Source: Bosea sp. AS-1 (GTDB lineage: Bacteria > Pseudomonadota > Alphaproteobacteria > Rhizobiales > Beijerinckiaceae). From it: 64,000 bases of DNA. Position 1 is the stretch's first letter; each line of letters starts with the position of its first letter. Below the pieces are notes generated by a model. It saw nothing but the letters and a program-made list of their open reading frames with translations, ran no database searches and had not been told where the DNA came from. This document shows, in pieces, positions 1-64,000 of the stretch. The stretch spans positions 2,948,501 to 3,012,500 of the forward strand of contig NZ_CP022372.1 of the NCBI RefSeq assembly GCF_002220095.1, read 5' to 3'. The translations under genes and the position numbers were made by a program.

Positions 1-594
1 CAATGCGGCCGGAGACTTGTCGGCGTCGAGCACGACGCAGCGCTGCGGTTCCCGGCGAGCAATTTCCAGGTAAGCCTCGCGCAGTCTGCGGTGGAAGGTG
101 AGGGTTTCGCTTTCGAAGCGATCGACGCTTTCGCCGGGGCTGCGGCGCCGGGCGGCACGGGCGAGGCCGATTTCCGGGTCGAGATCGAGGATCAATGTCA
201 GCTTCGGCATGAGCCCGTCGACGGTGACCTGCTCCAACTCTTTGAGCAGGCCGGCATCGATATCGCCGAGCACGCCCTGATAGACGCGGGTTGAATCGAT
301 GAAGCGATCGCAGATCACCCAGTTGTCCTGCGACAGTGCCGGGCGGATCAGACGGTCGATATGGTCGATGCGTGCAGCCGAGAACATCAGCGCCTCGGCA
401 AAGGCACCATATTCCTTGATCCGGCCAGCGAGGACGGCCTCGCGAATGGCTTCTGCCTTTGGCGAGCCACCGGGCTCGCGCGTCGTCACGACGCTCGCGC
501 CGTCCGCGCGCAACCTTTCCGACAAGGCGCGTGCCAGCGTCGATTTGCCGGCGCCCTCGCCGCCCTCGAGCGTGATGAAATGTCCCCGGCTCAC
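1..594 (-). CDS. tmk: Thymidylate kinase, 3' end cut by window edge
   Basis: Phosphorylates dTMP to dTDP with ATP in dTTP synthesis. The visible 198 residues begin with a GTG codon at 594, one base after the stop of the upstream carboxypeptidase gene, so the two genes are probably cotranscribed. The P-loop GEGAGKST lies at residues 12-19. The REPGG dTMP-binding segment and the CDRFIDST (DR[FY]) motif follow in the usual order. No ATG is available upstream in frame without entering the neighbour, so GTG is the likely start. The C-terminus lies outside the window. The family assignment is secure. Confidence 0.93.
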   Translation of the reverse strand, partial: MSRGHFITLEGGEGAGKSTLARALSERLRADGASVVTTREPGGSPKAEAIREAVLAGRIKEYGAFAEALMFSAARIDHIDRLIRPALSQDNWVICDRFIDSTRVYQGVLGDIDAGLLKELEQVTVDGLMPKLTLILDLDPEIGLARAARRRSPGESVDRFESETLTFHRRLREAYLEIARREPQRCVVLDADKSPAAL

Positions 595-595
595 G

Positions 596-1825
596 TCAGG
601 ACCGCGTGACCCGGGCGAGCGCCTGCCGAACCCAACCGGTCGACAGCTCGAGCAAGGCATCCAGCGCCCGGCTTTGCAAGCTTCCGGCTTTCACCGTCTC
701 TGCCGCGTAGAGCGGGACCTCCAGCGTCTTCACCTCTCCGCGCGAGACGACAAGCTGCGCGACGGCTGCGCCTTCCCGCACCGGCACGCTCAACGGCCCC
801 TGATAGACGATCCGGGCGGAAAGACGCTCGCCGGTGCCGCGTGGCAGCAGCAGACTGACCGCGCCTTTCGTGCGCAGGGCGATACGGCCTTTCTCGCCGC
901 CATAGACGCTTGCCTCGCCGACCACCTCACCATCGGAAAAGAGCTGACGCTTCTCGAAGGCACGAAAACCCCATTCGAGCAATTTGCGCGCCTCGGCGGC
1001 GCGGTCCCGCCCCGTCTTGAGTCCGTTGACGACAACGATCAGCCGTTGGCCATTCTCGATAGCCGAACCGACCAGCCCGTAGCCGGATTCCTCCAGATCG
1101 CCGGTCTGCAGTCCGTCCGCACCGATCTCCATCGTCAGCAGCGGATTGCGGTTCACCTGGCGGATCTTGTTCCAGGTGAATTCCTTCTGGCCGAAGATTT
1201 TATAGAGCTCGGGATAGGTCTTGATGATGTGGTTCGCCAATAGGGCGAGCTCGCGGGCCGTGACCCGCTGTTCCGGATCGGGCATGCCGGTCGCGTTGCG
1301 GAAGACCGACTTTGTCAGGCCAAGCGCCCTCACCCGCTCCGTCATGACCCGGGCGAAGGTCGCCTCGTCGCCGGCGATGGCTTCAGCGAGTGCGATCGCC
1401 GCGTCGTTCCCAGCCTGGACGATCAACCCTTGCAGAATGTCGGAGAGTTTGATCCGGCTGCGTACCGCCGCGAACATGGTCGTGCCACGCGCCGGCGCCC
1501 CGCCCTTGCGCCAGGCATTCTCGGAAATGCCGATTTCGCTGTCGAGATTGAGACGTCCTGCGCCGATTTCCTGGAAAGCGACGAGCGCCGTCGCGATCTT
1601 GGCCATGCTGGCCGGCACCATCGGGTCATCGGCCGCCTTCTCGTAGAGAACGGCACCGCTATCCGAATCGAGCAGGAAGGCGAAGGGTGCTGGCGACTGG
1701 AAATTCTGTGCGCGCGCTGCGGGAGCCGAGGCACAAGCCAGAAAAGCCAGCATCAACCCGCGTGCAAGCTTTCCGATCGTCCGGGAAGGCCTGCCTTGCG
1801 ATGTCGGATGGAACGCCGCGCTCAT
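596..1825 (-). CDS. D-alanyl-D-alanine carboxypeptidase family protein (PBP5/6-like) with altered motifs
   Basis: Penicillin-binding-protein 5/6-type enzymes trim the terminal D-Ala from peptidoglycan pentapeptides in the periplasm. The 409-residue protein has a signal peptide ending near residue 40, a peptidase S11 domain with the nucleophile motif S73-M-A-K76, and a C-terminal PBP5-type beta domain. The two other active-site boxes deviate from consensus: the usual SGN is A138-G-N140 and the usual KTG is Q240-T-G242. Both were checked in the DNA. The fold is clear, but full catalytic activity is uncertain. It sits directly upstream of tmk with a one-base gap and downstream of rlpA, so the region mixes envelope and nucleotide functions. 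Confidence 0.9.
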   Translation of the reverse strand: MSAAFHPTSQGRPSRTIGKLARGLMLAFLACASAPAARAQNFQSPAPFAFLLDSDSGAVLYEKAADDPMVPASMAKIATALVAFQEIGAGRLNLDSEIGISENAWRKGGAPARGTTMFAAVRSRIKLSDILQGLIVQAGNDAAIALAEAIAGDEATFARVMTERVRALGLTKSVFRNATGMPDPEQRVTARELALLANHIIKTYPELYKIFGQKEFTWNKIRQVNRNPLLTMEIGADGLQTGDLEESGYGLVGSAIENGQRLIVVVNGLKTGRDRAAEARKLLEWGFRAFEKRQLFSDGEVVGEASVYGGEKGRIALRTKGAVSLLLPRGTGERLSARIVYQGPLSVPVREGAAVAQLVVSRGEVKTLEVPLYAAETVKAGSLQSRALDALLELSTGWVRQALARVTRS

Positions 1826-1874
1826 GCTCCGATCAGAAGCAGAGCACCATGGCTCCGGTCAAGCCGGTCGAGCG

Positions 1875-3056
1875 TCAATTCCGCGCCAGGGACTGCAAGG
1901 GCTGCGGCGCGAGGTGGTTCAACGGATGCTTGCTGGAGAAGCGCTCAATCGGCTTCTTCTCGGGCGCAGCGAACAGGCTCGCAACATTGGCGCGGGCCGG
2001 CGGCAGCGTCGTACGCAGCGTGGCTGGAACCGCGACCGGCCTTGCGGCGTTAGCGATGGTGTCGAGATCGAACGGACGGTTTGGCGGCAGCGGAGCGCCG
2101 TGAACAGGCGTGCCCGCAGGGGTCGAAACGGGCGCGCGGAGGGGCGTAGAACTGGCGGAAGCCAGCGTAGCGACGACAGGCTCGCTTGGCGCGATCACGC
2201 GCGGTTGCGGCGGCGCATAAGCCTGGACGACAGGCTGGCTGACGGGGGCCGGTGCGGCAGGAGCCGCTTCAGGTTCGGAAGCCGGCTCGATGTCGAGATC
2301 GGGGCTCGGCGTGCGCGAGGTCGAAGCGCCGCTTGCGCTGGCAACCATGGTGCGTGCGCTCGTGCCCGGAATCGGCGCCGCGGAGCCGTCGGTGCGCAGC
2401 GTCGCAAGAAGGAGCTTGTCGTCCGAGCCAGCAAGCGATGCCTGCCCGAGATATTCCATCTTGATGCGTGCCGTACCGAGATGACGGAAGGCCAGGGCCT
2501 CGGCGGTCTTCTGCGAAACGTCCATCAGGCGGCCGCCATGGAACGGGCCGCGATCGTTGACGCGCACGATGATCGAGCGGTTGTTGAGCAGATTGGTGAC
2601 ACGCGCATAGGCCGGGAGCGGCATGGTCGGATGCGCGGCAGAGATGCTGTTGCGGTCGTAGACCTCGCCGTTAGCAGTGCGACGCCCATGGAACGCCTCA
2701 CCATACCAGGAGGCCGTGCCGACGGCGGAGAAGCCCACCGGCTTCTCGAAGGGCACATAGCGCTTGCCAGCGACGGAATAAGCCTTGCCAACGAGCTGAC
2801 GCCCGCCGCCCTTCGGCACCGGCTCGCCATCGGCGACGACACGCGGGCTGGCGGTGCCATATTTCCACTGCGGGAAGGCGCCGATTTCTTTGGATTTGCG
2901 ACCGGCGACCTGATTGCCGGCGCAGTTGGCGGCAAGAAGTCCGGCGAGAACTACGCAGCCGAGCCGCAGGACGGAAATGTGACTGGAAGGCGCGATCGAC
3001 GACACGGAATCTGCGGAAGACGTTTCCGTGGCCGAAAAGCGAGCGCCTCGAATCAT
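1875..3056 (-). CDS. rlpA: RlpA-family septal ring lytic transglycosylase
   Basis: RlpA proteins cleave glycan strands lacking stem peptides and act in the cell envelope. The double-psi beta-barrel domain is plain at about residues 113-204, with GTASWYG, the Thr-Ala-Asn-Gly-Glu stretch and VNDRGPF. A hydrophobic N-terminal segment ends in L-A-A-N-C (Cys45). This resembles a lipobox, but Asn at -1 is unusual, so lipidation is uncertain. The middle and C-terminal thirds are Pro/Ala-rich and low complexity, and no SPOR domain is obvious. An in-frame GTG exists at 3089, but the ATG at 3056 is preferred because a purine-rich stretch precedes it and it gives a more compact signal region. Confidence 0.88.
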   Translation of the reverse strand: MIRGARFSATETSSADSVSSIAPSSHISVLRLGCVVLAGLLAANCAGNQVAGRKSKEIGAFPQWKYGTASPRVVADGEPVPKGGGRQLVGKAYSVAGKRYVPFEKPVGFSAVGTASWYGEAFHGRRTANGEVYDRNSISAAHPTMPLPAYARVTNLLNNRSIIVRVNDRGPFHGGRLMDVSQKTAEALAFRHLGTARIKMEYLGQASLAGSDDKLLLATLRTDGSAAPIPGTSARTMVASASGASTSRTPSPDLDIEPASEPEAAPAAPAPVSQPVVQAYAPPQPRVIAPSEPVVATLASASSTPLRAPVSTPAGTPVHGAPLPPNRPFDLDTIANAARPVAVPATLRTTLPPARANVASLFAAPEKKPIERFSSKHPLNHLAPQPLQSLARN

Positions 3057-3423
3057 GCCGTCATTCCGTCTTTCAGGCCAAAACTTCACACCGAGCCAGG
3101 TCGCGAGCGCAACCTTGCCGAGTTTTCGGCCAATTCCATTAAGGGATCGTTAAACGACGAAAACGCTACGCGCCGCCGTCAAGGGGCCATCCCGCTGCCC
3201 AGGAGCGGGCACAAAAGTGTCGGAAACCGGACACATGTCAACCCGATCCGACACCCCGATCAATTTTTCGAACCGGCGTGGCACCGGCGCCACGCTCAGG
3301 TAGAAGGCCGATTGCGCGCAGCGGAGCTGTCCAAACGGCAGAAAACCCACGACGTGAAGGGCGAGATCGGCGCCACCGAGCCCCTTGCAAAATCTGTGGG
3401 CGGGCGGCATTGAACGGGCCAAC
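3057..3423. other. Intergenic region before tRNA-Ser, no gene recognised
   Basis: About 365 bases lie between the rlpA start and the tRNA. Frames crossing it are long only because the sequence is GC-rich, and none has a plausible start and composition. It should hold the rlpA and tRNA promoters, but no confident -35/-10 pair was identified. Confidence 0.5.
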
Positions 3424-3513
3424 GGAAGGGTGGCCGAGTGGTTTAAGGCAGCGGTCTTGAAAACCGCCGTGGGTGCAAGCCCACCGTGGGTTCGAATCCC
3501 ACCCCTTCCGCCA
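3424..3513 (+). tRNA. tRNA-Ser (anticodon TGA)
   Basis: A 90-base class II tRNA. The acceptor stem GGAAGGG (3424-3430) pairs with CCCTTCC (3503-3509), followed by discriminator G and an encoded CCA (3511-3513). The anticodon loop reads CTTGAAA, giving anticodon TGA. The long variable arm and the TTCGAATCC T-loop are present. The 3' end doubles as the attachment site of the adjacent integrative element, which leaves the tRNA intact. Confidence 0.97.
3497..3513 (+). repeat. attL, 17-bp direct repeat within tRNA-Ser
   Basis: The sequence TCCCACCCCTTCCGCCA forms the end of the T-arm, the acceptor strand and the CCA of tRNA-Ser. An identical copy lies at 17584-17600. Integration into tRNA 3' ends with regeneration of the gene is standard for tyrosine integrases. 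Confidence 0.93.
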
Positions 3514-3576
3514 GAAACTCCACCGCTAGATTTAGTCTGTAATTTCAATGTTTTACGAGAGCGCAAAATCAAGGTA

Positions 3577-3634
3577 GACCCATATTGCCCCCAAAATTGG
3601 ACCCATATTTGGACCCAGATTTGAACCCGTCTTA
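3577..3634 (+). repeat. Short tandem repeats next to attL (possible integrase/excisionase arm sites)
   Basis: GACCCATATT occurs at 3577 and 3600. From 3599 three adjacent 12-base units follow (GGACCCATATTT, GGACCCAGATTT, GAACCCGTCTTA). Related TGGACCCA and TGCCCCCA words also occur at the other end of the element, between the integrase start and attR (about 17488-17518). The placement just inside both ends fits arm-type recombinase binding sites, which is an inference. Confidence 0.55.
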
Positions 3635-3644
3635 GGGAGGTGAA

Positions 3645-4205
3645 GTGGACGACCGCGAGAAGTTCGCCTGGATGGTAGCTGAGTCGAAAAAGCTCACAGC
3701 GGCCATCGCAATCCCCGACAGCACGATACCCGACATTTACACCGCCCCGTCGGATTGGGAGTTCATCCTTAAAATTGATGCTCTGCTTGAGGCTGCGGTC
3801 AGGATGGTCGTCAAGGCCAACCTTGTCGGCACCAAGCGCATGGACCAAGCTAAAATTGAAGCCTTCATCGACACGCTGGCTATGCGAGGACGCACATCCC
3901 TCCTTTCGCTGCTCGATGCGGCCGGCTGCGATAAGACCGAGATGGCTCTCATCGACGCCGTCAGGCTTCTTCGTAACGGTTTCGCCCACGATATCGTTCA
4001 AGTGCAGAAGTCGCTTATTGAGGTCATCAAGGCGCGCAAGGACAAGACCCAGCTCTTGAAATCGCTTTGTTATATTCAAGAGTATGACGAGGCGAAATTG
4101 ATAAAGATGTACGAAGAGGACGGTCAATTTCTTCGGTTCAGTATCATCCACGGCGCGCTTGTATTTCTGGTCGTGGCCTACCACGGCGCGCTGAAGGAAG
4201 CCTGA
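3645..4205 (+). CDS. Uncharacterised HEPN-like alpha-helical protein
   Basis: The protein has 186 residues and starts at GTG 3645 behind a strong AGGGAGG ribosome site at 3634-3640. The sequence is predicted mostly helical and contains R110-N-G-F-A-H115. This matches the Rx4-6H signature of HEPN domains, where Arg and His form the RNase active site in many toxin and abortive-infection proteins. No partner nucleotidyltransferase (MNT) is encoded next to it. It is the first gene inside attL and one of few plus-strand genes in the element. The DNA is clearly more A/T-rich than the chromosome around it. It may be an RNase effector, a DUF4145-like accessory protein, or something else. The domain call rests on one motif and the helical pattern. 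Confidence 0.55.
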   Translation: MDDREKFAWMVAESKKLTAAIAIPDSTIPDIYTAPSDWEFILKIDALLEAAVRMVVKANLVGTKRMDQAKIEAFIDTLAMRGRTSLLSLLDAAGCDKTEMALIDAVRLLRNGFAHDIVQVQKSLIEVIKARKDKTQLLKSLCYIQEYDEAKLIKMYEEDGQFLRFSIIHGALVFLVVAYHGALKEA

Positions 4206-4230
4206 TTGACTAGACACTCCGAGCAATGCC

Positions 4231-4270
4231 AAAAAACAGGGGAGGCCCCGGTTGCCCGAAGTCTCCCCCT
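4231..4270 (-). terminator. Rho-independent terminator of the restriction-modification gene
   Basis: Read on the minus strand, GGGGAG (4268-4263) pairs with CTCCCC (4244-4239) around a GC-rich loop, followed by TG and six T residues (4236-4231). It lies about 190 bases beyond the stop codon at 4456 and closes the leftward transcription unit before the convergent HEPN-like gene. Confidence 0.65.
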
Positions 4271-4455
4271 GAGGTTCACCTAAGAACGCCCGCTCGGGCA
4301 CCTCTCGGCGTGGTCGCTTATCGTACTCAGGCAGCTCTCGCGCCATCGTGTTCATCAGGTGGATGAACGACACCCAGTTGCCCCACGGGACCGCCCGCGC
4401 GAGATTCGTGACGTCCCGCTGTGAAAGCGAGTTGTCCCGCGACAGGGCGGCCGCT
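4271..4455 (-). other. Coding-like stretch without a proper ORF downstream of the MmeI-like gene
   Basis: On the minus strand this stretch reads through in the frame beginning with ATG 4490, with coding-like composition (for example WVSFIHLMNTMARELPEY). The frame has no stop before the terminator and runs on through the antisense of the next gene and the tRNA, so it cannot be a normal gene. It may be a remnant of a small downstream gene that lost its 3' end, or chance. Confidence 0.3.
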
Positions 4456-7400
4456 TCAAGCCGCCCGGCGCAACTGGTAGCTATGCCCATCCCGAGACGA
4501 GGCGAAGCCCATGCGCACCAGAGAGGTGAGCGTCGCGCGGACGTGCGGCTCGATGCGCTTGCCCTGCCGGAACCCGGCCGCCACGGCGCTCGCTTCCACC
4601 GTGCCCTGGGTGCTCGCGAGGGCGGCCATCACCGCCGCGGTCCGGGCGACTTCGTCGCTCGGGAAGCTGGGCTTCTGCTCCGCTCCGGCGTCCGCCACCA
4701 GCAGCATCTCGCCCTGCGCCTCCGCAAGCTGCGGCGCGGCTTCCTCGGCGATGCCAGCGCGAGCTTTCTGGTAAGCCGGACGGAGCCAGCGGACGATGCC
4801 GCGTCCCTCCTCCGCCGCCCGCGCCTTGTTGAGCGTGACGAGGCGGCCAATCACGTCCTCATCCGACAGATCGGCAGGCCAGCCATAGGCCCCGAAGACG
4901 AGAGTATCGAGCCGGTCATGCGTCTCCTTCAGTATCAGCACGAGCCCTTCGGCGTTGACGCGCTCGTCATCGGCATCGAGCGATGTGCCTACCCGCATCT
5001 TTTCGAGGACGTTGTACATCTGGGTCAGCGTCAGATGCGGGTGCTCCGCCTGCCTAGTCTTGCGATGGGCGTCCAGCTCCTCCGCCACGGCGCGGATGTC
5101 CTCCTGTAGCGCAGCGGGGGCGTCCGGGAAGGGAAAGGGATCGAAAACACGCGACTTCGAATAACGCGGATCGTTGCCGACACCGAGCCAACCACCGGCA
5201 CGCAAGGCCCAGACAACATGAACCCGCGACGACAGGACGCCGAGGTGCCAAGCGTCATCGAACCCCATGCAGACGAGCATGTTGTCGGGAAGGATGGAGG
5301 CGTCGAGGAACTGGAAAACCCGGTGCTTAGCCGTCTCGACGGTGGCAACGTAGCGACCGAGAGGCGCAAGGCATCGGCGGAACTGCGGGTTGTTTTCGCC
5401 AAATAGCCACCACTGCTCTTTCCTGTAAGCGCGGTTGTTCTTGTCGCGTTCCGGTTTCACTTTCGCGAGAACATGCTGGTAGACCTCCGGGAAGCGGGCA
5501 CGGGCCTCTTCTGCCGACAAGCCGAAAAGGTCAATGACCATCACACCACGAGGCCGGCTGGTGAGGTCGCGGCCGTTGCGATAGTGCCGGATGTGCTGCT
5601 CCAGCCCCGACCGCTTGCCGAGCCCCAGAGCAGCAGCCTCTTGCGGCGTGACGATGAAGCCCGAGCCGTGTAGCTTCACTCCAGGCGAGCAGACATAGTC
5701 ATTCGCCCGGAGCGGGCTCGCGTCCGTCACATCCGCGCCGACCGTCAGGTCGGGATTGATGGTCCCCCCCTGTTCAGCGAACTCGACAACCGGCGTGTCA
5801 CTGCCAAGGTCGGCCTCGCGCGTGACCTCCCGTAAGACGCCATCATGCTTCCCGGCCGCAGCCACAGTCATGGCGATGCGGACCGCAGCGGCGTCCTTGG
5901 TCGCCTTGGTCCACGGATGGTCCGAGATGGCCATGAGGAGTGAGACGGGTTTCTTCGCCTTCAGCCGTGCCGCCATGACACGACGAGAGAACTCCTGCGT
6001 GATTGAATTGGTGGTGACGAAGCCGCAGCGCCTGAGCCGTGAACCCTTGCGGGTCAGCAGCTCCGCTGCCCGGTCCCACCAGTACATGACGAAGTCGGCG
6101 CTTTCGTTGATGTGCGGATGCGCGTCCCACAGCGCGCGGGCATAGCCTTCGCCCATCCGTCCACGGATGTCCTTGCCGCCGACGAAGGGCGGGTTCCCGA
6201 CGATGTAGTCCGCCTCCGGCCAAGCCGGGCGGCGCGGGTTCCGGTAGCTGTAAACCTCAACGCGATTGCCCTCCGCGTCGGTGCGTGTCTCAGGCTTGCC
6301 GCTGGCATCGACTACCAGTTCCTTGCCGTCATGGGCCACCACGGCGTCCATCGCCTTGATGGTGCGGAAGTCCTTCAGGATGGGCTCAGCCGGCGCTGCG
6401 CCCTTGGTGCGGAAGTGCCATTGCAAGAAGCCGATCCAGACCACCAACTCGGCGATGGCCGCTGCCCTCGGGTTCACCTCCATGCCGAGGAACTGGTGCG
6501 GGTCGATGGTGTGACCTTCGAGCATCAAGGTCTCTTGCCCGCCGAGGTCCGCCACGGCCTCGAGCACCTCGCCTTCGAGCCGCTTCATCATCTCCATGGC
6601 GACGTACAGGAAGTTGCCAGTGCCGCAGGCCGGGTCCATCACGCGCGTCTCGCAGAGCCGGCCGTGGAACTTCTGCACCTCGGCGAGCGCCCCCTTGGCG
6701 TTGCCGGCCGCGTTCAGGCGCTCGGCCGTGGCACGGACGTGGTCCCATTCCTCCCGCAGTGGCTCCATAAGCGTCGCCACCACCAGCCGCTCGACATAGA
6801 CGCGCGGGGTGTAGTGCGCCCCGAGCTTGCGGCGCTCGGCTGGATCCAGTGCCTGCTCCAGCAAGGCGCCGAAGATGGCCGGTTCGACCTCGCGCCAGTT
6901 CGCCTTCGCCGCCTCCAGCAACTCGCCGATTTCCTCCTTGGGCAGGGGCAGCACCGTCCGGTCCTTGAAAAGGTAGCCGTTGAACCGTTTCACGGTGGCC
7001 TCGATAGCAAACGCGAAGCCGCCCGTGTCCATGGCTTCCCAGAGCTGCCCGACCAAGCGGGGGAAGAGGTCGGGATTGTCCCGGCACCGCGTCAGGATGG
7101 TCTTGAAGCTATCCTTCGGGATCAGCTCTACGTCTTCGGCGAACATCGTGAACAGGCAGCGCATGAGGAAGAGCGCAATCTGTTCCGGGGCATGAACGGC
7201 GCGGCCATCGGCAACCCGGCGCTCTTCGAGGAACTTCGAGACTGCGGCGAGACGGACCGCGATGTCGCGCGTGACCTTGGCTGAGCGTTTGGTCGGATCG
7301 AGGCTGTGAGGGGCGGTCCAGATCAGCTTCAGTCGTTCGCGGATGGCAGGGTTGCGCAAATCCTCCATGGTGACGCGGAAGCCCTGCCGGTCCGGGAATT

Positions 7401-7917
7401 GCGCATAGTTCTTCCCCTGCCCGGAGAAGTCCGCGTAGCATTCGAGGCTATTCCCGACATCACAGACGATCAGGAAGGGCGGCCAACCTTCCGCTGGTGG
7501 CAGGGCCTTGGCATAGTTCTCCGCCTGGCGCCGGGCGTTCTGCATCATGATGTCCCATGAGCGGCCGGTCCCCCGGCGTCCGCGCGGGCTGGGAGAGGCA
7601 GGAGCTTCTGGCAGGAGGTCGCCCTGCGCAGGCATCAACTCCTTGGCACCGCCCTCCAGCCGGCTCTGCTTGGCCTCCAGCACGAAGCAGCCGCGCTTGT
7701 ACAGGTCGATGCGCCCCCGCGCCGTGGAGCCGTCCGGCTCGCGGAAGGTCACGGCCCGCTCGAAGACATAGGCGTTGAGTTCGGTTGCATGTCCGGCCGG
7801 GTCGGGAGACGGGACGCCGATGACGCTGCACAACTCGGTCAGGAAGAGGGCATAGTTCGCCCGCTCCTGCCCACCCGCACCGGCGGTCCAGCGGGCAATG
7901 AAATGCTCAATGTCCAT
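4456..7917 (-). CDS. MmeI-like type IIG/IIL restriction-modification enzyme (class I SAM DNA methyltransferase)
   Basis: A single polypeptide of 1,153 residues. The N-terminal MmeI_N-type domain contains D71 and E81-x-K83 (GRIDLY...VLEAKQ), the PD-ExK nuclease signature. A helical spacer and GAHYT at 367-371 follow. Next comes an adenine methyltransferase core with SAM motif I DPACGTGNF (428-436) and catalytic motif IV NPPF (575-578). The remainder is a target-recognition region and C-terminal helices. Such enzymes methylate one strand of an asymmetric site and cut unmodified DNA at a fixed distance. The start at ATG 7917 (MDIEHF) matches family N-termini; a GTG/ATG extension to 7938 is possible. 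It overlaps the upstream gene by 11 bases. The nuclease and methylase motifs look intact, so it is probably functional. Confidence 0.88.
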   Translation of the reverse strand: MDIEHFIARWTAGAGGQERANYALFLTELCSVIGVPSPDPAGHATELNAYVFERAVTFREPDGSTARGRIDLYKRGCFVLEAKQSRLEGGAKELMPAQGDLLPEAPASPSPRGRRGTGRSWDIMMQNARRQAENYAKALPPAEGWPPFLIVCDVGNSLECYADFSGQGKNYAQFPDRQGFRVTMEDLRNPAIRERLKLIWTAPHSLDPTKRSAKVTRDIAVRLAAVSKFLEERRVADGRAVHAPEQIALFLMRCLFTMFAEDVELIPKDSFKTILTRCRDNPDLFPRLVGQLWEAMDTGGFAFAIEATVKRFNGYLFKDRTVLPLPKEEIGELLEAAKANWREVEPAIFGALLEQALDPAERRKLGAHYTPRVYVERLVVATLMEPLREEWDHVRATAERLNAAGNAKGALAEVQKFHGRLCETRVMDPACGTGNFLYVAMEMMKRLEGEVLEAVADLGGQETLMLEGHTIDPHQFLGMEVNPRAAAIAELVVWIGFLQWHFRTKGAAPAEPILKDFRTIKAMDAVVAHDGKELVVDASGKPETRTDAEGNRVEVYSYRNPRRPAWPEADYIVGNPPFVGGKDIRGRMGEGYARALWDAHPHINESADFVMYWWDRAAELLTRKGSRLRRCGFVTTNSITQEFSRRVMAARLKAKKPVSLLMAISDHPWTKATKDAAAVRIAMTVAAAGKHDGVLREVTREADLGSDTPVVEFAEQGGTINPDLTVGADVTDASPLRANDYVCSPGVKLHGSGFIVTPQEAAALGLGKRSGLEQHIRHYRNGRDLTSRPRGVMVIDLFGLSAEEARARFPEVYQHVLAKVKPERDKNNRAYRKEQWWLFGENNPQFRRCLAPLGRYVATVETAKHRVFQFLDASILPDNMLVCMGFDDAWHLGVLSSRVHVVWALRAGGWLGVGNDPRYSKSRVFDPFPFPDAPAALQEDIRAVAEELDAHRKTRQAEHPHLTLTQMYNVLEKMRVGTSLDADDERVNAEGLVLILKETHDRLDTLVFGAYGWPADLSDEDVIGRLVTLNKARAAEEGRGIVRWLRPAYQKARAGIAEEAAPQLAEAQGEMLLVADAGAEQKPSFPSDEVARTAAVMAALASTQGTVEASAVAAGFRQGKRIEPHVRATLTSLVRMGFASSRDGHSYQLRRAA

Positions 7918-8383
7918 GATCGCGATGCGATGCCCCAATCCCCGGCGGAACCGTAGCTATCCCGTCGTGGCGGAGCAACCAGAGGAGCACAGGTCGAGGC
8001 GTTGCCGAATAGTAGGCCGCAATACTAGGCGCTATATCCGACAAGGACAGGGCCGCGAATGCGAGGCGCCAGCTGCGCTTAGCGTTCCGCACGGTGCCGT
8101 TAGTGGTCCCCGAGACCAGCCGCAGGTTCTCCCGAAACAGGTTGAGCGGGTCGCCGTCCGCCAGCTCGATCATCTCACCGTCGCCAAGCCGCTTCAGCAG
8201 CAGCACAACAGGGAAGTGCTCCCCGGTAAATGGGCAGGTGATGTTGACCCGCCCGGTCGCGTTGCCGATGCGCCAGTGCGTGGCGTCGGGGTAGCCTAAG
8301 GCCAGCAGGGCGTCATAGTCGGCGGACGTGATGCTGACCGTGCGCAGCTCTCCGGTGGGATGCACGGCGATATGAAGTTGCAT
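7907..8383 (-). CDS. Hypothetical protein with an HNH/AP2-homing-endonuclease-like DGDPLNL motif
   Basis: The protein has 158 residues. The central part reads ELADGDPLNLFRENLRLV, close to the D-x-x-N-G-D-x-x-N-x-R-x-N-L signature of phage HNH/AP2-type proteins, but the usual His-His start of an HNH metal site is not obvious. A second element protein (11961-12284) carries the same DGDPLNL motif. Its 3' end overlaps the start of the MmeI-like gene by 11 bases, so the two are probably translated from one message. It could be a DNA-binding regulator of that gene or a degenerate endonuclease. Function unknown. Confidence 0.6.
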   Translation of the reverse strand: MQLHIAVHPTGELRTVSITSADYDALLALGYPDATHWRIGNATGRVNITCPFTGEHFPVVLLLKRLGDGEMIELADGDPLNLFRENLRLVSGTTNGTVRNAKRSWRLAFAALSLSDIAPSIAAYYSATPRPVLLWLLRHDGIATVPPGIGASHRDHGH

Positions 8384-8406
8384 GATCTGGGTCCATCAAA
8401 TGAGAA

Positions 8407-8436
8407 AGGCCCCCGAGAGGTGTCTCCCGAGGGCCT
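8407..8436 (-). terminator. Terminator-like hairpin
   Basis: On the minus strand AGGCCC...CGGGAG folds with CTCTCGGGGGCCT and is followed by TTTCTCATTT. It separates the gene ending at 8486 from the gene starting at 8383, so the restriction-modification transcript probably starts in this gap. Confidence 0.6.
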
Positions 8437-8485
8437 GCTGAAGGTGATGCGGAGGGGGCCGTATCGGATACAGACCCTTGATGGG

Positions 8486-9469
8486 TCAGCCGCGCGAGAG
8501 CCGAACGACGCCCTGCCGAACTGCCGCCGCATAGGACATCGTGCCGATGCCGGGCAGATCGAGGACGACCTGACCGTCCACCTTGCGGACGCGGACGCCC
8601 GAGCTGGAGGTCGCTTCCATGATGTCGTCAGGTATCGAGCCGTCACCGCTGGCGAGATACTTGCCGACCAGCTTGGCATAGGCCTTCGGGTTCCGGTCCA
8701 TCACATGCTGGCTCATAGCGTCCCTGAACTCGCCGCGATGGTGCTGCTCTGCCCATGCCACGAAGGCGTCGGCGTCGGTCACGCCACCCGCACGGAGGGC
8801 CTTAACAGCCTGTCCCGCAAAAGCGTCCTGAACCTGCGCGAGGTCTGCCTGAAGCTGCTGTGGGCTGACCCCGGTGGTGTCCGCCATGGCCCGGATGGTG
8901 TCAGCCGAGACCTCGCCCTTGCCAATGACATCGACCATGGCCCTGATCTGGGCGCCGGCATGGGTGCCACCCACGATGCTGCCCAGCAGGTTCTCCGCAC
9001 GGTGATCATCGAAGGCCGTCTCGTTGCCAGTATAATCCGGCTTCGCCTCGGCCTTCGGCGCCTCCTGAGCCCCGCTCCTGCCCGCCTCCTTCGCGGCCAG
9101 TCCCGTGTCCCGGTAGTTGCCCGGCCCGCCGTCCAAGTAGCCGAGCCGAAGAGCCGACCGAACTTCCAGCGGGGTGCCGTTGATGGTGACGAGGTCCGTG
9201 GGCGTCAGCTCCGACATATGGCGAGGGTTGCCGGTCTGGCTGCGACCAGTGGCGAGGACATCGGGGTTGTCCCGGTCGAGATAGGCGTCGATTGCCGGGC
9301 CGGGGTCAACGGGGGCGGTGAAGGCAGAGGTGTCCGGTCCTACGCTGACGCGAGGGGACCACCCGAGGGCGTTGCGCTGGGGGGCCGGTTCGCGGACTAC
9401 CTCGGTGGAAGCGCGAACGGCAGCCTCGCGGGCCTCGAATACGGCAACGCCGTCAATGAAGTCGGTCAT
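8486..9469 (-). CDS. Hypothetical protein of the integrative element
   Basis: I do not recognise this protein of 327 residues. The start is ATG 9469 (MTDFIDGVAV) behind an AAGGA-type site; a longer frame to 9562 is Pro/Ala-rich and unlikely. The N-terminal third is Pro-rich and probably flexible. From about residue 190 the sequence becomes helical and acidic with a regular pattern. No signal peptide or membrane segment is visible. It lies downstream of another small unknown gene in the same direction and ends at a terminator-like hairpin. A phage structural or regulatory origin is possible but nothing in the sequence proves it. Confidence 0.65.
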   Translation of the reverse strand: MTDFIDGVAVFEAREAAVRASTEVVREPAPQRNALGWSPRVSVGPDTSAFTAPVDPGPAIDAYLDRDNPDVLATGRSQTGNPRHMSELTPTDLVTINGTPLEVRSALRLGYLDGGPGNYRDTGLAAKEAGRSGAQEAPKAEAKPDYTGNETAFDDHRAENLLGSIVGGTHAGAQIRAMVDVIGKGEVSADTIRAMADTTGVSPQQLQADLAQVQDAFAGQAVKALRAGGVTDADAFVAWAEQHHRGEFRDAMSQHVMDRNPKAYAKLVGKYLASGDGSIPDDIMEATSSSGVRVRKVDGQVVLDLPGIGTMSYAAAVRQGVVRLSRG

Positions 9470-9503
9470 GGTCTGGGGTTCCTTGAGTGATGTCGTTGCC
9501 GGG

Positions 9504-9779
9504 TCAGCGGGCGAGATAGTCGAAAGCGGAGCTACCAACGGCGGCGGCTGCGGCCTTGGCATAGATCAGCTCGGCCACGGCCTTCTCGAAGGCAGCCTCG
9601 GCTTGAGCCTCGACGGCGCGGATGTGGGACGACATGGCGGGCCGCTTGGGGTCGTCCTGGCCGATGCTGGACAGGGCCTCATTCTCGGTCGCAACGGCGC
9701 GCATCGCCTCGGCATAAGCCGCGTTGGCGGTGGCAAGGTCGGTGGGCGTCAGGGACGCGCGGATGTGTTCGAGTGACAT
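9504..9779 (-). CDS. Small hypothetical helical protein
   Basis: This 91-residue protein is very Ala/Glu-rich and predicted to be mainly helical, possibly coiled coil. It lies 34 bases upstream of the 8486-9469 gene on the same strand and probably forms an operon with it. No catalytic motif or known domain is visible. Confidence 0.55.
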   Translation of the reverse strand: MSLEHIRASLTPTDLATANAAYAEAMRAVATENEALSSIGQDDPKRPAMSSHIRAVEAQAEAAFEKAVAELIYAKAAAAAVGSSAFDYLAR

Positions 9780-9812
9780 GGTGTCGGGTCTTTCGTGATG
9801 GGCAAAAGGAAA

Positions 9813-9841
9813 GCCCCGCCCGGAGGTGATCCGAACGGGGC
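9813..9841 (-). terminator. Terminator-like hairpin
   Basis: On the minus strand GCCCCG pairs with CGGGGC, with an inner TCGGA/TCCGG extension, and is followed by TTTCCTTTTG. It sits 40 bases beyond the stop at 9882 and resembles the hairpin at 8407-8436 in position and design. Confidence 0.6.
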
Positions 9842-9881
9842 CGTAAAGGGGACTGGAGCTGCACGCAGCCGGGGGCGTCAG

Positions 9882-10235
9882 CTAGGGGTGCTGCGGTGCC
9901 GCAAAAATCGGGTTCACCTCGGCGTCCTCCGGCAATTCCAAGGCTTCCGAGGCTTCCATGCTCTGGATCAGCGCAGCCCTCACCTGCGGCGCGTGGCGAG
10001 CCTTGGACAGTGCTGCCAGAATGAGAACTTGGTTCGGGTTCAGCCGGAAGAAGGTCGCCGGCTCCCGTCCACCCCGTCCCCGCGGCGCCGCTACCTGCTC
10101 AAGAAGACCGTAGTCCTCCAGCTCGTCGCGGTTCCTCTCGATGGTCTTCCGAATATCGGCGGCCCGAGACATGCCCAGCCAGCGGGCAACGATAGCGTCA
10201 GCAACGCGGTAATCAGAGTCGAATTGCAGGATCAT
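9882..10235 (-). CDS. Phage regulatory protein, Rha/antirepressor-like
   Basis: The protein has 117 residues. An N-terminal helix-turn-helix-like part contains IRKTIERNRDELEDYGLL. It is followed by FRLNPNQVLILAALSKARHA and an APQVR-type segment. This is the pattern of phage Rha-type and related regulators, in which a beta hairpin ending F-x-L-N-x-x-Q precedes helices. No long C-terminal domain is present. Together with the BRO-type gene at 13824 it supports a phage-satellite origin. Assignment is by pattern only and the exact role is unknown. Confidence 0.55.
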   Translation of the reverse strand: MILQFDSDYRVADAIVARWLGMSRAADIRKTIERNRDELEDYGLLEQVAAPRGRGGREPATFFRLNPNQVLILAALSKARHAPQVRAALIQSMEASEALELPEDAEVNPIFAAPQHP

Positions 10236-10355
10236 TTTGAGTTGTTCCGTGATGAAGGCCCGACTGGGACGTGGTGAGATTTAGAGCGGCACGCAGCCGG
10301 GATTGGCGGGGGTCGGCTAGAGGCGGGTGCTGGGACGGCTCGGAAGCCGTGAGGT

Positions 10356-10508
10356 TCACGTCTGCGCTGTAGCCAGAGCCTTCGGCCCGTCTGCCTTCCA
10401 CCCGAACATGGGCGTCCAGACGACTTGAGCGAGCCCCCGACAGCCGGCGATGAAGCCGCCTGCGTCGTAGGCGATGAAGATGCGACCGAATTTCAGGTTG
10501 AAGTCCAT
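10356..10508 (-). CDS. Very small hypothetical protein
   Basis: A 50-residue product starting at ATG 10508 (MDFNLKFGRI). The longer frame from 10625 adds a low-complexity segment and is less likely. It has one moderately hydrophobic stretch, no signal sequence and no known family. Confidence is limited by its size. Confidence 0.4.
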   Translation of the reverse strand: MDFNLKFGRIFIAYDAGGFIAGCRGLAQVVWTPMFGWKADGPKALATAQT

Positions 10509-10667
10509 GGCGGCGGTAGTCCTAGGCAAGGCTGAAGCAGCACGGCGGTTGCCGCCTGCGGGGCTCGGAGTAGCTGCGGCGTGAGTCCGCGCCAATGCGG
10601 CCAAACGACTCCTTGTCGGGTTCAAATTCCTCAGCTAACCTTCTGAAATAGCAATACATCAGTGGGA

Positions 10668-11108
10668 TCATCCCACCCGTGGAATGCACCTTGGCTTTCC
10701 GCGCTGGTCGATCCAGACGCCGGACCATCGGCGGAGCGGCGGCAAGGTCGGCTTGGCGGATGACGGGTTGATGGGCACGAACTGAAGGCCTCGCAGCCTC
10801 TCCTCGCGCCGCCGTCTGGCCAGCTCGCGCTTGGATTGGGGCACGGGAAGGCGCCCCTCTCGGAGGAGTGCAGCGGTCTGGTCGAGCGCGAATGGCTGGC
10901 TCTGGATGCCGGTGTCGGCGTTGAAGACCACCAGCGTGGCATCCTTCGGCAGTCCTCCCAGCCGCAGTAGGCCGAGCGACGAGCTGAGGGAGCGACGGCC
11001 CCAAGATAGGACTTGGCCATCACGAGCGACGGAATACTCGCCTTGGCCGACTGACCGGACGACGAGGACGACGTGTTGAGCGGATGTGCTGGCGACGGCG
11101 CACGGCAT
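10668..11108 (-). CDS. Hypothetical protein of the integrative element
   Basis: The protein has 146 residues. The N-terminal half looks like an alpha/beta fold (VVLVVRSVGQGEYSVARDG), then a basic stretch RELARRRREERLRGL and a Pro-rich C-terminus follow. A GGAGGA ribosome site precedes ATG 11108. Upstream lies the first copy of a duplicated leader (11144-11197), so this gene and the one at 11494-11859 are probably controlled in the same way. No family recognised. Confidence 0.55.
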   Translation of the reverse strand: MPCAVASTSAQHVVLVVRSVGQGEYSVARDGQVLSWGRRSLSSSLGLLRLGGLPKDATLVVFNADTGIQSQPFALDQTAALLREGRLPVPQSKRELARRRREERLRGLQFVPINPSSAKPTLPPLRRWSGVWIDQRGKPRCIPRVG

Positions 11109-11143
11109 GGTGTCCTCCTGACGATGTGGGATGCGGATTGCTG

Positions 11144-11197
11144 GAGTCTGGAGTCGGGTACAGCCGGGTTCGTGGGGCTGTCCGCTGCATGGGTACC
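11144..11197 (-). promoter_or_regulatory. Duplicated leader element, copy 1
   Basis: These 54 bases differ from copy 2 (11877-11929) by two substitutions and one inserted base. In the minus-strand transcript the element would lie 35-90 nt upstream of the 10668-11108 gene. It contains the inverted repeat ACAGCC/GGCTGT. The conserved position before two unrelated genes suggests a shared promoter/operator or an RNA regulatory element. Confidence 0.6.
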
Positions 11198-11279
11198 TGA
11201 AGGCGCACTGAGCGGCTGTGGCCCACGTCTACGATGAGAGAAGACCAAATCCGGCTTCGCCGGGTACGACCATGCATTG

Positions 11280-11493
11280 AATTGGTCGTTGAAAATAATT
11301 CTCAGGCCGCCGCTTGAAACGCGGAAGTTCGTGCTTATGAGTATGTTAATCTAAGGCTTACGTTCAGCTTCAGTAAGGCGTTAGGTAGGTTGTGAGTTAG
11401 AGTGATAGTGAAGGTAACCACCTAGGTGTAAGCCTGAAGGTTCTCCTGAACGATCTGCGTTAAGGCTCTCGTTCAGTGGTCGCGAGGCGGGCG
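11280..11493. other. Gene-free A/T-richer stretch with repeated words and a palindrome
   Basis: About 210 bases contain no gene. TAAGGCTTACGTTCAG (11352-11367) recurs as TAAGGCTCTCGTTCAG (11461-11476), with an inverted CTGAACG at 11446-11452. CACCTAGGTG (11419-11428) is a perfect 10-base palindrome. The composition contrasts with the GC-rich genes on both sides. It could be an operator region or part of a replication or transfer origin; no such activity can be shown from sequence alone. Confidence 0.45.
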
Positions 11494-11859
11494 CTAGGCT
11501 GCCGCCACCACCAGCCCCTTCCTCCCGGTCTTCCCGCCAGCCTTGCTCCGGGGTGTCTCGATCCAATCCGGCAACGCGGTCAGGAGCTGGCGCACAGCCG
11601 GGGGTATGTCGAGGCCTTCGCGTCGGGCCAGTTCGTCAACGTGCAGCAGCAGCCCGACGAGTGAGCGGCAGTGCAGCTCGCCTTCCCAGCGGACCCCGTC
11701 CTTCTTGCGATGGCTCTTTTGGATGATCCACTGAATGCCGTGTTGACATTCGATCACCCGCCAGCGGTCGGAGAGCCGCGCCACGGTCCACGCGTAGTCC
11801 GGGCTGCCTTCCCGGTGGTCGGTTCCGCCTGATGGCGGTGGCAGGGTCTTGTTCGTCAT
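11494..11859 (-). CDS. Hypothetical protein of the integrative element
   Basis: A 121-residue protein starting at ATG 11859 (MTNKTLPPP), just downstream of leader copy 2. A central region containing WTVARLSDRWRVIECQHGIQ is Trp-rich and likely a compact alpha/beta fold. The C-terminus is basic and ends in a short hydrophobic tail. No known family. The shared leader links it to the 10668-11108 gene. Confidence 0.6.
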   Translation of the reverse strand: MTNKTLPPPSGGTDHREGSPDYAWTVARLSDRWRVIECQHGIQWIIQKSHRKKDGVRWEGELHCRSLVGLLLHVDELARREGLDIPPAVRQLLTALPDWIETPRSKAGGKTGRKGLVVAAA

Positions 11860-11876
11860 TGCGATGTCGTTCTTTC

Positions 11877-11929
11877 GAGTCTGGAGCTGGGTACAGCCGG
11901 GTTCGTGGGGCTGTCCGCTGATGGGTACC
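11877..11929 (-). promoter_or_regulatory. Duplicated leader element, copy 2
   Basis: This is the second copy of the element at 11144-11197, ending 17 bases before the ATG at 11859. It holds the same ACAGCC/GGCTGT inverted repeat. See copy 1 for interpretation. Confidence 0.6.
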
Positions 11930-11960
11930 GGGACGGGCTCTCCCGGCCTCGGGCGCAGGT

Positions 11961-12284
11961 TCAAATGGTTCGGTGTCTCTTCGGGCGGACGAGGTTGCCC
12001 CGACGCAGGTTGAGCGGGTCGCCATCCTGATGCCGGATGTTGCCGCTCTCGACGCCAAGGACGATCCGGGCGACCATCACGTTGCGACGAAGGACCGGGT
12101 GCCAAGCGCGGACGTAGGTCTTGCCTCGGCCGTTCGAGTCGAGGAACCAAGAGGCGGTGCCGATGGTGGTCAGCACGCGGGCATAGTCGGTGAGATGAAG
12201 GACGGCGGAAGACCCCGTCTTGGCGAGCTGCACGCGCACCAACGGGTTCCCGCAGGCGTCCCCTGCGAGTTCGATATGGTTCAT
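11961..12284 (-). CDS. Hypothetical protein with DGDPLNL motif (HNH/AP2-like)
   Basis: A 107-residue protein with start ATG 12284 (MNHIELAGD). It ends RHQDGDPLNLRRGNLVRP, the same motif as in the 7907-8383 protein and similar to AP2/HNH-type phage proteins. An upstream in-frame ATG at 12341 falls inside a repeat and is less likely. The gene follows the iteron-like region at 12326-12590. It may bind DNA; catalytic residues of a nuclease are not evident. Confidence 0.6.
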   Translation of the reverse strand: MNHIELAGDACGNPLVRVQLAKTGSSAVLHLTDYARVLTTIGTASWFLDSNGRGKTYVRAWHPVLRRNVMVARIVLGVESGNIRHQDGDPLNLRRGNLVRPKRHRTI

Positions 12285-12325
12285 GTCTGAGGTCGTTTGT
12301 TTCGCCGCTGAAGCGGACGGTTGAG

Positions 12326-12590
12326 GGAGGCGCAACTCCATGTGCGCCAGAAGAAAGATACCCGCTCGGAAACGGGCGCTACTTTATCGAAGGTGAGGGG
12401 TAATCGACGGCGTCTTGGTGAGGGGAAATCGATCCGACGCCCCCGACAGGGGCCAGATGGCTGCGGAGGCGCAACTCCACATGCGGCAGAACAAAGATAC
12501 CCGGCCGGAGCCGCGTGCCTGTTTCCTAGGGTGGGGGGCAATCGATCCGCGCCCCCTTTTGCTAGGGTGGGCCTTAATCGATCCGATGCC
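12326..12590. repeat. Iteron-like repeat region without genes
   Basis: Two repeat families fill this gap (the gene-free stretch is 12285-12590). Family A is GGAGGCGCAACTCCA plus about 24 further conserved bases, at 12326 and 12465. Family B begins GGTGRGGG and continues into AATCGATCCG-type sequence ending in GCCC, at 12392, 12417, 12530 and 12566. The first B copy is degenerate (AATCGACGGCG). Iteron-like arrays of this kind are known as binding sites for replication initiators or repressors. The adjacent MarR-like gene starts far away but ends at this array. Confidence 0.6.
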
Positions 12591-12968
12591 CTACAGCCGC
12601 GCCAGCAGCCCCTTCACGGCCTCCTGTCCGCGCGCCGTCAGCGTCAGGATTTTGGTCCTGCGGTCCTCGAAGTCCTCGCGCGAGTTGATCAGCCCCAGCC
12701 CGCCGCGATCCGAAAGCCGGTCCACGATCCGGGTTGTTGTGGACTGGGGCACGGGGACGAACTGGAGCAGCTCTCGCTGGTAGATGCTGGGCTTGCTGGC
12801 AACCCGCAGGAGGACGAGCGCGTCCTTGAGCTGCATGTCCTCGTCGATGTCCCGCAGCGCTTCAAGGAACTGGATGGCTCGGTGCAGCGCGGGGGTAGGC
12901 AAGGCGTCGTCCTGAAGGCAGAGGCGGGTCAAATCCAGTTGTGGGAAAGATGCGGGCCTGCCGTCCAA
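12591..12968 (-). CDS. MarR-like winged-helix regulator
   Basis: The protein has 125 residues. The C-terminal two thirds follow the MarR fold: a recognition-helix segment VPQSTTTRIVDRL, then a wing with NSREDFEDRRTKILTLTARG, which matches the D-x-R-x-x-x-x-x-L-T-x-x-G pattern. The N-terminal dimerisation helix is present but short. It probably represses genes of the element. Its 3' end adjoins the iteron-like array. Confidence 0.75.
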   Translation of the reverse strand: MDGRPASFPQLDLTRLCLQDDALPTPALHRAIQFLEALRDIDEDMQLKDALVLLRVASKPSIYQRELLQFVPVPQSTTTRIVDRLSDRGGLGLINSREDFEDRRTKILTLTARGQEAVKGLLARL

Positions 12969-13025
12969 TGACTTTTGTGACTCGATCCGGCCTGATGGAT
13001 TCGTGGTGCTGATGGCTCGACCGGC

Positions 13026-13649
13026 CTACGCCGATACCTGGGCCACCTCTTTCGCAATCTTCGCCACCTGCCCCCGACTGCACCCCGTGATGGCCTGCAC
13101 CCTGGCCCACGACATGCCAGCCCTGAGCAAGGAGGCGATGTTGTCGTTGCGCTCTACATTCACCGGACGGCCCTTATACCTCCCCTCGGCCTTCGCCTTG
13201 GCCTGCCCTTGAGCCTGCCTGCGGCGGCGGTCCTCGTAGTCCTTGCGGGCGATGGCGGCGAGCATGTCCAGCATCATCGCGTTGATGGCATCGAACATCC
13301 GCACGGTGAACTCGTCGGCCTTCGGGTCGGCCATGGCCCAGCTCGTGGGCAGGTCTAGCGCCACGACACGAACGTGACGGGCTGCCAGCTCTGCCTTGAG
13401 CTTGGACCAGTCCTCGGCGTTCAGGCGCGACAAGCGGTCCACCTGCTCGATGAGGAGCACGTCTCCGGGCCTGCTATCGGCTAGCAGACGGAACAGCTCC
13501 GGGCGCTTGAGGGAAGCCCCGCTCTCGTTCTCGACATAGGTGGCGGCGATGGCGAGGCCCCGCTCTGCGGCGAATGCCTCAACCTGCTGGCGCGCTCGCG
13601 TAGCGTCCTGCTCTGCGGTGGATGCCCTGAGATAAGCGCGGATGAACAT
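13026..13649 (-). CDS. Serine recombinase (resolvase/invertase family)
   Basis: A 207-residue small serine recombinase. The catalytic Ser10 lies in YLRASTAEQD. The dimer/active-site segment EQVDRLSRL is present, and a C-terminal helix-turn-helix (LLRAGMSWARVQAITGCSRG) would bind the recombination site. The length fits resolvases and invertases rather than large integrases. The upstream region has a duplicated GGATAGGTC (13673 and 13702), a candidate site or operator. Role in the element: cointegrate resolution, inversion or dimer resolution, not distinguishable here. Confidence 0.88.
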   Translation of the reverse strand: MFIRAYLRASTAEQDATRARQQVEAFAAERGLAIAATYVENESGASLKRPELFRLLADSRPGDVLLIEQVDRLSRLNAEDWSKLKAELAARHVRVVALDLPTSWAMADPKADEFTVRMFDAINAMMLDMLAAIARKDYEDRRRRQAQGQAKAKAEGRYKGRPVNVERNDNIASLLRAGMSWARVQAITGCSRGQVAKIAKEVAQVSA

Positions 13650-13672
13650 GGTCGCCGTCCTTAGTTCTTTTT

Positions 13673-13710
13673 GGATAGGTCGTTATCTATCGGTCTTCCA
13701 AGGATAGGTC
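13673..13710. promoter_or_regulatory. Direct repeat upstream of the serine recombinase (possible res site/operator)
   Basis: GGATAGGTC occurs at 13673-13681 and 13702-13710 with CTATC-type inverted words between them. This lies in the gap between the recombinase start (13649) and the divergent antirepressor gene (13824), where small serine recombinases usually have their own site and promoter. Confidence 0.45.
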
Positions 13711-13823
13711 AATAAGTCTTTTTCAGGCTCCTCCGGGCTGGTCCTGTACGGGCGTACAAAAATGACCGGCAACTAGGCACAGCACGCCAGACCCCGCCAG
13801 CGTGGCGGATGAAAGGAACCATC

Positions 13824-14447
13824 ATGACCGACAAGCCGACCACCTCGACCTTCAACTTCAATGCCCTGATCGAGGGCGTTCAGTGCAGCCACAGCGTCCG
13901 CGCCGTGACCCTTGAGGGGAGCCCGTGGTTCGTGGCGCAGGACGCCTGCCGGGTGCTCGGGGCGCACATGCGGATGAAGGACGGCTACGAGGAACTGCAC
14001 ACGGGCCAGCTTAAGAAGCTGATCGGGGCTGACCAGTTCACCCTATATCGGGCAGAGGGGGACAGCCGGCAGCACCTGCTGATTAGCGAGAAGGGTCTCT
14101 ACAAACTCATCGGACGCTCCGATAAGCCGCACGCCAAGCCGTTCCAAGACTGGCTCTTCGGCGAGGTGGTTCCGTCCATCCGCAAGACGGGCGGCTACCA
14201 GCTCGGGGCCGGCGAGACGATGCCCCTTCCGACCAGCTTCACGGACGCCCTGCGGCAGCACGCCAGCGGCACCCGAGCGCCGGGCGAAAGGTGGCCCCCA
14301 AACGTTTCACGGAAGGGGCGGCACGGGGGGAAATCGCGCCGGCTCTTTTATCGATCGTCTCTCGGATTTTTTCGGCAAAACCAAGCGATACCTGTGGCTG
14401 GCGCCGCTCACCCCCTACCGCGCCAGCTGACCCTAAGGCATATCTGA
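13824..14447 (+). CDS. BRO-family phage antirepressor, C-terminus degenerate
   Basis: The start is ATG 13824 (MTDKPTTS) behind AAAGGA. Residues about 15-125 form a typical BRO-N domain: VRAVTLEGSPWFVAQDACRV, then LISEKGLYKLI and a FQDWLFGEVVPSIRKTGGY end. These domains occur in phage antirepressors that inactivate CI-like repressors. Beyond SFTDALRQ the last roughly 65 residues become Arg/Gly/Pro-rich and unlike any KilA or DNA-binding C-terminus. In the +1 frame a more coding-like stretch runs to a stop at 14428-14430, suggesting a frameshift or deletion. It lies 16 bases upstream of the Pycsar effector. Confidence 0.78.
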   Translation: MTDKPTTSTFNFNALIEGVQCSHSVRAVTLEGSPWFVAQDACRVLGAHMRMKDGYEELHTGQLKKLIGADQFTLYRAEGDSRQHLLISEKGLYKLIGRSDKPHAKPFQDWLFGEVVPSIRKTGGYQLGAGETMPLPTSFTDALRQHASGTRAPGERWPPNVSRKGRHGGKSRRLFYRSSLGFFRQNQAIPVAGAAHPLPRQLTLRHI

Positions 14448-14463
14448 GGCGGGGGGCGCCAGC

Positions 14464-15033
14464 ATGGCCAAAAACGACCAACAGGAAGCGTTCGAACGGG
14501 TTCTGACGTCAACGCTGGTGCGCGTTACCGAATTTCTGAAGTTCGCGGAGGCGAAGAATGCGGCGCTCCTGACCTTCGCCTCAGCCTGGATACTCGCATC
14601 GATAAATCTGTTGAACGGCACGAACTTGCTACCTAGCAATTGGAAGTGGGCCATAGCCGCTGCTCTCCCCTTGTTCGTGTCCGGCGCATTGGTTGGCATC
14701 GTCTCCTTTCTTCCAAAGACGCTTTTGTCGGGTTTTCACCACGACCCTGAGCAGGACAAATCGCTGCTATATTTCGGAGACGCAGCGACATTCGCACCCG
14801 CCGCGTACAAAGAGCGGATTAGGACACGGTATTTTCCGCCCGACGACCAGTCGGCCACACAAAGTTACCTTGACGATTTGTCAGTTCAAATTGCGGTCAA
14901 CAGCAAGATCACTCGTCGCAAATTGAGGTTCTTCAATGCGGGTGCAGGCTTGGTCCTCGCCGCGCTGGCCATACTGGCCATCCCATCAGCAAATACGCTG
15001 TGGTCGTTGGTGACCGCTTGCGGAGCAAGATGA
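14464..15033 (+). CDS. Pycsar effector, PycTM-type membrane protein
   Basis: The protein has 189 residues. The N-terminal segment EFLKFAEAKNAALLTFASAW matches the conserved W/F-x-K-x-A-(D/E)-x-K opening of Pycsar transmembrane effectors. Membrane segments are predicted at about 32-50, 62-84 and 157-180. Between them is a cytosolic part with LLYFGDAATF, Y115 and YLDDLSVQIAVNS, also typical of the family. In characterised Pycsar systems such proteins respond to cCMP or cUMP and damage the inner membrane, stopping phage growth by cell death or arrest. The stop overlaps the start of the cyclase gene, indicating translational coupling. Here the effector comes first. Family assignment is by recognised pattern. 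Confidence 0.85.
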   Translation: MAKNDQQEAFERVLTSTLVRVTEFLKFAEAKNAALLTFASAWILASINLLNGTNLLPSNWKWAIAAALPLFVSGALVGIVSFLPKTLLSGFHHDPEQDKSLLYFGDAATFAPAAYKERIRTRYFPPDDQSATQSYLDDLSVQIAVNSKITRRKLRFFNAGAGLVLAALAILAIPSANTLWSLVTACGAR

Positions 15034-16028
15034 TGTCGATTGCCAACTTGCGTGATGGTGTCGTTGACGAGGTTTCGGCTATCCTCGCGGCCGACTTCGA
15101 AATTGACGTGGTCAACACTACCACGGTGCCGCGTTCGTCGGATGCCAGCATCACCTTCCCGAACTTGGACACCAAAAGGCAGGGTGCCAAGCTCATCAAT
15201 ACCTGCGTATTATATATCGATATCCGCAGGTCTACGGAATTAAACCTGCGCCATAAACCAAAGACCGTTGCCAAGCTGTACTCGGCCTTTGTTCGGGCCA
15301 TGACCCGGTGCGCGCGGCATCACAAGGGCCACGTCAGGGGCATTATCGGTGACCGAGTGATGGTCATCTTCGACCAGCAAGACGCCTTCGTGAATGCGGT
15401 CGAGTGCGCCATTTCAATGAATTCTGTGTCGCAGTTCGTCATCAACGAGCACTTCAAGCACAACGAGGTCGAGTGCGGCATAGGGATCGACGCAGGCAAC
15501 ATGCTCGCGACCAAGACGGGGCTGCGCCGGAAAGGGGAAGAGCTCCACGCCTATCGCAATCTGGTGTGGCTCGGGCGTCCCGCGAATGTCGCAAGCAAGC
15601 TCACCGATCTTGCTAATAAACCAGAGAGTGCAGTCACCTATCCGATGGTAAGGGCTGCGTTTGCGCCAGCCGCCAATTCGCTTGGCGCTGCGTTCCAGCT
15701 TGGTCTCGGGCCTTCGCAAAATTGGGTGTGGCGGGACATCAACCCGTTCAATTTCCTCGACCTGCTGACGACCGACCACGTCAGCAGGCAGTTGGTCTAC
15801 CCGGACCCCAATTTCCGCGCAATGCACACCGTACCGTTCAAATCGGTTAGCGTGCCCAAGACCGCTCCTATCCTTATGACCGAGATCGTGTGGGATGGGT
15901 TCAGGGCTGCAAAACCCACTTCCGCTGTGGTCACTGGCCCTATGTTCCGCGAAGTGAAGCTGTCGGTGCCGGGGTACAAGGGGAGGGTCTACTCCGGCGA
16001 CGTCCATTTTACCGACTTCAAAGCCTGA
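15030..16028 (+). CDS. Pycsar pyrimidine cyclase, class III nucleotide cyclase (PycC-like)
   Basis: The protein has 332 residues; ATG 15030 overlaps the effector stop (ATGA). A GTG at 15000 lies inside the effector and is unlikely. A class III cyclase domain spans about residues 55-200. First metal Asp64 is in VLYIDIRRST, second metal Asp108 is in GIIGDRVMVIF, and the G-x-x-x-N-x-A motif is GRPANVASKL (182-191). The C-terminal 130 residues are outside the cyclase core. With the adjacent PycTM-type effector it matches the known Pycsar architecture, in which infection triggers cCMP or cUMP synthesis. Which nucleotide is made cannot be read from the sequence with confidence. Confidence 0.86.
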   Translation: MMSIANLRDGVVDEVSAILAADFEIDVVNTTTVPRSSDASITFPNLDTKRQGAKLINTCVLYIDIRRSTELNLRHKPKTVAKLYSAFVRAMTRCARHHKGHVRGIIGDRVMVIFDQQDAFVNAVECAISMNSVSQFVINEHFKHNEVECGIGIDAGNMLATKTGLRRKGEELHAYRNLVWLGRPANVASKLTDLANKPESAVTYPMVRAAFAPAANSLGAAFQLGLGPSQNWVWRDINPFNFLDLLTTDHVSRQLVYPDPNFRAMHTVPFKSVSVPKTAPILMTEIVWDGFRAAKPTSAVVTGPMFREVKLSVPGYKGRVYSGDVHFTDFKA

Positions 16029-16050
16029 ACACGCCCGTTTCGATTGGCGG

Positions 16051-17463
16051 TCAACCCGGCAGCTTCACGGCCCGCACACAGGCCCTTTTGGCATCCTCCG
16101 AAGCAGCACCCGCATAGGTGCTCATGGTAAGCCCCAGCGGCAGCTTGATGCCCTCTAGGCTCGCATTCTCGACCGCGTGCCCGACCACCTCCGCAATCGT
16201 CCAGACGCTGTAGCCCTGCACACCTTTGACAAGCGCATCGGCGGCCTTGCGGACGAACCATCGCCGGAACGAATGGAAGTCGGTGTTGCTCTGCCTCTGG
16301 CCCGGCAACGGCCTCTCGTCCACCTTCAAGCGGCGGCGTTCGCGGGTGAAAACCTGAGACACGGGAGCGCCCCGGCCCCGCTTAGAGTCGGCCTTCTGCT
16401 CGGGCAACTCATGGAACAGATACTCGCCCGGCTTCTTGTCCTTGATGCGCGTCGCGATGATGCCCGCAAGATCGGGATGGACGGGCACGGTGCGAAGGAA
16501 GCCGGCTGTGGTTTTCGATTTGGAAATGGCGAAACCGCTGTCGCCCACGTCCCGCACCCGTAGGCCGGCTATCTCGTCCACCCGCATACCCGTCAGTGCG
16601 GCCATCTGGCAGAAGTCAGGCAGCACGGTCGCCACGGAACCCTTGAGGACAACAGGACCACGCCCCACGCCAGCCAACAGGGTCTTCACTTCGTCGTCCG
16701 TGAAGGGTCGCTTAGCTGCGCTCTGCGGTCCCTCTTGTAGATCAGCCTCAGACCGCGCGGCGCGCCTCTCGATGCTCTGCCCGGTCCAAGGATTATCGGC
16801 CTGGCCCCAGCGCTTGCCGAGATAGGTCCAGTACGAAGTCAGGCAGGAGATGGCCCGGTTGGCGCTCTTGGGGTGCATGTTGGTGACGATCATCCGCTCA
16901 TGGATGAACTCGCCAGCTATCCGCCGCGTCACGGCCTCTACCGTCACGGTCTGGCCCTTCGCCTCCAGCCAGTCCGCCAGCCATCCCACCGAGCGGGTGA
17001 TGTCGTCGGAGTAGCCCTTGGCGAACCGCTTCTCGCGAAAGAACGGCGCTAGGGCGAGCTTGAGCGGCGTCTGCTGTCCTGCTGCCACGGCGGCGAAGGA
17101 CTGGGCTGCGTGCAGGCCTGAGGCCCGCCTAATGGTGTCCAAACGGGCGTCGAGGGCATAGAGCGCATCGCCGTTGTCATCGTTGGCGACAGCCTCGCGC
17201 CAGTCCATGGCTTCCTGCGTGAAGTCCTGAAAGATGATCGGGAGCTTGCCCTTCGGGTTCTTGATGCGGTCCCGAAGGCGCTTGATGACGTCCACCTTCT
17301 CTCGCTCCGCCTCCAGCGGGTCGGTGGTCGTCAGGACTTCGCGGAGCTTCGAGGCTCCCACAGCGGCCTTCCGGCTGGGCGGCACAGTGACAGATACGCG
17401 GATGCTACTGCCGTGCCATTCGAGGTTCCTACCGAGTTTCTTGAGACGAGGTTTGCGAGCCAT
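16051..17463 (-). CDS. Tyrosine-type integrase of the tRNA-Ser element
   Basis: A 470-residue site-specific recombinase starting at ATG 17463 (MARKPRLKKL). A SAM-like core-binding domain lies at about 130-225 and a catalytic domain at about 250-465. The catalytic set is complete: R294 (TGMRVDEIAGL), Lys near 316-318, H397-x-x-R400 (HSFRR), H429 (VVGHAVEN) and nucleophile Y450 (MSTYAG). It lies between attR and the Pycsar genes and is convergent with the cyclase (22-base gap). It should catalyse integration into the tRNA-Ser 3' end. No excisionase gene is recognised. Confidence 0.93.
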   Translation of the reverse strand: MARKPRLKKLGRNLEWHGSSIRVSVTVPPSRKAAVGASKLREVLTTTDPLEAEREKVDVIKRLRDRIKNPKGKLPIIFQDFTQEAMDWREAVANDDNGDALYALDARLDTIRRASGLHAAQSFAAVAAGQQTPLKLALAPFFREKRFAKGYSDDITRSVGWLADWLEAKGQTVTVEAVTRRIAGEFIHERMIVTNMHPKSANRAISCLTSYWTYLGKRWGQADNPWTGQSIERRAARSEADLQEGPQSAAKRPFTDDEVKTLLAGVGRGPVVLKGSVATVLPDFCQMAALTGMRVDEIAGLRVRDVGDSGFAISKSKTTAGFLRTVPVHPDLAGIIATRIKDKKPGEYLFHELPEQKADSKRGRGAPVSQVFTRERRRLKVDERPLPGQRQSNTDFHSFRRWFVRKAADALVKGVQGYSVWTIAEVVGHAVENASLEGIKLPLGLTMSTYAGAASEDAKRACVRAVKLPG

Positions 17464-17583
17464 GGATTGACGCTTCCCGGAGCATTGTGGACCCACGAAT
17501 GAGTCAAAAATGCCCCCATGGCAAGCCTTGCCGACTCAACGAGTTAGGCCTTATCAAGGCGTTGGCGGCAGGGTGGAATATCG

Positions 17584-17600
17584 TCCCACCCCTTCCGCCA
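17584..17600 (+). repeat. attR, 17-bp direct repeat
   Basis: An exact copy of 3497-3513, lying 120 bases beyond the integrase start. No other part of the tRNA is duplicated here, so this is the distal attachment site rather than a second tRNA. Confidence 0.93.
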
Positions 17601-17824
17601 AAGAAATCACGCAAGCAGCTGGCTTTTTAAGTGCCGTTTCTATGCGGCGCAGCCCTCCCTCCGGCCCCTATTCCCAGCCGATCGAGCCCTCTTCTGCCCT
17701 TCGCCGTCACGACTCAGGGTCGCCGACGCGCATCTGCGTCTACGTTTGACCGAACCTGTTGCGGTCATTCAGCCGCAGCAGGTCGAGTTGACGCGCACGC
17801 CGGACCGCCCGGCGCCAGTCCGCG

Positions 17825-18220
17825 TCAGAGCTCGAACGCGGGATCGATCGGCACGCGATAGCCGTTGACCAGACGGTTCGTCTCGTTGGCCATGCCGACG
17901 ACGGCGAGAAGCTCGTTGTACTGTTCTGGCGTCATTCCTGCCTTGGCTGCCGCCGCACCATGGCTGGCGATGCAATAGCCGCAATTGTTGGTGACGCTGA
18001 CGGCGACATAGATCAGCTCCTTGACCAGGGGATCCAGCGCACCCGGCGCCATCACCTCGCGGATGCTGTCCCATGTCCGGCGCAAGGTCTTCTCGTCGTT
18101 GGCGAGGTACTTCCAGAAATTGTTGACGTCATCGAGGTTTCTGGCGGACTTGATCTCGTCATAGACGGCTTTCACGGCGTCGCTGGCTTGGTTGTACTCG
18201 ATCGCTTTCGGGCGAGGCAT
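17825..18220 (-). CDS. AhpD-like/carboxymuconolactone decarboxylase-family protein
   Basis: The protein has 131 residues from ATG 18220, with GGGAG seven bases upstream. The AhpD core is intact: E68 (VKELIYVAVS), C80-G-Y-C83 and H87. The paired cysteines and His act in peroxidase/disulfide chemistry in AhpD-type members of the family. It is the last gene of the RidA-molybdoenzyme arm, with 45 bases between it and RidA. It may protect the pathway from peroxide made by the flavin oxidases; that is an inference. Confidence 0.85.
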   Translation of the reverse strand: MPRPKAIEYNQASDAVKAVYDEIKSARNLDDVNNFWKYLANDEKTLRRTWDSIREVMAPGALDPLVKELIYVAVSVTNNCGYCIASHGAAAAKAGMTPEQYNELLAVVGMANETNRLVNGYRVPIDPAFEL

Positions 18221-18265
18221 CGTCTGTCTCCCAGGTTCATCCGACAAGAGCGGCTTCAGTGTTGG

Positions 18266-18613
18266 TCACGCGGCGGCGACGACCATGATCTCGACGAGGA
18301 TATCGGGGTAGGCCATGTCGCCCGTGACGCAGGCGCGTGCGGGTGCGTGATCGGGATCGACCCAGCCGTCCCAGACCTCATTCATGGCCTTGTAGTCGTC
18401 CATCGACTTCAGCCAGATGATGCTCGAGAGCACTTTCGTGCGGTCGCTGCCGCAGCGCGCAAGCATGTCGTCGACCTTTGCCAGCGCCTGCGCCGTCTGC
18501 TCTCCGACCGAGACCGAGCGGTCATCCGCCACCTGCCCCGCCAGATAGACCGTCCCGTTATGGACCACGGCACGGCTGCGGCGCCCGTTCGAATCGGCTC
18601 TCGTGATCAGCAT
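18266..18613 (-). CDS. RidA-family enamine/imine deaminase
   Basis: RidA proteins hydrolyse reactive 2-imino or enamine acids released by amino-acid oxidising or PLP enzymes to keto acids and ammonia. The 115-residue length is normal. The substrate-carboxylate Arg is R93 (PARACV) and the family Glu is E108 (LVEIM). It lies 26 bases downstream of the molybdoenzyme gene. Its presence beside two amino-acid-oxidising flavoproteins on the other side of the GntR gene makes pathway-specific imine removal likely. Confidence 0.88.
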   Translation of the reverse strand: MLITRADSNGRRSRAVVHNGTVYLAGQVADDRSVSVGEQTAQALAKVDDMLARCGSDRTKVLSSIIWLKSMDDYKAMNEVWDGWVDPDHAPARACVTGDMAYPDILVEIMVVAAA

Positions 18614-18639
18614 GGATAATCTCCGCGCAGGTTGCGTCG

Positions 18640-20964
18640 TTAGGAGCGGTTTACGATCGAAGGAGGATCGAAGGCGGTCACGGGCGGCAATTCCCCGGTG
18701 TAGCGCTCGATCTCGACGAGACAGGATTGCGCGCTCGGCCCCTGGCCCAGGCGCGACGTCCCCAGGTCATGTGTCAAGACGTTGGGGTTGCCGTGCTTTT
18801 CGAGGCTGGCCGTGCCGGGAGCTGTGGGGTCGTACCAAGCCCCCGTCGCCAGTTGCAGGACCCCCGGACGAACTGCGTCGGAGAGGACCGCAGCGGCAAG
18901 GCAGGCACCGCGATCATTGAACAGACGAACGATGTCGCCGTCGCCGATCCGGCGCACGGCGGCGTCGGTGGGGTTGATCCGGACAGGCTCACGACCCCGA
19001 ATCTTGGCGGCACGCGAATGCGAGCCCTGATCGTACTGACTGTGGAGCTTGGTCTTGGGCTGGTTCGAGATCAGATGCAGCGGGAACTGCGCCGCCTTGC
19101 CGGCTCCGAGCCACTCCCGAGGTTCGAGCCAGGCAGGATGGCCGCGACAGTCGTCATAGCCGAATGATGCGATTCTGTCGGACCAGATCTCGATCTTGCC
19201 GGACGGGGTCGGCAGAGCATTCCCAATGGGATCCTGCCGGAAGGCATCGAGCAGGGGCCGCTGCTGCTCCGGCTCCGGCTCCGAAAAGAGCAAGACCCCC
19301 TCCTCCCAGAAGGTTTCGAAATCCGGTGGGTTGAAGCCCAATGCCGAGAGACGCACCTGTGCCTTCTCGTAGAGCGACCGGAGCCAGTCTTCCTCGCCCC
19401 GCCCCTCCGTGAAGGCCGCTCCCGCGTCGAGCGCATCCGCGAGAGCGCTGAAAATATCGTAGTCGTTCCGTGCCTGCCCAAAGGGCGCGCTGACCCGATG
19501 CGAGGCCGCGAGGATGCGGTCGCGGCTTGAGCAGACGATGTCGTTGCGCTCCAGCTGGGTAGTTACCGGCAGGACGATATCGGCATGACGGGCCAGCGGA
19601 TTCCACCAACTCTCATGGACAATCGTCACTTCAGGCCGCTTCCAGGCTTCGAGGAAGCGATTGAGGTTCTGCTGATGGTGAAAAGGATTGCCGCCAGCCC
19701 AGTAGACGATGCGGGTATCGGGGTAGCGTCGATCCTGCCCATTGAACTGATAGGGCTCGCCCGGCTTCAACAGCAGGTCCGAGATCCGCGCCACTGGAAT
19801 GAATTCGTCGACGGGATTGGTGCCCTGCCCGAGGGACGGCCAGGACAGGTCGAGGGTCGGGACGCCGATGCCGTTGACGGAACCGTAGCCGATTCCAAAG
19901 CCCCCGCCGGGCAAGCCGATCTGGCCGAGCATCGCCGCCAGGGTGATCGCCATCCAGCAGGGCTGTTCGCCATGGTCCGCCCGCTGCACCGCCCAGGCCA
20001 CCATGATCATCGTCCGCTGATGGGCCATCTTGCGGGCCAGGACCCTGATCGCCTCGGCGTCGACCCCGCAGATGGCCGCCGCCCATTCCGCCGTTTTTGG
20101 AGTGCTGTCGCTCTCGCCGGAGAGATAGCGGAGGAATCTATCGAAGCCGGTAGTGCAGCGTGTGAGGAACGCCTCGTCGTGCAGCCCTTCGCTCCACAGC
20201 GTGTGTGCCAGACCCAGCATCAGCGCGGTATCGGTGTTCGGTACGATCGGAAGCCAACCTGCGCGAAAGCCCGGGTCGACATCGTCGCGGATTGGCGTGA
20301 TCGCGACGATTTCACCGCCGCTCGCCGTGAATGCCTCGAGGCTCTCCGCCAGGATGTGGCGGCCGATGCCGCCGGAACTCACCTGCGAATTCTTCAGCGG
20401 CAAGCCGCCGAACAGCACCAGCATCCGCGCGTGGCGGGCAATGACCGGCCAGGAGGTGTGATCGGTCACGAGCCCGCGGCGATCGCCGACGACATGCGGC
20501 ACGATCGCATCGGCCGCGGCATAGCTGTAATTGCCGACGGAGCGTGTATAGCCGCCTATGGCGTTGAGGAATCGATGGATCTGGCTTTGCGCGTGGTGAA
20601 AGCGACCGGCGCTTGCCCAGCCATAGGAGCCACCGAAGATTGCGGTGTTGCCGTGTTCCTTGCGGACCCTGTCGAGTTCTCCGGCCGCAATGGTGATCGC
20701 CTCGGGCCAATCCACGGCGACGAAGGGCTCGGCACCGCGGCCGGCGCCGGTCGCCCGATATCCTTTTTCGAAGAAGGAGGCACGGATCATGGGGCGTTCG
20801 ATCCGCGTCGGGTCATCGAGCGCGCTTATCATCGACCGCGCGATGGGGGACGGCGCCGGATCCTGCTCGAAGCCTTCGAGCTCGGCGGGACGTCCCTCGG
20901 ACATCCGAACACGATAGGTTCCCCAATGCGTGGCGACGGTCGGTCGTGCGGGTGTCTTCAGCAT
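18640..20964 (-). CDS. Molybdopterin-dependent S/N-oxide reductase (BisC/DMSO-reductase type)
   Basis: A 774-residue bis-MGD enzyme. G112-S-Y114-G-W116 and N145-Y-S147 align with the Tyr/Trp pair and the molybdenum-ligating Ser of DMSO reductase. The Tyr is kept in DMSO and biotin sulfoxide reductases and absent from TorA, favouring a sulfoxide-type substrate. No Tat signal or N-terminal Cys cluster is present, so it should be cytoplasmic like BisC, with an external reductant. The MGD-binding C-terminal domain (LHLISNQPKTKLHSQYDQG) is intact. It is divergent from the ABC transporter and beside GntR; the natural substrate is unknown. Confidence 0.9.
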   Translation of the reverse strand: MLKTPARPTVATHWGTYRVRMSEGRPAELEGFEQDPAPSPIARSMISALDDPTRIERPMIRASFFEKGYRATGAGRGAEPFVAVDWPEAITIAAGELDRVRKEHGNTAIFGGSYGWASAGRFHHAQSQIHRFLNAIGGYTRSVGNYSYAAADAIVPHVVGDRRGLVTDHTSWPVIARHARMLVLFGGLPLKNSQVSSGGIGRHILAESLEAFTASGGEIVAITPIRDDVDPGFRAGWLPIVPNTDTALMLGLAHTLWSEGLHDEAFLTRCTTGFDRFLRYLSGESDSTPKTAEWAAAICGVDAEAIRVLARKMAHQRTMIMVAWAVQRADHGEQPCWMAITLAAMLGQIGLPGGGFGIGYGSVNGIGVPTLDLSWPSLGQGTNPVDEFIPVARISDLLLKPGEPYQFNGQDRRYPDTRIVYWAGGNPFHHQQNLNRFLEAWKRPEVTIVHESWWNPLARHADIVLPVTTQLERNDIVCSSRDRILAASHRVSAPFGQARNDYDIFSALADALDAGAAFTEGRGEEDWLRSLYEKAQVRLSALGFNPPDFETFWEEGVLLFSEPEPEQQRPLLDAFRQDPIGNALPTPSGKIEIWSDRIASFGYDDCRGHPAWLEPREWLGAGKAAQFPLHLISNQPKTKLHSQYDQGSHSRAAKIRGREPVRINPTDAAVRRIGDGDIVRLFNDRGACLAAAVLSDAVRPGVLQLATGAWYDPTAPGTASLEKHGNPNVLTHDLGTSRLGQGPSAQSCLVEIERYTGELPPVTAFDPPSIVNRS

Positions 20965-20998
20965 CGTCGTCGCTCAGGCCTTGGGCATCGGCGGATGA

Positions 20999-21745
20999 TC
21001 AGGCGGTCCTCGCCAGCTCGGCCGGTTTCGCTCCCGCGTCCCCGGACTCGTCGGACGAAACCATGCGCCAAGCGAACCCCAGGTGTTCCGAGACCAGGCG
21101 GGCCAGGAGCTGCGCATTCCGGCTGAGAAACGCTTCGGCGATGGGCTCGTGCTCGTTGACGGCCTTCGCCCAGTTCTCCGCCTGCAGGACCCCGAGATAG
21201 CGCGTGCGATAGAGGCGAAGATTGAGCTGCGCGTGCATCTCGATCAGCACGGGATTGTGGGACGCGGCGGCGATCCCGAGGTGGAAAGCCTGGTTGGCGT
21301 CGAAATAGGCGTAGCGGTCACCGACGCGATAGGCTTCCGCCATGGTGTCCAGGTGGTGCCGGATCGCCTCGTCATCCACAGAGGTCGCGTGCACGCAGGC
21401 CAGTTCGGCTGCGAACACGTCGAGGCGGACATAGACCTGAAGCAGGTGGCGGATCTCGTCATCCGAGAGCGCCACGACGACCGCGCCGCGATTCGGGATG
21501 ATCTCGATCAGCCTTTGCGTCGCGAGGATCTGAAGGGCCTCGCGCAAGGGGGTTCGTGAGATCCCGAACTGGTCGGTGAGCGCCTTCTCCCGGATCCACT
21601 CGCCCGGCTTGATGTTGTCATGGATGATCTCGGACCGGATGTGATCCGAGATCTGCTGGGTCAGCGATTTGGGCGCCACGACTATCGCAGCCCGCCGGGC
21701 CCCGACCGCCGTCACAGCGCCACCCGGCATTGCCGGCTTATTCAT
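20999..21745 (-). CDS. GntR-family (FCD) transcriptional regulator
   Basis: The start is ATG 21745 (MNKPAMPGG) with GAGGAG seven bases upstream; the frame is open to 21988 but that part is not protein-like. The N-terminal winged helix includes the conserved PGEWIREKALTDQFGISRTP and LREALQ. It is followed by an FCD ligand domain with the family metal-site pattern (D...H...H). It probably controls both divergent arms. A perfect palindrome of the type bound by FCD regulators lies 84 bases upstream of its start. Confidence 0.92.
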   Translation of the reverse strand: MNKPAMPGGAVTAVGARRAAIVVAPKSLTQQISDHIRSEIIHDNIKPGEWIREKALTDQFGISRTPLREALQILATQRLIEIIPNRGAVVVALSDDEIRHLLQVYVRLDVFAAELACVHATSVDDEAIRHHLDTMAEAYRVGDRYAYFDANQAFHLGIAAASHNPVLIEMHAQLNLRLYRTRYLGVLQAENWAKAVNEHEPIAEAFLSRNAQLLARLVSEHLGFAWRMVSSDESGDAGAKPAELARTA

Positions 21746-22337
21746 GCCTGTCTCCTCATTGAGCCGCTCCACTGCGTGAAATCGGGTGCGGCGCAAATTT
21801 GATGTTGTAAACCTACACGCCTTGCGTATTGTCGACAACATGAAATCGACAATGGAGACGTGATGGAGTCGATTGCCGCATCCTCGCTCGTCAGCCGAAG
21901 GGCGAAGACCGCGCCGGTCTCGTTCGCCTCGGCCGCTGGCCGGCGCGACATGCGGATCGACCGCTGTTCCTTTGCCTTGCACGAGCACCGCATGCGGTGC
22001 GGTGATCGCTGCCCTTCAGAGGCTGGCCCCGAAATTCAGGATGCCGGCGTCAGCCTGCCGTCCTACATCCCGCTAATCTTTGCCTTCCGCGCCCTTTATA
22101 GCAGCTCTACCTCGCAGGAATCCTCAACACGCAGCAGTCCGTAGAATATTTCACTCGAATAGACACGGAGAACAGTCATTCCGTACTCTCGCGAAAACAA
22201 GGAATCGGCGTAAATTTGCTCGTCCGCTTCGAAAAACAAAATCGACCTGTTTTAAGAACGTTCGTCGATTTCGACGCGAGCATGAGCAAGCATCGAAGAC
22301 CGCTTTTCACCTGATCGGAAGAAAAAAGGGGAATGTC
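21746..22337. other. Regulatory gap between the GntR gene and the ABC transporter operon
   Basis: About 590 bases without a convincing gene. The GntR-proximal half carries the operator palindrome. The other half is comparatively A/T-rich (for example around 22130-22260) and ends in the AAGGGG ribosome site of the substrate-binding protein. It may contain a long leader for the transporter operon. Confidence 0.5.
21829..21853. promoter_or_regulatory. Probable GntR/FCD operator
   Basis: TTGTCGACAA at 21829-21838 is a perfect 10-base palindrome of the TTGTnnACAA type bound by many FCD regulators. A related half-site TCGACAAT follows at 21846-21853. The position upstream of the GntR gene and in the divergent gap supports autoregulation and control of the transporter operon. 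Confidence 0.6.
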
Positions 22338-23402
22338 ATGCCGGATCACATTTTCACCCGTAGCGGGATCTCGCGTCGCGGCCTGATCGGCGGCGGTGCA
22401 GGTCTCATCGCTGCGCCGTTCATCATCCGCCCTGCCCTCGCGGCGGAACGGATCACCGTCGCGGATCCGGGCGGCGTCTATGTAACCGGCTTCACGCCCG
22501 CCTTCTACGCGCCGTTCCGGAAGTCGGGCGCCGAGCTCGTCAACGTCTCGCGCGATGCCGAGCCGACCAGCCAGGTGAAGGCGCAGGTCGACGCCAAGTC
22601 CTATATCTGGGACGTCGTCTCCATCACTTTGTCGTCGCGCAAGCTCTTGTCGGATGCCGGGCTGCTCGAGCCGCTGCAACTCTCGGGCGCGGACTACGAT
22701 CAGCTCCTTCCGCTTGCGAAGCAGGCGGACTGGATGGGCACGAATGTCTACGGCAGCGTCCTGGGCTACCGGACCGACAACATGAAGACCCGCCCCTCGA
22801 ACTGGGCCGACTTCTACGACGTCGCGAAGTTCCCGGGGCGCCGTGCGCTGCCGAAGAGCCCGATCCACACTCTTGAAGGCGCATTGCTGGCGGACGGCGT
22901 CGATCCGAAGCAACTCTACCCGCTCGATGTCGACCGGGCCTTCAAGAAGCTCGATACGATCAAGCCGCATATCGCAGTCTGGTGGACAAGCTTCACCCAG
23001 ACGACACAGCTCCTGCAGAGCGGCGAAGTTGACTTCCTGGCCTCCAGCAACGCGCGCATCCAGGCGGCGATCGACAATGGCGCGCCGGTCGAGATCATCT
23101 GGGACGGCGGCCTCTACGGCATGGAAGGTTGGGCCATCCCGAAGGGATGCCCGCGCGCCGAACTCGCCAAGAAGTTCATCGCCTCCTGCGCCAATGGCGA
23201 GCGGCAGGCTCTTTATACCAAGGCACTGGCCTACGGACCGACCAACCAGGCCGCGTTCAAGTTCATCGACCCTGCCCGCGCCAAGCAGCTCCCGACGGAA
23301 CCTGCCAATTTCTCGAAGCTGATCCCCAGCAACGACGAGTGGTGGGGCGCGAACAAGGACAAGATGTTCGAGCGCTTCAACACCTGGCTTCTGCGCAGCT
23401 GA
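22338..23402 (+). CDS. ABC transporter substrate-binding protein, PotD-like
   Basis: A 354-residue periplasmic binding protein from ATG 22338, preceded by AAGGGG. The N-terminus has a twin-arginine signal (SRRGLIGGGAGLIAAPF) cleaved after ALAA. The mature part follows the polyamine/putrescine-type (PotD) fold: GGVYVTGFTPAFYAPF, NWADFYDVAKFPGRRALP, SSNARIQAAID. It should deliver its ligand to the permease encoded two genes downstream. The linked racemase and oxidases suggest an amino compound, though the ligand cannot be read from sequence. Confidence 0.9.
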   Translation: MPDHIFTRSGISRRGLIGGGAGLIAAPFIIRPALAAERITVADPGGVYVTGFTPAFYAPFRKSGAELVNVSRDAEPTSQVKAQVDAKSYIWDVVSITLSSRKLLSDAGLLEPLQLSGADYDQLLPLAKQADWMGTNVYGSVLGYRTDNMKTRPSNWADFYDVAKFPGRRALPKSPIHTLEGALLADGVDPKQLYPLDVDRAFKKLDTIKPHIAVWWTSFTQTTQLLQSGEVDFLASSNARIQAAIDNGAPVEIIWDGGLYGMEGWAIPKGCPRAELAKKFIASCANGERQALYTKALAYGPTNQAAFKFIDPARAKQLPTEPANFSKLIPSNDEWWGANKDKMFERFNTWLLRS

Positions 23403-23413
23403 GACCAAGGGCG

Positions 23414-24490
23414 ATGACGGAGAAGCTGCGAGCCGAGCAGATCACCAAGCGCTACCACAACGTGGTGGCGCTCCAACCCACGACGCTCTCGATGCGCGAC
23501 GGGGAGTTCCTGACGCTGCTCGGGCCCTCCGGCTCGGGAAAGACCACGCTCTTATCCCTGATCGCCGGCCTGACCGAGCCGACGGGCGGGGATATCTGGA
23601 TCGATGGCCGGCGCGTCACCGACGAGTCCTCGGCCAAGCGCGGCTTGGGCATGGTTTTTCAGAACTATGCCCTCTTTCCGCATCTCTCGATCTACGAGAA
23701 CATTGCCTTTCCGCTGCGCATGCGTCGGATGGGAGCGCCTCAGATCGACGCCGCGGTGCGCCGGGTGCTCGAACTCGTCCATCTTCCCCACGTCGCCGAA
23801 CGCCTGCCGCGCGAGTTATCCGGAGGCCAGCAGCAACGGATCGCACTAGCACGCTGCATCGTCTACGAGCCCTCGATCATCCTGATGGACGAGCCGCTCG
23901 GCGCCCTCGACAAGAACTTGCGCGAGCACATGCAGACCGAGATCAAGCGCCTGCATGTTGAGCTCGGCATCACCATCCTCTACGTCACGCATGATCAAGA
24001 GGAGGCGCTGTCGATGTCTGACAGGATCTGCCTCATGAACAATGCGCGGGTCGAGCAGATCGGCACGCCGGCGGATCTCTACTTCAAGCCGGCCTCGGTC
24101 TTCGCGGCCGGTTTCCTCGGCGAATCCAATATCGCTCCGGCGAAAGTGCTCTCGACCGGAACGGAGACCCTGCTCGGCTCGCCAGACGGATCGACGATCA
24201 GGGTGGCGACCGGTGCCGGCCGGCGCGCCGAGGAAGAGGTCAACTGGATGGTGCGGCCTGAGCGGCTGAAGCTCATCCGTGACGGCGAAACGCATGAGAA
24301 CATCCGCCGCGGCCAGCTGCTCGGCGTCGTCTTTGCCGGAGGCTTCACCAAGATCAATGTCCGTCTGGACGACGGCACCATCCTTCTGGCGAAGGAACTG
24401 ACCTCCGCAGGTCCGTTGCCGGAACGAGGACAGACGGTCACGCTCGGGTGGTCCGCCGCCGACGCCATCGTCCTGCCGCCGGGCACGTGA
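23414..24490 (+). CDS. ABC transporter ATP-binding protein, PotA-like
   Basis: A 358-residue ATPase. Walker A GPSGSGKTT is at 37-45, Q83 in VFQNYALFPH, signature LSGGQQQR from 135, Walker B ILMDEP (D159, E160) and the H-loop VTHDQEEA. A C-terminal TOBE regulatory domain follows. It lies 11 bases after the binding protein and one base before the permease start, so it belongs to the same operon. All catalytic motifs are intact. Confidence 0.92.
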   Translation: MTEKLRAEQITKRYHNVVALQPTTLSMRDGEFLTLLGPSGSGKTTLLSLIAGLTEPTGGDIWIDGRRVTDESSAKRGLGMVFQNYALFPHLSIYENIAFPLRMRRMGAPQIDAAVRRVLELVHLPHVAERLPRELSGGQQQRIALARCIVYEPSIILMDEPLGALDKNLREHMQTEIKRLHVELGITILYVTHDQEEALSMSDRICLMNNARVEQIGTPADLYFKPASVFAAGFLGESNIAPAKVLSTGTETLLGSPDGSTIRVATGAGRRAEEEVNWMVRPERLKLIRDGETHENIRRGQLLGVVFAGGFTKINVRLDDGTILLAKELTSAGPLPERGQTVTLGWSAADAIVLPPGT

Positions 24491-24491
24491 C

Positions 24492-26318
24492 ATGACGGCC
24501 ATGTCTTCGCGAGAATACGATTCCTCTCCGCTTGCCGAGCCTGCAATGCCTGCGGTCAGGTCGCGCTTGCGTCGTGCGAGGCCGCTTTTGCCTTTGGCGC
24601 CGTTGTTCGCCTTCCTGACGATCTTCTTTTTCTTTCCCGTCGGGCAAATCCTGTCGCTGTCGGTGTTCGGCGCAGACGGCGCCTTCACGTCCGCCAACTT
24701 CACCAAAGCCTTCTCGGACCCACTCTACTTCGACGTCCTGCTGATCACCTTCAAGATCGCCGGATGGACCACGGCGATCTCGGTGGTCGGCGGGTTTCCG
24801 GTCGCCTATTATCTGGCGAATGCAGCTCCCAAAAGCCGGAACGCGCTGCTGATCTGGGTTCTCCTGCCGTTCTGGACCAGCTTCCTGGTGCGGACCTTCG
24901 CCTGGATGATCCTTCTGGGCCGAAACGGAGCGGTCAATCAGCTTCTGCTGGCACTCGGCATCGTCGACGCGCCCGCCTCGCTGATCTTCAACCTCACCGG
25001 CACGCTCATCGGCATGTCGCATGCGATGCTGCCGCTCGCCGTCATGACGATGCTGCCGGTCATGCAGACGATCGACCGCAACCTGTCGCGCGCAGCGGAG
25101 ACGCTCGGCGCCGGGCGGGCCCAGATCTTCTGGCGCATCTATATCCCGCAATGCATGCCGGGCATCAGCGCTGCCGCGATGATGGTCTTCATCAGCTCGC
25201 TCGGCTTCTTCATCACGCCGGCCCTGCTCGGTGGCGCGCGCGAGACCATGCTGACGCAGGTGATCATCACCCAGATCCAGGAATTGCTGAACTGGCCGGC
25301 GGCGAGCACGCTCTCGGTCCTCCTGCTCGCGGCCTCGATCGTGGTCTTCGTCGCCTATGACCGCGTCGTTGGGCTTTCGAGCCTCGCCGGCGGCTCAACG
25401 GACCGTTCGGCGCGCTCGATCTCGGCATGGTCCCGTGCCCTCGACCTGCTCGGCCGGGCTGTCGTAAACGGCCTCGGTAGCCTCTGCGCCAGCTTCGGTA
25501 CTCTGCTTGCCAGACTTCTTCCGGAACGAGCGTTCCGGCGCCTTGGCGGGGGGAGCAGCCTGACGCTGTTCCTGCTCGTCGTCGCCTTCCTGCTGATTCC
25601 GACTCTGTTCGTGATCCCGGCCTCCTTCACGCCGGGCAATGCGGTCCAGGCCAATCCGAACGGCTTCTCGCTGCGCTGGTACGAGGCCGTCTTTGCCTCC
25701 ACCGACTGGACCAGCGCGGCCTGGAATTCGCTGACCGTCGGGCTCGCGTCGGGTGCCTTGGCCCTCGTCCTCGGTACGATGGCGGCCTTCGCGATGGCCT
25801 GGAATCGCTTCCCTGGCAAAACCGCCGCGCTCGCGGTGATCCTGTCGCCGCTGATCGTGCCGCGCATCGTCATCGCGGTCGCGCTCTTCTTCCTCTACTC
25901 GAAGATCGAGCTGGTCGGGACAGTGACGGGGCTGGTCATCGCCCACGCGGTGCTCGCCGTCCCTTATGTCGTCATCACCGTGATGGCGGTGCTGGCGACC
26001 TATGACCGGAGGCTCGACCAGGCTGCAGCCGTCATGGGCGCCAGCCGGTGGCAGACGCTGCGCCGGGTCACCTTGCCGATCATCAAGCCGGGGCTGCTTT
26101 CCGCCTTCCTGTTCGCCTTCGTCACCTCGTTCGACGAACTGACGGTGGCGCTGTTCCTGACGGGCGGTTCATTCAACACGCTGCCGCGCCAGATGTGGTC
26201 TGACCTGCTGCTGCAGATCAATCCGACCCTGGCGGCCGTCGCGACCCTGCTGCTGGTGCTGATGACCGGCCTCCTGTTTCTCAACGAGCGGCTCCGGCGT
26301 GCGGCCGGCCGCGGCTGA
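24492..26318 (+). CDS. Fused ABC transporter permease (PotB-PotC-like in one chain)
   Basis: A 608-residue inner-membrane protein with two binding-protein-dependent permease domains in tandem, about 30-300 and 345-605. Each has roughly six hydrophobic segments and an EAA-type loop (ETLGAGRAQIFWRIYIP in the first; AAVMGASRWQTLRRVTLP in the second). Related systems usually encode these as two separate genes, so this is a PotB-PotC type fusion. One chain should form the whole channel. The linker at about 300-345 is basic and probably cytosolic. Confidence 0.9.
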   Translation: MTAMSSREYDSSPLAEPAMPAVRSRLRRARPLLPLAPLFAFLTIFFFFPVGQILSLSVFGADGAFTSANFTKAFSDPLYFDVLLITFKIAGWTTAISVVGGFPVAYYLANAAPKSRNALLIWVLLPFWTSFLVRTFAWMILLGRNGAVNQLLLALGIVDAPASLIFNLTGTLIGMSHAMLPLAVMTMLPVMQTIDRNLSRAAETLGAGRAQIFWRIYIPQCMPGISAAAMMVFISSLGFFITPALLGGARETMLTQVIITQIQELLNWPAASTLSVLLLAASIVVFVAYDRVVGLSSLAGGSTDRSARSISAWSRALDLLGRAVVNGLGSLCASFGTLLARLLPERAFRRLGGGSSLTLFLLVVAFLLIPTLFVIPASFTPGNAVQANPNGFSLRWYEAVFASTDWTSAAWNSLTVGLASGALALVLGTMAAFAMAWNRFPGKTAALAVILSPLIVPRIVIAVALFFLYSKIELVGTVTGLVIAHAVLAVPYVVITVMAVLATYDRRLDQAAAVMGASRWQTLRRVTLPIIKPGLLSAFLFAFVTSFDELTVALFLTGGSFNTLPRQMWSDLLLQINPTLAAVATLLLVLMTGLLFLNERLRRAAGRG

Positions 26319-26349
26319 CGCCCATCGGGGCGCAATCTGGAAGGGTTCC

Positions 26350-27072
26350 ATGCGCAATAACCTTCGCAAGAAGACCTATTACGGCGTCACCGTCGGCATC
26401 CTCATGGTCAACAGCCGATTCCGGCGCTGGCCCGGCGATATCGGCCATGCCGGCACCTGGGACTTTCCGGTGCAGTACAAGATCGTCCACGACGCCGTGC
26501 CCTCGCGGATGACGGAGCTGCACCAGTCGAGCCTGCTCGAACCGTTCAAGCGGGCAGCGCAGGAGCTGATCGATGCCGGTGTCGACGGCATCACGACCAC
26601 CTGCGGCTTCCTCTCGATCTACCAGCGTGAGCTGGCGGATTTCTGCTCCGTGCCGGTTGCGACCAGCGCGCTGCTGCAAGTGCCCATGGTCGAGCGCATG
26701 CTGCCGACAGGCAAGAAGGTCGGCATCCTCACCTACAATGCCGAGGTGCTGAATGGCCCCTATCTGCGCGCCGTCGGCATCGCCGAGGACACTCCGGTCG
26801 TCGGCCTGCCGCAGACCTCCGAATTCGTCCGCAGCATCCGGGCGGGAGACGACACCGTGCCCTATGATGTGTTGCGTGAGGAGGTTCTTGCCGCCGCCGG
26901 CGAGCTTCTCAACCGGCATCCGGACGTCGGCGCCATCGTCGGGGAGTGCACCAACCTGACTCCGTTCAGCGCTGATATCTCCGAACGCTATGGCCTCCCG
27001 GTGTTCGACGCGGTCACGATGGTGAATACCTTCCATGCCGCGCTGAAGCCGCGGCGCTTCGGCACGGACTGA
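26350..27072 (+). CDS. Aspartate/glutamate racemase-family protein
   Basis: The protein has 240 residues from ATG 26350 behind GGAAGGG. The two family cysteines are present: C85 in ITTTCGFLS and C200 in VGECTNLTPF. These act as paired acid/base residues in Asp/Glu and hydantoin racemases and as single catalysts in maleate-isomerase relatives. It lies 31 bases beyond the permease gene. It could convert the imported amino compound to the stereoisomer used by the downstream oxidases; the substrate is inferred only from context. Confidence 0.82.
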   Translation: MRNNLRKKTYYGVTVGILMVNSRFRRWPGDIGHAGTWDFPVQYKIVHDAVPSRMTELHQSSLLEPFKRAAQELIDAGVDGITTTCGFLSIYQRELADFCSVPVATSALLQVPMVERMLPTGKKVGILTYNAEVLNGPYLRAVGIAEDTPVVGLPQTSEFVRSIRAGDDTVPYDVLREEVLAAAGELLNRHPDVGAIVGECTNLTPFSADISERYGLPVFDAVTMVNTFHAALKPRRFGTD

Positions 27073-27136
27073 GCATCGCCGCGATCATGGAGCGAGCTCG
27101 GACACCTGCGCCCGGCGGCGAAACGGGCAGGCCCGC

Positions 27137-28252
27137 ATGAGCGGTCCGAACAAGACGGGAATCGCCGTCATCGGCGGCGGGATCGTCGGCGCGAGCATTG
27201 CCTATGGGCTCACTGCCTGTGGCGAAGCCGTGACGCTGTTCGACGAGGGCGATATCGCCTTCCGTGCGGCGCGCGGCAACCTCGGCAATGTCTGGGTGCA
27301 GGGCAAGGGCGCCGGCGGCCCCGCCTATGCCGACCTGACGCGCCGGGCGGCTAGAGGCTGGGATGCCTTTGCACAGCAACTCGGGGCCGAAAGCGGCATC
27401 GACCTGCATTTCCGCCGGCCCGGAGCATTCTTCTTCTGCTTTTCCGATGCGGAACTGGAGCGCCGCAGCAGAATGCTTGCGGACCTCGAAGAGCAGGCGT
27501 CAGAGCCCAGCAACTTCGAGATCATGGACAATGACGGCATCCGCAAGCTGCTGCCTGAGGTGGGCCCCGCGGTCACCGGAGCAACTTTCTGCAACGACGA
27601 TGGCACCACCAATCCTTTCCATCTGCTGCGTGCGCTCATCGCGGTGTTCGAGCAGCGCGGCGACTATCGGCCCAGCCACCCCGTCACGCATGTCTCGCCG
27701 GACGGCTCGGGCTTTCGGGTGGCTACGCCGCAGGGCGATTGGCTTGCCGACCGGGTGATCCTGACCGCCGGCCTCGGCAACAAGGAGCTTGCACCGAAGT
27801 TGGGCCTGTCCGCTCCCGTCCGCCCGGTCCGGGGGCAGATTCTCGTCACGGAAAAGCTGAAACCGTTCCTGCGTTACGGAATCAGCTTCATCCGCCAAAC
27901 CGTGGAGGGTGGCATCATCTTCGGAGAATCCTCCGAGGAAGCCGGGCTGGACGATCGAACTACGCCCGGCATCATCAGGACAACGGCCCAGCGCGCCGTC
28001 GCGGCCCTGCCGCTGCTCGCTGACGCGCAGGTCGTGCGCAGCTGGGCGGCGCTGCGCGTGATGTCGCCGGACGGCATGCCTGTCTATGCCGAGTCTATGC
28101 CCCACCCAGGCGCCTTTCTGGTGACAGTCCATAGTGGGGTCACGCTTGCCCCGTTTCACGCGGGTCCGCTCGCCGCCGCCCTCTCCGCCGGCAGGCTGGA
28201 CCCGACCTGGCACCCTTTCTCATCGGATCGCTTCAGTGTTCCAGCGTCTTGA
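27137..28252 (+). CDS. FAD-dependent oxidoreductase, DAO family (HcnC/OoxB-like)
   Basis: A 371-residue flavoprotein with an N-terminal dinucleotide fold (IAVIGGGIVGASIAYGL), the ATG-like FAD segment ILTAGLGNKELAP and a C-terminal GWAALR-like SWAALRVMSPDGMPV motif. The family oxidises C-N bonds of amino acids, sarcosine, glycine or opines. The next two genes encode a small 2Fe-2S protein and an HcnB-like flavoprotein. That matches heterotrimeric amine or opine dehydrogenases such as HcnABC and OoxAB rather than a free oxidase. Confidence 0.88.
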   Translation: MSGPNKTGIAVIGGGIVGASIAYGLTACGEAVTLFDEGDIAFRAARGNLGNVWVQGKGAGGPAYADLTRRAARGWDAFAQQLGAESGIDLHFRRPGAFFFCFSDAELERRSRMLADLEEQASEPSNFEIMDNDGIRKLLPEVGPAVTGATFCNDDGTTNPFHLLRALIAVFEQRGDYRPSHPVTHVSPDGSGFRVATPQGDWLADRVILTAGLGNKELAPKLGLSAPVRPVRGQILVTEKLKPFLRYGISFIRQTVEGGIIFGESSEEAGLDDRTTPGIIRTTAQRAVAALPLLADAQVVRSWAALRVMSPDGMPVYAESMPHPGAFLVTVHSGVTLAPFHAGPLAAALSAGRLDPTWHPFSSDRFSVPAS

Positions 28253-28529
28253 TCCCATCGAATTCGACACCGCGTTCAGCTTCGGAGGAACAACCGTTCC
28301 CGCCCGCGAGGGCGAGAATCTCGCTGCGGCGATCCTGCGTGCCGGCATCAAAACCTTCCGCAGCACGCCGCGGTCCGGTGCCTCGCGCGGCCCTTACTGC
28401 ATGATGGGCGTTTGCTTCGAATGTCTCGTCACGGTGGACGGCCGCCCTAATCGGCAGGCCTGTCTTGAGACCGTCCGTGAGGGCATGATCGTCGAGCCGC
28501 AGACCGGCGCCCCGGAGCTCGGCCGATGA
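28236..28529 (+). CDS. (2Fe-2S)-binding subunit, HcnA-like
   Basis: A 97-residue protein beginning at GTG 28236, overlapping the preceding flavoprotein by 17 bases. Four cysteines fit a plant-type 2Fe-2S site: C55, C60, C63 and C76 (GPYCMMGVCFEC, then RQAC). It should pass electrons between the two flavoprotein subunits. Its stop overlaps the ATG of the next gene (ATGA), a typical coupled arrangement for subunits of one complex. Confidence 0.85.
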   Translation: MFQRLDPIEFDTAFSFGGTTVPAREGENLAAAILRAGIKTFRSTPRSGASRGPYCMMGVCFECLVTVDGRPNRQACLETVREGMIVEPQTGAPELGR

Positions 28530-29923
28530 GCGGCCCGTTCGATGTCGCGATCATCGGCGCAGGACCGGCCGGCATGGCCGCCGCCGTCACGGCTCGTGAA
28601 CACGGGTTGAGCTGCGTCGTGTTCGACGAGGCCGGTGGGCCGGGCGGCCAGATCTATAGAGGAATCAAGGAGCGGCCGGAACAGGACCGCCGATCCATCC
28701 TGGGGCCGGACTACTATGCCGGCCTCACACTCGCCGAAGCGTTCGGGCGCTCCGGCGCCGACCACCGCCCCGGGACGATGGTCTGGTCCGTGGCCGAGGG
28801 CGAGATCCATTGGCGCTCCCGCGGCGGTTCCGGCGTCACCCCGGCACGCCGGATCATCGCCGCGGCCGGAGCGATGGAACGCCCCTTCCCCCTCCGCGGC
28901 TGGACGCTGCCCGGCGTGATGACCGCGGGCGCAGCCCAGATCCTGCTGAAATCTGCCGGGCTCGTGGAGGACGATATCGTCTTCGTCGGCTGCGGCCCGC
29001 TGCTCTATCTCGTCGCCGCGCAATATTGTCGTGCCGGGCATCCGCCACGGTTGATCATCGAGACGACGCCGCGAAAGAATCTCGCTGCGGCGCTTCCTCA
29101 TCTCCCACGCGCTCTTCTGGCAGCCTCGTATCTGTCGAAAGGCCTTGGCCTGATCCGAGAACTGCGTGCCGCAGGCGTACGCATCGAGCGCGGCGTGGAA
29201 CAGGTCGAGATCGAGGGCGAGGATGCCGTTCGCGGCGTGAAATGGCGCATCGGCAAGAGCTGGCATCACGCCGAGGCAAGCCGCATCGCACTTCATCAAG
29301 GGGTCATTCCCAATGTGAATCTCGCCATGGCGTTGCGGTGCCAGCATGTCTGGGACGATCGGCAACGCTGTTGGCGCCCCGAACTCGATGACTGGGGGCG
29401 CTCCAGTCAGCCCTGGCTCTGGATCGGAGGCGACGAGGCTGGCGTCGCCGGTGCCATTTCTGCCCGCCTGAACGGCGCGCTCATCGCGCTCGACGTCGCC
29501 CGCGATCTCGCGGCAATCGATGAACGGGAGCGTGACAGGGCAAGCACCCCTCTCCGCGCGGCCCTGAAGCGCGACCGCGCGATCAGGCCCTTTCTCGAGG
29601 CGCTCTATCGGCCGGCCGATGCCTTCGTCGCACCTCAGGCCGACGATATCGTCGTCTGTCGCTGCGAAGAGGTGACGCGCGGCGAGATCGCGCAGGTGGT
29701 CAAGGAAGGCGCCGCCGGCCCCAACCAGGCAAAAGGTTTCCTGCGTTGCGGCATGGGCCCCTGCCAGGGCCGAATGTGCGGGCATACGATCACGGAGACG
29801 ATGTCCTTGCTGAGCGGGCGAAGCCAGCAGGAGATCGGCTATTTCCGGCAGCGCATGCCGATCAAGCCGATCACGGCGGGCGAGATCGCCGCGGCTGCCG
29901 AGCCCGATGGCGGGTCGATGTGA
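28526..29923 (+). CDS. FAD/NAD(P)-binding oxidoreductase, HcnB/OoxA-like
   Basis: A 465-residue protein. The N-terminal FAD fold is VAIIGAGPAGMAAAVTA; a second nucleotide-binding region lies near residue 150 (IVFVGCGPLL). The C-terminal BFD-like segment from about 375 carries cysteines (VCRCEEVT, then LRCGMGPCQGRMCG) for another iron-sulfur centre. It is probably the large partner subunit of the DAO-type and 2Fe-2S proteins encoded just upstream. Together they would oxidise an amino compound to an imine, which RidA could then hydrolyse. Confidence 0.88.
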   Translation: MSGPFDVAIIGAGPAGMAAAVTAREHGLSCVVFDEAGGPGGQIYRGIKERPEQDRRSILGPDYYAGLTLAEAFGRSGADHRPGTMVWSVAEGEIHWRSRGGSGVTPARRIIAAAGAMERPFPLRGWTLPGVMTAGAAQILLKSAGLVEDDIVFVGCGPLLYLVAAQYCRAGHPPRLIIETTPRKNLAAALPHLPRALLAASYLSKGLGLIRELRAAGVRIERGVEQVEIEGEDAVRGVKWRIGKSWHHAEASRIALHQGVIPNVNLAMALRCQHVWDDRQRCWRPELDDWGRSSQPWLWIGGDEAGVAGAISARLNGALIALDVARDLAAIDERERDRASTPLRAALKRDRAIRPFLEALYRPADAFVAPQADDIVVCRCEEVTRGEIAQVVKEGAAGPNQAKGFLRCGMGPCQGRMCGHTITETMSLLSGRSQQEIGYFRQRMPIKPITAGEIAAAAEPDGGSM

Positions 29924-29958
29924 GCCCGGCCACAGATTGAATCGACGACAGCGTCTGA

Positions 29959-30966
29959 ATGCCTCTCCCCGACCTCGATATCAATCTGCTGCGCGCCTTC
30001 GTCGCGGTCGTCGACAGCGGCAGCTTCACCGCTGCTGCTTCGACCGTCGGGCGAACGCAGTCGGCGGTCAGCCAGAAGATGACACGTCTGGAGTCTCTGG
30101 TCGGCAGCCGGATCTTCGAGCGCAGCTCGCGCTCCCTGACGCTGACGCAGACCGGTGAGCGGCTGCTTGCCGCCGCGCGCAGCATGATCGAAGCCAATGA
30201 CGACCTGCTGAGGAGCCTGCGTACGCCCTCGGCCGCATTACGGCTCGGCATTGCGGAGGACTTCCTGCCGGGGCTGCTTTCAGCCACGCTTGCGCGCTTC
30301 GTTCAGGCCCACCCCGACACCCGGATCGAGCTGACCACGGGATTGAGCTGCGACATTGTCGCGAGCTATCAGGCCAAACGTCTCGACGCCGCCATCATCC
30401 GGCAAAATGCCGGTGCCGGAGCTGGCCGCCTGATCTGGCGGGAGCCGGTCTGCTGGATGGCCGCCCGGTCTCATAAGCCCACCGGGGCGCCGGCACAGCT
30501 CGTCATGCTGCCCAAGCCGTGCTTCTACCGAACCGCGATGATCGATGCGCTTGGCAAGATCAATCGCGACTGGATCGCGAGTTGTACGTCCAGCAGCCTG
30601 ACGGGCGTGCAGGCGGCCGTGGCTGGGGGCCTCGGCGTGACGGCGCTGGGACGATCCTTCCTGACCGACGAAATGCAAGAGTTGACCGACAGTGCGAGGT
30701 GGCCGGCGCTTCCTGCGGCCGAGATCGCGCTCCTCTCCGAAGGTGGCCATTGCAGCCACCTCGTCGAGGCCTTTATGACGTTCCTGACGGAGAAGCTCAG
30801 CCTCGCCAACCCGACGAGAGACGCCGGGGCCACCTCATTCGATCGAGATCACGACCTTCCCACGCACCTTGCCGGCGCCCAGAAGGGCATGAGCCTCACC
30901 CGCTGTTTCCAGGGTGAAGCGGTCGGGATCGACCAGCGGCCTGAGCTTGCCGCCATCCACCAGTGA
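29959..30966 (+). CDS. LysR-family transcriptional regulator
   Basis: A 335-residue protein. The N-terminal helix-turn-helix is typical (LLRAFVAVVDSGSFTAAAS, then RTQSAVSQKMTRLE), followed by a ligand-binding domain. The last 42 residues or so are antisense to the convergent dehydrogenase gene (overlap 30835-30966) and do not resemble a LysR end, so the reading frame may have been extended by loss of an earlier stop. It follows the catabolic genes and may be a second regulator of them. Confidence 0.87.
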   Translation: MPLPDLDINLLRAFVAVVDSGSFTAAASTVGRTQSAVSQKMTRLESLVGSRIFERSSRSLTLTQTGERLLAAARSMIEANDDLLRSLRTPSAALRLGIAEDFLPGLLSATLARFVQAHPDTRIELTTGLSCDIVASYQAKRLDAAIIRQNAGAGAGRLIWREPVCWMAARSHKPTGAPAQLVMLPKPCFYRTAMIDALGKINRDWIASCTSSSLTGVQAAVAGGLGVTALGRSFLTDEMQELTDSARWPALPAAEIALLSEGGHCSHLVEAFMTFLTEKLSLANPTRDAGATSFDRDHDLPTHLAGAQKGMSLTRCFQGEAVGIDQRPELAAIHQ

Positions 30967-31818
30967 CGCCAACCTGCGCAAAATCTCGCCGTGCCGCTCC
31001 CGCCCGGGGCCGCGCAGCATCGGAAGCAGCATGAAGACCGCATGCAACGTCAGCGCCTTGGCATGCATGTCCGAAAGATCGGCGGTGGTTCGCGCGCTGG
31101 TGGTCGCGATCCGGCCACCAACAGCGGCTGCCTTGAATGAGTTGGCGAGATTGGGGCCGCCGACGGTATCGAAGATGACGTCGAAGCCCTGCCCGCCTGT
31201 CAGGCGTCCGACATAATCCGCCACCTCTTCCGAACGGTGGTCTATCGTCTCGTCGGCACCCAGCTCTCGCGCGATCGATGCCGCTTCTTCGGAACTGACC
31301 GTCGCGACGACCCTGGCGCCGAGCTGCTTGGCGAGCTGGATCGCGACATGGCCGACGCCGCCCGTACCGCCATGGATCAGGATATGGTCGCCGGCCTTCA
31401 CACCCGCCCGTTCCATGGCATCCCAGGCCGTGATCGATACCAGCGGCAGTGCCGCTGCCTCCCGGAACGACAGGGAAACCGGCTTGGGCGCGACCAGCCG
31501 GGCGTCCGCCGCGATATATTCGGCAAGGCTGCCACCATGGCCTTTGACACCGCCGGCACAACCATAGACCTCCTCGCCAATCCGAAAGCCCGTCACTCCC
31601 GAGCCGATCGCCGCGATCGTGCCAGCAAAGTCGCAACCGAGAATAGCTGGCATCGCGGGCCCGATCGGCAAGCCTTCGCGGATCTTGAGATCGATCGGGT
31701 TGACCGACGCTGCGGCGATCTTCACGAGAAGCTGCCCTGCGGCAGGCTCCGGGCGATCGACATCTGCGAGGCTCAGCTTTTCAGGACCGCCATATTCCTT
31801 CAACAACAGCGCACGCAT
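30835..31818 (-). CDS. Zinc-independent alcohol dehydrogenase/quinone oxidoreductase (MDR family)
   Basis: The protein has 327 residues from ATG 31818 with GGAGGTGG upstream. The medium-chain dehydrogenase fold includes ASVNPIDLKIREG near the N-terminus and the NADPH-binding GGTGGVGHVAIQLAKQ. The catalytic zinc ligands of true alcohol dehydrogenases are missing, as in quinone oxidoreductases. It is convergent with, and overlaps, the LysR gene. The substrate is unknown and a link to the catabolic block is not evident. Confidence 0.88.
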   Translation of the reverse strand: MRALLLKEYGGPEKLSLADVDRPEPAAGQLLVKIAAASVNPIDLKIREGLPIGPAMPAILGCDFAGTIAAIGSGVTGFRIGEEVYGCAGGVKGHGGSLAEYIAADARLVAPKPVSLSFREAAALPLVSITAWDAMERAGVKAGDHILIHGGTGGVGHVAIQLAKQLGARVVATVSSEEAASIARELGADETIDHRSEEVADYVGRLTGGQGFDVIFDTVGGPNLANSFKAAAVGGRIATTSARTTADLSDMHAKALTLHAVFMLLPMLRGPGRERHGEILRRLASLVDGGKLRPLVDPDRFTLETAGEAHALLGAGKVRGKVVISIE

Positions 31819-32413
31819 GACCACCTCCAACCGCAGCGAGGACTGTTTGGTCACACGGGGAGCCGCGAGCCGCAAACGCATAGTTCTAATCCGAACCAAG
31901 CGGTTTTCTTATCGTCCGGATTGGGCTGCTGACGTTTGGAGAGCCTTCCGAGCCGGAATTCGGACTTTCGCGTCAACCTTGTGCAGGCCGGCGTTCATGC
32001 TCCTAGCCTCTACGGCCGGTGCCCGTTGCTGAACGCGGGATGCTCGGGCTTGGTCGCGGTGACGGCCGGATCTGGCCTGCTCTCGCGGCTGGCTGGCCGG
32101 GCGGACGTGAAGAAGAACGCGCTCAAGATCAGCAAGAAGACAAAGGTCGAGTATCGCGCAAACATAACCCCCTCGCCGAAAACCGGTCGCGAGGTGACGA
32201 TGCGGCATATCCAGTCAAATTGAATTCAATCCAAACCGTAAAATTGCTCGGGTCTGTCAAAAAAGCGCCCAAGACAGGCTTAGCGGCCGGTTAAATCGTT
32301 CCGGCCTAGCGCGAGCTGAACCCGCCTTACGGCTCTTTTGGAGTCTGGACCTGTCGTTTGCGATTGCGGCCACCGGAAGGCGCGAGTGGCCCTGGCGCAA
32401 GGACCTCCCGCCC
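31819..32413. other. Long intergenic stretch with one possible small gene
   Basis: About 595 bases between the dehydrogenase start and a lipoprotein gene. The only coding-like feature is the small ORF at 32010-32165. The part around 32220-32300 is A/T-richer than its surroundings, compatible with a promoter. No tRNA or repeat was recognised. Confidence 0.4.
32010..32165 (-). CDS. Possible small exported or membrane protein
   Basis: A 51-residue frame from ATG 32165 to TAG 32010. A GAGGGGG ribosome-site-like stretch directly precedes it. The N-terminus is MFARYSTFVFLLILSAFFFT, a short positive n-region followed by a strongly hydrophobic core, then a polar Pro-rich tail. This is the typical layout of a small secreted or single-pass membrane peptide. 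No homologue is recognised, and the call rests on this pattern alone. Confidence 0.4.
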   Translation of the reverse strand: MFARYSTFVFLLILSAFFFTSARPASRESRPDPAVTATKPEHPAFSNGHRP

Positions 32414-32863
32414 CTACTCGGCAGGTTTGCATTCCATCCTGACGCGTTCGCCCGGCTGACTCGTGGTCTGGCAGGACATTCTGGCGGGCAACAGCGGCGC
32501 GCCCTCCGGCACAGCCTCAGCGCGCGCTGGCGTGGTCGGGATCGGTACCCTTCTCGCCGTCGCCAATCTCGCGGTCTCTCCCGATCGCTGCTTTCCCAAG
32601 GAGCGATGGATCGCCCGAGGTTTTGCCGCCGGCTCGACAGACGCAATATCCGGTGCCGCCACCTCCGAGGGAGGCGGTGTTTCGACGATTACGAGAGGAG
32701 GCGCCTGTTCGGACGTCGGCTTCCAGGGTGTCCAGCTACTCAGCCGCGCAAATGCCTCGACGGTCGGCCTTGTGAGGCTCTCAGCCGTCGGCATGGATTG
32801 CATGCAACCGGAAACGACCAACCCTGTCAGGCACAGGGCCGTCTGGTTCGAGATCGACAGCAT
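32414..32863 (-). CDS. Hypothetical lipoprotein
   Basis: A 149-residue protein starting at 32863. The N-terminus ends in LVVSGCMQ, a good lipobox with Cys20, so it is probably lipidated. The rest is Pro/Ala/Glu-rich and low complexity, with two cysteines near the C-terminus (RMSCQTTS and RMECKPAE) that could form a disulfide. No known domain is seen. Confidence 0.65.
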   Translation of the reverse strand: MLSISNQTALCLTGLVVSGCMQSMPTAESLTRPTVEAFARLSSWTPWKPTSEQAPPLVIVETPPPSEVAAPDIASVEPAAKPRAIHRSLGKQRSGETARLATARRVPIPTTPARAEAVPEGAPLLPARMSCQTTSQPGERVRMECKPAE

Positions 32864-32978
32864 GATCGCCCCATCCTGCTGTTTGCCCCCACCTGACTAT
32901 CGACCGATATGTCGGACGAGGTCAAATACCGGCGCCCGGAAGGCAGTCCGAGGGTGCGGCAGCGCCAACTCCTTCGCG

Positions 32979-35900
32979 TCAGGCTGCCTTCTTGCGTTCG
33001 GCGATCCGCGCGAGATCGGTCAGCAGCCGCCGTGTTGCCTTGAGCCGCTGCTCGACCGTGTCGAAATCGTCGATGAAGACGACGCGCATGTCGGGGCGCA
33101 CCTTCGCCAACGTGCCCTGCTTGGCGACGAAGCTCACCAGCCCCTCGGGATTGGCGAACTCGTTGCCACGGAAGGCGACAATGATGCCCTTCGGCCCCGC
33201 CTCGACCTTCTCGACATTGGCGCGTTTGCAGAGCGCCTTGATCGCGACGATCTCCAGAAGCTGGTTGACCTCTTCCGGCAGCGGGCCGAAGCGGTCGACC
33301 AATTCGGCACCGAAGGATTGCAACTCCGCATCGTCGTCCATGGTCGAGAGGCGCTTGTAGAGCGTCAGCCTCAATGTCAGGTCGGCAACGTAGTGCTCGG
33401 GGATCATGACCGGCGCGCCGACCTGGATCGCCGGTGACCATTGCGTCTCGGTCTCGAACTCGATGCCGGCCTTGAGCGCCGCGACAGCCTCCTCCAGCAT
33501 CTGCTGGTAGAGCTCGTAGCCGACTTCCTTGATATGGCCGGACTGCTCGTCGCCGAGCAGGTTGCCGGCGCCTCTGATATCGAGGTCATGGCTGGCGAGC
33601 TGGAAGCCGGCGCCGAGCGTATCCAGCGATTGCAGGACCTTCAGCCGCTTGTCGGCCTGATCGGTCAGCTTGCGGTTGGCCGGCACGGTGAAGAGCGCGT
33701 AGGCGCGCGTCTTCGAGCGGCCGACGCGGCCGCGCAGCTGATAGAGCTGGGCGAGGCCGAACATATCGGCGCGGTGGACGATCAGCGTGTTGGCGGTCGG
33801 GATATCGAGGCCGGATTCGACGATCGTTGTCGAGAGCAGGATGTCGTACTGGCCCTCATAGAAGGCCGTCATCACGTCTTCCAGAGTGCCAGCTGCCATC
33901 TGGCCATGGGCGATGCCGACCTTGCACTCGGGCACCTGCTTGTCGAGGAAGTCCTTGACGTCGGCGATGTCCTCGATGCGCGGCACGACATAGAAGCTGC
34001 GCCCGCCGCGATAACGCTCGCGCAGCAGCGCCTCACGCACGATCAGCGGATCGAAAGGCGTGACGAAGGTGCGCACGGCAAGGCGGTCGACCGGCGGCGT
34101 CGCGATGATCGAGAGTTCGCGCACGCCGGTCATGGCCAGTTGCAGCGTGCGCGGGATCGGCGTTGCCGACAGCGTCAGCATATGCACCTCGGCCCGCAAT
34201 TCCTTCAGCTTCTCCTTGTGGGCGACGCCGAAATGCTGCTCCTCGTCGACGATGACGAGGCCGAGGTCCTTGAAGTCGACACCCTTGCCGAGCAGCGCAT
34301 GCGTGCCGACGACGATATCCATCGTGCCGTCACGAGCGCCCTGCTTCACCGCCTTGAGATCGGCCGAGCCGACGAAGCGCGAGGCCTGCCCGACCCTGAT
34401 CGGCAAGCCGGCAAAGCGATCCGCGAAGTTGCGATAATGTTGGCGGGCGAGCAGCGTTGTCGGCACCACGACCGCGACCTGCTTGCCGTTGAGCGCAGCG
34501 GCGAAGGCGGCACGCAGCGCGACCTCGGTCTTGCCGAAGCCGACATCGCCGCAGACGAGCCGGTCCATCGGGCGGCCGGCCGCGAGATCGTCGAGCACGG
34601 CGTCGATCGTGTTCTGCTGGTCCTCGGTCTCTTCATAGGGGAAGCGGGCGCAGAATTCGTCGTAGACCCCGGAGGGCGGCACGAGGCGCGGCGCGTCCCG
34701 AAGCGCGCGCGCTGCCGCGACCTGGATGAGCTTGCTCGCCATCTCGCGGATGCGCTGCTTGAGCTTGGCCTTTCGTGCTTGCCAGCCACCACCGCCTAGC
34801 CGGTCGAGCTGGACTTCCGTATCCTCCGAGCCATACCGGGAAAGCAGCTCGATGTTTTCAACCGGCAGGAACAGCTTGGAATCGCCGGCGTAGTGGATCT
34901 CCAGGCAGTCATGCGGTGCGCCGGCAGCCGTGATCGACTGCAGGCCGACGAAGCGACCGATGCCGTGGTCGACATGGACGACGATGTCTCCCGGCGCGAG
35001 CGAAGAGAGCTCGGCAATGAAATCCTGTGGACGCTTCGTCTTGCGGCGCGGCCGAACCAGGCGGTCGCCGAGAATGTCCTGCTCGCCGATGACAGCGAGG
35101 CGACCGGCCTCGAAGCCGCTCTCGAAGCCCCAGACCGCCAGCGCGACGGTGCCGGGCTTGAGATCGAAGGCCGCGCGCAGCGAACCGGTCATCTGCACGC
35201 TTTTCAGCCCGTGGTCCTCGAGCACATGGGCGAGGCGCTCGCGGGAACCTTCGGACCATGCCGCGAGGATGACGCGTTTGCCGTCAGCCTCCAGTGCCCG
35301 AACATGCGAGACGGCGGCCTCGAAAACACTGCCGGACTCACCGGCGCGCTCGGCCGCAAAGCTCCGCCCCTGCTTGCCGCCGAGATCGAGGACGAGCTTG
35401 CCTTCGCTCTCGGGCAACTGAAATGGGGTGAGGCTCGCGACGCCAGAGGCGTCGACGACGCCGCGCCAATCGGCCGGCGACAGGTAGAGCGCATCCGGCG
35501 GCAGCGGCTTGTAGGGGATGCCCCCTGCTCCACCCGGCTGGTCGAGCGCGGCCTTGCGGGCGTCGTAATAGTCCTTGACCAGGCTGATGCGCTCGCCGAC
35601 GGCATCCTCGGCCTGATGGTCGAGCACCAGCGGCACGTCGGGCAGATAGGTGAAGAGCGTGTCGAGCTTTTCGGCAAGCAGCGGCAGCCAGTGCTCCAGC
35701 CCGGCCGGGCGGCGGCCTTCGCTGACGGCTTCATAGAGCGTGTCGTCGCGGCCGGGCGTACCGAAGGTCGAGATATAGGACTGGCGGAAGCGGCGGATGC
35801 TCTCGCTCGTCATCTGCGCTTCGGACATCGGCACGAGATCGAGCCCGCGCAATTGCCCGGTGGTGCGCTGCGTCTCGGGATCGAAGGTGCGGATCGACTC

Positions 35901-36530
35901 CAGCGTGTCGCCGAAGAAGTCGAGCCGGATCGGCGCCGGCATGCCCGGCGGGAACAGGTCGACGATGCCGCCACGCACGGCGAATTCGCCGGTCTCACGC
36001 ACGGTCGAGGTGCGCAGATAGCCGTTGATGTCGAGCCAGCGCGCCAGCTCCTCGATGTCGACCATGTTGCCCGGCGCGGCCGAGAAGCTCTCGGACGCGA
36101 CCTTGCCGAAGGCCGGCACGCGCTGGAGCGCGGCGTTGACGGTGGTCAGCAGCAGACGCGGCCGGTCGCCGGACTTCGTCTTGGCCAGGCGCGAGAGCGT
36201 CGTCATCCGGTGCGCCACAATGGCGGGCGCGGGAGAGACACGGTCATAAGGTTGGCAATCCCAGGCCGGGAAAGTCATCACCTCCAGATCCGGTGCAACG
36301 AACTGCAGGGCGTTCTCCAGGACCTGCAGGCGCTGGCCGTCACGGGCGACGAAGACGAGCAGTGCCGGCCCTTCAGCCTTCTTGGCGCGGGCGCGGGTCA
36401 GGTCGGCCAGGACGACAGCGTCGAAGCCATCCGGTACGCCGGCCAGCGTCGGCTTGTCACCGCGGTTCAGCGCATCGAGAAGGCGGTCGAGCTGCGCCTT
36501 GGCGATCTGGGACGGAGGAGGAATGCTCAT
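32979..36530 (-). CDS. mfd: Transcription-repair coupling factor
   Basis: Mfd removes RNA polymerase stalled at DNA lesions and recruits UvrA. The 1,183 residues contain the UvrB-like N-terminal part, a CarD-like RNA-polymerase-interaction domain (PGDIVVHVDHGIGRFVGL) and a translocase core. The core has Walker A GDVGFGKTE near 657-665, a DEEQ box (VIVDEEQHFG) near 760, the SATPIPRTLQLA motif and the QLRGRVGRS motif VI. The C-terminal UvrA-blocking domain completes it. Length and motif order are normal. Confidence 0.97.
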   Translation of the reverse strand: MSIPPPSQIAKAQLDRLLDALNRGDKPTLAGVPDGFDAVVLADLTRARAKKAEGPALLVFVARDGQRLQVLENALQFVAPDLEVMTFPAWDCQPYDRVSPAPAIVAHRMTTLSRLAKTKSGDRPRLLLTTVNAALQRVPAFGKVASESFSAAPGNMVDIEELARWLDINGYLRTSTVRETGEFAVRGGIVDLFPPGMPAPIRLDFFGDTLESIRTFDPETQRTTGQLRGLDLVPMSEAQMTSESIRRFRQSYISTFGTPGRDDTLYEAVSEGRRPAGLEHWLPLLAEKLDTLFTYLPDVPLVLDHQAEDAVGERISLVKDYYDARKAALDQPGGAGGIPYKPLPPDALYLSPADWRGVVDASGVASLTPFQLPESEGKLVLDLGGKQGRSFAAERAGESGSVFEAAVSHVRALEADGKRVILAAWSEGSRERLAHVLEDHGLKSVQMTGSLRAAFDLKPGTVALAVWGFESGFEAGRLAVIGEQDILGDRLVRPRRKTKRPQDFIAELSSLAPGDIVVHVDHGIGRFVGLQSITAAGAPHDCLEIHYAGDSKLFLPVENIELLSRYGSEDTEVQLDRLGGGGWQARKAKLKQRIREMASKLIQVAAARALRDAPRLVPPSGVYDEFCARFPYEETEDQQNTIDAVLDDLAAGRPMDRLVCGDVGFGKTEVALRAAFAAALNGKQVAVVVPTTLLARQHYRNFADRFAGLPIRVGQASRFVGSADLKAVKQGARDGTMDIVVGTHALLGKGVDFKDLGLVIVDEEQHFGVAHKEKLKELRAEVHMLTLSATPIPRTLQLAMTGVRELSIIATPPVDRLAVRTFVTPFDPLIVREALLRERYRGGRSFYVVPRIEDIADVKDFLDKQVPECKVGIAHGQMAAGTLEDVMTAFYEGQYDILLSTTIVESGLDIPTANTLIVHRADMFGLAQLYQLRGRVGRSKTRAYALFTVPANRKLTDQADKRLKVLQSLDTLGAGFQLASHDLDIRGAGNLLGDEQSGHIKEVGYELYQQMLEEAVAALKAGIEFETETQWSPAIQVGAPVMIPEHYVADLTLRLTLYKRLSTMDDDAELQSFGAELVDRFGPLPEEVNQLLEIVAIKALCKRANVEKVEAGPKGIIVAFRGNEFANPEGLVSFVAKQGTLAKVRPDMRVVFIDDFDTVEQRLKATRRLLTDLARIAERKKAA

Positions 36531-36558
36531 ACGATCTTCGTCAGTTCAATCAAGGGAG

Positions 36559-36655
36559 CCCTCATCCTGAGGAGCCGTGCAGCGGTGCCTCGATGTTCCA
36601 GAGCGCTCTGAACCATCTTCGAGACGCGGCCTTCGGTCGCTCCTCAGGATGAGGG
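36559..36655. repeat. 97-bp intergenic inverted-repeat element
   Basis: CCCTCATCCTGAGGAGC (36559-36575) is the exact reverse complement of 36639-36655, and the loop contains further complementary segments. The element sits between sdhE and mfd, both on the minus strand. Similar CATCCTGAGGA hairpins are known as abundant intergenic repeats in Hyphomicrobiales genomes, so this is probably a dispersed REP-like element. It could form a strong RNA hairpin between the two genes. Confidence 0.8.
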
Positions 36656-36677
36656 TTGAGGTTCGAACCCGGTGGTC

Positions 36678-36974
36678 TCACACATGAATCGGCTTGTCGT
36701 GCCGGTGAAATGCTTTGAGCCGCTGGAACAGCTCCGTATCGTAGTTTTCCGGCAAGGCGATCTCGCCGGTGATCCAGCCGAGGAGATCGCGATCCGGCAC
36801 TTCGATCAAGCGCTCGAACTCGTCGAGTTCGGCTTCGCTGAACCCGCCGATCGCCTCGTCGGCAAATCGGCCCATGATCAGGTCCATCTCGCGCATGCCG
36901 CGATGCCAGGCGCGGAACAGGATCTTGCGGCGGCGCGGGTTGAGATCGGCACTGGAGCGGGTCGAGCCGGACAT
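36678..36974 (-). CDS. sdhE: Succinate dehydrogenase assembly factor SdhE
   Basis: SdhE binds and helps covalent flavinylation of SdhA. The 98-residue protein contains the family motif as WHRGMREMD, with the RGxxE signature, and the conserved acidic helix EAELDEFERLIEVPDRDLLGW cut at its usual length. It is divergent from recG and upstream of the REP-like element and mfd. Confidence 0.93.
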   Translation of the reverse strand: MSGSTRSSADLNPRRRKILFRAWHRGMREMDLIMGRFADEAIGGFSEAELDEFERLIEVPDRDLLGWITGEIALPENYDTELFQRLKAFHRHDKPIHV

Positions 36975-37117
36975 GAAAACCTCGGGGATGGCGCAATGGC
37001 AAAAGAGCCGGCCCCGTCGCGGAGCCTGCCTCGCCGGGTTATATAGCGACGGAACCCGGCGAAGTCAGCGGCAGAACCGCCGTCCATTTCGCGCTCCTGA
37101 CAATTCCGCGAGACGAT

Positions 37118-39217
37118 TTGCGCCCCTCGATCCTCGATTCGCTCTTCGCTTCCGCCACGACGCTCCCGGGCGTCGGCCCGAAGCTCGGCAAGGTTCTGGA
37201 CCGTTTCCTCGGCACTGAGACGCAAGGTGCGCGCGTCGTCGACCTGATGTTCCACCTGCCGACCGGCGCAGTGGACCGCAGGCCTAGTCCCTCGATCGAG
37301 GAAGCACCGATCGGCGACATTGCGACCTTTGCAGCCCGCGTCGCAGAACATCGCCCCTCGCCCGCCGGCAAGAAGGCGCCTTACCGCATCATCGTCGAGG
37401 ACGAGACGGGTGACGTCACGCTCGTCTTCTTCCATGCCGATTCCCGCCATCTGGCGCAAAGCCTGCCCGTCGGCGCCTACCGCATCGTCTCGGGCAAGCT
37501 CGAGCTCTGGGAAGGCATGCGCCAGATGGTGCATCCCGAGCGCATCCTCGATCCAAAGCTCGCGGCAACGCTGCCGGCCTTCGAACCAGTCTATCCACTC
37601 ACCGAGGGCATCGGACCCCGCGTGATGATGCGGATCGCGCAGGCAGCGGCCGAGCGCTGCCCGGACATGCCGGAATGGCAGGACCCCGCCTTTCACTCAA
37701 AGAGCGACTTTCCCTCGTTCCGGGCGGCGGTAGAGGCCCTGCATCACCCGGTCGACCGAAAAGCGGCCGAGGGGGATACCGTAGCGCGCCGCCGGATCGG
37801 CTATGACGAATTGCTGGCAAGCCAGATCGCGCTCGCGCTCGTCCGACGCCAGCAGAAGAAAATCGCCGGACGCGCAACCACGGGCGATGGAGGACTGCGC
37901 TTCCGTATCCAGTCCGCCCTGCCCTTCGAGCTGACCGAAGGCCAGCGCAAGGCGATCGCCGACATTCACGCCGACATGGCCAAGCCTGAGCGGATGCTGC
38001 GCCTCCTCCAGGGTGATGTCGGCTCCGGCAAGACTGTGGTGGCCCTCATGGCCATGGCCGCTGCCGCCGAAGCTGGCCGGCAATCGGTGCTGATGGCGCC
38101 AACCGAAATCCTCGCCCGCCAGCACGCCGAGCGGCTGGCGCCGTTGGCGGAAAAGGCAGGTTTGAGGCTCGCCTTGCTGACGGGGCGCGAGAAGGGTGCC
38201 GGCCGCAAGCAGGTGCTTGCCGGGCTGAGCGATGGCTCGATCGACATTGCCGTCGGCACCCATGCGCTGTTCCAGGAGGGCGTCGCCTTCCATGATCTGG
38301 CGCTCGCGGTGGTCGACGAGCAGCACCGCTTCGGCGTGCACCAACGCCTCCTGCTCGGCTCAAAGGGTGAGGCCGTCGACGTTCTGGTCATGACTGCGAC
38401 GCCGATCCCGCGCACGCTCTCACTGACCTGGTTCGGCGACATGGATATCTCGATCCTCTCGGAGAAGCCGGCGGGTCGGAAGCCGATTGTTACCCGCGCG
38501 ATCTCCTCCGAGCGCTATGACGAAGTTGTTGGCGCCATCGGCCGAGCGGTCGAGAACGGTCAGCAGGTCTATTGGGTCTGCCCGCTTGTGCAGGAATCCG
38601 ACACGCTCGATGTCGCAGCCGCGCAGGAGCGCTATGAGGCCCTGCGCGACATCTTCGGCGACAAGGTCGGGCTGTTGCACGGCCAGATGCCCGGCCGCGA
38701 CAAGGATGCCGCCATGGCCGCCTTCGTCGCCGGCGAAACCCGCATCCTCGTCTCGACGACGGTGATCGAGGTCGGCGTCGACGTGCCCAATGCTAGCGTC
38801 ATGGTGATCGAGCACGCCGAGCGCTTCGGCCTCGCTCAATTGCACCAGCTGCGCGGGCGTATCGGGCGCGGCTCGGCCGCCTCGACCTGCCTCCTGCTTT
38901 ACAAAGGACCGCTCGGGCCGATCGCCGAGGCGCGGCTCACCATCATGCGCGAGACCGAGGACGGTTTCCGCATCGCCGAGGAGGATCTGCGCCTGCGTGG
39001 CGAGGGTGAGGTGCTGGGAACCAAGCAGTCCGGCTCGCCGGACTGGCGCATCGCCCGGCCGGAAATCGATGGCGACCTGCTGGTGGCGGCGCGCGACGAT
39101 GCGCGGCTCCTGATCGAGCGGGATCCGCACCTGGAAACCCCGCGCGGCAAGGCGATCCAGGTGTTGCTTTATCTGTTCGAGCGCGATGTGGCGATCAGGT
39201 TGCTGCGGGCAGGCTAG
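37118..39217 (+). CDS. recG: ATP-dependent DNA helicase RecG
   Basis: RecG remodels stalled replication forks and branched DNA. The 699 residues have an OB-fold wedge domain, Walker A GDVGSGKT near residue 300, a DEQH box (VVDEQHRFGVHQ) near 400, TATPIPRTLSLTWFGDMD and a QLRGRIGRG motif VI. It starts with TTG at 37118, as no good ATG lies near. It is divergent from sdhE. Length and motifs are normal. Confidence 0.96.
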   Translation: MRPSILDSLFASATTLPGVGPKLGKVLDRFLGTETQGARVVDLMFHLPTGAVDRRPSPSIEEAPIGDIATFAARVAEHRPSPAGKKAPYRIIVEDETGDVTLVFFHADSRHLAQSLPVGAYRIVSGKLELWEGMRQMVHPERILDPKLAATLPAFEPVYPLTEGIGPRVMMRIAQAAAERCPDMPEWQDPAFHSKSDFPSFRAAVEALHHPVDRKAAEGDTVARRRIGYDELLASQIALALVRRQQKKIAGRATTGDGGLRFRIQSALPFELTEGQRKAIADIHADMAKPERMLRLLQGDVGSGKTVVALMAMAAAAEAGRQSVLMAPTEILARQHAERLAPLAEKAGLRLALLTGREKGAGRKQVLAGLSDGSIDIAVGTHALFQEGVAFHDLALAVVDEQHRFGVHQRLLLGSKGEAVDVLVMTATPIPRTLSLTWFGDMDISILSEKPAGRKPIVTRAISSERYDEVVGAIGRAVENGQQVYWVCPLVQESDTLDVAAAQERYEALRDIFGDKVGLLHGQMPGRDKDAAMAAFVAGETRILVSTTVIEVGVDVPNASVMVIEHAERFGLAQLHQLRGRIGRGSAASTCLLLYKGPLGPIAEARLTIMRETEDGFRIAEEDLRLRGEGEVLGTKQSGSPDWRIARPEIDGDLLVAARDDARLLIERDPHLETPRGKAIQVLLYLFERDVAIRLLRAG

Positions 39218-39288
39218 GTTTCACCGCAATCCCGATCAAGCGCGGCCGTCTTGCCTCCGCCATGGTGCCGACGCTTCATGGAGAGAGC

Positions 39289-40122
39289 ATGGACCCCGTC
39301 AAGACAGCCATCTGGTGTATCGAAAGCCGCTTCACCGCCGAGCTCACGCTCGACGAGATCGCGCAGGTCAGCGGCGTCTCGCGCTTCCACCTCAGTCGCG
39401 CCTTCGGCGTGGCGACTGGCCGCTCGGTGATGCGCTATGTACGCGAGCGCCGACTGTCGGAGGCGGCGCGCCAGCTTGCTGACGGTGCGCCCGACATCCT
39501 CACGGTCGCACTCGACTGGGGTTATGGCTCCCACGAAGCCTTCACCCGCGCCTTTCGCGAGCAGTTCGGCGTCACGCCGGAAGAGCTGCGCGCCCGGCGC
39601 GACCTGTCCTCGCTTGCCCTCGTGGAGCCCCTGCCCATGCATGACATCACCCCCGCCCCCATCGCCGAGCCACGGATCGTCACAGGCAAGCCACTGCTGA
39701 TCGCCGGCTTCAGCGGCCATTTCTCGATGGACAAGACCCAAGGCATCCCGCTGCTCTGGCAGAAGATCGCCCCGCATTTCGGCCATATCCCAGGCCAGCG
39801 CCGCTATGTTGCCTATGGCGCGAGCTACAATTGCGACGAGAACGGCGCCTTCGACTATATCGCAGGAACCGAGGTTTCGTTTTTCGGCGACCTGACCGAC
39901 GAATTCGCGCGGCTGAGCGTGCCGGAGCAGCTCTATGCCGTGTTCGAGCATCGCGGCCATATCACCGGAATCGCGCAGACCTACCAGGCGATCTGGCAGG
40001 ACTGGTTCCCGAAATCCGGTCGTGAGCCCGAGATGGGCGTGACGCTGGAGCGCATGGACGAGCGTTTCGATGGCGCCACCGGCAATGGAATTGTCGAGAT
40101 CTGGGTGCCGCTCAAGCGTTGA
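39289..40122 (+). CDS. AraC-family regulator with GyrI-like ligand domain
   Basis: The protein has 277 residues from ATG 39289, preceded by GGAGAG; an ATG at 39262 is an alternative. Two helix-turn-helix units are at about 8-100 (LDEIAQVSGVSRFHLSRAFG, then WGYGSHEAFTRAFREQFG). From about 120 an AraC effector-binding/GyrI-like domain ends with the typical EIWVPLKR. Such proteins sense small hydrophobic or cationic compounds. Target genes are not evident. Confidence 0.88.
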   Translation: MDPVKTAIWCIESRFTAELTLDEIAQVSGVSRFHLSRAFGVATGRSVMRYVRERRLSEAARQLADGAPDILTVALDWGYGSHEAFTRAFREQFGVTPEELRARRDLSSLALVEPLPMHDITPAPIAEPRIVTGKPLLIAGFSGHFSMDKTQGIPLLWQKIAPHFGHIPGQRRYVAYGASYNCDENGAFDYIAGTEVSFFGDLTDEFARLSVPEQLYAVFEHRGHITGIAQTYQAIWQDWFPKSGREPEMGVTLERMDERFDGATGNGIVEIWVPLKR

Positions 40123-40828
40123 CGGGCGGTTTCGTCTCGATCTTCGGCTTGCCATTCGGCTCGCCGGGCTGGATCAGCCCGGCTGACATGATGAGCTTGG
40201 CGCCGTCCTCGACCGAAATCGACAGCTCGACCACCTCGCGCCGCGGCAAATAGAAAAAGAAACCCGTGGTCGGGTTGGGCGTGCAAGGCAGGAAGACGCC
40301 GACCTGCTCGTTGCCATCCGGCAGGCTTTCGGCGATGTCGGACGCCGCCTCCTGCGCAATGAAGACGATCGACCACATGCCCGGCTGCGGGAACTGGACC
40401 ATGCCCACCTTGCGGAACGAGGTGCCGGACTGGGAGAAGATCGTTTCGAAGACCTGCTTTACGCCCTTATAGAGGCTGCGGATCACCGGCATCCGGTCGA
40501 GAATCGCCTCGCCAGCGCCGATGAGCGAGCGCCCGACGAGATTGGCGGTGAGGAAGCCGAGTAGCGTCAGCCCGACGAAGCCGATGATCAGCCCGAAGCC
40601 GGGCACCGGATAAGGCAGATAGGAATCGGGCAGGTACGAGTTCGGGATGAGCGGCTTCACCAGACCGTCGATGAAGTTGATGAACCACCAGGTCACCGAA
40701 GCCGTAATGGCAAGCGGGGCGGCGATAACCAGCCCCGTCAAAAAATATCGTCGCAACCGCGCGCCCCAGGTCGGACGCAGGATTTCCGTCGGCAGGACGA
40801 GGCGCGGATCGGGCAGCCCGCCAGTCAT
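40112..40828 (-). CDS. DUF502-family membrane protein
   Basis: A 238-residue protein from ATG 40828, with GGGGAA upstream. Two transmembrane segments are clear (about 24-45 and 72-95). The conserved family stretch GAGEAILDRMPVIRSLYKGV follows, and the soluble part contains FFFYLPRREV near the end. The function of the family is unknown. Its 3' end overlaps the convergent AraC gene by 11 bases. Confidence 0.85.
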   Translation of the reverse strand: MTGGLPDPRLVLPTEILRPTWGARLRRYFLTGLVIAAPLAITASVTWWFINFIDGLVKPLIPNSYLPDSYLPYPVPGFGLIIGFVGLTLLGFLTANLVGRSLIGAGEAILDRMPVIRSLYKGVKQVFETIFSQSGTSFRKVGMVQFPQPGMWSIVFIAQEAASDIAESLPDGNEQVGVFLPCTPNPTTGFFFYLPRREVVELSISVEDGAKLIMSAGLIQPGEPNGKPKIETKPPVNA

Positions 40829-40911
40829 TCGTTTCCCCAGCTCACCGGCGCGACCTTTCGCTCGCTTGAAGGCGCAGTATCGCGCCGCGATATGACAAGA
40901 TAAGCGAGGCC

Positions 40912-41343
40912 ATGGCATCTGCCAGCCCCGATATCGACACAAGCAAGGACGAGGCCGTGGACAATGTCGACCCGCCGCGGGGCCGCTGGTCGCGGCCGCT
41001 GCTGTTCGCGCTGGGCTGGGTCTTCACGGCGCTCGGCGTAGCCGGGCTCGTCCTGCCCCTGATGCCGGGAACGGTATTCCTGATTCTTGCGGCCTGGTGC
41101 TTCTCGCGATCCTCGCCGCGCTTCGAGGCTTGGCTGGTCGGCCACCCGAAACTCGGGCCGCATGTCCTGCGCTGGCGCGAGACGGGCGCCATCGCACGGC
41201 GGGCGAAATACCTCGCCTGCGGCTCGATGGCGCTGAGCTTCATCCTGCTGACGCAGACCTCGGCGCCACCGATCGCGCTGGCCGTGACCGCGATCTGCCT
41301 GATCGGCGCGGGAGCCTACGTCTCATCCCGGCCTGAAAGCTGA
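40912..41343 (+). CDS. DUF454/YbaN-family membrane protein
   Basis: A 143-residue inner-membrane protein. The family signature GVAGLVLPLMPGTVFLILAA, followed by WCFSRSSPRFEAWLVGHP, is present, with about three hydrophobic segments. Function unknown. Divergent from the DUF502 gene and convergent with glmS. Confidence 0.87.
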   Translation: MASASPDIDTSKDEAVDNVDPPRGRWSRPLLFALGWVFTALGVAGLVLPLMPGTVFLILAAWCFSRSSPRFEAWLVGHPKLGPHVLRWRETGAIARRAKYLACGSMALSFILLTQTSAPPIALAVTAICLIGAGAYVSSRPES

Positions 41344-41385
41344 TGCTCGACACCGCCGATGACGACGGGTGTCGATCGCTTTCGG

Positions 41386-43206
41386 TCACTCCACCGTGAC
41401 GGATTTCGCCAGATTGCGCGGCTGATCGACGTCCTTGCCCATGAAAACGGCCGTTTGATAGGCAATCATCTGGATCGGCAGAGCGTAGACGATCGGCGCG
41501 AAGACCGGATCCATGTCCGGCATGACGATCGTCGCCTCGGGCTCGATGCCACACTCGGCGGCACCCTTCGCGTCGGTGATCAGGATAATGCGGCCACCGC
41601 GCGCCGCGACCTCCTGCATGTTGGAGGCGGTTTTCTCGAAGAGCGCGTCGTGCGGCGCGACCACGATGACCGGCATATCCTCGTCGATCAGCGCGATCGG
41701 GCCATGCTTAAGCTCACCCGCCGCATAACCTTCCGCGTGGATGTAGCTGATTTCCTTAAGTTTTAGCGCGCCTTCCAACGCCAGCGGGAAGCTCGTGCCC
41801 CGGCCGAGATAGAGCACGTCCTTGGCCTTGGAGAGCTCGCGCGAGAGCATCTCCACCTGCGGCTCGATCTCGAGGACCTTGGTCATCAGGCCCGGCAGCG
41901 CGATCAGATCCCGGACATACCCCGCCTCTTCTTCCGCTGAAATCGTGCCACGCGCCCGCGCCGCCGACAGGGCGAGACAGGCGAGCGCCGTCAGCTGGCA
42001 GGTAAAGGCCTTGGTCGAAGCGACGCCGATCTCCGGACCGGCGAGCGTCGGAGCGACAACGTCGCTCTCACGCGCGATGGTCGATGTCTGCATATTGACC
42101 ACCGAGAGGATGGCCTGTGCCTGCTTGCGGGCATATTGCAGGCAGGCGAGCGTGTCGGCGGTCTCGCCGGACTGCGAGATGAACAGCGATAGCCCCCCCT
42201 CTGGAAGCGGCGGCTCGCGGTAGCGAAATTCCGAGGCGACGTCGATCTCGACCGGCAGCCGGGCCAGTCGTTCGAACCAGTATTTGGCGGTCAGCCCGGC
42301 ATAATACGCCGTACCACAAGCCGACATCGAGACACGCGAGAGCTTTGCCCAGTCGACCCCGTCGACCGACCGCAAGGCCCCGGCCGCCATGTCGAGATAG
42401 TGCGTCAGCGTATGGCCGACCACCTCCGGCTGCTCGTGAATTTCCTTCGACATGAAGTGCCGGTGGTTGCCCTTGTCCACCAGCAATGCGCCGGCGGCCA
42501 CCTGACGGGCGCGGCGCTCGACCTGCTGGTTGCTCCGGTCATAGAAGGTGGCGCCACGGCGGTTGAGGACAACCCAATCGCCTTCCTCGAGATAGGCGAT
42601 CAGATTGGTGAAGGGGGCGAGCGCCACGGCGTCGGAGCCCAGATACATCTCACCGTCACCGAGGCCGACCGCCAGCGGCGGCCCATTGCGCGCGCCGATC
42701 AGCAGGTCCTCCTCGCCCTGGAAGAGGAAAGCGAGCGCGAAGGCGCCGCGCAGGCGTGGGAGACAATGCGCGACCGCCTCGACCGGGCCGAGGCCCCGAT
42801 CCATGGCGCGTGTGACGAGCTGAGCGACGACCTCGGTATCGGTCTGGGTCTCGAAGCCATAGCCATCGGCTTCGAGCTCCGTCTTCAGCTCGCGGAAATT
42901 CTCGATGATTCCGTTATGGACGACCGCGAGCTTTGCGGTCGCATGCGGGTGGGCATTGGTCTCGTTGGGCCTGCCGTGGGTCGCCCAGCGCGTATGGCCG
43001 ATGCCGATCAGCCCTTCGAGCGGCTCGTTTGACAGCCGGACCTGGAGATTCTGGAGCTTGCCTTCGGCACGACGCCGGGAGAGCTGGCCAGCTTCCAGCG
43101 TTGCAACGCCGGCGGAATCATAGCCGCGATATTCCAGTCGCCGCAGCGCCTCGAATATCTGCGTCGCCACCGCTTCCTTGCCCAGAATCCCGACGATGCC
43201 GCACAT
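41386..43206 (-). CDS. glmS: Glutamine-fructose-6-phosphate aminotransferase
   Basis: Makes glucosamine-6-phosphate, the first step to UDP-GlcNAc. The 606 residues begin MCGIVGILG with the catalytic Cys2 of the glutaminase domain. Two SIS sugar-isomerase domains follow, with SQSGETADTLA, and the conserved C-terminus ends NLAKSVTVE. glmU lies 119 bases upstream on the same strand, so the two UDP-GlcNAc genes may be cotranscribed. No glmS ribozyme-like structure was noticed upstream. Confidence 0.97.
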   Translation of the reverse strand: MCGIVGILGKEAVATQIFEALRRLEYRGYDSAGVATLEAGQLSRRRAEGKLQNLQVRLSNEPLEGLIGIGHTRWATHGRPNETNAHPHATAKLAVVHNGIIENFRELKTELEADGYGFETQTDTEVVAQLVTRAMDRGLGPVEAVAHCLPRLRGAFALAFLFQGEEDLLIGARNGPPLAVGLGDGEMYLGSDAVALAPFTNLIAYLEEGDWVVLNRRGATFYDRSNQQVERRARQVAAGALLVDKGNHRHFMSKEIHEQPEVVGHTLTHYLDMAAGALRSVDGVDWAKLSRVSMSACGTAYYAGLTAKYWFERLARLPVEIDVASEFRYREPPLPEGGLSLFISQSGETADTLACLQYARKQAQAILSVVNMQTSTIARESDVVAPTLAGPEIGVASTKAFTCQLTALACLALSAARARGTISAEEEAGYVRDLIALPGLMTKVLEIEPQVEMLSRELSKAKDVLYLGRGTSFPLALEGALKLKEISYIHAEGYAAGELKHGPIALIDEDMPVIVVAPHDALFEKTASNMQEVAARGGRIILITDAKGAAECGIEPEATIVMPDMDPVFAPIVYALPIQMIAYQTAVFMGKDVDQPRNLAKSVTVE

Positions 43207-43325
43207 GAGCGACCCCTCCAGCCGTTGCTATCGGCCAAGCGCATAGCTGCGAAACGAGCGTGTGCCCAATCACTATGCGTGACGAACTGTGAATGGAAAC
43301 CTGCGAACTCTGCGCGCTTTCGCGC

Positions 43326-44702
43326 CTATTCCGCCGCTTTCTTGGCTGCCTTGCGCGCCATCGCCGCGGTGCGGAAGGCCTTGGCCCACCCCTCCTTCTC
43401 GGCCTGGCGGGCGCGGCCAAGGGCGAGAGCGTCCGGCTTGACGTCTCCGGTGATGACGGAGCCGGAGCCGATATAGGCTCCCGCTCCGACCGTGACGGGG
43501 GCGACGAGCGAGGAATTCGAGCCGATGAAGGCGCCCTCTCCGATCGTCGTCCGCGCTTTGAAGAAGCCGTCATAGTTACATGTAATGGTGCCCGCGCCGA
43601 TATTTGCCGCAGCGCCGACCGATGCGTCGCCGATATAGGTCAGGTGATTGACCTTGGCGCCGACACCAATCTCGGAGTTCTTGATCTCCACGAAATTGCC
43701 GGCCTTGGCCCGTTCCGCGAGCTTCGCTCCGGGGCGCAGGCGGGCAAAGGGGCCAACGATGGCTCCAGGCCCGATCTCGGCGCCCTCGAAATGCGAAAAG
43801 GCGTGGATCACGGCGCCATCGGCAATGCTGACGCCGAGGCCGAACACACAGTTCGGTTCGATCAGGACATCGCTGCCGACTTGCGTATCGAAGCTGAAGA
43901 AGACGGTTTCGGGCGCCATCAGCGTCGCCCCTCCCTTCATCACCGCGAGCCGCTTGCGCTGCTGAAACTCGGCCTCGGCCGTGGCAAGCTGCACCCGGTC
44001 GTTGACACCGTGGACCTCGCTTTCGGGAGCACGCAGCACCTTGGCATGGAGCCCGCGCGCCCGTGCGATCGCGACGGCGTCGGTCAGATAGAACTCGCGC
44101 TGGGCATTGTGGTCGCCGATCGCTTCGAGAATCTCCAGCGCGTGCTCGCCGGAGAGCGCCATCAGCCCCGCATTACAGAGCTTGATCGCGCGCTGCGCTC
44201 CGGTTGCGTCCTTGTGCTCGACGATCTCTTCCAGTTCGCCATCGCGCTCGACGAGCCGGCCATACCCGGTCGGGTCTACGGCCTCGAAGCCGAGCACCAC
44301 AACCGCGGCTCCGGTTGCGAGCCCGGCGCGCAGCGCAGCGAAGGTCTCCGGCCGCACCAAGGGCGTGTCGGCAAAGGCCACGATCACGTCATCATAACCG
44401 CGACGCAGGCTCTCCCGCGCCGCCAGCACCGCATGAGCTGTCCCGCGCCGCTCCCGCTGGATCGCGAGTTCCGCCGCGGGGAAACGGGTGGCCGCTTCAC
44501 GAGCAACCTCCGGCCGATCCGGCCCGATCACCACCGTCGCAGCTTCGGCGCCCGCAGCGGCAACGGCCGATAACGCATGGCCGAGCAACGAAAGCCCGCC
44601 GACCTCGTGGAGCACCTTGGGGCGCTGGGATTTCATGCGTGTGCCCTCGCCCGCCGCCAGAACGATGGCGAGGCACGACCGGGCAGGCTGCATTTCGGTC
44701 AT
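43326..44702 (-). CDS. glmU: Bifunctional UDP-N-acetylglucosamine pyrophosphorylase / glucosamine-1-phosphate acetyltransferase
   Basis: Catalyses the last two steps to UDP-GlcNAc. The start is ATG 44702, with AAGGAA upstream; the frame continues to 44891 but that part is not conserved. The uridylyltransferase motif [20 protein letters not shown] is at 15-33. The C-terminal half is a left-handed beta helix of hexapeptide repeats, with the acetyltransferase region containing [12 protein letters not shown]. The 458-residue length is normal. Upstream of glmS, divergent from opgG. Confidence 0.96.
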
Positions 44703-44988
44703 GTTTTTCGGTTCCTTTGCGGATCGGCCGCACAAGCTGCGGTCGATCCGGCGCATGATGGCGTTGCAGGGCGCGTGGATAGCCGATCCGCGCGACATTT
44801 GCCAAAGTCTATCGCATGACCGAAGGGGCGAGATTATGAAAACCGACACGACGCCGGTCGGCTGACCGGCAACCGCATCATCCGAAAGCATATCTGGCGA
44901 GATTTCCGCTCGTCGGCGCTTTTCACCCGCATTGGAAATGCTCTAGAAGCGCGGAGGACGAGGGCGTCGTCCGCGTAGTTTGGACCAC

Positions 44989-46548
44989 ATGGCGAAGTCT
45001 TTGAATCGCAGACAATTTCTGGAAGCCGCAGCGGGCGGAGCGGCGCTGGCGTCGCTGTCGGCTTCTGCATCGGCCCAAACGCCGACTGGCGCGGCCGCCT
45101 TCAACATCCCGACACTGAATGACGGGCAGCGTTTCGACCCCGCGCTGGTCGTCGAGGCAGCTCGGATGCTGGCGCAAAAACCCTTGCTCCCCCTGGCGGC
45201 GACGGATCTGCCGGAGGGCTATGCCACCCTGCCGTTCGATCAGTACTCCAGCATCCGGATGCAGCCCGGGGCCACGATCTGGGCGGGCGAGAATCGCGGC
45301 TTCACCGTCGAGCCGCTGCATCGGGGCTACGTCTTCTCCAATCCGGTCAGCCTGTTCACGGTCGAGGACGATGTGATTCGCCGCGTTCCGTTCGATCGCA
45401 GCAAATTCGACTACGGCCGGGTCGCACCGCCACCGGACGGCGCCGACCTGCAGTTTTCCGGCATGCGCATCTCGACCGGGCTGGAGCGGCCTTTCGAAGT
45501 GGCGAGCTTTCAGGGCGCCACCTTCTTCCGCGCCATCGCCCGCGGCCAGAATTTCGGCGCCATGGCCCGCGCCCTGATCCTGCGCCCAGGCGAGCAACGC
45601 GGCGAGGAGATTCCGTTTTTCCGGGCCTTCTGGATCGAGCGGCCTAATCCGGCGACGGCTGCCCTGGTCATCCACGGACTGCTCGATTCGGAAAGTGTGA
45701 GCGGCGCGGTGCGAATGACGCTCAGGCCTGGCGACGTCACCTATATCGATGTCGAGACCACTCTGTTTCCGCGGCAGGCGCTCGACCATGTCGGCTTCGG
45801 TTGCGCGACCGGTACCTTCCTCTTCGGTCCGCAAAGCCGGCGCACCTTCGATGATGTCCGCCCCTCCGTCTACGAGGTCTCGGGCGTGCAGATGCAATCG
45901 GGCGGCGGCGAGTGGATCTACCGCCCTGTCAACAACCCCGCCGCGCTACAGGTCTCGTCTTTCGTCGACCAGAATCCGAAGGGCTTCGGGCTGGTGCAGC
46001 GCGAGCGCGACGCGGCTGCGTTCCAGGACGACGACCAGCGTTTCGAGCTGAGGCCCAGCGTCTGGATGCAACCGCTCGGCGACTGGGGCGCCGGTTCGGT
46101 CCAGCTGATCGAGATCCCGAGCGATTCGGAGCCGAACCGGAACATCATCATGTACTGGCGGCCAAAGCAGCCGCTCGCCGCCGGCGCCGAGGCGACCATG
46201 AGCTATCGCCAGGCCTGGTGCTGGCAGCCGCCCGACCGGCCGGAACTCGCCATCGCGACCCGCATGCGGCAGGGCAAGGGTTCGCAGGGCCGCCGGCGTC
46301 GCTTCCTCGTCGAGTTCACCGGCGACAAGCTGGCAGATGCCGGGGTGGTTGCCGCGACCCGCGCAGCGATCTCGACCCAGCCGGGCACGATCCAGAACGT
46401 CCGCCTGTGGCCGTACCCGGAGCGCAAGCTGATGCGCGTCGGCTTCGAGGTCGATCCGGGCAATGAAAATCTCTGCGAGCTCCGGCTCGTCCTGCAAGCC
46501 GGCGGTCAGGCCGTCTCGGAAACCTGGTTGAACCGATGGACGTGGTAA
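44989..46548 (+). CDS. opgG: Periplasmic glucan biosynthesis protein, MdoG/OpgD family
   Basis: A 519-residue protein involved in osmoregulated periplasmic glucan synthesis, probably backbone branching or release. The start is ATG 44989; a TTG nine bases upstream is weaker. A twin-arginine signal (NRRQFLEAAAGGAALASLSA) suggests Tat export, which is typical of OpgD, while the operon with opgH is typical of OpgG. The family motifs (YRGxxF-like HRGYVFSNPV, FFRAFWIERP) are present. It overlaps opgH by 13 bases. Confidence 0.88.
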   Translation: MAKSLNRRQFLEAAAGGAALASLSASASAQTPTGAAAFNIPTLNDGQRFDPALVVEAARMLAQKPLLPLAATDLPEGYATLPFDQYSSIRMQPGATIWAGENRGFTVEPLHRGYVFSNPVSLFTVEDDVIRRVPFDRSKFDYGRVAPPPDGADLQFSGMRISTGLERPFEVASFQGATFFRAIARGQNFGAMARALILRPGEQRGEEIPFFRAFWIERPNPATAALVIHGLLDSESVSGAVRMTLRPGDVTYIDVETTLFPRQALDHVGFGCATGTFLFGPQSRRTFDDVRPSVYEVSGVQMQSGGGEWIYRPVNNPAALQVSSFVDQNPKGFGLVQRERDAAAFQDDDQRFELRPSVWMQPLGDWGAGSVQLIEIPSDSEPNRNIIMYWRPKQPLAAGAEATMSYRQAWCWQPPDRPELAIATRMRQGKGSQGRRRRFLVEFTGDKLADAGVVAATRAAISTQPGTIQNVRLWPYPERKLMRVGFEVDPGNENLCELRLVLQAGGQAVSETWLNRWTW

Positions 46549-48722
46549 CTGCGCCCCGCCCGAGCGCTGCGGCCTCAGAGATGCGCTCGATCGTCTCCCG
46601 CGAGCCCGCGACCCCGCCCGAGAGCCGGCTCGTCATGCCCGTGCAATCCTTCCGGCGCTGGAACGCGTCGGATCGCCGCAAGCCGGCTCAGCCGCGCAAC
46701 TGGAAGACGCCCTGGCTACAGAGGCTCTTCGTCTTCGGTGGAGGATTGGCTCTCACCGCCTATGGCGCGTGGGAAATGTATCATGTCGTGTCGGTCAGCC
46801 GCACGACCTCGCTGCAGTACGTGTTGCTCGTGCTGTTCACGATCAACTTTTCCTGGATCGCGCTCGCCTTCACCAGTGCGGTGCTCGGCTTCTTCGGCGT
46901 GCTGTTCGGGGTCGGTCGCGCGGAACGGGCCGAGAGCCTGCAGCACCGCACCGTGGTGGTGATGCCGATCTACAACGAGTCCTCGGCGCGAACCTTCGCA
47001 GCGGTTGCCGCTATCCGCGAATCCGTGGAGGCGACGGGGCTCGGTGACCATTTCGACTATTTCATCGTCTCCGACACGACCAACCCCGATATCTGGGTCT
47101 CGGAGGAGCGTGCCTTCCTCGCCTTGCGCGAGCGACTGGGCCCCAATTCGCGGGTCTATTATCGCCACCGGCCAAAGAACCACCATCGCAAGGCCGGCAA
47201 CATCGCGGATTTCGTAGCCCGCTGGGGCGGGCACTACGAAAACATGATCGTGCTGGACGCCGACAGCCTGATGACCGGAAGCTGCATCGTGCGCCTCGCC
47301 GCCGCGATGGAAGCCGATCCTGACGCCGGTATCATCCAGTCGCTGCCGCTGATCATCAATCGCAACACCTTCTTCGCGCGGCTCCAGCAATTCGCAGCGC
47401 GGGTCTATGGTCCCGTGATCGCGACAGGCCTCGCCATGTGGTCGGGCCGTGACGGCAACTATTGGGGCCACAACGCCATCATCCGGACGCGAGCCTTCGC
47501 CGAGCATTGCGGCCTTCCCGACCTGAAGGGCAAGCCGCCCTTCGGCGGCCACGTGCTCAGCCACGACTTCGTCGAGGCGGCGCTGATCCGCCGCGCCGGC
47601 TGGTCGGTCTACATGCTGCCCGATCTCACGGGATCCTATGAGGAGAGCCCGCCTTCGCTGATCGACATCTCGGTGCGCGACCGGCGCTGGTGCCAGGGCA
47701 ATCTCCAGCATTCGCGCATCATCGGCGCGAAGGGCTTCGTCCTGCCGACGCGGCAGCATTTCGCCACCGGTATCATGGGCTATCTGGCTTCGCCCTTCTG
47801 GCTGATGCAGCTCGTCGTCGGTATCCTGATCGTGCTGCAGGTCAACTACGCGCGACCTGAGTACTTCACGCAGGAATTCACGCTCTTCCCGGTCTGGCCG
47901 CGGTTCGACCCCGAGCGCGCCTTGCGGTTGTTCGCGATCACCATGGCGATTCTGCTGGCGCCGAAGCTGTTCGGCCTGCTGCTGACTCTGTTCAACAACA
48001 AGCTGCGCCGTGCCGGAGGCGGCGCGATCCGGCTCATTCTGTCCTCGCTGATCGAGGTGCTGTTCTCCGCCTTCTTCGCGCCGATCATGATGCTGATCCA
48101 GTCGGGCTCGGTCTTCCAGATCCTGCTCGGGCGCGACACCGGCTGGAATCCGCAGCGGCGCGACGACGGCTCGATCCCATTCAACGACATCGTCCGCCGG
48201 CACCGCACTCATACGGTGCTGGGCGTGGTGACAGGCCTCTCGGCTTTCATGATCGCGACGTCGCTTTTCGCCTGGATGTCGCCGACGATCGTCGGCCTCG
48301 TGCTGGCGATTCCGCTGTCATGGGCTTCGGGGCAGCTCGCCATCGGTCTATGGCTCAAGCGCCGCGGCCTGTTGCTCACCCCGGAGGAAGGCGACCCACC
48401 ATCGGTCGCACTGAGGGCGAACGAGTTGCAGACCGAATTCGCCAAGGCCGGCTTCGACGATGCCGACGGGCTGAAGGCGATCCATGCCGATGCCGAGCTC
48501 CGGCACGCCCACGAGCTGATGTTGCCCGACGCACAGCTTCGGCGTCGCGGCGAGATCGACCCGGAGCGCGCCGTGGCCCAGGCCAAGCTCGTCGACGCCG
48601 AGACCATCGAGGATGCCGCAATCTGGCTGAAGCCGAAGGAGCGCATGGTCGTGCTGCACGACCGCGCCTTGATCGGGCTTCTGTCGACCCTGCCGGCTGA
48701 GAGGGCCGAGAGCGCGGCCTGA
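46536..48722 (+). CDS. opgH: Glucans biosynthesis glucosyltransferase
   Basis: Inner-membrane GT2 enzyme that polymerises UDP-glucose into periplasmic glucan. The 728 residues include an N-terminal cytosolic part, several membrane helices, and a catalytic core. The core has VVVMPIYNES, the D-x-D motif in VLDADSLM (near 241), SHDFVEAALIRR (near 341) and RDRRWCQGN (the Q/RxxRW motif, near 381). Start at ATG 46536 within the 3' end of opgG indicates coupling. Function is secure. Confidence 0.95.
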   Translation: MDVVTAPRPSAAASEMRSIVSREPATPPESRLVMPVQSFRRWNASDRRKPAQPRNWKTPWLQRLFVFGGGLALTAYGAWEMYHVVSVSRTTSLQYVLLVLFTINFSWIALAFTSAVLGFFGVLFGVGRAERAESLQHRTVVVMPIYNESSARTFAAVAAIRESVEATGLGDHFDYFIVSDTTNPDIWVSEERAFLALRERLGPNSRVYYRHRPKNHHRKAGNIADFVARWGGHYENMIVLDADSLMTGSCIVRLAAAMEADPDAGIIQSLPLIINRNTFFARLQQFAARVYGPVIATGLAMWSGRDGNYWGHNAIIRTRAFAEHCGLPDLKGKPPFGGHVLSHDFVEAALIRRAGWSVYMLPDLTGSYEESPPSLIDISVRDRRWCQGNLQHSRIIGAKGFVLPTRQHFATGIMGYLASPFWLMQLVVGILIVLQVNYARPEYFTQEFTLFPVWPRFDPERALRLFAITMAILLAPKLFGLLLTLFNNKLRRAGGGAIRLILSSLIEVLFSAFFAPIMMLIQSGSVFQILLGRDTGWNPQRRDDGSIPFNDIVRRHRTHTVLGVVTGLSAFMIATSLFAWMSPTIVGLVLAIPLSWASGQLAIGLWLKRRGLLLTPEEGDPPSVALRANELQTEFAKAGFDDADGLKAIHADAELRHAHELMLPDAQLRRRGEIDPERAVAQAKLVDAETIEDAAIWLKPKERMVVLHDRALIGLLSTLPAERAESAA

Positions 48723-48754
48723 TCCGCGCCTCGCCTTTCACAGCCGCTTTGCGG

Positions 48755-49636
48755 TCAGGCCGATTCGAAAGCCACCATGCAGCCCAGCGCGTCCTCGGCC
48801 TGGACGAAGACCCTCTCCTCGTTCTGGATGAAGGGGATTCCGGCGGCCGTCAGCCGCTCGGCCACGGCCTCAAGATCGGGTACCGAGACACAGAAGCCCA
48901 GGAAGCGGGCCGGCGTCGTATCGGGCTCGACCTGATAGGCACCGAGTGCCGTTTCGGGATCGAGCACGTCGAGGCGGCCGCGCGGCAGGGCAAGGACGTA
49001 ATCCTCGTTGCCTTCCAGCACTTCGGCGCCACCGCTGAAAGTGGTCAGAAAAGCGCGATGGGCGGCCGGATCATCGGCCAACATCACGGCAGACGCGAGC
49101 GCCGTCGCGCCATTCGTATGTTGCTGGAACTCCGTATTCCAGAAATTCTGCGGCTCGAACTGCTGGCAGACAAAGAAGCCGCATTCCGGCGCCTTGGGGT
49201 CTGTCGCGAAAGCGAGTTCGAAGGCGACCCGCACCGTCGAGCCGTCCGGCCGCTTGCCTTGCCGCTCGAAGAAGAAGGGCTCGTAATCCCCGATGCCGGC
49301 GGCCTTGAACGCAGCGGCATCGGCCTTGGCATCCTGGCTTTCAAGCACCAGCATCGAAAGCCCTTCCCCCTGCTCCGCCAACGCGTCGCGGACGAAGGCG
49401 CCAAAGGAGAAGGTCCTCTCGCCGGCCGGCGGAATGGCACCGGCATCTCCCACCGTCACCAGTTCGAGGAACGATCCAGGAAACTGGACGATCCGGTTTT
49501 CGGTGCCCCATGGATGACGATTGCGCGCACCGACCTTGAAGCCGAGCTTCTCATAGAGGGTTCCCGCCGCGTCGAGATCGCGGACGCCGATGACGAGATG
49601 GTCGAGGCCGCGAGGCGTGGAGACTGATGCAGGCAT
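48755..49636 (-). CDS. VOC-superfamily (glyoxalase-like) protein
   Basis: A 293-residue protein with two vicinal-oxygen-chelate modules. The first opens with GLDHLVIGVRDLDAAGTLYE, followed by RNRHPWGTENRIVQFPG. This layout is close to the Glyoxalase_3-type family of metal-binding enzymes of unknown substrate. It is a single gene between opgH (convergent) and the glutathionylspermidine-synthase-like gene. Confidence 0.85.
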   Translation of the reverse strand: MPASVSTPRGLDHLVIGVRDLDAAGTLYEKLGFKVGARNRHPWGTENRIVQFPGSFLELVTVGDAGAIPPAGERTFSFGAFVRDALAEQGEGLSMLVLESQDAKADAAAFKAAGIGDYEPFFFERQGKRPDGSTVRVAFELAFATDPKAPECGFFVCQQFEPQNFWNTEFQQHTNGATALASAVMLADDPAAHRAFLTTFSGGAEVLEGNEDYVLALPRGRLDVLDPETALGAYQVEPDTTPARFLGFCVSVPDLEAVAERLTAAGIPFIQNEERVFVQAEDALGCMVAFESA

Positions 49637-49728
49637 GGCAGACTCTTTCGGCAGGCTTGTCGGACCGGAAGGCTAGAGCATTTTCCGACGGCTTTGAAAT
49701 GCCATTGCGACGCTCGCGTCGTCCTCCC

Positions 49729-50898
49729 TCACGGCTCGATGAAATGCGGCAGGAAGCGCGAGGTGTTCTTCGTGATCGGCGAGGCATCCTCGCGCATGCA
49801 GAGCCCGCAGGGCTGCGAGGCGACAAGCCAGGAGCCGAGCACCGCGTAATGGCCATCGTCTGAAAAAAGATTCGTCGCAGCATCCTGCAGGATATGGCCT
49901 TCGGCGCCATAGGGGCCGTCGTCGCTGTCGATGACCTGGCCGCGCTCCATCAGCGTGACATTGGCGCCCTCTCGCGAATAGAGTGGCTTGCGGACGTGGC
50001 GAGCCGAAAGCGTCGCACAGCGCGGGTCACCTTCGAAGAAGGCCGGCAGCAGGTTGGGATGGCCCGGCTCCATCTCCCAGAGGCAGGCGAGCAGTCCCTT
50101 GTTCGAGAGCAGCGCTTTCCAGGGCGGCTCGATGAACTGGCAGTGCGAACGGCTAAGCGCATCGCCATAGCGCTCACGAAACATCCATTCCCAGGGGTAG
50201 AGCTTGAACAGGGTCTCGATCGGCTGGTTTGCACCGTCGCAGAAGCGCCCATCCGTGAGCAAACCGATCTCCTCAATATAGGTGAAGCGGGCATCAAGCC
50301 CCGCCTGGACGGCGCAGTCCAACAGATAATCGACCGTGCCCTTGTCCTCGGCGCTACCCTGGACGCAGGTGAGATGCAGGCGGTAGGGCGACGGCGTGCG
50401 CAAGCCGCCGAAGGCAGCGATCAGCCGCTCATGCAGCGAGTTGAATTGGTCGCTGCCGGCGGGAATCGCCCCACGCGCCATCGCCTGCTCAAGCCAGTCC
50501 CATTGCACCACGCTCGATTCGAACAGGGCAGTCGGCGTATCGGCATTGTATTCGAGCAGCTTCGCGGGGCCATGCCCGTCATAGGCGAGGTCAAGGCGGC
50601 CATAGAGATTGCGCTCGCCGCGCTGCCAGCTTTCGCGGATATAGTCCCAATGCGCGGCCGGAATGGCGAGCTTGTTCAGGATTTCCTCGCTGCCGAGCGC
50701 CTTCTCGATGAAGACGAAGCAGAGTTCCTCGATCGCCTCTGTCGGCGCCTCGATGTCGCTCTCGATCTCAGCGAGGGTAAAGGCGAAGGCAGCGCTCTCG
50801 TCCCAATAGGTTTCGCCGTCGATGGTATGGAAAGCAAAGCCGAGACGCTCGACCTGTTCGATCCAGTCCGGGCGCGGTGGAACGGTGACCCGACGCAT
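49729..50898 (-). CDS. Glutathionylspermidine-synthase-family ATP-grasp protein
   Basis: The protein has 389 residues. The ATP-grasp-type core shows YGRLDLAYDG, LLEYNADTPTALFESSVVQW, and a C-terminal region with SPITKNTSRFLPHFIEP. In E. coli the homologues YgiC and YjfC adjoin DUF1190 proteins, as here. The N-terminal amidase of true GspSA is lacking, so it is a stand-alone ligase-like protein whose substrate is unknown. It follows the DUF1190 gene with one base between them. Confidence 0.9.
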   Translation of the reverse strand: MRRVTVPPRPDWIEQVERLGFAFHTIDGETYWDESAAFAFTLAEIESDIEAPTEAIEELCFVFIEKALGSEEILNKLAIPAAHWDYIRESWQRGERNLYGRLDLAYDGHGPAKLLEYNADTPTALFESSVVQWDWLEQAMARGAIPAGSDQFNSLHERLIAAFGGLRTPSPYRLHLTCVQGSAEDKGTVDYLLDCAVQAGLDARFTYIEEIGLLTDGRFCDGANQPIETLFKLYPWEWMFRERYGDALSRSHCQFIEPPWKALLSNKGLLACLWEMEPGHPNLLPAFFEGDPRCATLSARHVRKPLYSREGANVTLMERGQVIDSDDGPYGAEGHILQDAATNLFSDDGHYAVLGSWLVASQPCGLCMREDASPITKNTSRFLPHFIEP

Positions 50899-50899
50899 G

Positions 50900-51523
50900 T
50901 CACGATGATGAGTGCGAGGAAAAGGAGCGGGCGAAAGAGCCGAAGCCGCCCCGCGACGCGACGCTGGTCGTCGAGCTCACGCCCCGCATACTGGTCGGCG
51001 TGACGGTGAAGCCGCGGCCGGTCGTGGTCGAATAGGCGCGCGAGCGGCTTCCCCCCGAGGAACCGCTGCCATAGGAGCCACCACTGCCCGATGACGACGA
51101 GGAGGTGGCGGCCCGCGCCTGCTGACATTCCGGCTGAGGAGACCCCGGCGGGCAGGTTGCGGCGGTCGGCGGCAGGAGCGGCTGCGCCTGAGCACCGGCC
51201 AGCCCCCGCGCCAGCATGAAGCCGGCCAGAGCAGGGATGAAATATTGCGCGCCGCCGATGCTCGCCGTCGAGCAGCCGTTGGTGCCGTATTGCACCTCGC
51301 ATTCGTTCTGCGTGCTGTATTTCGGCGCATCCTTGAGGCGTGCCGCGGCCGCTTCGGAGAAAGCCGTCTCGCATTGCTGCGCACTGAGCTGTCCGCCGGC
51401 ACGGCAATCGCTCAGGCTGTTGTAGACGAGGCTTTCCTGCGTTTCCTCGCTGGAGCGCGACCAGATCGAGGCGACGAGTACGACACCGACGGCGGCCAAT
51501 CCGATCTGCGTTGAGCGCTTCAT
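50900..51523 (-). CDS. DUF1190-family protein (YgiB/YjfM-like)
   Basis: A 207-residue envelope protein with an N-terminal hydrophobic segment (QIGLAAVGVVLVASIW). The conserved cysteine-containing part is SLSDCRAGGQLSAQQCETAF, and a Gly/Ser-rich C-terminus follows. It is the middle gene of a DUF350-DUF1190-glutathionylspermidine-synthase cluster, a combination also found in E. coli. Function unknown; context suggests envelope maintenance. Confidence 0.87.
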   Translation of the reverse strand: MKRSTQIGLAAVGVVLVASIWSRSSEETQESLVYNSLSDCRAGGQLSAQQCETAFSEAAAARLKDAPKYSTQNECEVQYGTNGCSTASIGGAQYFIPALAGFMLARGLAGAQAQPLLPPTAATCPPGSPQPECQQARAATSSSSSGSGGSYGSGSSGGSRSRAYSTTTGRGFTVTPTSMRGVSSTTSVASRGGFGSFARSFSSHSSS

Positions 51524-51532
51524 GGCGTCACC

Positions 51533-51934
51533 TCAGATCGTCATGCTGGCGCCCGCCAGCGTGCCCGAAATGACGGCGATCACGGCCAACATGGCGGCCG
51601 ACGGCAATCGATCCTCCGCGATCTTCCGGGAAAGGTCCGGGATCACGATCCGCGCGAGGCCATAGGCCGCGAACTGGACGAGCATCGCCGCGACGGCCCA
51701 GAGCACGCAGTCGGGAATGCTGCTCGCTTGTGCGATCGCCTTTTCAAGCGGAACGGCGAAGCCGACGAGATTACCACCGAGAGCGATGGCGGCCGAGAGG
51801 TTGCCGCTGCGGATCAGGGCGATCTCGTCATGTGCCGTCATACGAAGATAGATCACCGCGAAGGCCGCAATGAGCGCCGTGCCGACGACGAAGTAGAGCA
51901 AAAATGCGGGCAAACCCGCCATTGAGATCGTCAT
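51533..51934 (-). CDS. DUF350-family membrane protein (YjfL-like)
   Basis: A 133-residue integral membrane protein with about four hydrophobic segments and the conserved stretch GNLSAAIALGGNLVGFAVPL. Nine bases separate it from the DUF1190 gene, so the three genes form one unit. In other bacteria DUF350 proteins are encoded beside the same partners and with spermidine-synthase-like enzymes. The role is unknown. Confidence 0.87.
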   Translation of the reverse strand: MTISMAGLPAFLLYFVVGTALIAAFAVIYLRMTAHDEIALIRSGNLSAAIALGGNLVGFAVPLEKAIAQASSIPDCVLWAVAAMLVQFAAYGLARIVIPDLSRKIAEDRLPSAAMLAVIAVISGTLAGASMTI

Positions 51935-52050
51935 GCCCCGCCCCCAGCCAGGTCGCGCCCTGCCTCACTATAGGCGAGTGACTGTCGAGCGCTATCGGGA
52001 GCTAGTCGAAAAAGCTGCGCCTGCCATCATCTAAAGCTAGGATGCGCGAC

Positions 52051-52434
52051 ATGACGACCCGAGAAGCCTGCTGCAGCTGCGGCCAGCTGCGTGTCATTTG
52101 CCAGGGAGAGCCGGTCACCGTCGCGCTCTGCCATTGCCGCGAGTGTCAGAGACGAACCGGGAGCGCCTACGGCATCGCCGCTTTCTTCGCGCGGGCGGAC
52201 GTCCTCGTTTCGGGAACCTACCTCGACTACGACCGGCCTGCCGACAGCGGCTTCCGTGTCCTGCATCATTTCTGCCCGAGCTGCGGCAGCACGGTCTTCT
52301 GGGAACCGTCCCGCAAGCCGGAGACGGTCGCCGTGGCGGTCGGGGCCTTTGCCGCCCCCGATTTCCCCGCCCCCCGGAAAGCCGTTTTCGAGCAGCACCG
52401 CCACCCCTGGGCGGCGGTTGTCCTCGATCGATAG
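52051..52434 (+). CDS. GFA-family protein (glutathione-dependent formaldehyde-activating-like)
   Basis: The protein has 127 residues from ATG 52051, with AGGATG upstream; ATG 52042 is an alternative. The zinc-binding cysteines are in CSCGQL, LCHCRECQRRTG and HFCPSCGS, the arrangement of the GFA/CENP-V fold. The true substrate of most family members is not known. A single gene, convergent with pyrG. Confidence 0.88.
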   Translation: MTTREACCSCGQLRVICQGEPVTVALCHCRECQRRTGSAYGIAAFFARADVLVSGTYLDYDRPADSGFRVLHHFCPSCGSTVFWEPSRKPETVAVAVGAFAAPDFPAPRKAVFEQHRHPWAAVVLDR

Positions 52435-52442
52435 GCCAAAGA

Positions 52443-54077
<1,635 letters not shown>

Positions 54078-54160
54078 TCACCTCTATCGCCACGGGTTCG
54101 ATTCGCTAAGCGCAAGCATTGCAGTCCCGACCTGCTCTGCGCGCTTGTCCACAAAAGAGA

Positions 54161-54178
54161 GGGCCGGTCGCCCGGCCC
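54161..54178 (-). terminator. Rho-independent terminator, distal copy
   Basis: A GGGCCGG/CCGGCCC hairpin on the minus strand followed by TCTCTTTTGT. It is a near duplicate of the hairpin at 54197-54216, including the flanking CACAAAAGAGA. Both lie between secG and pyrG. Confidence 0.75.
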
Positions 54179-54196
54179 GTCTCCACACAAAAGAGA

Positions 54197-54216
54197 AGGG
54201 CCGGTTTCCCGGCCCT
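54197..54216 (-). terminator. Rho-independent terminator of secG
   Basis: On the minus strand AGGGCCGG pairs with CCGGCCCT around GAAA, followed by TCTCTTTTGTG. It lies eight bases beyond the secG stop. The pair of consecutive terminators suggests strong insulation of pyrG from secG-tpiA. Confidence 0.8.
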
Positions 54217-54223
54217 GCCCTGG

Positions 54224-54640
54224 TTATTGCTGCGGTGCCGCTGGCGGCGCCGGGGTCGGCGGCTGTGCGCCGCCTTGCGTCTGGTTCTGGAGCTGGCGGA
54301 GCTGATCGAGCACGCCGCCGGCATTGGGCGCGCTCGGCGCCGCAGGCTGGCCCGGATTGGCCGGAGCGGTCGTCGCCGGGGCGCCGTCGATGATCGAGCG
54401 CTGCACACGGCCGCGATTGGCCATGACGGCCAGCACGATCGAAGTCAGGAAGAACAGGCCCGCGAGGATCGCAGTCGCCCGCGTCAGCGCATTCGCCTGG
54501 CCGCGGCCAGTCATGAAACCGCCGACGCCACCGCCGCCGGAGCCCATGCCAAGCCCGCCGCCTTCGGAGCGTTGCAGCAGCACAACGCCGACGAGCGCGA
54601 CGACGATGATCAGATGGATAACGATGAGAACGTTCTGCAT
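54224..54640 (-). CDS. secG: Preprotein translocase subunit SecG
   Basis: A 138-residue inner-membrane subunit of the SecYEG channel, starting at ATG 54640 (MQNVLIVIHL). Two membrane segments flank the family motif VGVVLLQRSEGGGLG, followed by GGGGVGGFMTGRGQANALTR. The C-terminal tail is Pro/Ala/Gln-rich, as usual in alphaproteobacteria. It is downstream of tpiA on the same strand and is followed by tandem terminators. Confidence 0.94.
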   Translation of the reverse strand: MQNVLIVIHLIIVVALVGVVLLQRSEGGGLGMGSGGGGVGGFMTGRGQANALTRATAILAGLFFLTSIVLAVMANRGRVQRSIIDGAPATTAPANPGQPAAPSAPNAGGVLDQLRQLQNQTQGGAQPPTPAPPAAPQQ

Positions 54641-54782
54641 GATCTCACGAAATGGGCATGGCGCGGGCCACCGCCAAGGGCCACCCGCTCCTCCTCGAAA
54701 GGTCGAGGCGAATTCGGCGGCGCACATAGCACGGGGTTTCCGGCTGCGCCACCCCTCGACGACAGGCGAATTGTCTCGCCCT

Positions 54783-55547
54783 TCAGCCGGCGCAGGCCCG
54801 CGCGATCGCCAAAAACTCCTCGGCCTTGAGGCTGGCACCGCCCACAAGCGCCCCGTCGACATTGGCAACGCTCATCAATTCGGCCGCGTTCGAGGGCTTG
54901 ACCGAGCCGCCATAGAGGAGCCGGACGCCGGCTGCGGCAGCCTTGCCGACGATCCGCGCCAGATCCGCGCGGATCGAGGCGTGCATCTCCGCAACGTCGG
55001 CGGCGGTCGGCGTCAGCCCGGTGCCGATCGCCCAGACCGGCTCATAGGCGACGACAAGGCTCGCGGCATCGAGCCCTTCCGGCACCGAGCCCTTGAGCTG
55101 CTTGCGTATCACGGCCAGCGCCTTGCCGGCCTCGCGCTCGGCCCGCGTCTCGCCGACGCAGACGATCGGCACCAGAAGCGCCTTGCGCGCCGCCTCGGCC
55201 TTGGCACGAACCGTCGCATTGTCCTCGCCATGGAGCGTGCGCCGCTCGGAATGGCCGACGATGCAGAAGCTCGCGCCGGCATCCGCCAGCATCGCCGCCG
55301 AAACCTCGCCGGTGAAGGCGCCGGCAGGCTGGAGGCTGCAATCCTGCCCGCCGCTCGCGATGCGCGAGCCGATCAACGCGGCCGTAGCGGTGAAAAGCAG
55401 GGTCGAAGGCGGGCAGATCGCCAGGTCGACGGCGGCCTTGAGCGAGGCGTCGTAGCCGCGGGCGACTTCGGTCGCGATGGCGAGGTCGGCCTTCAGCCCG
55501 TTCATCTTCCAGTTGCCGGCCACCAGCGGCCTGATGCTGCGCGTCAC
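54783..55547 (-). CDS. tpiA: Triosephosphate isomerase
   Basis: Interconverts dihydroxyacetone phosphate and glyceraldehyde-3-phosphate. The 254 residues carry the catalytic set: N12 and K14 in AGNWKMNG, H99 in VGHSERR, and E169 in [11 protein letters not shown]. The C-terminal phosphate-binding GGSVKPSNA is present. It lies upstream of secG and divergent from the PpiD-like gene. Confidence 0.96.
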
Positions 55548-55738
55548 GTCTGCTTTCCTCCGGATTTGCTCGGACCGGCTCTACCAATGCCCGGCTGGCG
55601 CCGCAATCTCATGAGAAGCGGCCAGGGATTCCACGGCGACGATTGCGGCTTTCGCCGCCGGTTCCTATAAGCAGCGCCGACAAAACGCGCGCGGTTCCGG
55701 TTTCGCGCCACGAACGGGTTCAGGGAAAGACAGTTTCC

Positions 55739-57652
55739 ATGATGATGCAGGGCATCCGCAAGGCGGGACAGGGTTTCCTCGGAAAGCTCGTCATCGCCAT
55801 CATGTTCGGCTTCCTCATCATCTCCTTCGCGATCTGGGGCGTGGGCGACATCTTCCGCGGCTATGGCCGCAACGAAGTCGCGAAGATCGGCAAGACCGAG
55901 ATCAGCGTCGAGCAGGTGCGCAACGCCTACCAGACCGAGATCCAGAACCTGATCCGTCAGCAGCGCCGGCAGATCTCACCCGAAATGGCGCGTGCACTCG
56001 GCCTCGACCGGCAGGTCCTCTCCCGCCTCGTCAGCGAAGCGACGCTCGACCAGACCGCGCAGAACATGGGGCTCGCGGTCTCCGACGAAACGATTCGCAA
56101 CCTGATCTTCGACGATCCGGTCTTCCGCGACGCCTCCGGTCAGTTCTCGGCCGCACGCTTCAACGAGTTGCTGCGCTCCAACGGCTATAGCGAGCAGAGC
56201 TATGTCTCGCTGCAGCGCGCCACGATCCTGCGCCAGCAGGTCGCCGAGCTGGTCTCAGGCGGCCTGACTGTGCCGACGGCCCTGCAGGAAATTGGCAACC
56301 GCCTGCGCAACGAGAAGCGCGCGGTCACCTTCGCCCGCCTGCCGGCAAGCGCCGCCGGCGAGATCGCCGCGCCGACGGAAGACCAGCTCAAGACCTTCTA
56401 CAACGACCGCAAGATCGCCTTCCGCGCGCCGGAGTACCGGACCGCGGCGATCCTCGCGATCACCGCTGATGCAGTCGCCGATCCGACCAAGGTCACCGAC
56501 GACGAGGCAAAGGCCCGCTATGAAGCCCTGAAGGCGCAGCGCTTCACCACGGCCGAGACCCGCACGGTCGAGCAGATCCCCTTCCCCAACGCCGAGGAGG
56601 CGCAGGCCGCCAAGGCCAAGATCGACGGCGGCGAGACCTTCGACGAGATCGCGACCGAGCGGAACGTCGCCTTCAAAGACCTGACGCTCGGCACTTTCAC
56701 ACGCGACCAGATCTTCGACGCCGCCGTGCGCGAAGCCGCCTTCGCCCTCGCGCAGGGCGCCGTCAGCGCCCCCGTGCAAAGCGCCTTCGGCACTGTGCTG
56801 CTGCGCGTCAGCAAGATCGACCCTCAGCATGTGCGCCCCTATGAAGAGGTTGCCGAGGAGGTGAAGAAGGAGATCGCGACGGGCCGGGCCTCGAGCCGCA
56901 TCACCGAGCTCCACGACAAGATCGAGGACGAACGCGCCTCCGCGAAGCCGCTGGCCGAGATCGCGAAGCAGTTCAACCTGCAGCTGCGTAACGCCGGCCC
57001 GATGAGCCAGGGCATGACCAAGCCGGACGGCTCGCAGGAGCAGGCTCTCCCCGGTGCCGATGCCACGCTGCGCGCGATTTTCGCCTCCGATATCGGTGTC
57101 GACAACGAGGCGATCCGCCTTCCCCAGAACGCCGGCTACGTCTGGTTCGACGTCACCAAGATCGACCCGTCGCGCGATCGTGGATTCGACGAGGTCAAGG
57201 GCGAAGTCGAGACACAATGGCGTGCTGACGAGACGGCGACCAAGCTTTCGACCAAGGCACGCGAGCTGGTCCAGCGGCTCGACAAGGGCGAGGCCTTCGC
57301 CACGGTCGCAGCCTCCGCCGGGTTGACGGTCCAAACCGCCGCCGACGTCGCGCGGCAGGATCAGCGGCCCGAACTGCCGGCCAATGTCGTCACCCAGGTT
57401 TTCGGCACCGCTGCCGGCAAGGCCAATTCGGCTGCCGGCGCCGATGGTGGGCGCATCCTGTTCAAGGTCGATTCGGCCACGGTGCCGCCTTACGTCCGCA
57501 CGACGCAGGAAGCGGACAACTTCGTGCGCCTGCTCTCGGCCAATCTGAGCGAAGGTCTTCTGCTGCAATACGTCGCGGAGCGGCAGGCCAAGCTCGGGGT
57601 CAGCATCAACGAGGCGGCCTTCCGCAACGCCACAGGCGGAGCTCAGAATTGA
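55739..57652 (+). CDS. Periplasmic foldase with PpiC domain (PpiD/SurA-like)
   Basis: A 637-residue membrane-anchored peptidyl-prolyl isomerase-type chaperone. The start is ATG 55739 behind AGGGAAAG. One membrane helix lies at about 14-35 (GKLVIAIMFGFLIISFAIW), then a SurA N-terminal chaperone domain, then a parvulin domain. The parvulin region is degenerate relative to active enzymes, as in many PpiD proteins. It may assist folding of outer-membrane and secreted proteins after Sec export. It is followed directly by trpE, a neighbourhood shared with related alphaproteobacteria. Confidence 0.88.
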   Translation: MMMQGIRKAGQGFLGKLVIAIMFGFLIISFAIWGVGDIFRGYGRNEVAKIGKTEISVEQVRNAYQTEIQNLIRQQRRQISPEMARALGLDRQVLSRLVSEATLDQTAQNMGLAVSDETIRNLIFDDPVFRDASGQFSAARFNELLRSNGYSEQSYVSLQRATILRQQVAELVSGGLTVPTALQEIGNRLRNEKRAVTFARLPASAAGEIAAPTEDQLKTFYNDRKIAFRAPEYRTAAILAITADAVADPTKVTDDEAKARYEALKAQRFTTAETRTVEQIPFPNAEEAQAAKAKIDGGETFDEIATERNVAFKDLTLGTFTRDQIFDAAVREAAFALAQGAVSAPVQSAFGTVLLRVSKIDPQHVRPYEEVAEEVKKEIATGRASSRITELHDKIEDERASAKPLAEIAKQFNLQLRNAGPMSQGMTKPDGSQEQALPGADATLRAIFASDIGVDNEAIRLPQNAGYVWFDVTKIDPSRDRGFDEVKGEVETQWRADETATKLSTKARELVQRLDKGEAFATVAASAGLTVQTAADVARQDQRPELPANVVTQVFGTAAGKANSAAGADGGRILFKVDSATVPPYVRTTQEADNFVRLLSANLSEGLLLQYVAERQAKLGVSINEAAFRNATGGAQN

Positions 57653-57654
57653 CG

Positions 57655-59169
57655 ATGCAGCCCATCGACGAGTTCGAGCGCTTCGCGCAGACCTACGAGA
57701 CGGGCGCTCCCCAGCTTCTGCGCAGGGTCCTGGTCGGCGATTGCGAGACGCCGGTCGCCGCCTTCCTGAAGCTCCGGCACGCCACGGCTGGCCCGGCCTT
57801 CCTGCTGGAATCGGTCGAGGGTGGTGCGGTCCGCGGCCGCTACTCGATGATCGGGCTGGAGCCTGACCTGATCTGGCGCTGCCACCACGGGCAGGCTGCG
57901 ATGTGCCGGCCGGCGCTGGGCGAGGCTTTTCTCGACGATCCCCGCCCCGCTTTCGAGAGCCTGCGCGCCTTGCTGGCCGAGAGTGCCATCCCCGAAGCCG
58001 AGGGTCTGCCGCCCATGGCCGCCGGAGTGTTCGGCTATCTCGGCTATGACATGGTGCGTCTGATGGAACGCCTGCCGGAGCCGAAGGAGACCGGAACCGG
58101 TGTCCCGGACGCGATCCTGACCCGGCCGACGCTGATGGTGGTTTTCGACGCAGTGCGCGACGAGATCCATATCGTCACGCCGGTTCGGCAGCAGCCCGGC
58201 ATCGCTGCACGCCACGCCTATGAGCGGGCGCAGGAGCGGATCGAAGCGATCGCACAAGCGCTGGAAGGCGCCCTGCCCGCCGAGGCAGACATCGACATCG
58301 CCAACCTGCCTGAGCCGGTCACCACCTCGAACACGAGCGAGGCTGAATATCTCGAGATGGTGGCCAAGGCGAAGGAGTACATCCGCGCCGGCGACATCTT
58401 CCAGGTCGTGCTGTCGCAGCGCTTCGAGGCTCCTTTCGCACTGCCGCCGTTTACGCTCTACCGGGCCCTGCGCCGCGTCAATCCGGCACCCTTCCTCTGC
58501 TATCTCGACTTCGTGGACTTCCAGATCGTCTGCTCGAGCCCCGAGATCCTCGTGCGGCGGCGGGATGACACGGTGACGATCCGCCCGATCGCCGGCACGC
58601 GCCGACGCGGCGCAACCCCGGCCGAGGACGAAGCGCTGGCGGAGGAGCTGCTGGCCGATCCGAAGGAGCGTGCCGAGCATCTCATGCTGCTCGATCTCGG
58701 CCGCAACGATGTCGGCCGCGTGGCTGAAATCGGGACCGTCAAGGTCACCGATTCCTTCTTCATCGAGCGCTACAGCCAGGTGATGCACATCGTCTCGAAC
58801 GTGGAAGGGACAATCGACCCGCGCCACGATTCGCTCGCGGCGCTGATCGCAGGCTTCCCGGCCGGGACCGTCTCGGGTGCCCCCAAAGTCCGGGCGATGG
58901 AGATCATCGACGAACTCGAGCGGGATGCACGTGGCGCCTATGCCGGATGCATCGGCTACTTCGGCGCCAATGGCGAGATGGACACCTGCATCGTCCTGCG
59001 CACCGCCGTGGTGAAGGATAGCAAGATGCACGTCCAGGCCGGTGCGGGCATCGTCTACGATTCCAACCCTGCTTCCGAGCAGGAGGAGTGCATAAACAAG
59101 GCCAAGGCGCTCTTTCGAGCAGCCGAAGAGGCGATCCGCTTCGCGGCCCGAAGCGGACGTGGGCAGTAG
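57655..59169 (+). CDS. trpE: Anthranilate synthase component I
   Basis: Converts chorismate and ammonia or glutamine to anthranilate. The 504 residues start at ATG 57655, two bases after the foldase stop (a TTG at 57649 overlaps it). The chorismate-binding domain is clear: PIAGTRRRGATPAED, LLDLGRNDVGRV and GCIGYFGANGEMDT. No fused glutaminase domain is present and no trpG follows; a terminator and an opposite-strand gene come next. Confidence 0.95.
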   Translation: MQPIDEFERFAQTYETGAPQLLRRVLVGDCETPVAAFLKLRHATAGPAFLLESVEGGAVRGRYSMIGLEPDLIWRCHHGQAAMCRPALGEAFLDDPRPAFESLRALLAESAIPEAEGLPPMAAGVFGYLGYDMVRLMERLPEPKETGTGVPDAILTRPTLMVVFDAVRDEIHIVTPVRQQPGIAARHAYERAQERIEAIAQALEGALPAEADIDIANLPEPVTTSNTSEAEYLEMVAKAKEYIRAGDIFQVVLSQRFEAPFALPPFTLYRALRRVNPAPFLCYLDFVDFQIVCSSPEILVRRRDDTVTIRPIAGTRRRGATPAEDEALAEELLADPKERAEHLMLLDLGRNDVGRVAEIGTVKVTDSFFIERYSQVMHIVSNVEGTIDPRHDSLAALIAGFPAGTVSGAPKVRAMEIIDELERDARGAYAGCIGYFGANGEMDTCIVLRTAVVKDSKMHVQAGAGIVYDSNPASEQEECINKAKALFRAAEEAIRFAARSGRGQ

Positions 59170-59189
59170 CCCTCCCTGAAATGCGAACC

Positions 59190-59224
59190 GCCCGGCTGGA
59201 GATGCAGCCGGGCAGTTTTCTTTT
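59190..59224 (+). terminator. Rho-independent terminator after trpE
   Basis: GCCCGGCTG (59190-59198) pairs with CAGCCGGGC (59205-59213), followed by AGTTTTCTTTT. It ends transcription 20 bases after the trpE stop. Confidence 0.85.
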
Positions 59225-59240
59225 GCGCCTCGTATCCTAC

Positions 59241-59837
59241 TCAGTGGCCCTTGCCGGGCGCTGCCGTCATCCGATCGACCCAGGCGATGCCGATGGCCGA
59301 CAGGATAAAGACCACATGGATCAGCGTCTGCAGCAGTACGCCTGATTCGGTGTAATTGGTCGTCCGGCCGAGCCCGCCGATATTGCCGGCCTCGATGAAG
59401 GTCCTGAGCAGATGGATCGACGAGATGCCGATGATCGCCATGGCAAGCTTGATCTTCAGGATGCTCGCATTGACGTGGCTCAGCCATTCCGGCTGATCGG
59501 GATGGCCTTCGAGACGCAGACGCGAGACGAAGGTCTCGTAACCGCCGACGATCACCATGATCAGCAGATTCGAGATCATCACCACGTCGATCAACCCCAG
59601 CACGACCAGCATGATCTGCTGCTCGCTGAAGTCGAAGGCGTGGGTCACCAGATGCCAGAGTTCCTTGAGAAACAGAAAGACATAGACGCACTGCGCAATG
59701 ATCAAGCCGAGATAAAGCGGCAATTGCAGCCAGCGCGAGCTGAAGATGAGGAACGGCAACGGTTTCATCGGATTATAGGCCGCAGGGTCGCGGGAATGGC
59801 CGCCAGGTTGCGCCATGGTCGTTTCTTCGTCCTTCAT
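59241..59837 (-). CDS. UPF0114/YqhA-family membrane protein
   Basis: A 198-residue protein with about four transmembrane segments. The family signatures are FIFSSRWLQLP-like LIFSSRWLQLPLYLGLIIA, VMISNLLIMVIVGGYETFVS and LKIKLAMAIIGISSIHLL. ATG 59837 or ATG 59816 could be the start. Function unknown. Convergent with trpE. Confidence 0.88.
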   Translation of the reverse strand: MKDEETTMAQPGGHSRDPAAYNPMKPLPFLIFSSRWLQLPLYLGLIIAQCVYVFLFLKELWHLVTHAFDFSEQQIMLVVLGLIDVVMISNLLIMVIVGGYETFVSRLRLEGHPDQPEWLSHVNASILKIKLAMAIIGISSIHLLRTFIEAGNIGGLGRTTNYTESGVLLQTLIHVVFILSAIGIAWVDRMTAAPGKGH

Positions 59838-60064
59838 AGGCAGGATGCGGATTATGTGCAGTGCAGCGCTAGATGGCGAGAGAATCGTCGATGCGCAACC
59901 CGTTTGCCCATGAGAAACGACAGCGAAGCCACAATCACGTGACGACTAAATTATGCCGAGATCGCACGCTAGTCTTCCATCAGGGCCGACAGATCGGTAA
60001 GTTGAGATCCAGCCGGGGGAGCAGGCGGAGTTCCACTCCCGTTGGAGAACAAAGGAGTTTCGTC

Positions 60065-60526
60065 ATGATCAAGTCTCTCGTCGTGGCAGCAGCGCTGGCC
60101 GGCGGAGCCCTCTTGGCAATGCCGGCTTCGGCCGCCCCGCTTGCGGCGGCCGGCTCGGCGCCGGCCGTCACGGAGAGCGCCAGTGCGCTGGTGCAGAACG
60201 TCCAATGGCGCCGCTACGGCTACGGTCCGCGCTATTACGGCTACCGTCGCGGCCCAGCGGTCGGTGCCGGCATCGCTGCCGGCATCATCGGTGGCGCGCT
60301 CGCCGCAGGAGCGCTGGCCGCTCCGCCGCCGCCGCCGGTCTACTACGAGCCGGCGCCGGTCTATGTCGCGCCGCCGGTGGTCTATGCTCCGCCCGTGCCG
60401 CGCGCCTATGGCTACAGCGCTGCAGACACCGATGCGGTGGCGTATTGTTCGCGCCGGTTCCGCAGCTACAACCCCGAAACCGGGACCTATATCGCGTCCG
60501 GCGGCGTGGTTCGCGCCTGCCCCTGA
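60065..60526 (+). CDS. BA14K-family secreted protein
   Basis: A 153-residue protein with AAAGGAG ahead of ATG 60065. The signal peptide is MIKSLVVAAALAGGALLAMP, cleaved near A23. A Tyr/Arg-rich stretch, a Gly/Ala membrane-like segment and Pro/Tyr/Val repeats follow. The C-terminus, with DAVAYCSRRFRSYNPETGTY and the final RACP, is the BA14K motif first described as an immunoreactive Brucella protein. Role unknown, probably in the envelope. Confidence 0.88.
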   Translation: MIKSLVVAAALAGGALLAMPASAAPLAAAGSAPAVTESASALVQNVQWRRYGYGPRYYGYRRGPAVGAGIAAGIIGGALAAGALAAPPPPPVYYEPAPVYVAPPVVYAPPVPRAYGYSAADTDAVAYCSRRFRSYNPETGTYIASGGVVRACP

Positions 60527-60558
60527 CAGCGCCCGACAATTCGGTCGGAAATCATTGG

Positions 60559-60589
60559 CTCCCCGCAGCAATGCGGGGAGTTTTCGTTT
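60559..60589 (+). terminator. Rho-independent terminator after the BA14K gene
   Basis: CTCCCCGCA (60559-60567) pairs with TGCGGGGAG (60572-60580) around GCAA, followed by TTTTCGTTT. Confidence 0.88.
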
Positions 60590-60662
60590 GCGGTGGAAAG
60601 CGGCTTGCCATGCCGACGGCGATCCCGCTTATCCTGCGGCCTGCCTCAGATCGGAGCCTCTC

Positions 60663-61442
60663 GTGCGTATTGCCACCTGGAACGTGAATTCGGTCCGCCA
60701 GCGGCTCGGCCATTTGCTGGACTTCCTGAAGGAGGCGGAGCCGGATGCGCTCTGCCTGCAGGAGATCAAATGCCTCGATGCCGACTTCCCGCGCGCCGAG
60801 ATCGAGGCGGCCGGCTGGCAGGTCGAGACGCATGGGCAGAAGACCTTCAACGGCGTCGCGATCCTGAGTCGAAGCAAGCTCGAGGACGTACGCAGGGGTC
60901 TGCCCGGCGACGATGGCGACGAGCAGGCGCGCTACCTTGAAGGCGTATTGCCATTCGGGTCAGGCGTGGTGCGGCTGGCCTCGATCTATCTGCCCAACGG
61001 CAACCCTCCCAATACCGAGAAATACCCCTACAAGCTCGGCTGGATGAAGCGGCTCGCAGCCCATGCCCAGATGCTGCTGCAGCTCGAGGAGCCGCTGGTT
61101 CTAGCCGGCGACTACAACGTCATTCCCGAGCCGCGCGACGCGCGCGACCCTGGGGCCTGGGTCAGCGATGCGCTGTTCCTGCCACAGACCCGCGCCGCCT
61201 TCCGGGACCTTCTGGATCTCGGGCTCACCGACGCCTTGCGCGCCACGACCGACGCTGGCGGGCTCTATACCTTCTGGGATTATCAGGCCGGCGCCTGGCA
61301 GCGGAACAACGGCATCCGCATCGACCATCTGCTGCTGTCGCCGCAAGCGACCGACCACCTCGCCGGCGTGCAGATCGCCAAATATGTCCGCGGCTGGGAA
61401 AAGCCATCGGACCATGTTCCGGTCATGATCGAGCTGAACTAG
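60663..61442 (+). CDS. xthA: Exodeoxyribonuclease III (AP endonuclease)
   Basis: A 259-residue base-excision-repair nuclease starting at GTG 60663. The exonuclease/endonuclease/phosphatase fold residues are present: N7 in ATWNVNS, E34 in LQEIKC, the D-x-N in AGDYNVIPE, and the terminal D-H in PSDHVPV. Length and order are normal. Confidence 0.95.
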   Translation: MRIATWNVNSVRQRLGHLLDFLKEAEPDALCLQEIKCLDADFPRAEIEAAGWQVETHGQKTFNGVAILSRSKLEDVRRGLPGDDGDEQARYLEGVLPFGSGVVRLASIYLPNGNPPNTEKYPYKLGWMKRLAAHAQMLLQLEEPLVLAGDYNVIPEPRDARDPGAWVSDALFLPQTRAAFRDLLDLGLTDALRATTDAGGLYTFWDYQAGAWQRNNGIRIDHLLLSPQATDHLAGVQIAKYVRGWEKPSDHVPVMIELN

Positions 61443-61489
61443 CGTCGGTCGCCATACCCTCGTGAGGTATGGCGATTCAAGGCAGCCAA

Positions 61490-62449
61490 TCAGTGCTGTG
61501 AATCGGGGCGAGCCGTCCCGGCCGTGGCAAGCTGCTGGCGCTCGACAAGTGCCATGGCCGCTGAACGATCGGCCGCAGAGGCCGCGGCAAAGGCCGCATC
61601 GTGCCGCTCGATGATCCAGGCCTCCCTAACCGGGTCGGCGCCTTCACGGGCCATGGCGAGCCACATCAGGCCGAGAACGGGGTGACGAGGCACGCCCTCG
61701 CCGCCGCGCAACAGCATCTCGCCGAAGGCCGCACGAGCCGGCGCATGCCCCTTCTCGGCCGCGAGCTTCATCCAGCGCGCAGCCTGGCGGGCATCGCGCG
61801 TCGTGCCCTGCCCCTTCATGTAGAGCCGCGCCAAATTGTACTGCCCATCCGGATCGCCGAAATAGGAGGCGGCATAATGGAACATGTCGAAGGCGCGATC
61901 CGGGTTGGGCTTCACATAGCTGCCCTTGATCCCGTCGGCGAAATAGCTCCCGAGCGCCACGAAGGCGCTGCCGACCATACGGCCGGCCGCCGTGCCGGGA
62001 GCGGCGTCGGCGTTCTCATCCGCGATCTTCGAGAAATACTCGAAAGCCTTGAGATCATTGGTTGGGACGCCATCACCACCGGCATACATCCGGCCGAGCT
62101 TGTACTGCGCAGTCAGATGCCCCTGCGAGGCGGCGTATTCGAGCGCACGAACGGCGCCAACCTGATCGCCAGCGGAGGAGTCCCGCATCCAGGCTCGCAG
62201 CGCATCGCGCGCACTGCTGAACGGCACGAGAGGCAACGCGCTATGAGCAGTCGGCGTTTTCGGCGTCGGAGCGACAATGGCGTCGTCAGGCCCGGCGGCA
62301 TGCGGCGAATCCGGCTCCGGCAGGGCGATTCCGGGAATCGGCCTTGGCGGCAGCGGTGGCTGCCCGTTGGCAAAGTCCTGTGCCCGAAGAGCCTGCGGCG
62401 CGCCGAGCAACAGCAACATGCATGCTATGGTTACGTCAGATATCCGCAT
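61490..62449 (-). CDS. SEL1-repeat periplasmic protein, ExoR-like
   Basis: A 319-residue protein with a signal peptide ending near residue 23 (QALRAQ). A Pro-rich linker and SEL1-type repeats follow, such as LTAQYKLGRMYAGGDGVP, GQYNLARLYMKGQG-like and PARAAFGEMLLRGGEG. Order and C-terminal region (AWIIERHDAAFAAASAADR) resemble rhizobial ExoR, a periplasmic negative regulator of exopolysaccharide that acts on a two-component sensor. No ChvG/ChvI or exopolysaccharide genes are nearby, so the regulatory role is not shown. Overlaps the next gene by 14 bases. Confidence 0.75.
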   Translation of the reverse strand: MRISDVTIACMLLLLGAPQALRAQDFANGQPPLPPRPIPGIALPEPDSPHAAGPDDAIVAPTPKTPTAHSALPLVPFSSARDALRAWMRDSSAGDQVGAVRALEYAASQGHLTAQYKLGRMYAGGDGVPTNDLKAFEYFSKIADENADAAPGTAAGRMVGSAFVALGSYFADGIKGSYVKPNPDRAFDMFHYAASYFGDPDGQYNLARLYMKGQGTTRDARQAARWMKLAAEKGHAPARAAFGEMLLRGGEGVPRHPVLGLMWLAMAREGADPVREAWIIERHDAAFAAASAADRSAAMALVERQQLATAGTARPDSQH

Positions 62450-62735
62450 AGCAATGGGTTTCGCCCGCCCTTCCTGGGTGAGTCAGGGCACCGCCTCCGG
62501 CAGGGCCGAGCTTGCGCGCGTCCTTCAGCCGCGCTTCGGTATGATCGTCAGCCTTCCTCAGCGTCCGACCATCACGACGCTCTCCAAGTTCGGCATCAGA
62601 AAGGCGGACTGTGAGCTTTCCTGTGGTGGCGTCATATTCAGACGACAGGACGGCGCGAAGCAGGGAAACGCCAGCCGAACCCGCGTCGATCGCAAGGCCC
62701 GGCTCCCCCCACTCGTCGAACACACGCGTATTCAT
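62436..62735 (-). CDS. Small hypothetical protein
   Basis: A 99-residue frame from ATG 62735 (MNTRVFDEWGEPG). It overlaps the start of the ExoR-like gene by 14 bases, which suggests coupling if real. The first half looks coding (GLAIDAGSAGVSLLRAVLSS), while the second half is charged and low complexity. No family is recognised. The upstream 284 bases up to 63019 hold no other gene. Confidence 0.45.
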   Translation of the reverse strand: MNTRVFDEWGEPGLAIDAGSAGVSLLRAVLSSEYDATTGKLTVRLSDAELGERRDGRTLRKADDHTEARLKDARKLGPAGGGALTHPGRAGETHCYADI

Positions 62736-63019
62736 CGCCACTCGTCCTGTCCCCCCAGACTGGCACGGCCGGAACCTGCCATGTCGACCGGGGCCGCTGC
62801 AACGCCGACCCTGAAACCCCGTCCCGCCCCGCTGGATGGCGCCGGCAACGGCACGACGTTTCAATTTGTCTATATCTCAAAGACTTAATGTGCCCTTTTG
62901 CTGGGCGTCCTTTGTGGCGGCTTCGCGGCGAGCGCGTGCATCCACCGGCCCGCCAGAGCGTTCCCGTCACAGTGTTGCAGCGATGTCACGAAAACTTCGG
63001 CGCCGAAAACCGGCGTGCG

Positions 63020-63601
63020 TCAGAGCACCATCGGCAAGACGAAGAATCCACCGACCACGATCGCGAGCAGGGTCAGCGCGGCCATGGGCAGGTGCTTCTC
63101 GATGAAGATGCGGATGTCGTCGCCGTAGAAGCGTAGCGCCAGCGCGATCATCAGGAAGAAGCTCGCCCGCGAAACCACCATGCCGACCGTGAACTTCCAC
63201 AGGTCGAAATGCAGGAAGCCCGACATGATCGTGACGATCTTGAACGGGATCGGCGTCAGCCCCTTGGTGACCAGCACCCAGAACCAATAGTCCTGCGAAG
63301 TCGCGATGAGATGGGCTGCCTTTTCCTGCAGGCCGTAGATGCCGATCAGCCAGGCGCCGAGCGAGTCATAGAGCAGGAAGCCAATGCCGTAGCCGACATA
63401 GCCGCCGAGCACGGCACCGAGCGAGCAGATACCGGCATAGAACAGGGCGCGATCCGGCCGGGCGATGCACATCGGCAGCAGCAGCGGAATCGGAGGCAGC
63501 GGGCTGATCGAACTCTCGACGAAGGTCAGCGCAAACAGCAGCCAGGGCGCAGCCGGGTGCGAGGCGTAGGAAACACACCAATCATAAGCTCGTTTGAGCA
63601 T
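63020..63601 (-). CDS. DedA/YqaA-type (VTT-domain) membrane protein
   Basis: A 193-residue protein starting at ATG 63601 (MLKRAYDW). It has several membrane helices and the family elements FVESSISPLPPIPLLLP, GAVLGGYVGYGIG and KGLTPIPFKIVTIMSG. DedA-superfamily proteins recycle lipid carriers or flip phospholipids; the YqaA branch is not characterised. Next to valS. Confidence 0.87.
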   Translation of the reverse strand: MLKRAYDWCVSYASHPAAPWLLFALTFVESSISPLPPIPLLLPMCIARPDRALFYAGICSLGAVLGGYVGYGIGFLLYDSLGAWLIGIYGLQEKAAHLIATSQDYWFWVLVTKGLTPIPFKIVTIMSGFLHFDLWKFTVGMVVSRASFFLMIALALRFYGDDIRIFIEKHLPMAALTLLAIVVGGFFVLPMVL

Positions 63602-63752
63602 GATTCTTGCTCTGCCGATCCTGTCTGCCGCCACTGTGTGCATGGCGGAACTGCGCCGTGCGCATCTAAACGATGTCCGGGGGAGAAGGCGAGTCTTCTC
63701 TCCCGGAAGGGTCAATTTGACGACAAGCTCGTGGCCGCAATGCGGTGGCGGC

Positions 63753-64000
63753 TCAGGCCAGCCGCGTCAGCGCCTCCGCAATCTTCAGCTTGCGCGCTTC
63801 TGCCGCAGCCTTGCGATCACGGTTCTCCTCGACGATCTCCTCCGGCGCGCGCGCCATGAAATCGGGATTGCCGAGCTTCTTCTCGACGACCGCGATATCC
63901 TGGTCGAGCTTGGCCAGTTCCTTGGTCAGGCGCGAACGCTCGGCATCGAGATCGATCAGCCCGGCAAGCGGCAGAGCGGCCACTTCGCCACGCACGATGA
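63753..64000 (-). CDS. valS: Valyl-tRNA synthetase, C-terminal end only
   Basis: The last 81 residues or so of ValS. The sequence GLIDLDAERSRLTKELAKLD, followed by KKLGNPDFMARAPEEIVEEN, is the typical C-terminal coiled-coil arm that grips tRNA-Val. The rest lies beyond the window. Stop at 63753. Confidence 0.9.
   Translation of the reverse strand, partial: IVRGEVAALPLAGLIDLDAERSRLTKELAKLDQDIAVVEKKLGNPDFMARAPEEIVEENRDRKAAAEARKLKIAEALTRLA

What the first reader, a model, noticed from the sequence alone, without database searches (positions are those of the whole stretch)
14464..16028. Pycsar-type anti-phage module inside a tRNA-Ser island
A three-helix membrane protein with the PycTM signature overlaps by four bases a class III nucleotide cyclase with both metal aspartates (D64, D108). 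No other cyclic-nucleotide gene is nearby. The two proteins match the known Pycsar layout, in which cCMP or cUMP made on infection activates a membrane effector. The reversed gene order, a long C-terminal extension of the cyclase and the position next to an integrase and a truncated antirepressor make this a useful new example.
Basis: partly seen in the sequence, partly recalled or inferred. Interest (0 to 1): 0.88.

Follow-up and report, generated by a model that had tools for sequence, protein, structure and literature searches.

The report
Pycsar anti-phage pair on mobile element
This two-gene pair is most likely a known type of bacterial anti-phage alarm, a cyclase that makes a small nucleotide signal and a membrane protein that answers it, carried on a mobile DNA element; it is a fairly ordinary example from a rare, slightly unusual branch of that family.

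Summary
Window 14464-15033 (+) encodes a 189-aa three-helix membrane protein matching Pfam PycTM and PADLOC effector/PycTM models. It overlaps by four bases (ATGA) a 332-aa class III cyclase (15030-16028, +) with D64 and D108, matching PADLOC PycC (4e-41). The best solved structure, by sequence and by fold, is BcPycC, a cUMP synthase. The pair lies in a putative 14.1-kb element between two copies of the 17-bp end of tRNA-Ser, beside a tyrosine integrase; the element also carries an MmeI-like type IIG restriction enzyme. Details corrected: effector-first order is usual in this branch (10 of 14 loci) and occurs in other Pycsar loci; the 'C-terminal extension' is best read as an insertion (62-81 residues in the aligned columns) inside the cyclase fold, found in 14 of 14 relatives; BcPycC's UTP-recognition Asp94 is Ile/Val in 14 of 14. 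The branch is rare (1 of 67 congeners) yet occurs in Alphaproteobacteria, Bacilli, Deinococcus and viral contigs. Best reading: a genuine Pycsar system, probably cUMP; product and anti-phage activity are untested. New member of a known kind, modest interest.

The parts
14464..15033 (+). PycTM-family membrane effector, 189 aa, three predicted membrane helices
   Evidence: Pfam PF18967 1.7e-8; PADLOC 9.3e-58 and 1e-23; helices
15030..15033 (+). ATGA four-base overlap of effector stop and cyclase start
15030..16028 (+). PycC-type class III nucleotide cyclase, 332 aa
   Evidence: PADLOC PycC 4.1e-41 over residues 7-203; 7r65 3.8e-15; Foldseek 1e-14
15219..15221 (+). codon of metal-binding D64
   Evidence: D in 14 of 14 branch members
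15351..15353 (+). codon of metal-binding D108
   Evidence: D in 14 of 14 branch members
15621..15863 (+). branch-specific insertion, residues 198-278, before the last strands of the cyclase fold
   Evidence: present in 14 of 14 relatives, mean pairwise identity 20.2% against 62.3% in the core; profile test of the tail
13809..14447 (+). Bro-N antirepressor-like gene just upstream (context)
   Evidence: Pfam Bro-N 6.9e-15; PHROG antirepressors
13026..13649 (-). serine resolvase-like recombinase (context)
   Evidence: Pfam Resolvase 1.4e-23
16051..17496 (-). tyrosine integrase beside the right repeat (context)
   Evidence: PHROG integrase 4.3e-23; Pfam Phage_integrase 25 bits, just under its cut-off of 27.1
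3424..3513 (+). tRNA-Ser (TGA), likely integration site
   Evidence: ARAGORN
3497..3513 (+). 17-bp direct repeat, left copy (attL-like)
17584..17600 (+). 17-bp direct repeat, right copy (attR-like)
4456..7938 (-). MmeI-like type IIG restriction enzyme-methyltransferase on the same element (context)
   Evidence: PADLOC 1611 bits; Pfam MmeI domains

Best explanation
This is a Pycsar abortive-infection module. Phage infection switches on the cyclase, which cyclises a pyrimidine nucleotide (most likely UTP to cUMP) at a homodimer interface using D64 and D108. The signal is received by the 189-aa PycTM protein in the membrane, which then breaks the membrane barrier so that the infected cell stops before phage is released. 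The translationally coupled pair rides on a tRNA-Ser element together with a restriction enzyme. Shown here: both families, the cyclase fold, conserved pairing, metal aspartates, absence of the adenylate-cyclase pocket residues, the bounding repeat. Inferred from the known family: trigger by infection, dimerisation, product, signal binding, membrane damage.
For: PycTM and PycC profiles (7 of 7 members of each alignment). BcPycC first by sequence and fold. A PycTM-family match within about 1.1 kb of the cyclase in 14 of 14 distinct loci, in 10 directly upstream on the same strand. Catalytic and PycC-type residues invariant: D64, D108, R109, V179, W180, N186 in 14 of 14. Low GC (54.7 and 57.0% against 64.6%), 17-bp repeat, integrase. 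Four of five viral-contig relatives lie beside phage structural genes, terminase or integrase.
Against: No product, binding or phage test exists for any of the 14. Asp94 of BcPycC, named as UTP-recognising in PMC11224242, is Ile or Val in 14 of 14. NCBIfam has no match to the cyclase at E<=1, and only chance-level ones to the effector. The effector model finds no solved structure at E<=0.001. In 4 of 14 loci the effector is divergent (L010, L013), short (L007, 118 aa) or short and beyond a transposase (L011, 110 aa), and three of these match the window effector only at E 0.0002-0.0013.
Confidence: 0.83

Rival explanations
1. A Pycsar system that works as above but whose signal is cCMP, or another nucleotide, rather than cUMP.
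For: The UTP-recognition Asp94 of BcPycC is Ile/Val in 14 of 14 branch members, while 9 of 9 clade-B-like rows keep Asp.
Against: The cCMP-type residues R142 and Q144 of EaPycC (PMC11224242) are also absent (G/N and I/V here); Tyr/Phe at D64-2 and R109 match BcPycC; BcPycC is the closest solved structure.
Confidence: 0.22
2. An ordinary cyclic-AMP signalling cyclase with a membrane receptor, not a defence system.
For: Pfam Guanylate_cyc matches the cyclase (2.6e-9). In another genome (L074) a cyclase with AC-type pocket residues sits next to a PF18967 protein.
Against: Lys and Thr of the 8 AC-like rows are absent in 14 of 14; PycC profiles score far above; spotty distribution, 1 of 67 congeners; phage, plasmid and island settings.
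Confidence: 0.05
3. A decayed or inactive defence remnant left on the element.
For: It sits beside recombinases and an antirepressor-like gene; two relatives have short effector matches (L007, L011).
Against: Both window ORFs are uninterrupted, of the length of their relatives, and keep the invariant catalytic residues.
Confidence: 0.07

Closest known systems
BcPycC, clade B Pycsar cyclase of Burkholderia cepacia LK29 (PDB 7r65), cUMP
   Same: class III fold (Foldseek E 1e-14, TM 0.79 by target length), metal aspartates, Tyr at D-2, Arg at D+1, L-V-W-x-G-R-x-A-N motif
   Different: 229 residues against 332; Asp94 is Ile106 here; no 198-278 insertion
AnPycC + AnPycTM, clade D Pycsar of Anabaena (PDB 8jsz), cUMP
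   Same: second by sequence and fourth by fold; PycTM-type effector and extra sequence in the C-terminal region (PMC11224242)
   Different: the clade D extra sequence is a zinc ribbon with three Cys and a His; the window insertion has no Cys; pocket residues differ
Plasmid pair of Parageobacillus caldoxylosilyticus (NZ_CP040554, annotated 'Pycsar system effector family protein' and cyclase)
   Same: same long cyclase branch (44.0% identity), same effector-first order
   Different: on a conjugative plasmid; effectors about 30% identical over the matched part
Rhizobium sp. Root1334 pair (L004; L003 has the same match statistics)
   Same: cyclase 65% identical in the best segment, effector first with the same four-base overlap
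   Different: surroundings not analysed

Membership tests
Pycsar | PycC-type pyrimidine cyclase by profile | tested here: met
   PADLOC PycC 4.1e-41; 7 of 7 members of A2
Pycsar | class III metal aspartates present | tested here: met
   D64 and D108, 14 of 14
Pycsar | paired receptor-effector of PycTM or PycTIR type | tested here: met
   Pfam PycTM 1.7e-8; four-base overlap
Pycsar | enzyme makes cUMP or cCMP | not testable with these tools
   pocket not of AC type, but no assay
Pycsar | effector responds to the cyclic pyrimidine and damages the membrane | not testable with these tools
   only predicted helices
Pycsar | protects against phage | not testable with these tools
   mobile and phage settings only
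Clade B PycC (BcPycC type) | UTP-recognition residues Y50, D94, R97 (PMC11224242) | tested here: not met
   Y62 and R109 kept, D94 replaced by I106
Clade D PycC (AnPycC type) | zinc-ribbon cysteines in the C-terminal region; F60, K104, F109 | tested here: not met
   no Cys in residues 198-278; Y62, I106
Clade E PycC (EaPycC type, cCMP) | F100, R142, Q144 (PMC11224242) | tested here: not met
   Y62, G104, I106; phmmer to 8jsf only E 0.029
Clade C PycC | grouping with clade C members of the founding paper | not tested
   founding paper not held; 'clade C' not discussed in the main text of PMC11224242
Housekeeping adenylate cyclase | Lys four before the second metal Asp, and Thr/Asp at the position of V179 (which residues select adenine is recalled) | tested here: not met
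   Lys and Thr in 8 of 8 AC-like rows, of which only CyaB (3r5g) is a named AC; absent in 14 of 14 branch members

The most novel reading that the evidence does not exclude
The window belongs to a separate PycC branch with its own base pocket (Asp94 to Ile/Val) and a fast-changing insertion near the end of the cyclase fold that senses the phage or gates the enzyme, with a product that may not be cUMP; the branch travels on prophages, plasmids and tRNA elements.
Probability: 0.25. Interest if true: 0.5.

Novelty: new member of a known kind. Interest (0 to 1): 0.3.

Why it matters
The system type is known. What it adds is a rare branch of Pycsar cyclases, seen in several phyla, with a shared insertion and a changed base pocket. 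That gives a concrete set of 14 sequences for asking what decides cUMP against cCMP and where the phage trigger is sensed.

Tried and rejected
Housekeeping adenylate cyclase: rejected on pocket residues, profiles, pairing and distribution. Zinc ribbon in the extra region: rejected for the window, no Cys in residues 198-278; three relatives have one or two Cys there. Added C-terminal domain: set aside for an insertion, because the last part of the branch resembles the tails of short cyclases (hhalign E 6.5e-5 for a single comparison, probability 64%) and the insertion does not (0.8%), and because Foldseek runs the 229-residue 7r65 along the whole model in 332 columns. Against this: MAFFT itself laid 33-36 residues of six short cyclases into the same columns, so the border is not exact. 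Fold of the insertion: model pLDDT about 39-62 per 10-residue block between residues 201 and 280, so no fold claimed. Effector fold search: best E 0.08, BAR-like helices, uninformative. Empty site: in 5 congeners similarity to the window stops at 3513-3517, but the right flank lies on other contigs or far away in the congeners where it was found, so no empty site was shown. Genome-contig scan: 2 loci only. Phage records: 1 of 50,697, covering half the query.

Full report
Observation. Both frames exist as described. The effector (14464-15033, 189 aa) ends in a TGA that overlaps the ATG of the cyclase (15030-16028, 332 aa) by four bases. D64 and D108 are correct when counted from that ATG. The effector shows three hydrophobic stretches and three long helices in a model of mean pLDDT 79.9.

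Families. Pfam PycTM (PF18967) matches the effector at 35.3 bits, cut-off 27.2. PADLOC gives 9.3e-58 to a 2TM effector model and 1e-23 to PycTM; the cyclase gives 4.1e-41 to PycC over residues 7-203. All 7 members of A2 and all 7 of A3 match the same PycC and effector/PycTM models. NCBIfam gives nothing for the cyclase at E<=1 and only weak matches (best 0.03) for the effector. Among solved structures BcPycC (7r65), a cUMP synthase, is first by sequence (3.8e-15) and by Foldseek (E 1e-14, TM 0.79 by target length, first of 184 with E<=0.001). AnPycC (8jsz) is second by sequence and fourth by fold. Mean pLDDT of the cyclase model is 72.1.

Relatives. L003 and L004 (Rhizobiales) show 65% identity in the best segment and the same match statistics, and are counted once. 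Among 49 plasmid records with a match, 9 cover at least 80% of the query: Phyllobacterium 1, Parageobacillus 1, Paenibacillus 2, Cytobacillus 4, Deinococcus 1; I fetched 8 of these 9 (not H7). Viral contigs gave 5 loci, four matching nearly the whole query and L068 over residues 30-197, though its frame is 313 aa. Distribution: 1 of 67 genomes of the genus, 1 of 385 of the class, each time the window's own. With a profile, 25 of 398 genomes of the phylum matched at 1e-10, but only the window's own over nearly the whole model; the others had at most 59.3 bits over parts. The effector alone matched in 2 of 385 genomes of the class, and the PycTM family in 24 of 378 of the phylum.

Pairing and order. 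I counted 14 distinct loci: window, L003, L007, L008, L009, L010, L011, L012, L013 and L064-L068; near-copies L004 and L014 and the unfetched H7 were left out. An effector lies directly upstream on the same strand in 10 (window, L003, L008, L009, L012, L064-L068). It is divergent upstream in 2 (L010, L013). A 118-aa match lies upstream in L007, and a 110-aa match lies downstream past a transposase in L011. The matches of L010, L013 and L011 to the window effector are weak (E 0.0002-0.0013); L013 and L011 are annotated as Pycsar effectors, L010 and L007 as hypothetical. Outside the branch, effector-first order is seen in L083, L086, L091 and L102, cyclase-first in L074 and L100. Of the 25 PycTM loci, only 5 (window included) showed a cyclase in flanks of about 1.5 kb, and my search models lean to this branch, so these are examples, not frequencies. 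The reversed order is therefore not special.

The extra sequence. Branch members are 313-332 aa; six short cyclases measured are 230-250 aa. Mean pairwise identity among the 14 is 62.3% in the core (50-197), 20.2% in 198-278, 52.3% in 279-290 and 32.5% in 291-332. The last part resembles the tails of eight short cyclases (E 6.5e-5 for one comparison, probability 64%), the insertion does not. So the extra sequence is best read as an insertion, 62-81 residues in the aligned columns, in the C-terminal region where clade D carries a zinc ribbon and clade E a Y-shaped beta structure (PMC11224242). W234 is kept in 14 of 14. Its role is unknown; fast change would fit a sensor or a loosely constrained cap.

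Pocket. The 8 AC-like rows (CyaB 3r5g and seven loci that I labelled so) all have Lys at D108-4 and Thr at the position of V179; none of 14 branch members does. The branch has Tyr (12) or Phe (2) at D64-2, Arg at D108+1 (14), Asn/Gly (9/5) at D108-4, and Ile (12) or Val (2) where BcPycC has Asp94; 9 of 9 clade-B-like rows keep that Asp. This fits a pyrimidine cyclase but leaves the base open. The tree keeps the 14 together with weak to moderate support (84/23; 86% of 200 bootstrap trees) beside the BcPycC group; several rows have long branches and unsure places.

Element. The 17-bp end of tRNA-Ser (3497-3513) recurs exactly at 17584-17600, next to an integrase. In 5 of 5 congeners examined downstream of this tRNA, similarity to the window stops at 3513-3517. 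No empty site was shown. Between the repeats lie an MmeI-like type IIG enzyme, a resolvase and a Bro-N gene and a MarR-like gene. The effector has 54.7% GC and the cyclase 57.0% in a 64.6% window; 4 of the 8 lowest 1-kb steps fall on this operon, 3 around the tRNA end. Among the viral-contig relatives, 4 of 5 (L064-L067) have terminase, portal, capsid or integrase genes nearby; for L068 only one neighbour was tested, a radical SAM protein.

Verdict. A well-supported Pycsar locus of the PycTM type on a putative mobile element. The kind is known, and public annotation already names relatives of the effector 'Pycsar system effector family protein'. Literature: searches, seen as listings. Of PMC11224242 I read the abstract, introduction, the EaPycC section and the first of two parts of the AnPycC section and passages; of PMC9117128 passages only. 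The founding paper is not held, so whether this branch is its clade C is open, and I do not claim that the branch is undescribed.

Noticed in passing
window 4456-7938 (-): MmeI-like type IIG restriction enzyme-methyltransferase on the same element as the Pycsar pair (PADLOC 1611 bits), so the element carries at least two defence-type systems.
   Followed up: partly
window 3645-4205 (+): 186-aa ORF just inside the left repeat with a weak HEPN-type Pfam match (E 0.0057, below its cut-off) and a weak PglX match.
   Followed up: no
L074 1450-3304 (-): A 428-aa cyclase with AC-type pocket residues (Lys, Thr) directly upstream of a PF18967 (PycTM) protein, a pairing that may use a purine signal.
   Followed up: no
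L100 2468-4469; L101 1765-3196: Two adjacent cyclase genes in tandem: in Mycolicibacterium arabiense followed by an annotated Pycsar effector, in Arthrobacter by a hypothetical protein.
   Followed up: no
window 11127-11187 and 11860-11920; 12326-12379 and 12465-12518: Two pairs of imperfect direct repeats (84% and 81% identical) inside the element.
   Followed up: no
L103 2426-3850: A Ruminococcus phage record carries a PycC-like cyclase stretch (31.9% identity over half the query) followed by a 557-bp hypothetical gene.
   Followed up: partly
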